Origin: Beijerinckiaceae bacterium
Lineage (GTDB): Bacteria > Pseudomonadota > Alphaproteobacteria > Rhizobiales > Beijerinckiaceae
Direction of reading: 5' to 3'
DNA length: 43,570 nt
NCBI GenBank assembly: GCA_025459195.1
Contig: JALORF010000006.1
Span: forward strand, 1 to 43,570
Shown: positions 1 to 43,570 of the stretch, in pieces
Position numbering within the stretch: position 1 is the first letter of the stretch
Layout of the letters: every line of letters starts with the position of its first letter
Position numbers and translations under genes: made by a program
The notes under the pieces: generated by a model
Told to the model about the DNA's origin: nothing
The model's input: only the letters and a program-made list of their open reading frames with translations
Databases searched by the model: none

Positions 1-281
1 TCGATGGCCAGCGCCTTGTCAGTCTGCTTCTGGATTGATGGATCGCGGCCCATGGCCAGAAGGCTCTTGGCCTCTTCCCGCTTCGCCCGCGCTTCTGAAA
101 GGCCAACAGATGGATAGCGACCGACGGAAAGTTTTTTCTGCTTCCCGTCAAAACGATAGGCCAGCCTCCAGAGCTTCGAGCCGTTCGGCATGATCCAGAG
201 TTGTAGCCCGCCGCCATCGGACAGCTTTTGAATGGAATCAGTTGGCTTGGCAGAGCGCAATGCAACGTCTGACAGGGGCAT
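1..281 (-). CDS. Tyrosine-type site-specific integrase, N-terminal DUF4102/Arm-binding domain (truncated by window edge)
   Basis: Reverse-strand reading from 281 gives MPLSDVALRSAKPTDSIQKLSDGGGLQLWIMPNGSKLWRLAYRFDGKQKKLSVGRYPSVGLSEARAKREEAKSLLAMGRDPSIQKQTDKALAI, typical of the P4/DUF4102 integrase N-terminus; runs off the left edge. Confidence 0.9.
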   Translation of the reverse strand, partial: MPLSDVALRSAKPTDSIQKLSDGGGLQLWIMPNGSKLWRLAYRFDGKQKKLSVGRYPSVGLSEARAKREEAKSLLAMGRDPSIQKQTDKALAI

Positions 282-412
282 GTGTTGGCCTCGCTTCGCG
301 GGCCTTGTTGGCCCGGCCAACAGAAAGGCCAACAATCGATGCGGGTGTCAACGTGCCCCGGCGAACGTGGGCGGCAGCAAAAGTGCCATAATCTGGCAAA
401 AAGTCCCCTAAA

Positions 413-431
413 TCAGCCTATTTTAGGCTGA
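413..431. other. Perfect inverted repeat TCAGCCTA-TTT-TAGGCTGA between integrase and tRNA
   Basis: Direct reading; flanked by an outer CCCCTA...TAGGGG pairing. Could be a tRNA/int terminator or a recombinase-region structure. Confidence 0.55.
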
Positions 432-455
432 CTTGAATGTCTGCGAATAGGGGAA

Positions 456-531
456 TGGTGCCGCTTGAGGGATTCGAACCCCCGACCCCCTCATTACGAA
501 TGAGGTGCTCTACCAGCTGAGCTAAAGCGGC
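456..531 (-). tRNA. tRNA-Thr (anticodon CGT), CCA encoded
   Basis: Reverse strand GCCGCTTTAGCTCAGCTGGTAGAGCACCTCATTCGTAATGAGGGGGTCGGGGGTTCGAATCCCTCAAGCGGCACCA; 7-bp acceptor stem, D arm, anticodon loop TTCGTAA and T loop GGTTCGAATC are present. Confidence 0.96.
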
Positions 532-642
532 AACGTTGCGGCGCATAGCAGCCGGCACAGGCCTTGGCAAGCGCACGGGCGGTGGCGCGTCGGGCAAGAG
601 CGTCGCCTTTCGGCAGCAAGCTGGCCGGGAGCCTGGCTTTGC

Positions 643-1467
643 TCAGCCGCTCAGTTCGGCGGCGCGCTGCCGCGCTGCAGCCACGGCCCGGCGCATCAGC
701 GGCTTCAGCCCGTTCTCGGCCATCAGCACATCGAGCGCGGCCGCCGTGGTGCCGCCCGGCGAGGTCACGTTCTGGCGCAAGGTGGCCGGTTCAAGCGGCG
801 ATCGGTGCAGCAATTCGCCCGCACCCTCGACGGTGCCGCGCGCCAGCCGCGCCGCCACATCGGCGGGAAGGCCAGCAGCGATGCCAGCCTCGGTCAGGCA
901 CTCCACCAGCAAGAAGACATAAGCCGGGCCGGAGCCGGACACGGCCGTCACCGCATCGATGAAGTCCTCGCCTGGCACCCATTCCACCTGGCCGATACCG
1001 GACAGGAGCGCCGTCGTCATGGCCCTCTGTGCCGGTGTCACGGCTGTGCTCGCCGCCACGCCGGTCACGCCGCGCTGCACCGAGGCCGGCAGGTTCGGCA
1101 TGGCGCGCACGAACGCGCGCGCGGCCGGCATGCGCGCTTCGAGATTGGCGATGGTCTTGCCGGCCAGGATCGAAATCACCAGCGTGCCCGACCCGGCAAG
1201 GCCAGCCATCGCCGGCGCGGCGGCATCCAGCATCTGCGGCTTGATGCCGAGCACCAGAACCTGGGGTGCCGCGATGCTGGCCAGCGGCGGATTGAGCCGG
1301 AAGCCATGCCGGAGCGCCAGAGCTTCCAGCGCAGCGTCCGCGTTCGGGTCGAGCACGGTCAGCGCCGCTCCCGGAAGGCCGCCACCGAGCCAGCCTTCCA
1401 GCATGGCACCACCCATCTTGCCGGCCCCCATCAGGACGAGGCTGTTCGGAAGCGCTGTGTTGGTCAT
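643..1467 (-). CDS. proC: Pyrroline-5-carboxylate reductase
   Basis: 274-aa ORF with N-terminal LVLMGAGKMGGAMLEGWL nucleotide-binding motif and ProC C-terminus (VTSPGGTTAAALDVLMAENGLKPLMRRAVAAA). Confidence 0.95.
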   Translation of the reverse strand: MTNTALPNSLVLMGAGKMGGAMLEGWLGGGLPGAALTVLDPNADAALEALALRHGFRLNPPLASIAAPQVLVLGIKPQMLDAAAPAMAGLAGSGTLVISILAGKTIANLEARMPAARAFVRAMPNLPASVQRGVTGVAASTAVTPAQRAMTTALLSGIGQVEWVPGEDFIDAVTAVSGSGPAYVFLLVECLTEAGIAAGLPADVAARLARGTVEGAGELLHRSPLEPATLRQNVTSPGGTTAAALDVLMAENGLKPLMRRAVAAARQRAAELSG

Positions 1468-1561
1468 GGCAGATACCCGGCAGGCAGAAGGACGCGCTTG
1501 GGCGCGGACGCTTTCCTTTAGGAAAATCCGCGCCGCCTGTCGCCTGCCAGATTGCCGGCTG

Positions 1562-2062
1562 TCAGGCTTCGCCGACGCATTCCATCATCGAGCAATCCAG
1601 CGCCTCGCGCGCGGACTTGCCGGCCCAGAGCACGAACTGGAAGGCCTGATAGTGGCGCTCGCAGGTCTCGACGGCCGACTTGATCATCATGCCGGCCTGC
1701 TCGTCGGTGGGTTCGGCCCCGCCCGACAGCAGCAGGGAGTGCCGGAACATGACCACGTTCTCGGAACTCCAGAAATCGAAATGGCCGAGCCAGAGCTGTT
1801 CGTTGATCAGCGAGATCAGCGTCACGACCTCGGTCTTGCGCCGCTCCGGCACCTTGAGGTCGAAGGCGGAGGCGACGTGCATGGCTTCCATCTGGTCAAG
1901 CCAGGTCACGGCCACCTGATACTCGGCCCAGTTGCCAGCCACGTTCACCGAGATTTCATCCTCGCCGTCGCGGTCGAAGCTCCAGTCGTTGAGGGCTGCC
2001 AGGCGCTCGATGACATCGAGCGGGTGATTGGCGCGATCAAGATCATGTTCAAGGTCCAGCAC
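1562..2062 (-). CDS. YbjN domain-containing protein
   Basis: 166-aa ORF; LASLNDWSFDRDGEDEISVNVAGNWAEYQVAVTW-type pattern of the YbjN family. Confidence 0.85.
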   Translation of the reverse strand: MLDLEHDLDRANHPLDVIERLAALNDWSFDRDGEDEISVNVAGNWAEYQVAVTWLDQMEAMHVASAFDLKVPERRKTEVVTLISLINEQLWLGHFDFWSSENVVMFRHSLLLSGGAEPTDEQAGMMIKSAVETCERHYQAFQFVLWAGKSAREALDCSMMECVGEA

Positions 2063-2360
2063 AGACAGCCAGCTCCTCCGGAGGGATCAAACGCGGGCGA
2101 ACGCATCAGCGCAACAGGCTCGACAACGCACGCACGGATCAGGCACGCACCATCGCTGGCACGCTCACGCCACCATGGTTCGGCACCGGCCAGAAGCGCC
2201 GGCGACCGATCGTTCGACGGCTTTGAAAAACAAGCCGAATCACCTCTTGCACTGACCATAGATCGGTTTGTGGGGACGGAGAATCCCCCCTCGCGACCGT
2301 CGGCCAGCGGCGACATGCGTCGGGGATTCGGAGCTTGCCAACAATGGCCGCAGCGATTCG

Positions 2361-2381
2361 TCCACAGCCCTTCGCTGTGGA
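2361..2381. terminator. Candidate stem-loop downstream of pgeF (TCCACAGC-CCTTC-GCTGTGGA)
   Basis: Perfect 8-bp inverted repeat just after the pgeF stop; no clear U-tract. Confidence 0.35.
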
Positions 2382-2389
2382 TGACCGGC

Positions 2390-3190
2390 TCAGCCGAGAG
2401 CGATGGCCGAGATCAGCCGGCCATAGTCGGGTTCGGCCCGGTGCGTGGTCATGCGGTAGCTGAAGAAGCGGGCGGGATCCGAATAGGTGCACAGGCCCAG
2501 ATCGATGAAGCGGCCCACGCCGGCCTCAGCGAAGCGGGCCGCGATGAAGGCCGGCAGATCGAACATGGCATGGCCATCACGCGGCGATGGCCGGAAGAAC
2601 CGCGCAAAACCGGCATCAGCGGCCACAAAGCGCGCCACGAACTCGGGCCCGACCTCATAGGCGTTCGGACCGATCGTCGGGCCGAGCACGGCGGTGATGG
2701 CACGGCGGCGCGCACCCAGCCCTTCCATCGCAGCCAGCGTGGCCTCGATGATGCCGCCGAAAGCCCCCTTCCATCCGGCATGGGCCGCGCCGACCACGCC
2801 CGCCTCGCCATCGGCGAACAGGATCGGACCGCAATCGGCGGTCGAGACCCCGAGGCCGAGGCCCGGCACGCGCGTCACCATCGCGTCGGCCTTCGGCCGC
2901 TCGCCCTGCCAGGGCCCCTCGGCGATGACCACATCCGGCGAATGGACCTGATACAGGCTCAGCAGACGTTCGGGGCTGATGGTCAGCACTCCGGCCATGC
3001 GCCGGCGGTTCTCAGCGATGCTGGCCGCGTCATCCTGTGATCCGAGGCCACCGTTGAGCGAGGCATAGAGGCCCGATGACACCCCGCCCTGCCGCGTGAA
3101 GAAGCCATGCCGGATGCCTGGCAGGGCCGAAAGCGCAGGCGCCGTGATCGGCGTCACCATCGAAACGGCCATGGGTGCGGTGTCTGGCAT
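2390..3190 (-). CDS. pgeF: Peptidoglycan editing factor / laccase-domain (DUF152, YfiH) protein
   Basis: HGFFTRQGGVSSGLYASLNGGLGSQDD, LYQVHSPDVV, TADCGPILF and GVVGAAHAGWKGAFGGI motifs; internal ATG (MPDTAPMAV) preferred as start within the 325-aa ORF. Confidence 0.92.
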   Translation of the reverse strand: MPDTAPMAVSMVTPITAPALSALPGIRHGFFTRQGGVSSGLYASLNGGLGSQDDAASIAENRRRMAGVLTISPERLLSLYQVHSPDVVIAEGPWQGERPKADAMVTRVPGLGLGVSTADCGPILFADGEAGVVGAAHAGWKGAFGGIIEATLAAMEGLGARRRAITAVLGPTIGPNAYEVGPEFVARFVAADAGFARFFRPSPRDGHAMFDLPAFIAARFAEAGVGRFIDLGLCTYSDPARFFSYRMTTHRAEPDYGRLISAIALG

Positions 3191-3224
3191 GGTGCGGCTT
3201 TCGCGCGGCAACGTGGGAAGGCCT

Positions 3225-4331
3225 TCAGTCGCCTGCCGCGCCGGCGCTGTCAAACCCGGGCAGGTCGCCAAGGCCAGGGTCGGCGATGGCCATGGCCTTG
3301 AACAGCGTCGCCATCGCGGTGGGCGCGCTCCCGTCCATGCCGGCAAGGCGCTCGGCGGCGGCAGCAATGGCAGCAGCCCCTTCCGGCGCAGCCTGCCGCA
3401 TCAGCGCTTCGGCGCGCTGCGCCAGACCGAGACGGGCCAGAAACACGCCCTGCGGCACCGGCCCGTGGACCCTTGCCTGCATCGCCTTCGCCACGGCCTG
3501 CACCCGGCCGAACTGCACCTGCGTGGTCAGATCAGCCTCGCCCGGTTCAGCCAGCGGATCGACGAAACGGTGACGTTTGACAGCCTGAAGCGTGTCGCCG
3601 GTTCCGGGCTCGCCGGAACCATAGTCGATCAGCAAGGCAGCGCCGCCATGACGGACCACATGGGATGCGAGCCTGCCGGCCAGCGCATCGGCAGCATGGG
3701 GAATTTCCAGCACGGTTCCGGCCGGCAGCAGAGCGCCGAGCCCGCCGGTCGCAGCGGGAGCCAACCCGAAACTCAGCCCGCCTCCAGCATCGAGCCCGAC
3801 CAGGCGCTCGTGCCAGCCATCCGGCGCGGCCACGAACTGGCGCACCGGCAAGGCATCGAGCAACTCGTTCGCCAGCACGATCACCGGCCCCTCCAGCGCG
3901 TCCTCGATGCGCTCGTGCCAGATGATCTGGCCAGCCCTGGCACCGAGCGTGGCTTGCTGGCGACGCCTCAGCACCGGGCTGGTTTCGACCATGTGCACCG
4001 ACAGGCTGGCAGCGGCTGCCGGCAGTGCCCGCGCCATGGCGCGCAGGGCATCGGCCATCAGCGTGCCGCGGCCCGGCCCGATCTCGATCAACCGGCACGA
4101 GGCCGGCGCCCCCATGTCGTGCCAGACCTGCGCCGCCCAGAGCCCGAGCAACTCGCCGAACATCTGGCTGATCTCGGGCGCAGTGGTGAAATCGCCATCG
4201 ACCCCGAACGGATCGCGCGTGGTGTAATAGCCCAGAGTGGGATGACCGAGACACAGTCCCATGTAGCGCTCGACGCTGATCGGCCCTTCGTCAGCGATCA
4301 ACGCCAGCAGCGCATCTTTCAGCGCCGGCAT
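3225..4331 (-). CDS. Class I SAM-dependent methyltransferase (MidA/NDUFAF7, DUF185 family)
   Basis: RYMGLCLGHPTLGYYTTRDPFGVDGDFTTAPEISQMFGELLGLW and LIEIGPGRGTLMAD motifs. Confidence 0.92.
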   Translation of the reverse strand: MPALKDALLALIADEGPISVERYMGLCLGHPTLGYYTTRDPFGVDGDFTTAPEISQMFGELLGLWAAQVWHDMGAPASCRLIEIGPGRGTLMADALRAMARALPAAAASLSVHMVETSPVLRRRQQATLGARAGQIIWHERIEDALEGPVIVLANELLDALPVRQFVAAPDGWHERLVGLDAGGGLSFGLAPAATGGLGALLPAGTVLEIPHAADALAGRLASHVVRHGGAALLIDYGSGEPGTGDTLQAVKRHRFVDPLAEPGEADLTTQVQFGRVQAVAKAMQARVHGPVPQGVFLARLGLAQRAEALMRQAAPEGAAAIAAAAERLAGMDGSAPTAMATLFKAMAIADPGLGDLPGFDSAGAAGD

Positions 4332-4334
4332 GGC

Positions 4335-5183
4335 TCAGACGGTTTGGCGGGCTGCGGCACGGGCGCGCATCACCAGCCAGCCGCCGATCAGCAGCATCGG
4401 CAGAGACAGCACCATGCCCATGGTGACGCCTCCGCCGAGCGCACCGACCGACTGGCCAAACAGGTAGCCAAGCTGCGGGTCAGGCTCGCGGAAGAACTCG
4501 GCCACGATCCGGACGAGCCCATAGCCGATGCCGAACACGCCGGCCACCAGCCCCGGCTGGCGAAAGCCGACCCTGCTGACGACAAACGCCAGCAGGATGA
4601 ACAGCACCGGCCCTTCCAGAAAGGCCTGGTAGATCTGGCTCGGATGGCGCGGCAACGGCCCGCCATTGGGAAACACCATGGCATAGGCGAAATCGGGTGC
4701 GACCCGGCCCCACAACTCGCCATTGATGAAATTGGCGATGCGCCCGAAGAACAGGCCGATCGGCACCACGGCGGCGGCCAGATCGAAGATGCTCAGCGGG
4801 TTGTAGCCATAACGCCTGCCGAACAGCGCCAGCGCCAGCGTGGCCCCGATCAACCCGCCATGAAACGACATGCCACCGCGCCAGATCGCGAGGATTTCGA
4901 GCGGCTCGTCGACATAGCTCGCCAGATCATAAAACAGCACATAGCCGAGCCGGCCGCCCAGCACGACACCGACCGCCACCCAGACCAGAAGGTCATCGAG
5001 TTGCGGCGTCGTCGGGCGCTTGAGCCCGCCCCACAAGCCATCCCGGCCAACCAGCCAGCGGGCATAGAGCCAGCCTCCCAGCAGGCCGGCCACATAGGCC
5101 AGCCCATACCAGCGCAGCGCGACCGGGCCGATGGCGATGGCCACCGGATCGATGATGGGGAAAGGAATGGCGAGGACAGGCAT
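4335..5183 (-). CDS. lgt: Prolipoprotein diacylglyceryl transferase
   Basis: 282-aa multi-TM ORF with GGRLGYVLFYD, GGMSFHGGLIG and GRIANFINGELWGR motifs. Confidence 0.95.
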   Translation of the reverse strand: MPVLAIPFPIIDPVAIAIGPVALRWYGLAYVAGLLGGWLYARWLVGRDGLWGGLKRPTTPQLDDLLVWVAVGVVLGGRLGYVLFYDLASYVDEPLEILAIWRGGMSFHGGLIGATLALALFGRRYGYNPLSIFDLAAAVVPIGLFFGRIANFINGELWGRVAPDFAYAMVFPNGGPLPRHPSQIYQAFLEGPVLFILLAFVVSRVGFRQPGLVAGVFGIGYGLVRIVAEFFREPDPQLGYLFGQSVGALGGGVTMGMVLSLPMLLIGGWLVMRARAAARQTV

Positions 5184-5248
5184 GCCTCACGGGTGCTGGA
5201 TCAGGCGGCGCGGGTCAAGCCTGAATCGGGCCTGACGTGCGCACCGTC

Positions 5249-5785
5249 TCAGCGCGTGGCGCTTGTGGCGCGCGCGGCAGCAACCGCGCTTGGCCGCGCC
5301 GTCGCGGGTGTCGTGCCGCTTGCGGCCCTGACCTGCTCCTGCCCGGCCAGGAACTGGGCGATCTGGTCCATGGATTCGGACGCGGCCTTGTTGACGGTGC
5401 TCTGGTCGACGCCGCTCCAGTCCCCCGAACTGTTGCGGGCCACCGTTGCGCCCTGCATGCGCTGGGCACGGCGCTTCTGGGCATCGAACACATCCCAGAC
5501 AAAGGAGAGGGCTGTCTGGCCATCGGCAGTGGGCTCGGCGGCGAGATAGCCGCGCACCCGAAAGCGCGGGTTGGTGGCAGGATCGACAATGTCAACGCGG
5601 CGCACGCTGGCCTCGTTCGACATGGCCGAACTGAAGGAGCCGCGCATCGCGTCCGGACCGCCGGAAATGCTGTCGACCGCGATGGGCACGCCCGGCGCAA
5701 CGGTGGGCGCGCGGCTGGCGGTCGTGGTCTCGTTGCAGGCAGTCAAGGCGCAGGCCAGCACGGCCGCGGTCAGGATCGATTTCAT
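5249..5785 (-). CDS. Hypothetical lipoprotein
   Basis: MKSILTAAVLACALTACNETTT: signal peptide with lipobox (LTAC); start chosen inside ORF 5249..5809. Confidence 0.7.
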   Translation of the reverse strand: MKSILTAAVLACALTACNETTTASRAPTVAPGVPIAVDSISGGPDAMRGSFSSAMSNEASVRRVDIVDPATNPRFRVRGYLAAEPTADGQTALSFVWDVFDAQKRRAQRMQGATVARNSSGDWSGVDQSTVNKAASESMDQIAQFLAGQEQVRAASGTTPATARPSAVAAARATSATR

Positions 5786-5954
5786 CGGACGCCTCCCGCC
5801 CCTGGTCACGCCGGGGCTTGTCTGGGTTGCTGCTTCTCTAGCCGTTCAACGCCTGCCCGTCCAGTTTCGCAGCCAGCGGCGAAATGTGCGGTGCGTCGCG
5901 GCTTGCAGCGTGATAAGCAGCGGCCAGCTTTCCAATCGCCAGGGATCACCCGCC

Positions 5955-6203
5955 ATGAACGCCCCGAACCGCCTGCTCGATGAAGTCGCCCGTCTGGTCA
6001 CCGATGCTGCCGGCGCGGCGCAGGGCGTGCGCCGCGAGGTCGAGACCGTGGTCAAGACCCAGATGCAGCGCATCCTTGCCGACATGGACGTCGTCACCCG
6101 TGAGGAATTCGAGGCCGTGCGCGAGATGGCGATCATGGCCCGCGAGGACAACGAGCGCCTGGCCGCGAGGATCGCCGCACTGGAAGGGGCCGGCAAGGCC
6201 TGA
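5955..6203 (+). CDS. ubiK: Accessory factor UbiK family (BMFP/DUF526) protein
   Basis: MNAPNRLLDEVARLVTDAAGAAQGVRREVETVVKTQMQRILADMDVVTREEFEAVREMAIMAREDNERLAARIAALE; C-terminal coiled coil with the VTREEFEAVREMA signature. Confidence 0.88.
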   Translation: MNAPNRLLDEVARLVTDAAGAAQGVRREVETVVKTQMQRILADMDVVTREEFEAVREMAIMAREDNERLAARIAALEGAGKA

Positions 6204-6257
6204 CATCGGCGCACGATCATCCCGCCGCGGTGCCAGACCGGCCTGCGCGAACACGCC

Positions 6258-8021
6258 TTACCGGCCAAGGCCCCAGAACGAGCGCTTCGCTGGCGGGGCC
6301 GCATCCGGCTCCGGTCCGGGATCGTCGGGCGCGCGCGGCAATCCGTCCGCCAGCAGCACGGGACCATGGGCCGGCACCGGCGCGCTGGCCCCGGCTTCGG
6401 CTGCCTCTGGCGGCACGTGAGGCTCTGGTGCAGCAGCGCCTGACAGCCCGGCGTGTTGCTCAGGAACCGTCTGGCCTGTCGCCGGCTGGATCATGCCAGC
6501 CCCCTCTCCTGCCGCAACCACCACCGGTGCGACCGTTCGTGCCACCATCCGCATGTCGGCATCATCGGCAGTGCGGTCGGGGCCGGAAACGGCCTCGGCA
6601 GAAGGCGGAGCCAATGGAGAAGCAGAAGGCGCAGCCAAGGGGGAAGCGGCCGGTGGAGCCGTGGCGGCCGGCACAGGCGGGGCGGAAGCTGGTTCCGACA
6701 ACGGACCGAAATCCTCGAAGGCAGGCGCCGTGCTGCCCAGCACCGGCGGCGGCAAAGTCCAGGCAAAGGCGTCAAGCCGGCCCGACACCGGCGAGACCGG
6801 CAACCATGTCTCCGAGACGATGCCATCCGCCACCCAGGCATTGTCACGCGGGGCGCGCACCGACCGGGTCAGCCACTCGCGGGCACGCCCGGCAGAGCCA
6901 TGCTCGCCATCCTCGATCCGCGCCATCAGCAGGCAGGCGCGCTGGGTTGGCACGGCAGCCAGCAGCGGCAGGAGAGCCTTGCGCGCCAGCGGATAGTCCC
7001 GCGCCGCAATCGCGGCATCCGTGACCGCAAAGACACTTTCAGGATCGGTCGGCTTGAGCTTCATCAGGGCCTGGGCCTTGTCGAGCTTGTCCTGCAGGCT
7101 GTCGCCCGTGCGCAGGTTGACATAGGCAGCGGCGAGATCCGGATGCGGCTGCTCGCGCCAGGCCGCTTCAAGCACCCTCGCCGCCTTGCGCAACTCACCC
7201 TTGGCCGAGAGCATGCGGCCCGCCAGCGCCGCAGCCGGCGTCAGGCCGGGTGCGAGCTTCAGGGCTTCGAGCGCAGCCGAGAGTGCGTCAGCCGGGCTTG
7301 CCTCCTGCTTGGCCAGCGCTTCCGCCGCGAGCAGGACCGCGCGATGGCGGCGCGATTCAGTCTTGTCGCTCAGCCGCAAGGCGGCACGGCGCTCCACGGC
7401 GGTGCGGGCCTGCGCCCAGTCGCCGGCCGTGGAATGGAATTCCAGCAGTGCATCATTGGCCCAGGCCAGTGACGGCGACAGCCGGACGGCCTCGTCGGCG
7501 AAGGCGCGGGCGGCGATCTGGTCGCCCCTGCGGCGGGCTTCGACGAACAGGCCGCGCAAGCCCAGCACGCGCGTGGTCGGCTCATCGAGCATGTCCTTGA
7601 AGGCGGCTTCGGCAGCGGGCTTGTCGCCGGACAACTGCGCCGACTGCGCGCTCAGCAGCAGCGACAGCGGCTCATCCGGGATCAGCTTGCGGGCATCGGA
7701 GGCATGCCGGCGCGCTGCCGATGGATCGCCCGCGCCAATCGCGACCATGCCGCGCGAGATGGCCTCATAGCCACGCGAGCGCTTGCGGGCGCGGCTGGCA
7801 AACGAGAACGCTGTCGGCAGGCCGAGCATGAAGCGCAGCAGCGACCACAGCATCATGCCGGCCAGAACCAGCACGGCCACGCCAATGGCCGCCATCGCCA
7901 CCGTGGTCTCGATGGTCATGCCGCCCCAGACGATCGAGACCTCGCCGGGCCGTTCCGCCAGCCAGACCGCGCCGAAGGCCAGCGCGCTGGCGACTGCGAT
8001 GAAGACAAGAATCCGCAACAT
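6258..8021 (-). CDS. hemY: HemY-type heme biosynthesis TPR protein
   Basis: MLRILVFIAVASALAFGAVWLAERPGEVSIVWGGMTIET plus TPR region ending in ARDNAWVADGIVSETWLPVSPVSGRLDAF; located next to hemD/hemC. Confidence 0.88.
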   Translation of the reverse strand: MLRILVFIAVASALAFGAVWLAERPGEVSIVWGGMTIETTVAMAAIGVAVLVLAGMMLWSLLRFMLGLPTAFSFASRARKRSRGYEAISRGMVAIGAGDPSAARRHASDARKLIPDEPLSLLLSAQSAQLSGDKPAAEAAFKDMLDEPTTRVLGLRGLFVEARRRGDQIAARAFADEAVRLSPSLAWANDALLEFHSTAGDWAQARTAVERRAALRLSDKTESRRHRAVLLAAEALAKQEASPADALSAALEALKLAPGLTPAAALAGRMLSAKGELRKAARVLEAAWREQPHPDLAAAYVNLRTGDSLQDKLDKAQALMKLKPTDPESVFAVTDAAIAARDYPLARKALLPLLAAVPTQRACLLMARIEDGEHGSAGRAREWLTRSVRAPRDNAWVADGIVSETWLPVSPVSGRLDAFAWTLPPPVLGSTAPAFEDFGPLSEPASAPPVPAATAPPAASPLAAPSASPLAPPSAEAVSGPDRTADDADMRMVARTVAPVVVAAGEGAGMIQPATGQTVPEQHAGLSGAAAPEPHVPPEAAEAGASAPVPAHGPVLLADGLPRAPDDPGPEPDAAPPAKRSFWGLGR

Positions 8022-8040
8022 CCTGACCTGCCCCGCCCTG

Positions 8041-10206
8041 TTATGTCGCTGGCGACAACGCCTTGATGGCGTCATCGGTGATGGCCTTGATGGCCTGATC
8101 GACAGCGGCCCGCTGCTTCAGCGCGGCACCGAACGGCTCGCTGGCACGCCGGGCCGGCTCGGGCAGTTGCGCCCAGGCGGCCTGTGCAAGTGCCGCATCG
8201 CCCCGCTGCAATGCCTGCTCGATGCGCGCCGTGATCGCGGCGGGGGATGAGCCTTCGACCGCCCCCGTGCTGCGCACGCGCACCAGCCCGTCTGTCAATT
8301 TCAGCAGCCGCTCGGTCCAGGGCGCATCGACATTGGCTGGCTCGATCGACAGGACAGCCCGCAATCTGCGGAAATCCGCCAGGAGGGCTGCCCCCGAAGG
8401 CGCACCGCCGGCGGCCACGCCATTGAGCACCTGCATCGGCTCTGCCGCGGCACCGGAGGCCGCCAGCGCCCGCGCCTCCACCGCAAAGGGCCTGCCATCG
8501 GCCAGCGCCCTGGCCAGCCGGTCAGCCAAGATCAGCCGGGCCGCCCCCGTGGCCGAGGCACTTGGCGTGCCGACGGCCTTGCCGAGCTGCTCCAGTTCGG
8601 CAAGGCGCGGCACGAGTGTCCTGACAGCGTTCGCGGCTGTCTCGGAGCCGCGCTCGGTCCGCTCCAGCCTCCGCGCCAACTCCGTGATCTGGCGGGCCTG
8701 ATCGGCATTGGCCTCGCCGGCCGGCGTCGCCGGTCGCGCCGCCAGTTCGGTCAGGCGCTGCTGCAAGGCTTCGATCTCGCTGCGCAGAGGGGCGCTCGCG
8801 GCCTGCAACCGGCTTTCGACCAAAGCCTGCACCTGCCCGGGCGAGACGCTGTCTGCTGCGGCGGGCCTTGCCGCATCGGCACGCGGCAGAGCCTCGATGC
8901 GGGCCAGCCGCGCCTCGATCCCGGCCGCTGCGCCAGCTTGGGGCAGCGGCAGGCCGGCAAGCTGCGACATCTGCGGCAGATAGGCCATGATCCCGGCCCC
9001 GACCACGCCGCCTGCCAGCCCGGCCAGCAGCAGTCCGAACGGGCCGGTGCCACCACGCCGGGCCGCAGGCGGCGGCATGGCAGAAGCAGGCTCTCCCCTG
9101 TCCGGAGTCGCGGCGCGAGGCTCGGCCACAGGCGGCTCGGCAACAGGCGGTTCGGTTGCAGCAAGATCGCTCCCGGGCGCGTCACTGACTGGGATTGCAG
9201 CAGCCATGGGCGCGCTTGCCGTCGATTCATCGGCCCGTGTCGCGGCGGCACTCGGCCCGGCCTGCGGCATCGTGGTCGCGTCAGGGATCGGGCGAGCGTT
9301 ATCGTCGGCCAACACGGATGCTGCCTGCCGGCGGGCGCGCGGCACGGCGCTGCGACCCCGGCCTTCCGAGGCAGCATTGGCGTCGCCAGCAGGGCTGGCC
9401 TGGGCGGCCTTGTCCGGTGTCGTGGTCATCGTCATCCCTGTCGGATCGTCTTCGGCGGCAGCATGGACCGCCGCAGCCGTGATCGGCAATGCGCCCTTCG
9501 GCCCGTCGGCGAGCAGCGCCAGGAGGCTGTCCTCATCCGGATGCGCGGCGATCTCGACCCCGGCGAGGCCCGCCTCCTGCAAGGGCGCGGCGACATCACG
9601 GGACAGGCACACATGGCGCAGGCCGGCCAGCGCAGCGCCGATTCCGGCCGCCTCGGCCAGCGACAGCAAGGTCTCGCTGGCGCGCCGCGAATAGTGCAGC
9701 ACCACAGCGATCCGGCCCTCGCGCAAGGCATCGCGGACCAGATCGGGCAGCGCCGTCACGGCCTCGGCCTTGTAGCGCAGCCAGATGGCCACCTCATGCC
9801 CGGCCTCGGCGAACGCCGCCGGCAAGCCATCCTTGTGGTCCTCGCCCGTCGCCAGCAGCACCCGGTATCGCGTCGAAAGCCGGGACAGGACCAGCCGCGT
9901 CAGCGCTGCCTGATCGCCCGAAGCGGAGGTCACGTCAACAAAGCCGGCATCGCGCAAGACCTGGGCCGTGCGGTCACCCACGGCAAAGACGGGCAGGTCA
10001 GCGGCAAGGCCAGATGAACCCGGCGACAGGCCCGCTGCGCCATTCTGGCTGGTGACCAGCAACGCCGCAAAGCGTCCGCTCGGGCGCGGGGTGGATGTTG
10101 CCACGATGTCGAAGAGCGGGGCGGCCAGCGCGCTCTGGCCCATCGCGGTGAGCGCTGCCACCGTGCGGCTGGCGCCCGGCTCGGGCCGTGTGACGAGGAT
10201 GCTCAT
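8041..10206 (-). CDS. hemD: Fused uroporphyrinogen-III synthase (HemD) - mitofilin/Mic60-like membrane protein
   Basis: One 721-aa ORF: N-terminal MSILVTRPEPGASRTVAAL...HemD domain, Ala/Pro-rich linker, one TM helix (GPFGLLLAGLAGGVVGAGIMAYLP), coiled coil and mitofilin-like C-terminus. Confidence 0.85.
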   Translation of the reverse strand: MSILVTRPEPGASRTVAALTAMGQSALAAPLFDIVATSTPRPSGRFAALLVTSQNGAAGLSPGSSGLAADLPVFAVGDRTAQVLRDAGFVDVTSASGDQAALTRLVLSRLSTRYRVLLATGEDHKDGLPAAFAEAGHEVAIWLRYKAEAVTALPDLVRDALREGRIAVVLHYSRRASETLLSLAEAAGIGAALAGLRHVCLSRDVAAPLQEAGLAGVEIAAHPDEDSLLALLADGPKGALPITAAAVHAAAEDDPTGMTMTTTPDKAAQASPAGDANAASEGRGRSAVPRARRQAASVLADDNARPIPDATTMPQAGPSAAATRADESTASAPMAAAIPVSDAPGSDLAATEPPVAEPPVAEPRAATPDRGEPASAMPPPAARRGGTGPFGLLLAGLAGGVVGAGIMAYLPQMSQLAGLPLPQAGAAAGIEARLARIEALPRADAARPAAADSVSPGQVQALVESRLQAASAPLRSEIEALQQRLTELAARPATPAGEANADQARQITELARRLERTERGSETAANAVRTLVPRLAELEQLGKAVGTPSASATGAARLILADRLARALADGRPFAVEARALAASGAAAEPMQVLNGVAAGGAPSGAALLADFRRLRAVLSIEPANVDAPWTERLLKLTDGLVRVRSTGAVEGSSPAAITARIEQALQRGDAALAQAAWAQLPEPARRASEPFGAALKQRAAVDQAIKAITDDAIKALSPAT

Positions 10207-10266
10207 CTGTCGCCCTCCACTGGGTGAGCTACCGGTCTGGCCGAAAGCCCGCTTCTGCGCAACCTT

Positions 10267-11208
10267 TCAGGCGTAGACACCGGCCGGCGCCTGCGCCCGA
10301 AGCGCATGGCCAAGCTCGTCGCCGAGCCGCACCGCATCGGCCACAGGCCCGCTGCGCTCGCCTTCGGCAACGCCCGAGCCGTCCGGTGACAGGATCAGCC
10401 CCTTCAGCGTCAGGATGCCGCTGCTGATCGTGGCATGGCCGGCGATTGGTGTGCGGCAGGAGCCGTCGAGCACCTTCAGCATGGCGCGCTCGGCGCTCAC
10501 CGCAGCGCCCGTGGCGGCGCACAGCACGGCAGCGACAGCGGCCAGCGCCGCCTCATCCCCGGCCCTGACCACAAGACCGATTGCGCCCTGCCCCACGGCC
10601 GGCAACATCTCGTCGGTGGACAGGACAGCGCTGGCCTTGTCGGCCAGCCCCAGCCGCCGAAGGCCGGCGATGGCCAGCAAGGTGGCATCGAACGCACCCG
10701 CCATGACCTTGTCGAGCCGTGTGCCGACACTGCCCCTGAGCAGGTCCACCGCGCAATCGGGCCTTGCGCGCTTGACGATGGCCTGCCGGCGCAGCGAGGC
10801 CGAACCGATCCGCGCGCCCTGCGGCAGGCCCGCAAGCCCGGCCAGCGGCCCGCGCGCGATGAGCGCATCGCGGGCATCCTCGCGCGGCAGATAGCCGGCC
10901 AGCACAAGCCCTGGCGGCAGTTCGGTCGGCAAATCCTTGGAGGAATGCACGGCGATGTCGACCTTGCCGGCGAGCTGTGCCGCATCGATCTCCTTGGTGA
11001 ACAACCCCTTGCCGCCAGCCTCCGACAACGCACGATCCTGGATCGCGTCGCCCGTGGTGCGGATGATGTCGAGCGGGAAATGGCCCACAGGCCGCGACAG
11101 GGCAGCGCTCAGCCGGCCAGCCAGCTCATGCGCCTGCGCCAGTGCCAGCGGGCTGCCGCGCGTGCCCAGCACAAGCGGCCTGTCGAGATCCATCACGCCC
11201 ACCATCAT
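10267..11208 (-). CDS. hemC: Hydroxymethylbilane synthase (porphobilinogen deaminase)
   Basis: [51 protein letters not shown] motifs. Start is ATG 11208 or 11193. Confidence 0.95.
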
Positions 11209-11286
11209 TCCATGTCCTGTCTTGCACGGCAGGCTCCGATGCCCGCATCCATCATGAGGTGTGCTGCGATTGCACGGCCTGCCCTG

Positions 11287-11315
11287 TTGGCCACTGTAAC
11301 GGAGCACACTATAGA
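11287..11315 (+). promoter_or_regulatory. Candidate sigma-70-like promoter for tsaD: TTGGCC-N17-TATAGA
   Basis: Read directly in the divergent hemC/tsaD intergenic region, about 60 nt upstream of the tsaD ATG. Confidence 0.4.
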
Positions 11316-11375
11316 GTTTCCAGCCCTGTCCGTGCCCCGACATCGGTTTGCGGCCCCAACCTCGGATTACTACGG

Positions 11376-12467
11376 ATGCGCGTTCTCGGAATTGAGACCA
11401 CTTGCGACGAAACCGCCGCGGCCATCGTCGAGGTGGACGCCGCCGGCAAGCCGCACATCCTCTCCAACGAGGTGCTCAGCCAGATCGCGGCGCATGCGGC
11501 CTATGGCGGCGTGGTGCCTGAAATCGCGGCGCGTGCCCACCTTGAGGTGATGGACCGCATCGTCGAGCGCGCCCTGCGCAGTGCCGGGTGCGATCTGTCA
11601 GACCTGTCCGGCGTCGCAGCAGCCGCAGGCCCGGGGCTCGTCGGCGGCGTCATGGTCGGCCTGACCACGGCCAAGGCGCTGGCGCTGGTGGCCGGCAAGC
11701 CTTTCATGGCGGTGAACCATCTCGAAGCCCATGCGCTGACGGCCCGTCTCACCGATGCCGTGGAGTTCCCCTATCTGCTCTTGCTGGTGTCGGGCGGGCA
11801 CACGCAACTGCTGGCTGTGCGCGGTGTCGGCGACTATGTGCGGCTCGGCACCACCATCGACGATGCGGTCGGGGAGGCCTTCGACAAGGTCGCCAAGATG
11901 CTGTCGCTGCCCTATCCCGGCGGCCCTTCGGTGGAGCGCGAGGCGCTTCGGGGCGACCCGGAGGCCTTCGATTTCCCGCGCCCGATGCTGGGCAGGGCCG
12001 AGCCGAACTTTTCGCTGTCAGGACTCAAGACCGCCGTGCGTCTTGCCGCCGAGCGCATCGCACCGCTCTCCGATCAGACCGTCCGGGATCTGTGCGCCTC
12101 GTTCCAGGCGGCCGTGGTCGATGTCATGGTCGAGCGCACGCGCGTCGGTCTCAAGGCCTTCCGCGCCGCCATGGGCAAACCCAGTTGCCTCGTCGTGGCT
12201 GGCGGCGTGGCTGCGAACATGGCCATCCAGCGCGGCCTGGCGCGGCTCGCCACCGAGGCTGGCCTGAAGCTGGTGGCTCCGCCGCCGGCCCTGTGCGGCG
12301 ACAATGGCGCGATGATCGCCTGGGCCGGGCTGGAGCGCCTGCGCATCGGCCTCACCGATGGGCTCGATGCGCCGCCGCGCCCGCGCTGGCCGCTGGAAGC
12401 GCGCAAAGCCGAGAGCGACGCGCCAATCCCGCAACCCGATCGGGGCGAGGCCGTCCTCTCATCATGA
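11376..12467 (+). CDS. tsaD: tRNA N6-adenosine threonylcarbamoyltransferase
   Basis: [52 protein letters not shown] motifs. Confidence 0.96.
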
Positions 12468-13456
12468 CGCTGTTCCAGCATATTGCCGTGGTGGGTGCCG
12501 GGGCATGGGGCACGGCGCTGGCCAACGCAGCGGCCCGCGCCGGGCGCGAGGTCACGCTGATCGCGCGCGATCCCGACCACGCCCGCGAAATGGCCGATGA
12601 ACGCCAGAACCGGCGACGCCTGCCCGGCGTCATGCTGGAAGCTGGCGTCACCCCCACGGCCGACCTGGGCCGCGCCGGGGCTGCGCGCGCCGTGCTGCTG
12701 GTCACCCCGGCCCAGACCTGCGCCACCATGGCCGAAGCGCTCGGGCTGGTGATGAAACCCGCCACGCCACTGGTGCTGTGTGCCAAGGGCATCGACCGGG
12801 CGAGCCGCCTGTTCCTGGGCGACATCATCGCCGACCTGTTGCCGCGCCAGCCCTTCGGCGTGCTCTCGGGGCCCAGTTTCGCGGAAGATGTCTCGCGCGG
12901 CCTGCCGACCGCCGTGGTTCTGGCAGCCGCCGATGCCCTCATCGCCGAGGCGCTGGCGAAAGCCCTGTCAGGCCCGACCTTCCGCGTCTATCACGGCACC
13001 GATGTGCGCGGTGTCGAGATTGGCGGTGCCGCCAAGAACGTGCTGGCGATTGCCTGCGGCGCCGTGATCGGGCGCGGCCTCGGAGAGAGCGCCCGCGCAG
13101 CGCTGGTGGCGCGCGGCTTTGCCGAGTTGATGCGCTTTGCCCGCGCCTATGGTGCCGAGCCGCAGACGCTGATGGGCCTGTCGGGACTGGGCGATCTGGT
13201 GCTCACCGCGTCCTCGCTCAAGTCACGCAACTATGCCTTCGGCGAGGCGCTGGGGCGCGGTCTGGACGTGGCGGAGGCCAGTGGCGGCAAACTCGCGGAA
13301 GGGGCCCTCACGGCAGCGGCACTCGTGGATCTGGCCGATGCGCGCGGCATCGACATGCCGATTGCCCGGCAAGTGGCCTCACTCGTCGCAGGGCAGGTCA
13401 GCCTTGATGCGGCCATCGCGGCCCTGATGGCGCGCCCGACCCGAACCGAGGTCTGA
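12464..13456 (+). CDS. gpsA: NAD(P)H-dependent glycerol-3-phosphate dehydrogenase
   Basis: [91 protein letters not shown] overlap with tsaD. Confidence 0.96.
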
Positions 13457-13527
13457 ATCCCGGCCAGGTGCCAGCTTGCGTGCGGCGTTCCGGACCCTAT
13501 GTTGTGGCCTCACGCCGGAAGGACATC

Positions 13528-13833
13528 ATGGATTTCATCAGCAAACTGGCCAAGGGCTTCGCCGCCGTGCAGGCCACCGTGGGCTCCGACGAACTGGGCC
13601 CGCAGCAGCCGCTGAGGCTCGAAGCCGGCGGCACGCTCAATCTTCAGGCGCGCCGCAAGCGCGAGGACAGGCAGCGCTTCGTGCGGCTGGAAACCCCGCT
13701 CGGCGAAGGCCTGGCGCGCATTGATCTGAGTGCAGCCGATGCGCGGGCACTGGCGGAAGCGCTCACCGCCTTCGCCAATTCGGCTGCCGACGATGCGGTC
13801 CCTGTCGGGCATCTTGCCAAGCCGGAGGCCTGA
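13528..13833 (+). CDS. Hypothetical small protein
   Basis: 101-aa ORF from ATG 13528, same direction as gpsA and the EVE gene, with coding-like composition. Confidence 0.65.
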   Translation: MDFISKLAKGFAAVQATVGSDELGPQQPLRLEAGGTLNLQARRKREDRQRFVRLETPLGEGLARIDLSAADARALAEALTAFANSAADDAVPVGHLAKPEA

Positions 13834-13841
13834 ACCGGACC

Positions 13842-14258
13842 ATGGCGCACTGGCTCTACAAATCCGAACCCTTCAAGTGGTCGTGGGAAGCGCAGGTCGC
13901 CGCCGGCGACAAGGGCACGTTCTGGGATGGCGTGCGCAACCACTCGGCCAAGCTCAACCTGATGGCGATGCGCATCGGCGATCAGGGCTTTTTCTATCAT
14001 TCGAACGAGGGCCTTGCTGTCGTCGGCATCGTGGAGGTGATCCGCGAGGCCTACCCGGACCCGACCGCCGCGCCCGGCGAGCCCTGGGTCGTGGTCGACC
14101 TCAAGGCCGTGAAGGCCCTGCCGCGCCCCGTGACGCTGGCCGAGGTCAAGGCCACGCCGGCCCTTGCGCAGATGAGCCTCGTCACCTCCATGCGCCTGTC
14201 GGTCCAGCCCGTCACCGAGGCGGAATGGGCGCTGGTCTGCAAGATGGGCGGGCTCTGA
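13842..14258 (+). CDS. EVE domain-containing protein (thymocyte nuclear protein-like)
   Basis: MAHWLYKSEPFKWSWEAQ...FWDGVRNHSAKLNLMAMRIGDQGFFYHSNEGLAVVGIVEV is characteristic of EVE proteins. Confidence 0.92.
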   Translation: MAHWLYKSEPFKWSWEAQVAAGDKGTFWDGVRNHSAKLNLMAMRIGDQGFFYHSNEGLAVVGIVEVIREAYPDPTAAPGEPWVVVDLKAVKALPRPVTLAEVKATPALAQMSLVTSMRLSVQPVTEAEWALVCKMGGL

Positions 14259-14461
14259 CGCGTCCCGCATCAGGCCCTGCGATCAATCCCCGGATGAGTC
14301 ACAGGATGAGTCCAAAGTCGCTCGCCAAAAGTGCGAACATCGGCGCTCTTGCCGGCGGGCGGCTGTCCGTATAGCCATTCACGGGCCACAGGAAGAGAGC
14401 CGCATGCCGACCGGGGTTACCCCCGCTCCAGGCGACAAGCGGCCCAAACAGGGGATGAAAC

Positions 14462-16408
<1,947 letters not shown>

Positions 16409-16443
16409 AAGCCTGCGTCAGGTCCGGGCTGCCGCCCCACCGT

Positions 16444-16460
16444 CCCGGGCTTGACCCGGG
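16444..16460. repeat. Palindromic element CCCGGGCTTGACCCGGG
   Basis: Direct reading in the acs / L,D-transpeptidase intergenic region; looks like a dispersed alphaproteobacterial intergenic palindrome. Confidence 0.55.
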
Positions 16461-16621
16461 AGGGCGGGCGGCGCGGCCGAACTGCGGCGGCATTCCCGAG
16501 TATTGCCGGCGGTGCGCGCTGAAGCGCGCCGACAGATGCGATTCACCGCTCGTCAAGCACGTTTGCCAACCTCGCGGGAACGAAGCATGAGGCACTGTGC
16601 CTGCCACTCCGCAGGTGCCTC

Positions 16622-17161
16622 ATGCCGAAGCTGTTCCGATCGTCCCTTTGTCTGGCGCTGCCTGGCGCTGTCAGCCTTGCACTGGTCTGCGGGCTTGCCA
16701 CCGGCACCACGGCCTCTGCGCGCGAGATCGTGCCTTTCGCGGATGCGCGCATCCGGCCAGGCACCATCGTGGTGCGCACCGGCGAGCGGAAGCTCTATCT
16801 GGTGACCCGGCCCGGCGAAGCCATCCGCTACACGGTGGCGGTCGGCAAGGCCGGCAAGCAGTGGCACGGCGTCAAGCATATCGAGGAAATGCAGGTCGAG
16901 CCGGCCTGGGCCCCGCCGCGCTCGGTCAAGCGCGACAACCCGCACCTGCCAGACCTGATCGCCGGCGGCGCGCCCAACAATCCGATGGGTGCCCGCGCAC
17001 TGGGTCTTGGACCGGGCGGGCAATATGCGATCCACGGCACCAACGTGCCCTCAAGCGTCGGCAGCGCCGCTTCCTATGGCTGCTTCCGGATGCACAACCG
17101 CGATGTCATCGATCTTTACGGAAGGGTCGGGATCGGCACACCGGTTATCGTCACTCGCTGA
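16622..17161 (+). CDS. L,D-transpeptidase (YkuD domain), secreted
   Basis: Signal peptide followed by GTIVVRTGERKLYLVTRPGEAIRYTVAVGK and the catalytic IHGTN...SYGCFRMHNRDVIDLY motif. Confidence 0.94.
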   Translation: MPKLFRSSLCLALPGAVSLALVCGLATGTTASAREIVPFADARIRPGTIVVRTGERKLYLVTRPGEAIRYTVAVGKAGKQWHGVKHIEEMQVEPAWAPPRSVKRDNPHLPDLIAGGAPNNPMGARALGLGPGGQYAIHGTNVPSSVGSAASYGCFRMHNRDVIDLYGRVGIGTPVIVTR

Positions 17162-17304
17162 CAAGGCCTGCCCTGGCCCGGTGTCAAAGGCATTTTTTTG
17201 CGAATTCCTCTCGCCACATGCCCGAAAACGTGGTTATCGTCTCTGGATCGTGAGTGATCACGAACCAGTGAACAAAGAATCACGAAGCCAAAGAGGGGCT
17301 CTCC

Positions 17305-17622
17305 ATGGATCATATGGCCGATCTCAAGAAGTTCGCCAAGAAGTCGATCAACGAAGCGGCGGCTGCAGGCATGATGAAGGCTTACGCGCTCGTCATGAGC
17401 AAGGCCGACACGCGTTACGTTGCCTGTTCAGACCCTGTTGAACTTGACCGCGTGCGCGAAAACTTCCTGAAGAAGAAGCTCGGGCTTGCAACAGCCGACA
17501 TGGATGCCTCGATCAAGGCAATCTGCGAGCACATGAAGTCTGACAAGACCAAGTCCCGCCTGACCTTCTACTACCTTCTCGCCGAGCATTACGGCAAGCT
17601 GGACATGTTCGTGAAGAAGTGA
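17305..17622 (+). CDS. DUF2853 family protein
   Basis: MADLKKFAKKSINEAAAAGMMKAYALVMSKADTRYVACSDPVELDRVRENFLKKKLGL...; recognised family pattern; SD AGAGGGG upstream. Confidence 0.85.
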   Translation: MDHMADLKKFAKKSINEAAAAGMMKAYALVMSKADTRYVACSDPVELDRVRENFLKKKLGLATADMDASIKAICEHMKSDKTKSRLTFYYLLAEHYGKLDMFVKK

Positions 17623-17696
17623 ATCCGTCTGGCGCTGGAGCAACGTTCAGCCCATCTTCGAAAATGGCGCACCAGTCCCTGTGAACGGCAAGTCAA

Positions 17697-17731
17697 GCGC
17701 GTCCCTGAAGCCTGCTTCAGGGCGCGTTTTT
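17697..17731 (+). terminator. Rho-independent terminator after DUF2853 gene
   Basis: CCCTGAAG-CCTG-CTTCAGGG stem flanked by CGCG/CGCG, followed by TTTTT. Confidence 0.85.
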
Positions 17732-17792
17732 CGTTGGTGCTCCGGTTGGGGTGGCCTGCCGCAGCGACCTGCCAGGGTCTGGCCATCCGCGC

Positions 17793-19145
17793 TCATGCAT
17801 ACAGGTCAGCCCGCGTGAAGGGCAGGCCGGACGGCCCCTTGCTGCGTTTGGAGACCAGCGTCTGATTGATGAAGGCGCCGCCCCGCTGGAAGGCGAGCGA
17901 GCAACCGGCCAGATAAAGCAGCCACATCCGTGTCTTGTCCGGCCCGACCAGCGCTTCGGCCTCGCTGCGCCGCTCGTGCAGGCGCTGCCACCACAGCCAG
18001 GTGGTGCGCTGGTAGTGCTCGCGCCATCCCTCGACATCGTGGACCTCGAAGCCGGCCCGCTCAAGATTGGTGATCGACATGCCCAGATGGTCGAGTTCGC
18101 CACCGGGAAAGATGTAGCGCACCAGTGCCCGGTATTCCGCCGACATGCGGGCGAAGGCGCGGTCGGTTTTCTTGGCGCGGCGCGCGATGGTGTGGTGCAG
18201 GTAGAGTCCGCGCGGCCTCAGCAGGCGGTTGACCGTCTGGAAATAGGCCGGATGGTTCTTGATGCCGACCTGCTCGAACATGCCGATCGAGGCGATCTTG
18301 TCGAACTGCCCTTCCATCTGGGTGTAGTCCTTGAGGTGCAGGGTCACGCGAGCGTCGAGGCCAAGGCGGCTGACCTTCTCCTGCGCCAGCTTCAACTGCT
18401 CCTCGGCGAGGGTGACGCCGTGGGCTTCCACGCCGAAATGCTGTGCGGCATGGCAGACCAGCGCGCCCCAGCCACAGCCGATGTCGAGGAAACGGTCACC
18501 GGGCCTGAGCCTCAGCTTGCGGCAGATCATGTCGAGTTTGTCGCGCTGGGCGCGGGCAATGTCGCCGTGATCCTCGGTGAAGTAGGCGCAGGTGTACACC
18601 ATCTCGGAATCGAGAAAGAGCCGGTAGAAATCGTTCGAGACATCATAGTGATAGGCCACATTGGCCTTGTTGGTGGCGGGCTTGCCGTCGCGGTCGATCT
18701 CGTCGCCGGCGATGCGGTCGAGCACGCTGGGAGGGCCCCGGTCGGCCCGCCAGAAATGCCGGATCACGTTCAGCGCCGCCAGCTTGGAAACACTGCGGAT
18801 GCCGCGCATGACCTTGCCTTCGGGCCGCGCTGCCACGAGATCGAAGATCGTGCCGTTGACGACGTCGATCCGCCCGGCAACATGCAGCTTGATCAGCGTG
18901 TCGGGCTTCGGCCGGCGCACCAGCGAGGCGATCACGCCCTCATCGGCAAGCCGGATCATCAACCCGTCGGCCGGCCAGTCCACCGGCACGCACGAGCCGT
19001 CCCAGAGCAGGAAGCCGAGCTTCAGCCCCAGCCTGCGATGGGCATCGGCCAGCAAGGTCGTGATGGCACCGAGGCGGGTCTTGCCCAGCGATGTCTCGGC
19101 AGTTCTGATCTGTGTCGTTCCGGTCTCAGACGGGGCCATGGCCAC
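17793..19145 (-). CDS. cfa: Cyclopropane-fatty-acyl-phospholipid synthase
   Basis: HYDVSNDFYRLFLDSEMVYTCAYF, FLDIGCGWGALVCHAAQHFGVEAHGVTLAEEQL, IASIGMFEQVG, YIFPGGELDHL. Confidence 0.94.
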   Translation of the reverse strand: MAMAPSETGTTQIRTAETSLGKTRLGAITTLLADAHRRLGLKLGFLLWDGSCVPVDWPADGLMIRLADEGVIASLVRRPKPDTLIKLHVAGRIDVVNGTIFDLVAARPEGKVMRGIRSVSKLAALNVIRHFWRADRGPPSVLDRIAGDEIDRDGKPATNKANVAYHYDVSNDFYRLFLDSEMVYTCAYFTEDHGDIARAQRDKLDMICRKLRLRPGDRFLDIGCGWGALVCHAAQHFGVEAHGVTLAEEQLKLAQEKVSRLGLDARVTLHLKDYTQMEGQFDKIASIGMFEQVGIKNHPAYFQTVNRLLRPRGLYLHHTIARRAKKTDRAFARMSAEYRALVRYIFPGGELDHLGMSITNLERAGFEVHDVEGWREHYQRTTWLWWQRLHERRSEAEALVGPDKTRMWLLYLAGCSLAFQRGGAFINQTLVSKRSKGPSGLPFTRADLYA

Positions 19146-19202
19146 CTCCCGTCTCCGTTGTAGGGGCCGGCCCGGGTTGCGGCAATCGCTGCCTTGCCGG
19201 CC

Positions 19203-19853
19203 TCATGGCGGCAGTGCGCACCAGGCCTGCCGCCTGCCGCCCGCATAGGGCCGGGCCAGACCCTCGCGCAGCAGGGCTGCTCCGGCGTCCTCACCGGCCC
19301 CTGTCAGCACGCGCCCGACCACCCGCCCGAAATACTTGTCGGGCCTCAGATCGACCAGCACCAGCGGGGCCTGGCCCAGCAGGGCCGCCAGCCGATCCCG
19401 GGCGGCGATGGCCTGCAGCCGCTCGGAGCCGCATGTGCCGCTGATCTCAGGCGCATCGATGCCGAGCAACCGCACCCGTGTGATCACCTCCTGCCCGAGC
19501 CAGACATGGACCCGCGCCTCGATCGTGTCGCCATCGACCACAGCCACGAGGTGAGCGCGATAGGCACCGGCCAGTCCGCTGCGCGGCCCGATTCGGGTGC
19601 GGTCGGGCGCACCCTCGGGCGGCGCATCCTGCTCCGTGGCGATGGCGGGGCTGGCCGGCAGCCCATCGCTGCGACGATCCGGCAGCGTCGGTGCCAACGC
19701 CAGGCCAAGCAGGGCACCTGCGATCAACCCCGCCACAAGCATCGGCAGCAAGACCGGCCAAAGCACCGGCAAGAACCTTGGCACCGGCAAGACCCGTGGT
19801 GCCCGGCTTGTGGCTGTCACTGTGTCTGTCTTGCCGAGCCGGATCATGGTCAT
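19203..19853 (-). CDS. Thermonuclease (SNase) family protein with N-terminal membrane anchor
   Basis: LVAVVDGDTIEARVHVWLGQEVITRVRLLGIDAPEI and LVDLRPDKYFGRVVGRVLTG; N-terminal hydrophobic stretch. Confidence 0.88.
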   Translation of the reverse strand: MTMIRLGKTDTVTATSRAPRVLPVPRFLPVLWPVLLPMLVAGLIAGALLGLALAPTLPDRRSDGLPASPAIATEQDAPPEGAPDRTRIGPRSGLAGAYRAHLVAVVDGDTIEARVHVWLGQEVITRVRLLGIDAPEISGTCGSERLQAIAARDRLAALLGQAPLVLVDLRPDKYFGRVVGRVLTGAGEDAGAALLREGLARPYAGGRRQAWCALPP

Positions 19854-19931
19854 GCCGGCTCATGACATGGTTCGGGGACTTTGACAATATTCCTAGATAC
19901 AAAAAATAAACCTACAACCTGAACGTGTCCT

Positions 19932-20201
19932 TCAGAAGTCAGACGCGAGTCCCTTGACCTCCCAATCATTGTAGCGGACCGGCTCCAGCCCGCCCCGACC
20001 GTCGATCTCGCGCACTTGCGTCAACTCTGCCGCGCGCGCATCAAGCTCCGCCTGCCGCGCGGCAGCCTCGGCGAGTGCGCGCTGCGCTGCCGCGCTCAGC
20101 ACCTTGCCGGGCGCGGCATTCGGCAGCGACGGCCCTGCCGCCGCTGCTTCGGGCATGGCCTGTTCGGCGCCAGGCCCGGTTTCCGGAAGGGTTGTTGTCA
20201 T
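19932..20201 (-). CDS. DUF1674 / succinate dehydrogenase assembly factor 4-like protein
   Basis: C-terminus EIDGRGGLEPVRYNDWEVKGLASDF matches the DUF1674/SdhAF4 signature. Confidence 0.88.
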   Translation of the reverse strand: MTTTLPETGPGAEQAMPEAAAAGPSLPNAAPGKVLSAAAQRALAEAAARQAELDARAAELTQVREIDGRGGLEPVRYNDWEVKGLASDF

Positions 20202-20286
20202 GCGGCGGGGTCATCCTTGAGTTGGCACCTGACGAGGCACATATAGTCGCTTCGACCGCTTTTGTCCCGATCCGAGGAAGCATCCC

Positions 20287-21222
20287 GTGAACTACATGCG
20301 CACTGCCCTGCTGCTGGCGGCGATGACCGCCCTGTTTGGCGTCATCGGCCTGATGCTCGGCGGCGCCACCGGCATGATGATCGCGCTGGTCGTGGCCGCC
20401 GGCATGAACCTGTTCAGCTACTGGAACTCGGACAAGCTCGCCCTTCGCGCCCACAATGCCCACGAGGTCGATGACAGCACGGCTCCCGAACTGGTGGCCA
20501 TGGTGCGGCAACTGGCCGAACGGGCACAGATGCCGATGCCGCGCGTCTACATCATCGACGATCCCCAGCCCAATGCCTTCGCGACGGGCCGCAACCCGGC
20601 CAATGCCGCCGTTGCGGCCACCACCGGCATCATGCAGCAACTGACCTGGGAAGAACTGGCCGGCGTGATGGCCCACGAGCTGGCGCATATCCGCAATCAC
20701 GACACGCTGACCATGACCATCACTGCGACGCTCGCGGGCGCAATCTCGACCATCGCCAATTTCGGCATGTTCTTCGGCGGCAACCGCGAGCGCCCCAACA
20801 TGATCGTCACCTTGCTGGTCTCGATCCTGGCCCCGATGGCAGCCATGGTGGTGCAGATGGCCGTGTCGCGCTCGCGCGAATACGAGGCCGACAAACTCGG
20901 CGGCGAGATCTGCGGCAATCCAGTCTGGCTGGCCGATGCTCTGGCGAAGATTGCCGGCGGGGTGGCCCGCACGCCCAGCGAAAGTGCCGAACGGCATCCG
21001 CAGACGGCCCACATGTTCATCATCAACCCGCTGTCCGGGCAGGGTTTCGACAACCTGTTCTCGACCCATCCCGACACCGGCAACCGCATTGCGGCGTTGA
21101 TGGATCAGGCCGCACAAATGGGCTATGGAGCGTCTCCCTCGCCCGGCGGCTTTCTGAGCGGCTCGAGCAACAATCCCTGGGGTTCATCCGGCACGGGCGC
21201 AAGACGCGGCCCTTGGGGGTGA
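20287..21222 (+). CDS. htpX: Membrane zinc metalloprotease HtpX
   Basis: [22 protein letters not shown], zinc site [23 protein letters not shown]; multi-TM. Confidence 0.95.
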
Positions 21223-21247
21223 TGATCCCGCTTCCGGATACGCGCCC

Positions 21248-22627
21248 TTGACCCATCCTAAGATCCCGCGCGGGCGCAAGCCCGGCGCCCCTGCCGCGAC
21301 AGCTTCCGCGCCCGATCCGGCCATGCCGGGTCTGGTCGCGCGCCACACCGCGAGCCTCGCCTTCGAGCGCACGCTGGCAGCGCGCCTGCAACTCGATGAT
21401 GTGCTCGATCAGGAGATCGCGGCGGCGCGCGGTCTGGAGGGCCGCGATGCAGGTCTTGTCCGCGCCATCGCGGTCACCAGCTTCCGGCATCTGGGCACCA
21501 TCACCCGGGCGGTCGATGCCCGTGTCGAGCGCGGCGCATCGTCCCTGCCCCGTCCTGTGCAGGCCATCCTGGTCACGGCTGCGGCGCAGATCCTGTTTCT
21601 GGAAGCGGCGGATCACGCCGCTGTCGATCTGGCCGTGGCACAGACCAAGCTCCAGCCGCAAGGGTTGCGCTTTGCCGGGGTCGTCAACGCCGTGCTGCGC
21701 AAGATCGGTCGCGAGGCTGATGCCATCCGCGCCGGCATCACGGCGCCGGGCGATGATCTGCCACCCTGGCTGGCTTCATCATGGACAGCGCATTATGGCG
21801 CGGAGGCAACGGCCCTGATGGCCGCTTCGCTGGCCGAGGAACTGGCCCTCGACATTACCGTCAAGGCCGATGCTGCCGCCTGGGCCGAGACGCTGGGTGC
21901 CATCGTGCTGCCGACAGGCTCCTTGAGGCTGGCAGCGCGCACGCCCGTCCACGAGCTGCCCGGTTATAATGAAGGCGGCTGGTGGGTGCAGGATGCGGCC
22001 TCGGCGATCCCGGCCCGGCTGCTGGGAGCCCGTCCCGGCCAGCGCGTCCTCGACCTGTGTGCAGCGCCCGGTGGCAAGACCGCCCAACTCGCCAGCACGG
22101 GAGCCACCGTGACAGCCCTTGACCGCTCCGGCCCGCGTCTTGCGCTGCTCAAGGCCAATCTGGACAGGCTCGGCCTCCACGCCACCACCATCACCGCCGA
22201 TGCCACGACATTCGAGCACGAGCCCTTCGATGCCGTGCTGCTCGACGCGCCCTGCACAGCGACCGGAACCATCCGGCGGCACCCCGACGTGGCCTGGACC
22301 AAGACGCTGGCGGACGAGGCCAAGCTGATCGCCCTTCAGGCGCGGCTGCTTGATCGTGCCGCCGACCTGACCCGCCCAGGAGGACGCCTGATCTACTGCA
22401 CCTGCTCGCTTCAGCCGGGCGAAGGCGAGGATCAGGTCACCCGCATCCTGGCATTGCGGCCCGATCTGGCGCTCGAAGCCATTGCCGAGCCTGAAATCGG
22501 CGTGCCAGGTTGCACCACCCCGCGCGGCGAGTTCCGCGCCCTGCCCCATCAACTGCATGGGGACAGCCCGCGTCTTTCCGGCTGGGGAGGGTTTTTCGCA
22601 GCGCGCTTTGTGCGACAACCATCCTGA
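21248..22627 (+). CDS. rsmB: 16S rRNA (cytosine-C5)-methyltransferase RsmB/Sun family
   Basis: VLDLCAAPGGKTAQLAS, VLLDAPCTATGTIRRHPDVAW, LIYCTCSLQPGEGEDQV motifs; apparent TTG start. Confidence 0.92.
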   Translation: MTHPKIPRGRKPGAPAATASAPDPAMPGLVARHTASLAFERTLAARLQLDDVLDQEIAAARGLEGRDAGLVRAIAVTSFRHLGTITRAVDARVERGASSLPRPVQAILVTAAAQILFLEAADHAAVDLAVAQTKLQPQGLRFAGVVNAVLRKIGREADAIRAGITAPGDDLPPWLASSWTAHYGAEATALMAASLAEELALDITVKADAAAWAETLGAIVLPTGSLRLAARTPVHELPGYNEGGWWVQDAASAIPARLLGARPGQRVLDLCAAPGGKTAQLASTGATVTALDRSGPRLALLKANLDRLGLHATTITADATTFEHEPFDAVLLDAPCTATGTIRRHPDVAWTKTLADEAKLIALQARLLDRAADLTRPGGRLIYCTCSLQPGEGEDQVTRILALRPDLALEAIAEPEIGVPGCTTPRGEFRALPHQLHGDSPRLSGWGGFFAARFVRQPS

Positions 22628-22642
22628 CGGGATGGTGGCAAT

Positions 22643-24313
22643 TTGAGCAGGCGGAGTTCCAAGGCGACCGAAACGCGCTGGGCCATGGCGGCATGGCGAC
22701 GGCGCGCGGTGCTGCGCCTTGGCAAGACGGCGCGCGCGGTCTGGCCGTTCGGGCGTCTGTCCTTGCGACGCTTCCTCTTCGCGCCTCCCGATCTCAGAAC
22801 CACGGACGCCGCCATCGCCGCCGACATCTATGCCGGCCAGTTCGTGTTCACGGGCCGGGTTGTGAACACCAACGGGCTCTCGCCTTTCGACATGCCGCCA
22901 CCATCCCATGGCTGGGCCGAGGCGCTCTACGGCTTTGGCTGGCTGCGCCATCTGCACGCGGCCAATTCGGCGCTGGCCCGCGACAATGCCCGCGCGCTGG
23001 TGGCTGACTTCATTGATCGAAGCCGCAGGCCAGCCCGCAGCGCGATCAGGCCGCAGGTCATCAGCCGGCGGCTGATGGCCTTTCTGGCCCAGTCGCCGCT
23101 GGTGCTCGACGGTGCCGACCATGATTTCTACATGCTGTTCCTGAAAGCGGTGCGGGATGATGCACTGCTCCTGCGCGATGCGGCCAGGCTCAGCGATGAT
23201 CCTTACGTGCATCTTGTGGCCGCCATCGCGCTGACCGCGCTTGGCCTGTGCGTGGAAGGCGCCGAGCGGCTGGAACGCCGCCATGGCGCGGCTTTGTCGG
23301 ATTTGCTCGATGACCAGATCCTGGCCGATGGCGGCCATGTCAGCCGCAACCCGCGCGTGCTGGTCGACCTGATGCTCGACCTCTTGCCCCTGCGGTCGAC
23401 CTATGCCGCACGAGGCCTTGAGCCGCCACAGGGCCTTGTCTCGGCCATCGACCGGATCGTGCCGCATCTCAAGATGCTGCGCCATCCGGACGGTTCGGTC
23501 GCGCTGTTCAACGGCATGGGGGCGAGCCAGGTCGACGCGCTGGCGACCATCTTCGCCAGCCACGACACCGGCGGCCGCGCCGCCACCGAAGCTCCCTATT
23601 CCGGCTACCAGCGCCTTGCGGGCGGCTCGTCCGTGCTGATCGTCGAGAGCGGCCCATCGCCTCCATTCGAGGCCTCGTCCGAAGCCCTTGCAGGCTGCCT
23701 CTCCTTCGAGTTCTCCCATGGTCGCCAGCGAATTTTCGTCAATTGCGGCATTCCGCGTCAGGCGGGCAGCGAGCCACCCATCGAGTTGCGCGCCTCTGCC
23801 GCGCACACCGGCGTGACCTTCGCCGAAACCTCATCGTGCCGCTTTGTCAGCCATGCGGGCCAAACCCGGATTCTGGCCGGTCCGCGCCGTGTGATGGCCG
23901 GCCGCAGCCGCAGCAACAGCGGCGAACAACTGGCGCTCAGCCATGACGGCTACCAGACGCGTTTCGGCATCGGCATCGAACGGGTGCTTGGCCTCTCCGA
24001 TGACGGGCTTGTGCTCGAAGGTCGCGATCAGATCTCCGGCTCGCCACGCGGCGCACCGGATGATGCCACCCTGACCCTGCGATTCCACCTGCACCCCGGC
24101 ATGCGCGCCGAGATGATCGAGACCGGTGACATCGTGCTGACCTCGAACCGTGGCCTGTCATGGCGGTTCACCGCTTCAGGCGGCGCGGCCAGCATCGAGG
24201 ACAGCATGTTCTTTGCCGGCATCGACGGGATGCGGCGCACGCAGCAGATCGTCGTCATTGCCGAAGACCCGGCCCGGCCTGTCTCCTGGCAACTGGCCGC
24301 GATCAGTGCCTGA
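22643..24313 (+). CDS. Heparinase II/III family protein
   Basis: 556-aa ORF from TTG; YGFGWLRHLHA, DGGHVSRNPRVLVDLMLDLLPLR and the C-terminal SHDGYQTRFGIGIER region; position after rsmB is common in alphaproteobacteria. Confidence 0.88.
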   Translation: MSRRSSKATETRWAMAAWRRRAVLRLGKTARAVWPFGRLSLRRFLFAPPDLRTTDAAIAADIYAGQFVFTGRVVNTNGLSPFDMPPPSHGWAEALYGFGWLRHLHAANSALARDNARALVADFIDRSRRPARSAIRPQVISRRLMAFLAQSPLVLDGADHDFYMLFLKAVRDDALLLRDAARLSDDPYVHLVAAIALTALGLCVEGAERLERRHGAALSDLLDDQILADGGHVSRNPRVLVDLMLDLLPLRSTYAARGLEPPQGLVSAIDRIVPHLKMLRHPDGSVALFNGMGASQVDALATIFASHDTGGRAATEAPYSGYQRLAGGSSVLIVESGPSPPFEASSEALAGCLSFEFSHGRQRIFVNCGIPRQAGSEPPIELRASAAHTGVTFAETSSCRFVSHAGQTRILAGPRRVMAGRSRSNSGEQLALSHDGYQTRFGIGIERVLGLSDDGLVLEGRDQISGSPRGAPDDATLTLRFHLHPGMRAEMIETGDIVLTSNRGLSWRFTASGGAASIEDSMFFAGIDGMRRTQQIVVIAEDPARPVSWQLAAISA

Positions 24314-24327
24314 GCGCCGCCATGCTT

Positions 24328-25062
24328 TCAGCGCGACATGCTCAAGCTGGCACCTGACCGCGCGATCACGCCGGCCAGTGACGAGCCGGAATTGACCCGC
24401 ATGCGGGCCGCGACAGAGCCGCCGGGCTGATAGAGATAGACTTCGCCATCGCGGTAATCCCAGGCCGTGATCTTCTGGAGATCACGGTTGGCGCAGCCTG
24501 CCGCGCTGGCTCGATAAAGATCGAGCGCCGGAGAACTCGACAACTGCACGCGGCATGAGCCGCCAGTGGCCTCGCGCGCGGTCCAGCCACCGATCACGCC
24601 ATCGCGCGAGCTCACAGGCCCGCGCCCGGTGCTGGTGGCAGAGCCGCCCCCCAGCGTCGCAATCTGGCCGGAGCCGCCCTGAAGCGTCGGTGTCTCGATG
24701 GTGCGCGGTGCCGGTGGCGGTGTGGAGGGCTGGAAGAAAGGGTCGGCTGGCGGCGGCAGCGCGCCGGCAGTCCCGCCGGCAATCTGCGCGTCACCGGGCA
24801 CTGGTGCGCCACCGGGCGGTGGCAGTGCCTGGCTTTCCACTGGCGATGTCGCAATCGGCGGCGCCGACGGAAGCTGGGGGGCGGATGCGGCCGCGCCGCG
24901 TGTGGCGAAGGGCCCGCCGCTGCCGAACCGGTCGGCCCCGGCGCAGGCCCCGAGCAGAACGCCCAGCGACAACGCGAGGATGGCAGATCGGCCCGACGCG
25001 CGAACCAGACCCGCCGCGGGGCGGAAGCCTTGCCCCGCGCTGGCTATCCTGTGGATCAATTC
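24328..25062 (-). CDS. AprI/Inh metalloprotease inhibitor-like lipoprotein
   Basis: Signal peptide with lipobox (VLLGAC), Pro-rich linker, C-terminal IGGWTAREATGGSCRVQLSSSPALDLYRASAAGCANRDLQKITAWDYRDGEVYLYQPGGSVAARM fold pattern. Confidence 0.78.
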   Translation of the reverse strand, partial: ELIHRIASAGQGFRPAAGLVRASGRSAILALSLGVLLGACAGADRFGSGGPFATRGAAASAPQLPSAPPIATSPVESQALPPPGGAPVPGDAQIAGGTAGALPPPADPFFQPSTPPPAPRTIETPTLQGGSGQIATLGGGSATSTGRGPVSSRDGVIGGWTAREATGGSCRVQLSSSPALDLYRASAAGCANRDLQKITAWDYRDGEVYLYQPGGSVAARMRVNSGSSLAGVIARSGASLSMSR

Positions 25063-25191
25063 CATTGCATCAGCCCCGTTTCGCCTCATGCCGCGGCGCC
25101 AAGGCAGCGCCGCATGGCTTTGCGTGGCCGTGTCCATGGCGCAGGATGGTGGCGCGGATGCGGCAACGCAAGCGATGCCATCGTGCCATTC

Positions 25192-25992
25192 TCAGACCTG
25201 GCGCGCCACCATCATCTTCTTGATTTCGGCGATGGCCTTGGCCGGATTGAGGCCCTTGGGGCAGGCATTGGCGCAATTCATGATCGTGTGGCAGCGATAC
25301 AGCCGGAACGGGTCCTCGAGATTGTCGAGCCGGTCCCCGGTGGCCTCATCACGGCTGTCGATCAGCCAGCGATAGGCCTGGAGCAGCACGGCCGGGCCCA
25401 GATAGCGGTCGCCATTCCACCAGTAGCTCGGGCATGAGGTCGAGCAGCAGGCACACAGGATGCATTCATAGAGCCCGTCGAGCTTCTCGCGGTCCTCGCG
25501 CGACTGCTTCCATTCCTTTTCAGGGCGCGGCGTCGTGGTCTTGAGCCAGGGCTCGATCGAGGCATGCTGGGCATAAAAGCGCGTCAGGTCCGGCACCAGA
25601 TCCTTGATCACCGGCATGTGTGGCAGGGGATAGATCGCGACCTTGGCCGCCTTGCCATCCTTGTGGCTGCCGCACTCGTCGATACCGGTGGTGCAGGCCA
25701 GTCCGTTCTTGCCATCCATGTTCATGGCGCATGAACCGCAGATACCCTCACGGCAGGAGCGGCGGAAGGTCAGCGTCGGGTCGACCTTGTTCTTGATCCA
25801 GATCAGCGCATCCAGCACCATCGGCCCGCAATCGTCGCGGTCCACCGTGTAGGTGTCGACGCGCGGATTGGCCTTGTTGTCCGGATCATAGCGATAGACG
25901 CGGAACTCGGTGGTGTTGGTCGCCCCCGCCGGCGCAGGATGGCGCTGGCCCTCTGTGACGCGGGAGTTCTTGGGAAGGTTGAATTCGGCCAT
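25192..25992 (-). CDS. sdhB: Succinate dehydrogenase iron-sulfur subunit
   Basis: [80 protein letters not shown]. Confidence 0.97.
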
Positions 25993-25993
25993 T

Positions 25994-26293
25994 TCAGTCG
26001 TCGTCCTGATCTACCAAGGCGTCCATCAGATTGTTGTTTTCTTCGATGCGCAGCATGCGGATATCGCGCACGGAAGGCGTAAACCAAGGGTAACGGCGCG
26101 CCATTCTCTGGACGATCCGAACACAACGAACAGCGTCGATGGTATCATCGCCAAAATAGCCGCTGCCCTGAACCCACTCGAAGCCACGCGTTGTCAGATA
26201 GTTTCTGACATCCGTGTAAGCGTTGTTCCACGACGTGCTCGGGTAGGTTTGCTTCAACATGTCCGTATCAAAATCAAACATGATCGCGTACAC
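25994..26293 (-). CDS. vapD: VapD-family endoribonuclease (toxin-like)
   Basis: GTG start preceded by GGGAGGGAGAAGAAGC: (V/M)[46 protein letters not shown]...[20 protein letters not shown]; YAIxFD, WxxAYTD, GFEWxQGS and WFxxSVRDIRxxRIE are VapD hallmarks. The frame also extends upstream to ATG 26377. Confidence 0.86.
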
Positions 26294-26391
26294 GCTTCTT
26301 CTCCCTCCCCGATTGTGACCAATCCGGCTGCCTGTGCCAAAAGCACCCTGCGTGCGCTCGCCGAAACCGGTCGCCATCGTGCGTCAGGTCC

Positions 26392-28221
26392 TCAATACAC
26401 CCGCGCTTTCGGCGCGATGTATTCGATCTCGTTCGACATCGTGTAGGTGTGGACCGGCCGGTAATCGATGCTGACCGAGCGCTTCGTGTCATCGATCCAG
26501 GCCAGCGTGTGCTTCATCCAGGTCTTGTCGTCGCGCTCCGAGAAGTCCTCGCGGGCGTGTGCGCCACGGCTTTCGGTGCGGTTCTGGGCGCTGTCCATGG
26601 TCACCACGGCCTGGGCGATCAGGTTGTCGAATTCCAGCGTTTCGATCAGGTCGGTGTTCCAGACCAGCGAACGGTCCTTGACCTGCACATCGGGCAGTCC
26701 GCCCCAGATCGCGTGGATCGCGTCGTGGCCCTCGTCGAGCACCTCGCCGGTGCGGAACACGGCGCAGTTGTTCTGCATCGTGGCCTGCATGCGGGCACGC
26801 AGCACCGCAGTCGGCGTGCCGCCATTGGCGTGCTGGTACCGGTTGAGGCGCGAGAGCGCGAGCGCGCTCTGGGCTTCGGTGATCTCGGGCTGCTTCTCGC
26901 CGGGGGTGACGAGTTCGGCACAGCGCAGGCCGGCGGCGCGCCCGAACACCACTAGGTCGATCAGCGAATTGGAGCCAAGCCGGTTGGCGCCATGCACCGA
27001 GACGCAGGCCGCCTCGCCGATCGCCATCAGGCCGGGAACGACCGTGTCGGGATCGCCGTTCTTCTTGGTCAGCACCTCGCCGTGATAGTTCGTCGGGATG
27101 CCGCCCATGTTGTAGTGCACGGTCGGCAGCACGGGGATCGGCTCGCGGGTCACATCCACACCAGCGAAGATGCGGGCGCTTTCCGAAATGCCCGGCAGGC
27201 GCTCGGCCAGGATCTTCGGGTCGAGATGGTCCAGATGCAGGTAGATGTGGTCCTTGTTCTTGCCGACCCCGCGCCCGTCACGGATTTCCATGGTCATGGC
27301 GCGCGACACCACATCGCGTGAGGCCAGATCCTTGGCCGATGGCGCATAGCGTTCCATGAAGCGCTCGCCCTCGGAGTTGGTGAGGTATCCGCCCTCGCCG
27401 CGCGAGCCTTCGGTGATCAGGCAGCCCGAGCCGTAGATGCCGGTGGGGTGGAACTGCACGAATTCCATGTCCTGCAGCGGCAGGCCGGCGCGCAGCGCCA
27501 TGGCATTGCCGTCACCCGTGCAGGTATGGGCCGAGGTGGCGGAGAAATAGGCCCGGCCATAGCCGCCTGTCGCCAGGATGGTCTGGCTCGACCGGAAACG
27601 GTGCAACGTGCCGTCATCCATCTTCAGCGCGACCACGCCGAGGCAGCGGCCATCCTCGCTCATCATCAGGTCGATGGCGAAATACTCGATGAAGAACTCG
27701 GTCTGGGCGCGCAGGGCCTGCCCGTAGAGCGTGTGCAGGATGGCGTGGCCGGTGCGGTCGGCAGCGGCGCAGGTGCGCTGGGCAATGCCCTTGCCATACT
27801 GCGTGGTCATGCCGCCAAACGGGCGCTGGTAGATCTTGCCGGCCTCGGTGCGCGAGAACGGCACGCCCCAGTGCTCCAGCTCATAGACGGCCGCCGGCGC
27901 GTTGCGCACCAGATACTCGATGGCATCCTGGTCGCCGAGCCAGTCCGAGCCCTTGACCGTGTCATACATGTGGAAGCGCCAGTCATCCTCGCCCATGTTG
28001 CCGAGCGCGGCCGAGATGCCGCCCTGGGCCGCCACCGTGTGCGAACGCGTCGGGAACACCTTGGAGATGCAGGCGGTCTTCAGCCCGGCCTGGGCGCAGC
28101 CGACCGTGGCCCGCAAGCCGGCCCCGCCAGCCCCCACCACCACCACGTCGAAGGTGTGGTCGGTGATGTCGTAGCCGTAGGTCTTGCCTTGCGGTGCGGC
28201 TGGCTTGTCTGCTGTGGCCAT
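26392..28221 (-). CDS. sdhA: Succinate dehydrogenase flavoprotein subunit
   Basis: [89 protein letters not shown]. Confidence 0.98.
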
Positions 28222-28225
28222 GGTC

Positions 28226-28624
28226 TCAGCCTCCAAAGGCGATCTTCAGGATTGCGAACACGGATGCGGCCCCCACCACCACCGTGAAGAACGTGTTGGC
28301 CATCACCGCCAGAACCTTCGCGCCTTCCCCGTGCACGTAGTCCTCGATGATGGTCTGCATGCCGAGGCGCATGTGGATGAGCCCCGAGATCACGAACAAG
28401 AGCATCAAAAGCGCCACGACGGGATGCGACAGAGTGGCCATGGCAGCCGCATAGGGCTTGCCGACCAGCGACAGCACGATCACCACAAAGGCGGCGGCCA
28501 GCAGCACGTTGGCCACGGCCGTGACGCGCTGGAGCCAGAAATGCTGGGTGCCGGAGCGGGCTGAGCCCAGCCCGCGGACATGGCCCAGCGGAGTGCGCAT
28601 CGACGAATGGGATGACATCGGCAA
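28226..28624 (-). CDS. sdhD: Succinate dehydrogenase hydrophobic membrane anchor subunit
   Basis: 3-TM ORF between sdhC and sdh[11 protein letters not shown]...[17 protein letters not shown]. Confidence 0.93.
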
Positions 28625-28630
28625 GATCCT

Positions 28631-29017
28631 TCAGCGCACGGCGTAAGCTGCGATCCAGATCAGGATCGTCAGCGGCACGGACACGAACAGCGTCATCCGG
28701 GCCATGTTCATGCGGGTCTGCGCCTCATAGCCATGGCCCAGATCCCAGACGAAGTGGCGCAAACCGCCGACCATGTGGTGCATCAGCGCAAAGGTGTAGC
28801 CAAACAGCACAAGCCGCCCGATCCACGAACCGGCCAGCCACTGGGCAGTCTCGAAGGAGGCAGCGCCAGATGCGGCCGCCACCAGCCAGAGCGCCAGCAG
28901 CAACGTGCCGGCATACAGCGCAGCGCCCGTGGCACGGTGGAAGATCGACATCGCCATGGTCCATGACCAGCGATAGATTTGCAGATGCGGCGACAGTGGC
29001 CGACTTTGATCCGCCAT
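28631..29017 (-). CDS. sdhC: Succinate dehydrogenase cytochrome b556 subunit
   Basis: RPLSPHLQIYRWSWTMAMSIFHRATG and HHMVGGLRHFVWD; start at MADQSRP preferred over an upstream TTG. Confidence 0.94.
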   Translation of the reverse strand: MADQSRPLSPHLQIYRWSWTMAMSIFHRATGAALYAGTLLLALWLVAAASGAASFETAQWLAGSWIGRLVLFGYTFALMHHMVGGLRHFVWDLGHGYEAQTRMNMARMTLFVSVPLTILIWIAAYAVR

Positions 29018-29282
29018 GTTGGGACCCCCGGGCTGATCCTTGGGCTGGACCAGTTCAAATTTCAAATTTCAGAGGCTCGTCATAGCGAATGGAACCCCGC
29101 GCTGCAATGCGACATGAGTACGAGGTGTTACAGATGTCGAAGGTTGTCATTGCACGCTGCGCAAGGTCAGGAAGGTTCGTGGATGCCCGCGCCGGAAGGC
29201 TTTCAAGGCCTCGTTCGCCTGGCCGGCCTTGCTTCGCACAAGGACCTGCGGTGCGACCGGACCAGTAGCCGGACAGGGCACT

Positions 29283-30053
29283 TCAAGCCGGCTTGGCAGC
29301 GGCCACGATGTAGTTGACGGCCGTATCGCTCGACAGTCGCCAGCCGCCGCGCAGCGGGTCCGGCACCATGCCGCGCGTCGACAGAACCGTCAGGCCGGCC
29401 CGTTCGAGCCCGGTGCCAAGCTCTTCCGGTCTGACGAACTTCTCCCACGAATGCGTGCCCTTTGGCAGCCAGCGCAGGATGTATTCCGCGCCGATGATCG
29501 CCGCCGCAAAGGCCCGGAAGGAGCGGTTCAGCGTCGACATGATCACCAGCCCGCCCGGCTTCACCGCCGCCGAGAGCGCGGCCAGGAAGGCCGGCACATC
29601 GGCGACATGCTCGACCACCTCGAGCGCTGTCACCATGTCGAAGCGTTCGCCATTGGCCACCAGCGCCTCGATCGTCGTCGGCAGGTAGCGGATGTCGAGG
29701 TCCATCTGCCGGGCATGGGCCATGGCGATGCCGATGTTGCGCTCGGCCGGATCAAGCCCGGTCACACTGGCCCCCATGCGCGCCAGCGGCTCGGACAGCA
29801 GCCCTCCGCCACAGCCCACATCGGCGACCGAGAACCCTTTCAGCAAAGCCACGCCCGAGGCAGCAAGGCCGAAATGCGCGATCACCTGCTCCCGGATGAA
29901 GGCAAGGCGCACCGGGTTCATGCCATGCAGCGGCTTCATCGGGCCGTTCGGGTCCCACCAGGTTGCAGCCAATGCGTCGAAGCGCGCGATCTCGTCCGCG
30001 TCGACCGTGGTCGCGGCGGCAGCGGCGGCGTGTCTTGCTCGATATGTCGTCAT
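29283..30053 (-). CDS. ubiG: Bifunctional 3-demethylubiquinol/2-polyprenyl-6-hydroxyphenol O-methyltransferase
   Basis: ARFDALAATWWDPNGPMKPLHGMNPVRLAFI, VADVGCGGGLLSEPLARMGASVTGLDPAE. Confidence 0.95.
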   Translation of the reverse strand: MTTYRARHAAAAAATTVDADEIARFDALAATWWDPNGPMKPLHGMNPVRLAFIREQVIAHFGLAASGVALLKGFSVADVGCGGGLLSEPLARMGASVTGLDPAERNIGIAMAHARQMDLDIRYLPTTIEALVANGERFDMVTALEVVEHVADVPAFLAALSAAVKPGGLVIMSTLNRSFRAFAAAIIGAEYILRWLPKGTHSWEKFVRPEELGTGLERAGLTVLSTRGMVPDPLRGGWRLSSDTAVNYIVAAAKPA

Positions 30054-30236
30054 CGCGGGTTCCTGGCCATGCGCCCGAAGGCCATGCCATTCGTCTTTCG
30101 CCGACTTTGCGCCAGCGGGAGAGCCATGTATACGCCCCCCTGTAATCCCCGTGGCGGTGCGAGGCGAGCGACATGGCATCGCAGCCCCGCATCATCCTGA
30201 ACGCTACCCGCACACTGGAACGGAACAGAGACCCGC

Positions 30237-31478
30237 ATGTCGCGTCTTGTGATGAAATTCGGCGGCACTTCGGTCGCCACGGTCGAGCGCATCAAGAATG
30301 TTGCCCGCCATGTCAAGCGCGAGGTCGAGGCCGGGCATGATGTCGCGGTCGTGGTCTCGGCCATGTCCGGCAAGACCAACGAGCTGGTCGGCTGGTGCAA
30401 GGAAGCGGCCCCGCTCTACGACCAGGCCGAATATGATGTCGTCGTCGCCGCTGGCGAACAGGTCACGTCGGGCTTGCTGGCCATCGTGCTCAATGACATG
30501 GGCCTGCCCGCGCGCTCCTGGCAGGGCTGGCAGGTGCCGCTTCACGGCTCCGATGCCCATGGCGCATCGCGCATCGTCGATGTTGATGGCGCAGGCATCC
30601 TGGCAGGCTTTGCAGCCAACCGGTCGGTGGCGGTCGTCTCCGGCTTCCAGGGCATCCACAAGGAAAGCGGGCGCATCGTCACGCTGGGTCGCGGCGGCTC
30701 GGACACCTCCGCCGTGGCGCTGGCAGCGGCGCTCAAGGCCGATCGCTGCGACATCTACACCGATGTCGACGGGGTCTACACCACCGATCCGCGCATCGTC
30801 AGCAAGGCGACGCGGCTGGACCGGGTGTCCTTCGAGGAAATGCTTGAAATGGCCTCGCTCGGCTCCAAGGTGCTGCAGGTCAGATCGGTCGAGATCGCGA
30901 TGGTGCACCGCGTGCCCACCTATGTGCGGTCATCCTTCGATGACCCGGAGAACCCCCGGCAGGGGACCCTGATTTGTGACGAGGAGGATATCGTGGAACA
31001 GCAGATCGTCACCGGCATTGCCTACTCGAAGGACGAGGCCCAGATCACGCTCAGGCGCGTGGCCGACAAGCCCGGCGTGGCTGCCTCGATCTTCGGACCG
31101 CTCGCCGAAGCCAACATCAACGTCGACATGATCATCCAGGTCGTGTCGGACGATCAGGCCACAACCGACATCACCTTCACCGTGCCCACCGCCGATTTCG
31201 ACCGCGCCCGCACCATTCTCGAAGGCCAGCGTGGCAGCATCCAGTATCAGTCGTTGCAGGGCGCGACCGATGTGGTCAAGGTCTCGGCCATCGGCATCGG
31301 CATGCGCAGCCATGCCGGCGTCGCCGCCCGCGCCTTCCGCGCGCTGGCCGACAAGGGCATCAACATCCGCGCCATCACCACCTCCGAGATCAAGTTCTCG
31401 GTGTTGATCGACGCAGCCTACACCGAGTTGGCCGTGCGCACGCTGCACACGCTTTACGGACTGGACAACGCCGCATGA
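30237..31478 (+). CDS. lysC: Aspartate kinase
   Basis: MSRLVMKFGGTSVATVERI, TLGRGGSDTSAVALAAAL, VDGVYTTDPRIV, two C-terminal ACT repeats. Confidence 0.97.
   Translation: MSRLVMKFGGTSVATVERIKNVARHVKREVEAGHDVAVVVSAMSGKTNELVGWCKEAAPLYDQAEYDVVVAAGEQVTSGLLAIVLNDMGLPARSWQGWQVPLHGSDAHGASRIVDVDGAGILAGFAANRSVAVVSGFQGIHKESGRIVTLGRGGSDTSAVALAAALKADRCDIYTDVDGVYTTDPRIVSKATRLDRVSFEEMLEMASLGSKVLQVRSVEIAMVHRVPTYVRSSFDDPENPRQGTLICDEEDIVEQQIVTGIAYSKDEAQITLRRVADKPGVAASIFGPLAEANINVDMIIQVVSDDQATTDITFTVPTADFDRARTILEGQRGSIQYQSLQGATDVVKVSAIGIGMRSHAGVAARAFRALADKGINIRAITTSEIKFSVLIDAAYTELAVRTLHTLYGLDNAA
30982..30995 (+). promoter_or_regulatory. Candidate internal ribosome binding site and GTG start for an aspartokinase beta (ACT) subunit
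   Basis: AGGAGG (30982-30987), 5-nt spacer ATATC, GTG (30993-30995) in frame with lysC; the product would be 30993..31478 (161 aa: M/VEQQIVTGIAYSKDEAQITLRR...). Confidence 0.5.
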
Positions 31479-32632
31479 ACCGCAAGCCCGAGTGGTCCCC
31501 CCGAACGCTGGCTGCACAGGCCCTCGGCAAGATCGATCCGGTGACGCGCGGCGTCGTGCCGCCGATCCATGTCGCCACCACCTTCATCCGCGACGAGGAC
31601 AACGGATATTCCACCGGCTTCGTCTATGGCCGGCCCGACAACGAAACCATCCGTGAGGCCGAGGCCGTCCTGGCCATGCTGGAGCGGGCCGAGGCCGGCG
31701 CGCTGCTGTTCGGCTCGGGCATGGCGGCGGCAACCGCCGTGTTCCAGGCGCTCGATCCGGGTGACCACATCGTCGCCCCGCGCGTGATGTATTGGGCGCT
31801 GCGAAGCTGGTTGATGACCGAGGCGACGCGCTGGGGTCTTCTCGTGACCTTCTGCGAGACCGACGACCTTGAGCAACTGAAAGCAGCCATCCAGCCCAGC
31901 AAGACCAAGCTGGTCTGGCTGGAGACGCCGTCCAATCCGCTCTGGACCATCACTGACATTGCCGCCGCCGCCGACATCGCCCACAAGGCGGGCGCAAAGC
32001 TGGCGGTCGATTCCACTTGCGCCTCGCCGGTCCACACCCAGCCGCTCACGCTCGGGGCCGATGTGGTGATGCACGCCGCCACCAAGATCCTGAATGGCCA
32101 TTCCGATGTGGTCGCCGGAGCGCTGGCGGCACGTGAAGATGACGCGTTCTGGCAGCGCATCCGGTCGATCCGCAAGATGCAGGGCGGCATCCTGGGGCCT
32201 TTCGAAGCCTATCTCTTGATGCGTGGCATGCGCACCCTGCACCTCAGGGCCGAGCGCCAGGCCCGCACCGCGATGGCCCTTGCCACGCGCCTGTCCGCGC
32301 ATCCACACGTCGCGCGCGTGCTCTATGCCGGCCTGCCGCAGCATCCCGGCCATGACGTGGCGCAGCGCCAGATGCAGGGCGGTTTCGGCTACATGATGAG
32401 CGTGCAGGTCAATGGCGGCGAGGCAGCCGCCATTGCAACAGCCGCCCGGGTCCGCCTGTTCAAGCGCGCCACCTCGCTTGGCGGGGTTGAAAGCCTGATC
32501 GAGCACCGCGCCTCGATCGAAGGGCCGGGATCGCCCTGCCCGCCCGATCTGCTGCGCCTGTCCTGCGGCATCGAGGACGAGGACGACATGTTCGCCGATC
32601 TCGACGACTGCCTGAAGGCGGCACACCGCTGA
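31475..32632 (+). CDS. metC: Cystathionine beta-lyase / trans-sulfuration family PLP enzyme
   Basis: VVPPIHVATTFIRDEDNGYSTGFVYGRPDNETI, LLFGSGMAAATAVFQAL, PLP lysine HAATKILNGHSDVVAGAL; ATGA overlap with lysC. Confidence 0.85.
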   Translation: MNRKPEWSPRTLAAQALGKIDPVTRGVVPPIHVATTFIRDEDNGYSTGFVYGRPDNETIREAEAVLAMLERAEAGALLFGSGMAAATAVFQALDPGDHIVAPRVMYWALRSWLMTEATRWGLLVTFCETDDLEQLKAAIQPSKTKLVWLETPSNPLWTITDIAAAADIAHKAGAKLAVDSTCASPVHTQPLTLGADVVMHAATKILNGHSDVVAGALAAREDDAFWQRIRSIRKMQGGILGPFEAYLLMRGMRTLHLRAERQARTAMALATRLSAHPHVARVLYAGLPQHPGHDVAQRQMQGGFGYMMSVQVNGGEAAAIATAARVRLFKRATSLGGVESLIEHRASIEGPGSPCPPDLLRLSCGIEDEDDMFADLDDCLKAAHR

Positions 32633-32709
32633 GGCCGGCTGCAAATCCCGTCTTTTCTGCGTGAAATCGTCATGAAGCACTGGTAGCTTTCCCCAAAAGG
32701 GGGAAAGCC

Positions 32710-34659
32710 ATGACCAGACATCTCACCCGCCGGCACGCCATCGCGACCGGAGCAAGCGCTGCCGCCATCGCGACCATGCCGACCATTCTCAGCGCCCAAA
32801 GCCCGGCCCGCATCAAGCTGCGTGTGCTCGAGACCTCCGACCTGCATGTCAACGTCGTGCCTTACGACTACTATCGCGATGGCGAGGACAACACGGTCGG
32901 GCTTGCCAAGACTGCGACACTGGTCAGGGCCGCCCGTGCCGAGGCGAAGAACCACATCCTGTTCGACAATGGCGACTTCCTCCAGGGCTCGTCGATGGGT
33001 GACTGGATCGCCTACAAGCGCGGGATGAAGCCGGGCGACCTGCACCCGATGATCGCGGCCATGAACGCCATGGGCTATGCCGCCTCGACGCTGGGCAACC
33101 ACGAGTTCAACTATGGGCTCGACTTTCTCGACATCGGCGTCAAGTCAGCCAATTTCCCCTTCGTCTGCGCCAATGTCGGCAAGGCTGACGGCAGCGCTCT
33201 GGTCCGGCCCTGGCTGATCATCGAGCACAGGTGCATCGATGAGGCGGGCGCTGCCCAGACGGTGCGCATCGGCGTCATCGGCTTCACCCCGCCGCAGATC
33301 ATGCAGTGGGACAAGGGCCACCTCGAAGGCAAGGCCCGCGCCGGCGACATCGTCGAGGCGGCCCGCCGCGAGGTGCCGGCGCTGAAGGCTGCGGGAGCGG
33401 ACATCGTCGTGGCCCTGTGCCATTCCGGCATTGCCGGCGGCAGCTATCGCGGCAACGAGGAAAACGCGGCCCTGCATCTGGCGGCGGTGGATGGCATCGA
33501 TGTCATCCTCACCGGCCACCAGCATCTGGTCTTTCCCGGCGCCAAGGCCTTCGATGGCATCGAGGGTGTCGACAATGTGCGCGGCGCGCTGCTCGGCAAG
33601 CCATGCGTGCAGCCCGGATTCTGGGGCTCGCACCTTGGCCTTGTCGATCTCGATCTGGAGCGTGCCGGTCAGGGCTGGAAGGTGGCCAGCTTCAAGGTCG
33701 AGGCCCGCCCGATCTTCGAGCGCACACCGGACCGTAGAATCGTCTCGAAGGCCGAGGCAGACCCCGCCGTGCTGGCCACGGTCAAGGCCGCGCACGAGGC
33801 GACCCTGGTCTATGTGCGCGAGCCGGTGGGCGAGACATCGGCCCCGATCAACAGCTATTTCGCGCTCGTGACCGACGATCCCTCCGTGCAGATCGTCGCC
33901 GATGCGCAGATCGCCTATGTCAGGGGGCTTCTGGCCGGCACCGCGCTGGCGTCCTTGCCCGTGCTCTCCGCCGCAGCGCCGTTCAAGTCGGGCGGGCGTG
34001 GCGGCCCCAACTTCTTCACCGACATCAAGGCAGGCCCCATCGCCATCAAGAATGTCGCCGACATCTACCTTTACCCCAACACCGTCCAGGTGGTGAAGGT
34101 GACTGGCGCACAGGTGCGCGAGTGGCTGGAACGGTCAGCCGGCATCTTCAACCGCATCGATCCGGCCAGGACCGATGAGCAGCCGCTGATCAACCCGGCT
34201 TTCCCGGCCTTCAACTTCGATGTCATCGACGGCGTCACTTACCGGATCGATGTGACCCAACCCTCGCGCTATGATGGGGCCGGCAAGCTGGTCGAGCCCG
34301 CCGCCCGGCGCATCGTCGATCTCGCCTTCCAGGGCAAGCCGATCAGCGAGACGGCAGAGTTCCTGATCGCCACCAACAACTACCGCGCTTCCGGCGGCGG
34401 GGATTTCCCCGGCACGAAAACAACCGTGGTGCTCGAAGCGCCTGATCTCAACCGCGATGTCGTGGTGCGCCACATCATCGACAAGAAGCGCATTGACCCG
34501 ACGGCGGACAACAACTGGTCGCTGGCGCCCTTGCCTGCCACGGTCAATGTCACCTTCCTGTCCGGGCCGGCCTCCACCAGCCTGAAACCCGCCAGTCTCA
34601 AGGCCGATCCGGCGGGCGATGCAGCGGACGGCTTCGTCAAGTATCGTCTGCGCGGCTGA
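32710..34659 (+). CDS. cpdB: Bifunctional 2',3'-cyclic-nucleotide 2'-phosphodiesterase/3'-nucleotidase (5'-nucleotidase family), Tat-type signal
   Basis: MTRHLTRRHAIATGASAAAIA signal, LRVLETSDLHVNVVPYDYY, FDNGDFLQGSSMGDW, TLGNHEFNYGLDFL, LTGHQHLVFPG. Confidence 0.9.
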   Translation: MTRHLTRRHAIATGASAAAIATMPTILSAQSPARIKLRVLETSDLHVNVVPYDYYRDGEDNTVGLAKTATLVRAARAEAKNHILFDNGDFLQGSSMGDWIAYKRGMKPGDLHPMIAAMNAMGYAASTLGNHEFNYGLDFLDIGVKSANFPFVCANVGKADGSALVRPWLIIEHRCIDEAGAAQTVRIGVIGFTPPQIMQWDKGHLEGKARAGDIVEAARREVPALKAAGADIVVALCHSGIAGGSYRGNEENAALHLAAVDGIDVILTGHQHLVFPGAKAFDGIEGVDNVRGALLGKPCVQPGFWGSHLGLVDLDLERAGQGWKVASFKVEARPIFERTPDRRIVSKAEADPAVLATVKAAHEATLVYVREPVGETSAPINSYFALVTDDPSVQIVADAQIAYVRGLLAGTALASLPVLSAAAPFKSGGRGGPNFFTDIKAGPIAIKNVADIYLYPNTVQVVKVTGAQVREWLERSAGIFNRIDPARTDEQPLINPAFPAFNFDVIDGVTYRIDVTQPSRYDGAGKLVEPAARRIVDLAFQGKPISETAEFLIATNNYRASGGGDFPGTKTTVVLEAPDLNRDVVVRHIIDKKRIDPTADNNWSLAPLPATVNVTFLSGPASTSLKPASLKADPAGDAADGFVKYRLRG

Positions 34660-34696
34660 AAGGCCGCCAGCGCCTGCAGACCCACCCGGCGCAGCT

Positions 34697-35581
34697 CTAC
34701 TTGCGGCTGGCCAGCACCACACCCATCACGGTGACGACCATGCCGATGATCTGCACCAGCGTCAGGGTCTCGCCGAACAGCAGGTAGGCCTCGATGGCCA
34801 CGGCCGGGGGCACCAGATAGATCAAGGTTGCAGCGCGCGAGACCTCGCCCTTGCGAATCAGCAGCAGGTAAAGCCCGATCCCGCCCAGCGACAGCCCGAT
34901 CACCGACCAGGCCAGCACGAGCATGATGGTCAGGTTCCAGGTGATCACCATGGGCTCGAGTGCCAGCGCCAGCGGCAGGGTCACCGCCAGCGCGCCGAGA
35001 TACTGCACCGTGGTCATGGTCCTCAGATCACCGCTCTGCTGGTAGCGCTTCTGGTAGAAGCTGGCGAAGGTGACCGCGAACATGCCGCCGATGTTGACGA
35101 GGAGCGGCACGGCGGCGAGCCACAGCACATCCGGCGCAAGCCCGACGAGCTTGGGTGCCAGCACCAGCGCGATACCGGCAAAGCCCAGCCCGATCCCGGC
35201 CCAGCGCACCGCCGAGATACGCTCACCGACCAGAAGCGGCGAGAAGGCCGCTGTCAGGATCGGCTGAAGCGCCGCAATCAGGCCCGATATCCCGGCCGGC
35301 AGACCATGCCGCACCGCCCACCAGACGCCGGCCAGATAGATGCCGTGCAGCAGGGCCCCGGTGATCAGCGCATGCATCCAGCTCTTGCCGTCGCGCGGCC
35401 ATTGGGCCCCCATCGCGGCAGAGATCAGCGCCAGCAGCACGGCGGCGCAGGCAAAGCGGACACTGAGGAAGGTCAGCGGATCAGCATGGGGCGCGGCATA
35501 ACCGGCGGCGATCCAGCCCGTCGACCAGATCAGCACGAAGGCGATCGGCGCGAGGCGCAAGGCAAGGGAAGCTGGCGTCAT
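34697..35581 (-). CDS. DMT superfamily (EamA) transporter
   Basis: 10-TM ORF; FVLIWSTGWIAAGYAAPHADPLTFLSVRFACA typical EamA start. Confidence 0.9.
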   Translation of the reverse strand: MTPASLALRLAPIAFVLIWSTGWIAAGYAAPHADPLTFLSVRFACAAVLLALISAAMGAQWPRDGKSWMHALITGALLHGIYLAGVWWAVRHGLPAGISGLIAALQPILTAAFSPLLVGERISAVRWAGIGLGFAGIALVLAPKLVGLAPDVLWLAAVPLLVNIGGMFAVTFASFYQKRYQQSGDLRTMTTVQYLGALAVTLPLALALEPMVITWNLTIMLVLAWSVIGLSLGGIGLYLLLIRKGEVSRAATLIYLVPPAVAIEAYLLFGETLTLVQIIGMVVTVMGVVLASRK

Positions 35582-35706
35582 GGGGCCTCGGACCGCAGTT
35601 CAGACGGAGGCTATAGAACAGGCCGCAAGGCTTGTCCCCATGGCATCGCGCCCGATGGCCATGCGCGAACCGGACAAGCCGGGGCATGCGCTGCCCGACC
35701 TCAGCC

Positions 35707-36732
35707 TCAGCGCTCGGTGATCTTGAACTCGATGCGGCGGTTGCGCCGATAGGCCTCGTCGGTGGTGCCCAGTTCGAGCGGCTGGAACTCGCCGAAACCG
35801 GTGGCCGCCAGCCGCTCGGCGGCAAGCCCCTTGGTGGCGAGATATTCGACCACCGACACCGCGCGGGCCGTGGCCAGATGCCAGTTCGACGGGAATTGCG
35901 CCGTCCGGATCGGACGCACATCGGTGTGTCCGTCAACGCGCACGATCCATGGAATGTCCGGCGGAATCTCGCGGGCGATGTCATTCAGAACCGCAGCCAG
36001 CTTGTCGAGTTCGGCCTGCCCTTCGGGCTTGAGCAGGGCCGCCCCGGCATCGAAGAACACCTCGGACTGGAACACGAACCGGTCACCGACGACCCGGATG
36101 TCGGGCCGATTGCCGAGGATCTGGCGCATGCGGCCAAAGAAGTCAGAGCGATAGCGGGCCAATTCCTGCACCCGCTGGGCCAGCGCCACGTTGAGGCGGC
36201 TGCCAAGATCGGAGATGCGCGATTGCGATTCCTTGTCCCGCGCCTCCGATGCGCTGAGGGCTTCCTCCAGCGCGGCAAGCTGCCGGCGCATGGCATTGAT
36301 CTGCTGGTTGAGCAGTTCGACAGCCGACTGGGCCCGCTGCGAAAGCTGCTTCTCCGCATCGAGCGCGCCCTGCAACTGGGCAGCCCGGCTCTGCGCCGCT
36401 CCGGCAGCACCCGCCCCGCCATCGAGCAGACCCTGCAGGCGCGCCCGGTCCGAATCAGTGCGGTTGAGAGTCGATTGCAGCAGGGCGAGATTCTCCTCCA
36501 CCGAGCGCTTCTGTGTCTTTTCGAGTGCCAGAAGATCGGTGAGTTCGGCCACCTGGTTCTCCAGGCGGCGAAGAGCCGTGTCCTTGCCGGTGATCTCCTG
36601 GCTCAGGAAGAACTGCGCCAGCACGAAGACCGAGAGCAGAAAGACGATTCCGATCACCAGCGTCGAGAGCGCATCGACGAATCCGGGCCAGTAATCGGCC
36701 CCTTCACGCCGGCGGCTGCGGGAGAGCGCCAT
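35707..36732 (-). CDS. Peptidoglycan-binding OmpA/MotB-like protein with N-terminal TM and coiled coil
   Basis: WPGFVDALSTLVIGIVFLLSVFVLAQFFLS TM segment; C-terminal RVDGHTDVRPI...NWHLATARAVSVVEYLATKGL...RNRRIEFKI OmpA domain. Confidence 0.88.
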   Translation of the reverse strand: MALSRSRRREGADYWPGFVDALSTLVIGIVFLLSVFVLAQFFLSQEITGKDTALRRLENQVAELTDLLALEKTQKRSVEENLALLQSTLNRTDSDRARLQGLLDGGAGAAGAAQSRAAQLQGALDAEKQLSQRAQSAVELLNQQINAMRRQLAALEEALSASEARDKESQSRISDLGSRLNVALAQRVQELARYRSDFFGRMRQILGNRPDIRVVGDRFVFQSEVFFDAGAALLKPEGQAELDKLAAVLNDIAREIPPDIPWIVRVDGHTDVRPIRTAQFPSNWHLATARAVSVVEYLATKGLAAERLAATGFGEFQPLELGTTDEAYRRNRRIEFKITER

Positions 36733-36735
36733 GGC

Positions 36736-37773
36736 TCACTCCGCCTTGCTGCGGTCGGCGAGCAGGCGCTCCAGCAAGCGGCGCGTCTCCTTCTCCCGGC
36801 CAGACTGGGCTTCAACCCAGTCACGGATGAGTTGCTGCTCGGAGCGCATGTGCTGCACCAGACCCTGGATGCCCTCGGCGAGGTTGGCCATGGCCTGCGT
36901 CGCCTGCTTGCCGCCGCCGGCATTGTCGGCCAGCACCTGCGCCGTGCGTTGCAGTTGCAGGGCAAGGTCAGGGGTCAGTTGCGCACTGGTGAGCGATGGC
37001 GCGATGGCCGGCGGCAGGCCGTCGCCGATGCGCTGCAGGCCGGCAGGGCCGAGCCCCGTCACCATCCAGTCCTCGACCTCGACACGGAATCGCCGTTGCG
37101 CCTGCCCGACCTGAAGGTCGAGGAAGCCCAGCACCAGCGAGCCGGCGACGCCGAACAGCGAGGACGAGAACGACAGGCCCATGCCCGAAAGCGGAGCCGA
37201 AAGGCCAGCCTTGAGTTCCTCGAACAGCACGCCCGCCTCGCCGCCAGTGCGCAGCGTGTTGATCACGGCACCCACCGAACTGACCGTTTCGAGCAGGCCC
37301 CAGAACGTGCCGAGCAGCCCGAGAAACACCAGCAGCCCGGCCAGATAGCGCAGCGTGTCCCGGCCCTCATCGAGGCGCAGCGCGATGGACTCGAGCACCG
37401 TGGCGGACTGGCTGGCGCTCAGCGAACGCCGCTCGATGGCCGGCAGCACGGTCAGCAGCGGTGCCAGAACCGGCAGCGGCCCGACCATGGTCGGCGGCGC
37501 TCCGCCCTGCAAGGCGTTGCCGGCCTGTGCCTCGCGCCTCAATCGCATCACCTCGCGCAAGGCCACCAGCACGCCGACGAGCAGGCAGCCGATGATCAGC
37601 CCGTTGAGCCCCGGATTGGCCATGAAGGCGCTGATCACCGGCTTTTGCAGGATGAACACGCCAAAGCCGATCAACGCCAGGAACACCAGCATGCGCACGA
37701 GATAGCGCACCGGCCGTGACAGGCGCTGGCTTTCGGCGGCGGGCATCTGATCGGTGGGGGCTGACAAGGACAT
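36736..37773 (-). CDS. MotA/TolQ/ExbB-like proton channel family protein
   Basis: MSLSAPTDQMPAAES..., TM segments and LLVFLGLLGTFWGLLETVSSVGAVINTL...LSAPLSGMGLSFSSSLFGVAGSLVLGFLDLQ motif; paired with the OmpA-like gene. Confidence 0.88.
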   Translation of the reverse strand: MSLSAPTDQMPAAESQRLSRPVRYLVRMLVFLALIGFGVFILQKPVISAFMANPGLNGLIIGCLLVGVLVALREVMRLRREAQAGNALQGGAPPTMVGPLPVLAPLLTVLPAIERRSLSASQSATVLESIALRLDEGRDTLRYLAGLLVFLGLLGTFWGLLETVSSVGAVINTLRTGGEAGVLFEELKAGLSAPLSGMGLSFSSSLFGVAGSLVLGFLDLQVGQAQRRFRVEVEDWMVTGLGPAGLQRIGDGLPPAIAPSLTSAQLTPDLALQLQRTAQVLADNAGGGKQATQAMANLAEGIQGLVQHMRSEQQLIRDWVEAQSGREKETRRLLERLLADRSKAE

Positions 37774-38127
37774 GGCTTCTCGATTGCTCGCGTTCCGGGG
37801 CGCCTTCAGGCTCTTGTCAGGTCCGGTGCAGCACCTGTGCCATGCCCTTGCGGGGCGCTGGCCCCGGTCAAGGCGATGGTGTCCGCCCCTGATACATGAT
37901 CCGCCCCTAGTCTTGGCCGAGCATGACCGATCGATCAAGCACCATCATGACAGTCGGGGCGAATGCGGTCCCGTTCCCGCGTCCAGCCGGATGCCGGCTC
38001 GTTAACCACCCCCGGTGACCGCCCGTTCACCTTGCCGGGCAAAACCGCTGCGGCAGCGACCGTGCGGTAACCAGCCGGTCACCCGGACAGTCGACCGTCC
38101 GGTCTGCGGATCGGTGCGCGGTCCGGC

Positions 38128-39052
38128 GTGGAGTTGCGTTGCGTGAAACTGCGGTGGGTTGCCCCGGGCTCGTCAGAGCCGTTGCTGTCGATGCTGGCCG
38201 GCTGGGCCGGACATTGCTCGGCCCTCGGCCTCCGGGCCGTGAGCGCGGCAACCTGGCGCACGCTCGCGGCCTGTGGCGGCGTGCTGGCAGCCGGCTGGCT
38301 GGCCAGCCAGGTGCCGCACCTTCTCGACGCCTCAGCCGAAGCCCATGCGCCGGCCACGCCGGCCGTCTCGATCACCGGCACCCTCGCGGAGCCGCAACGG
38401 ATGATGCCGGATTGGGTTCCGGTGCCGCGCCCTGTCGCCAGCTTCGGGCTTGGCGTCGCCGATCTCGAGGGCCAACCCGTGCGCCTGCAAGGCCGCCGCG
38501 ACAGCGCGTCGAGCGCGCGCGAAGACCAGATGCTGGCAGGCAGCTTTGTCGGACAAGGCCCTGTGCTCGTGCTGGCGCTGCGGCGCAACCATGCCAGCGC
38601 GCCCGCCAGCCTGTTCATTGCCCTCACGCGTCAGGCCGCCGAGAACGGCCTTGCCATCGAACGCACGGCCCAGCCCGTGCCGCTGGCCAGCAAGTTCGGC
38701 ACGCTTGATGCTCGGCGATGGCGACAGGTCCAGAACCTGCCTTGCCTTCAGGCATCTCGCGGAAGACGCCGGGTTCGGCTTCCAGGGCTGGCTCTGCGCC
38801 GGCGCTGGCCGCAGCGTCGACCGCCAGCAGATCACCTGCCTGATCGACCGGATCAATCTGGTGGCGGCGGGCGAGGACAGGCCGCTGCGGGCCCATTTCA
38901 GCAAGGCCGAACTGCAACGCCAGCCGGCATGTGTCGCTTCGAAACTCCAGGCAGCCGGTCGCAAGGGCAACTGGCTCGATGCCGACCAACCGGCCCCGGC
39001 GCTGCGGCGCAACGCCCCGGAGCGCGTCGCCGCACAGCGCAGCACGCGCTGA
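38128..39052 (+). pseudogene. Frameshifted hypothetical membrane-anchored protein
   Basis: Coding-like frame starting at GTG 38128 (TM segment AACGGVLAAGWLASQVPHLL) loses coherence near 38700; coherent protein resumes in the +1 frame (LGDGDRSRTCLAFRHLAEDAGFGFQGWLCAGAGRSVDRQQITCLIDRINLVAAGEDRPLRAHFSKAELQRQPACV) to 39052. Confidence 0.6.
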
Positions 39053-39150
39053 AATGGGGGCTGGCGCAGTTTCCGCTTGAGCAGCCGGGGCGCTTTCCGT
39101 TAACCAAGGAATGCTAGCGTCGCTGAGTGGTTCAGCGTCCGGAGTGTTTC

Positions 39151-39459
39151 ATGCGCCATCTCAGCCTCATTGCCGCCAGCCTCATCGCTGCCGCCGCCGT
39201 TTCGACCCTTGGCGTTTCCACTGCCGAGGCGAACAATCATCGCAAGCCGCTGCGCGTCGTGGTCGAGAAGCGCTCCTTCCTCGATGCCGGCAAGGTCGTG
39301 CCGGTCGGCAGCTACAACCGCCACCTCGTCGCCGCCCATGGCAGCGGCTCCTCGCCCATCGGCAACATCGGTGGCTGGTATGGCCGTGACACGCTGCCCG
39401 GCCCGTTCAGCGGCGCCAACCCGTTCGAGAACAGCTATTGGGGCCCGCGCGGCCGCTGA
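39151..39459 (+). CDS. Small secreted hypothetical protein
   Basis: ATG start with signal peptide MRHLSLIAASLIAAAAVSTLGVSTAEA and mature NNHRKPLRVVVEKRSFLDAGKVVPVGSYNRHLVAAHGSG. Confidence 0.7.
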   Translation: MRHLSLIAASLIAAAAVSTLGVSTAEANNHRKPLRVVVEKRSFLDAGKVVPVGSYNRHLVAAHGSGSSPIGNIGGWYGRDTLPGPFSGANPFENSYWGPRGR

Positions 39460-39488
39460 AGCGCCGCCGGCCTTTCAACCGTATCTGC

Positions 39489-39517
39489 CATCATCCCGGC
39501 CTCGCGCCGGGATGATG
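39489..39517. terminator. Candidate bidirectional hairpin between convergent genes
   Basis: Perfect 12-bp stem CATCATCCCGGC-CTCGC-GCCGGGATGATG; lies between the + strand small gene and the - strand homospermidine synthase. Confidence 0.55.
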
Positions 39518-39542
39518 CGTTTGGCGCAGCAGACTGTCGCCG

Positions 39543-40973
39543 TCAGCGCACCAGAATGTTCCGGAACTGCCAGGCGTCAGTATAGTCGACATCTTCCGGG
39601 AACAGCTTTTCGCGGTCCTTGAGCGGCGTCCAGTCGGTGTAGTAGCCCTTCACCGGCCCGAGATAGGGCAACTGCACCTCAAGGCAGCGCTTGTAATCCA
39701 TCTCGTCCGCTTCCACGATGCCGGCGCGCGGGTTCTCCAGCGCCCAGACCATGCCGGCCAGCACGGCCGAGGTCACCTGAAGCCCGGTGGCGTTCTGGTA
39801 GGGTGCAAGCTGCCGCGTCTCCTCGACCGAAAGCTGCGAGCCATACCAGTAGGCATTCTTGCCGTGGCCGTAGAGCAGCACGCCAAGCTCGTCGATGCCG
39901 TCGGCAATCTCACCCTCGCCGAGGATGTGGTGCTCCTCCTGCATCGTGCCGCCATTGCCGAACATCTCGTGCAGCGACAGCACAGCATCATTGGCCGGAT
40001 GGTAGGCATAGTGGCAGGTCGGGCGATACACCGCCTTGCCGCCTTCCTTCACCGTGAAATAGTCGGCAATCGAGATCGACTCGTTGTGCGTGACGAGGAA
40101 GCCATACTGCGGCCCCGGCGTCGGGCACCATGAGCGCACGCGGGTGTTGGCCCCCGGCTGTTCGAGGTAGATCGCCGCCTTGCAGCCCTTGGCGTGCTTC
40201 TTGCCATTCTTCGGCATCCAGGTCTCGTGCGTGCCCCAGCCAAGTTCGGCCGGCTGCAGACCCTCGGAGAGGAAGCCCTCGACCGACCAGGTGTTGACGA
40301 ACACGTTCATCGGCTTGGGCTGCTTTGCCCGCTGGGTGTCGCGCTCGGCGATATGGATGCCCTTGACGCCGACCTTGCGCATCAGCGCGCCCCATTCGGC
40401 GCGGCTGGTGGGCTCGCTGAACGGGATCTTGAGATCGGTGGCGAGGTTGACCAGCGCCTGCTTGACGAACCACGAGACCATGCCCGGATTGGCCCCGCAG
40501 CAGGAGACGGCGGTGGAGCCACCCTTCTTCTTGCGTTTGGCGGCCAGCACCGTCTCGCGCAGCGCGTAGTTGGTGCGAGCCGCATTGCCGCCGGCATTGT
40601 CGAAGTAAAAGCCCGGCCAGGGCTCGACCACCGTGTCGATGTAGAGCACGCCGAGTTCGCGGCAGTATTGCATCAGTTCGAGCGAGGAGGTGTCGACCGA
40701 AAGGTTGACACAGAAGCCCTGGCCCTTGCCGTTCTTCAGCAGGGGCTTCAGCAGATCACGATAGTTCTCGCGGGTCACGGCCACCTGCAGGTAGCGGATG
40801 CCGCGCTCGTCCAGCAGCGCGCGGTCGGCATCGTCCGGGTCGATCACCACAAAGCGCTTCTTGTCGAACTTGAAGTGCCGTTCGATCAGCGGCAGCGTGC
40901 CGCGGCCGATCGAGCCGAAGCCGATCATCACGATGGGGCCGGCGATGGTGGCGTGGACGGGCCAGTTGGTCAT
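39543..40973 (-). CDS. hss: Homospermidine synthase
   Basis: IVMIGFGSIGRGTLPLIERHFKFDKKRFVVIDPDD, VDTVVEPWPGFYFDNAGGNAARTNYALRE, GANPGMVSWFVKQAL. Confidence 0.95.
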   Translation of the reverse strand: MTNWPVHATIAGPIVMIGFGSIGRGTLPLIERHFKFDKKRFVVIDPDDADRALLDERGIRYLQVAVTRENYRDLLKPLLKNGKGQGFCVNLSVDTSSLELMQYCRELGVLYIDTVVEPWPGFYFDNAGGNAARTNYALRETVLAAKRKKKGGSTAVSCCGANPGMVSWFVKQALVNLATDLKIPFSEPTSRAEWGALMRKVGVKGIHIAERDTQRAKQPKPMNVFVNTWSVEGFLSEGLQPAELGWGTHETWMPKNGKKHAKGCKAAIYLEQPGANTRVRSWCPTPGPQYGFLVTHNESISIADYFTVKEGGKAVYRPTCHYAYHPANDAVLSLHEMFGNGGTMQEEHHILGEGEIADGIDELGVLLYGHGKNAYWYGSQLSVEETRQLAPYQNATGLQVTSAVLAGMVWALENPRAGIVEADEMDYKRCLEVQLPYLGPVKGYYTDWTPLKDREKLFPEDVDYTDAWQFRNILVR

Positions 40974-41091
40974 GGATGTCTCCTTGTGGCGCGGGCGCGC
41001 CTGATGGGCAGGATCGGCAGAGTTGCCGCCGGATATAGCTCAGGCCTCAGGAAGGCAAGCGTCAGCAGGTTGCGCGCCGGCAGGGCTGGCG

Positions 41092-41277
41092 TCAGCTAGG
41101 CACGCCTCCGAAGCCGTCAACGGGAACACCGGCCAGGTGGTCTGAGACCGCATCATCCTCGCGCAGCCCAGCGTTCGGCCTCGGCCGCTTCTGGGCGACC
41201 GACAGCGCGATCAGACTGGCAACGGCCAGCCAGACGACCACCCTCACAACGGGCCGAATGACGATGCCGGTCATCAC
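41092..41277 (-). CDS. Small single-TM hypothetical protein
   Basis: GTG/ATG start directly after the GNAT stop (TGA GTG ATG); hydrophobic N-terminus VIRPVVRVVVWLAVASLIALSV. Confidence 0.4.
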   Translation of the reverse strand: MMTGIVIRPVVRVVVWLAVASLIALSVAQKRPRPNAGLREDDAVSDHLAGVPVDGFGGVPS

Positions 41278-41817
41278 TCAGGCCGCCAGGCGCTGTTCGG
41301 TTGCGACGCCGCGTCGGGACCGCTCCATCGCACCGGTTGCCACCACCATGCCGCAGGCATGGCCGAGCGCACCGGGGATGATCTCGAAGGCGAGAAAACG
41401 GGCCCGGTCCACCGGTCCCGGCAGATCGAGACCGATTGGTGCGGGCTCGAAGCCGAAGCGCGCGTAATACGGTGCATCGCCGACCAGCAGCACGAAACGG
41501 TGCCCCATGCGGGCCGCGCGCCACAGCGCCTCGCGCATCAGCTTGCTGCCGATGCCGAGCCCGCGGCGGTCTTCGTCGACAGCCAGCGGCCCGAGCAGAA
41601 GCCCGTCGCCCGCCGTGCCGGCAGCAACGTTCCACAGCCGCACGGTGCCGACCATGGCACCTTCATGGCAGGCGCTGAGGGCGAGCTTCGCTGCGGGCCT
41701 GCGACCTTCGCGCAGCCGCTCGGATGTCTTCTCGAACCGCGCCTCGCCGAAGGCCGCATCGAGCAGCGCCTCGCGCACCGAAACGTCGGCAGCGATTTCG
41801 TCACGAACCTTGACCAT
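41278..41817 (-). CDS. GNAT family N-acetyltransferase
   Basis: LLLGPLAVDEDRRGLGIGSKLMREALWRAARMGHRFVLLVGDAPYYARFGFEPA acetyl-CoA binding motif. Confidence 0.9.
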   Translation of the reverse strand: MVKVRDEIAADVSVREALLDAAFGEARFEKTSERLREGRRPAAKLALSACHEGAMVGTVRLWNVAAGTAGDGLLLGPLAVDEDRRGLGIGSKLMREALWRAARMGHRFVLLVGDAPYYARFGFEPAPIGLDLPGPVDRARFLAFEIIPGALGHACGMVVATGAMERSRRGVATEQRLAA

Positions 41818-41951
41818 GACAGGCCTCCCTTGCCGGCACACCTGTCATCGACAGGCACGCCAGCCCCGCACCATGACAGGCGCGGACCAGAACCACAGGA
41901 TGGGTGAAAGGGGGCAGGGCTTGAACAGCCCTGCCCTGGACCTTGATCAGG

Positions 41952-43097
41952 TCAGATCGTGTACTGCTTCAGCGGCGGGAAGCCATTGAACGCCACGGCC
42001 GAATAGGTCGTGGTGTAGGCACCCGTGCCTTCGATCAGCACCTTGTCGCCGATCTCGAGCGAGAACGGCAGCATGTACGGAACCTTCTCGTACATCACGT
42101 CCGCCGAATCGCAGGTCGGGCCGGCCAGCACGCAAGGACCCATCTCCGCGTCGTCATGACGGGTGCGGATCGGATAGCGGATCGACTCGTCCATCGTCTC
42201 GGCGAGACCGCCGAACTTGCCGATGTCGAGATAGACCCAGCGCGCCGTGTCCTCGTCGCTCTTCTTCGAGATCAGCACGACCTCGGCCTCGATGATGCCG
42301 GCATTGCCAACCATGCCGCGGCCTGGCTCGATGATGGTCTCGGGCAACTGGTTGCCGAAGTGCTTGGAGAGCGCCCGGAAGATGGCATCGCCATAGCGAG
42401 GCACGCCCGGAACGTTCTTCAGATACTTGGTCGGGAAACCGCCGCCGAGGTTGACCATCGACAGGTTGATGCCGCGCGTGGCGCACTCGCGGAAGATCGC
42501 CGAGGCGGAAGCCAGGGCGCTGTCCCACGAGTTGACGTTGCCCTGCTGCGAGCCGACATGGAACGACACGCCATAGGCTTCGAGGCCGCGCCGGTGGGCG
42601 TGCTCGAGCACATCGGTGGCCATTTCGGGCACGCAGCCGAACTTGCGCGACAGCGGCCATTCAGCGCCGGCACCATCGCACAGGATGCGGCAGAACACCT
42701 TGACGCCCTTGGCCCCGGTCAGGAGCTTGGCACGCTCGATCTTCTCGACCTCGGCCTGGCAATCGACCGCGAACAGGCGAACGCCCAGCTCGAGGGCGCG
42801 CGCAATGTCACGCTCCTTCTTGATGGTGTTGCCGAAGGAGATGCGGTCGGCCGTCGCGCCGGCAGCAAGGCCCATCTCGATTTCCGCCACCGAGGCGCAA
42901 TCGAAGCAGGAGCCGAGCTTGGCCAGAAGATGCAGCAGTTCAGGCGCGGGATTGGCCTTGACGGCATAGAACACGCGCGTGTCCGGCAGGGCGCGGGCGA
43001 AGGCAAAATAGTTCTCGCGCACGACCTCGAGGTCGACCACAACGCAAGGGCCGTCATCGCGGCGGTTGCGCAGGAATTCGCGGATACGATCAGTCAT
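41952..43097 (-). CDS. Type III PLP-dependent ornithine/lysine decarboxylase
   Basis: VFYAVKANPAPELLHLLAKLGSCFDCASVAEIEM, GVSFHVGSQQ, LGGGFPTKY, EPGRGMVGNAG, GPTCDSADV motifs; SD GAGGAG upstream of ATG 43097. Confidence 0.95.
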   Translation of the reverse strand: MTDRIREFLRNRRDDGPCVVVDLEVVRENYFAFARALPDTRVFYAVKANPAPELLHLLAKLGSCFDCASVAEIEMGLAAGATADRISFGNTIKKERDIARALELGVRLFAVDCQAEVEKIERAKLLTGAKGVKVFCRILCDGAGAEWPLSRKFGCVPEMATDVLEHAHRRGLEAYGVSFHVGSQQGNVNSWDSALASASAIFRECATRGINLSMVNLGGGFPTKYLKNVPGVPRYGDAIFRALSKHFGNQLPETIIEPGRGMVGNAGIIEAEVVLISKKSDEDTARWVYLDIGKFGGLAETMDESIRYPIRTRHDDAEMGPCVLAGPTCDSADVMYEKVPYMLPFSLEIGDKVLIEGTGAYTTTYSAVAFNGFPPLKQYTI

Positions 43098-43510
43098 GGC
43101 AGACTCCTCACCCGGCGTGTGCCCACGCCGATGCTAAAAGAAAAGCTGACAGACGACGAAGCGATCCGCGGCATTGTGGAGACGCCGACGGACCGGCGCG
43201 TTGCCGGTCAAGGGATTGCCATTGTTTGAAGGGTAACCCTCCGCACGCCGGGCAAGATGGACAAGCCTCTTCGGTTTCCCGCACTGGACCCTTTGGAGGG
43301 GTTCAGCAAAAGACCAAAAAAGCCCGTTCCGTCGTTGCTTTAAGCTGCGTCCCCCATGGAGGATGGGGTTCGCCGGTTTCGCCTCCGGCTGCTGGTTTGT
43401 GTCGAGGTTCAGTCCCTTGGCCGATTGCTCAGCGTCAGAACCGGGAGTTGCGCCTCGAAGGGATATCCATCCCCCTCGACCTAGCTCCGGACCTCAGGCG
43501 GCTGTGCGAA
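43098..43510 (-). ncRNA. Candidate structured 5' leader RNA of the decarboxylase gene (possible alphaproteobacterial speF-type element)
   Basis: Long non-coding upstream region with several stem-loops (43454-43479, 43372-43389, 43352-43368, 43113-43130) before the decarboxylase; the alphaproteobacterial speF motif is known in this position. Extent uncertain. Confidence 0.5.
43435..43470 (-). CDS. Candidate upstream micro-ORF MDIPSRRNSRF in the decarboxylase leader
   Basis: ATGGATATCCCTTCGAGGCGCAACTCCCGGTTCTGA; start codon lies inside the stem-loop TCGAGGGGGAT-GGAT-ATCCCTTCGA. Confidence 0.3.
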   Translation of the reverse strand: MDIPSRRNSRF

Positions 43511-43570
43511 GTTTCCCACGCATGCCCACCAACCAGCACGCGGCCACAGGCACGTGCGAAATTGGGCAGC

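Follow-up and report, generated by a model that had tools for sequence, protein, structure and literature searches.

A stand-alone gene of the VapD nuclease family lies between sdhA and sdhB in the succinate dehydrogenase operon of a Beijerinckiaceae bacterium. We consider it likely that this gene was acquired horizontally and is carried as cargo in a slot between sdhA and sdhB that is permissive across the order. The gene belongs to a known family, and of the two findings the recurrent slot deserves more attention. In the window, i.e. the whole stretch of 43,570 nucleotides that was analysed, the minus strand carries in this order sdhC (28631-29065), sdhD (28226-28624), sdhA (26392-28236), the vapD-family gene (25994-26377) and sdhB (25192-25992), all five being co-directional. 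The flanking genes were assigned by TIGR01816 (sdhA, 950 bits), NF004616 and TIGR00384 (sdhB) and by TIGR02968 and TIGR02970, which cover sdhD and sdhC. Direct reading placed the sdhA stop at 26392 and the sdhB ATG at 25992, with one base separating the vapD stop from the sdhB start in the junction TGA-A-ATG (25990-25996, minus strand); all these positions were those of the original prediction. Judged from the sequence, this junction is likely to couple the translation of sdhB to that of vapD. Across the loci in which both genes were seen, the vapD stop and the sdhB start are 1-9 nt apart or overlap by 1 nt in 11 of 14. The 17-nt spacer with the sdhA stop, TGAGGACCTGACGCACG (26378-26394, minus strand), stands directly before vapD as the corresponding spacer of empty sites stands before sdhB, and is likely the ribosome-binding region of vapD. 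A promoter scan returned one weak site, inside vapD, which equals chance expectation; the only terminator-like site was found in sdhD, and none across the sdhA-vapD-sdhB interval. The co-directional position of the genes supports as likely the co-transcription and coupling with sdhB that had been proposed.

Assignment to the VapD family was based on profile, sequence and fold searches. The NCBIfam VapD model NF041506 matched residues 30-120 over nearly its whole length (E 7.6e-20, 71 bits versus a curated equivalog cut-off of 100), and the best matches in a sequence search of the PDB were VapD chains (3ui3, E 4.9e-13). In an AlphaFold2 model the core reached a pLDDT of about 80-93, and a fold search with this predicted core yielded nine PDB matches at E<=0.001, all of them VapD chains (3ui3, 9kan, 6zn8, 6zi1, 6zi0). 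D35 and S72 of the window protein align with the conserved catalytic Asp and Ser. Cas2 identity was rejected because both PF09827 (21.3 bits, cut-off 23.8) and TIGR01573 (13.3 bits, cut-off 24.5) scored under cut-off, so that in the comparison of VapD and Cas2 profiles the ORF falls in VapD while the Cas2 models match weakly. Directly beside the ORF lie sdhA and sdhB and no cas gene, a search of an anti-phage library gave weak Cas2 matches only, and a PHROGs search gave no match. The VapD identity originally proposed was borne out by PDB sequence matches, fold and catalytic residues and, at a score under the curated cut-off, by profile; the window copy retains both residues, and most relatives do not carry the gene. 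By sequence and structural model, we classify the ORF as a VapD-family protein of a divergent subfamily and not as an equivalog of the Haemophilus influenzae and Helicobacter pylori proteins.

The upstream ATG at 26377 yields a protein of 127 amino acids, while the GTG start at 26293 used in the original prediction gives 99 codons. The 28-codon N-terminal extension (26294-26377, minus strand) contains GSRIGHNRG and its motif RIGHNRG (ATTGGTCACAAT at 26312-26323) is conserved in relatives: [ILV]GHN was found at the equivalent place in 15 of the 17 sdh-linked copies described below, and GDN in the other two. Since this conserved motif lies upstream of the GTG, the 127-codon form is favoured; the ATG, and not the GTG, is probably the real start, and the earlier length of 99 codons is probably wrong. 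In locus L007, a strong Shine-Dalgarno sequence (AAGGAGGTG) is located just upstream of an MPSIGHN start. The tail was modelled with low confidence (pLDDT <50 for residues 1-25). IGHN-type N-terminal motifs also occur in L059, L063, L065 and L066, including alphaproteobacterial copies outside sdh, but none was found among those plasmid and viral relatives that were inspected. The idea that IGHN tags many N-termini in this genome was discarded, as only the vapD occurrence among 12 pattern matches was judged near a plausible gene start, and a full-text literature search for IGHN together with Alphaproteobacteria yielded no paper that looked relevant from its title or abstract.

Profile searches of overlapping samples from the order (398 genomes), class (385) and phylum (399), plus a named genome collection, recovered a distinct VapD subfamily. 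At 17 alphaproteobacterial loci (the window, L061, L050, L049, L005, L006, L007, L048, which is the same as L008, L051-L058 and L064) its gene is located directly after sdhA or within the sdhA-sdhB interval; no sdhB was seen on the available stretch of L005, L007 and L056, and other open frames share the interval with vapD in L052, L054, L055, L057 and L058. These loci comprise 17 of the 21 full-length alphaproteobacterial members examined. The remaining four are found beside smc (L063), between tpiA and secG (L065) and in accessory surroundings (L059 and L060), all neighbours being named from their translations. At L065 (G702), the gene occupies about 5909-6310, co-directional between the apparent tpiA and secG, and thus another housekeeping junction. 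Any VapD match was restricted to 20 of the 398 genomes of the order, about 13 of which belong to this subfamily. For VapDs scoring 65 bits or less in the order and class samples, no sdh gene was present on the fetched stretches. A search for the subfamily outside the Alphaproteobacteria in the 399 phylum genomes gave two new matches (L217 and L218), again with no sdh gene on the fetched stretch, and the nearest non-alphaproteobacterial relatives come from small plasmids, a prophage record and viral contigs. D35 and S72 are both retained in 14 of the 17 sdh-linked copies, the window included. A predicted catalytic residue was lost from a still open frame in L049 (D35 to G), L057 (S72 to G) and L064 (S72 to R); given these three copies, nuclease activity may not be selected for everywhere.

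The junction between sdhA and sdhB is a general cargo slot, permissive across the order. We compared 86 sdhB loci from the order, consisting of the 26 best search matches and a further 60 chosen manually among the matches listed, and hence not a random sample. In 13 of them no adjacent sdhA was present, 34 had a gap of under 120 nt and 39 a gap of 120 nt or more. Junction content other than vapD was seen at 38 of 73 order-level loci. Counted as matches to representative genes, so that one locus can hold more than one, the cargo of the 39 wide-gap loci comprised FkbM methyltransferases (11), DUF3052-type proteins (9), cysteine-rich, secreted-looking proteins (6), a 73-aa coiled coil (4), hydrolases (2), another methyltransferase (2), a PIN-domain protein (1) and vapD (1), with eight unassigned. 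Among 30 congeneric loci, seven were occupied: two by vapD, one by a PIN gene preceded by a small ORF (L096) and four by other small ORFs. In the order sample, the gene most often found in the slot encodes an FkbM-type methyltransferase of roughly 280-300 aa, of which one representative was checked against Pfam (L157, L158, L159, L161, L163, L175, L191, L196, L199, L200 and L212). A DUF3052-like protein of about 145 aa, whose representative scores just under the Pfam cut-off, recurs in L178, L190, L194, L197, L210, L192 and L055, in the last case together with vapD, the only locus where both were found. In L096 (G020, same genus) and in L165 (G371, another family) the slot is taken by a PIN-domain gene of toxin type that has a small ORF upstream. 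Twelve sampled genomes, mainly from genus g20, have no sdhA within 1.5 kb upstream of sdhB (L131-L141 and L146), so the operon is split there or contains a large insertion.

Because the junction takes many unrelated genes, the position of vapD alone is no argument for a role in SDH, and synteny with sdh is no evidence for a role in succinate oxidation. That most alphaproteobacterial members of the subfamily sit at this one of many possible junctions reflects either transfer together with the sdh flanks or selection for the expression context. Conceivably, vapD could be a one-gene mobile cargo that entered repeatedly and independently and was kept for its sdh-tied expression and its coupling to sdhB. 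To this proposal we would give a low chance; it would make VapD a nuclease whose output follows the respiratory state and which has no antitoxin beside it.

Comparison of the sdhA-sdhB spacing in related genomes showed that the site is cleanly empty in G030, G821 and G829, the closest relatives, whose SdhB proteins are 98, 95 and 94% identical to that of the window. In these genomes the gap, including the sdhA stop, is 16-17 nt; in the window, a spacer of this kind is followed by precisely the vapD gene and one additional base. In G030 (L071), which does not carry vapD, TGAGGACCTGACAGACA directly precedes sdhB. A homologous import tract beside the insertion was ruled against, as flank identity to G030 showed no dip. 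In the window, vapD and sdhB both begin with ATGGC, and precise loss via this repeat at the two start codons would give the same empty site as if the gene had never been present. Divergence of vapD was uncorrelated with that of SdhA (Mantel r 0.09, p 0.21). The AU test rejected as sisters the congeneric pairs window and L061 (p 1.5e-43) and window and L050 (p 0.014) as well as the same-family pair L054 and L056 (p 0.0025). Upon addition of plasmid and viral copies, the sdh-linked set was rejected as a single clade (p 0.02); these vapD trees are built on about 93 residues and contain few strongly supported branches. The simplest reading of such incongruence is that vapD arrived at the junction more than once. 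Taken together, the sequence comparisons indicate that vapD moves horizontally yet keeps reappearing between sdhA and sdhB. Between all known vapD copies, synonymous sites are saturated or close to it (dS of at least 1.3, or saturated) while dN is 0.13-0.28, which points to purifying selection and to donors that are not near any sampled copy.

These data also make it improbable that vapD is an ancestral, vertically inherited sdh gene of the order, encoding a functional SDH-associated nuclease that was lost in most lineages. The same position in many families would fit such an origin, and the vapD and sdhA groupings agree in part (L006 near L053, L048 near L051). However, the two divergences are not correlated, congeners and a same-family pair were rejected as sisters, VapD is confined to few genomes of the order, and plasmid and viral copies fall within the same clade.

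Low GC content had been taken as a sign of horizontal acquisition. The hand-counted value of 53% agrees with the 52.7% computed for the last 300 nt of vapD, compared with 66.2% for sdhA and 62.5% for sdhB. At each of the 17 sdh-linked loci vapD is poorer in GC than sdhA, and VapD genes located elsewhere also tend to fall below the average of their own locus; low GC is therefore weaker evidence of recent transfer than it seemed and does not serve as proof. Horizontal acquisition itself is supported by the clean empty sites and the incongruent trees.

The original prediction had further suggested that vapD might act as a toxin whose loss is prevented by its place in the operon. Its alternative suggestion, that this place links the dose of the toxin to sdh expression, may hold. 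In such a toxin-antitoxin or addiction module, loss of the gene would disturb sdhB or kill the cell. Several VapDs are toxic when overproduced and are paired with VapX, VapY or VapW (PMC11980593), and the small ORF upstream of the PIN gene in the slot of L096 and L165 is possibly its antitoxin. In the window, vapD lies between sdhA and sdhB and has neither a small partner ORF nor an antitoxin gene adjacent to it, and a search of the genome for a second VapD or VapW homologue found none at E<=1. Roughly half of all VapD homologues occur without any specifically associated gene (PMC11980593). As the nearest relatives have intact empty sites, among them the congener with 98% identical SdhB, and as the slot is a general one, addiction is unsupported and we hold it to be distinctly improbable. 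Ribonuclease activity in vitro has been reported for the stand-alone VapD of H. pylori and for H. influenzae VapD, while VapDs from VapY and VapW pairs were toxic upon overproduction and induced the SOS response (PMC11980593). The window gene has no adjacent antitoxin and sits in an operon that is normally well expressed in respiring cells. By this reasoning, VapD of the window is probably weakly or conditionally active.

Very unlikely is a homing-like selfish gene, i.e. a VapD lineage that reaches the junction by targeted insertion of its own or of a partner. The high proportion of full-length alphaproteobacterial members at sdh (17 of 21), near gene-exact insertions where an empty site can be compared and a phylogeny independent of the host gene are what such a mechanism would produce. 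On the other hand, the slot takes many unrelated genes, so that permissiveness and homologous exchange via the sdhA and sdhB flanks suffice; neither inverted repeats nor a conserved target duplication were noticed by eye, and copies also occur elsewhere, by tpiA/secG and by smc. An assembly or binning chimera in the fragmented MAG, to be considered for an assembly of 253 contigs in which the window is one whole contig, can hardly be the explanation, as the same arrangement is present in near-complete genomes from other species (G414 and G178, two contigs each, and Rhizobium sp. CFBP 8762), the flanks match congeners on both sides and the boundaries are precise and gene-neutral.

The best reading of the sequence data is that vapD belongs to a plasmid- and phage-borne subfamily and is carried in the slot as co-expressed cargo under purifying selection. 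According to this model, vapD would be transcribed together with sdhCDAB and translated from the spacer that formerly preceded sdhB, while sdhB would be translated either after reinitiation at TGAAATG or with the aid of an internal Shine-Dalgarno sequence in the 3′ end of vapD. The protein, presumably dimeric by analogy with solved VapDs, would cut RNA or DNA, its activity being limited, for example, through the N-terminal IGHN tail or the oligomeric state. It might then serve in stress or mobile-element conflict rather than as an addiction toxin. If this is correct, a slot in a core respiratory operon repeatedly takes up genes that move horizontally, nuclease genes and toxin genes of the PIN type among them, and SDH apparently stays intact. 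It would offer a natural system for studying tolerance of stand-alone VapD and cargo expression from housekeeping operons, and for finding out the role of that half of the VapD family which is unpaired.

The main text of the 2025 VapD census makes no mention of sdh or succinate, and in the open-licence PMC literature we found no paper on VapD within sdh or on the sdhA-sdhB slot. Among known systems, Cas2 (PF09827) shares the ferredoxin-like fold and the weak profile match given above, but the window gene neighbours sdh, not cas, and is matched much better by VapD models. With the type II toxin-antitoxin systems VapXD, VapYD and VapWD (PMC11980593) it shares the toxin family, whereas an adjacent antitoxin is absent from the window. 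Closer are the characterized members of the VapD family (NF041506; H. pylori HP0315, 3ui3; H. influenzae, 6zn8/6zi0; Campylobacter jejuni, 9kan), which share fold, Asp (D35), Ser (S72) and domain length, and of which the H. pylori protein is likewise stand-alone. The window protein differs from them by its C-terminal RMLRIEENN(D/N)L in place of the RAFRxEQWSDFT type, its N-terminal IGHN extension, its embedding in sdh and its score of 71 bits against the cut-off of 100. VapDs encoded on plasmids (Aeromonas pTM18-2, Pseudomonas pZM1P1 and uncultured pM02_c2) are 56-59% identical to the window protein, share the RMLRIEE motif and, by annotation only, have no recognised antitoxin alongside, like the window gene; unlike it, they lack the IGHN extension, and the small plasmids that carry them have genes for replication or mobilisation.
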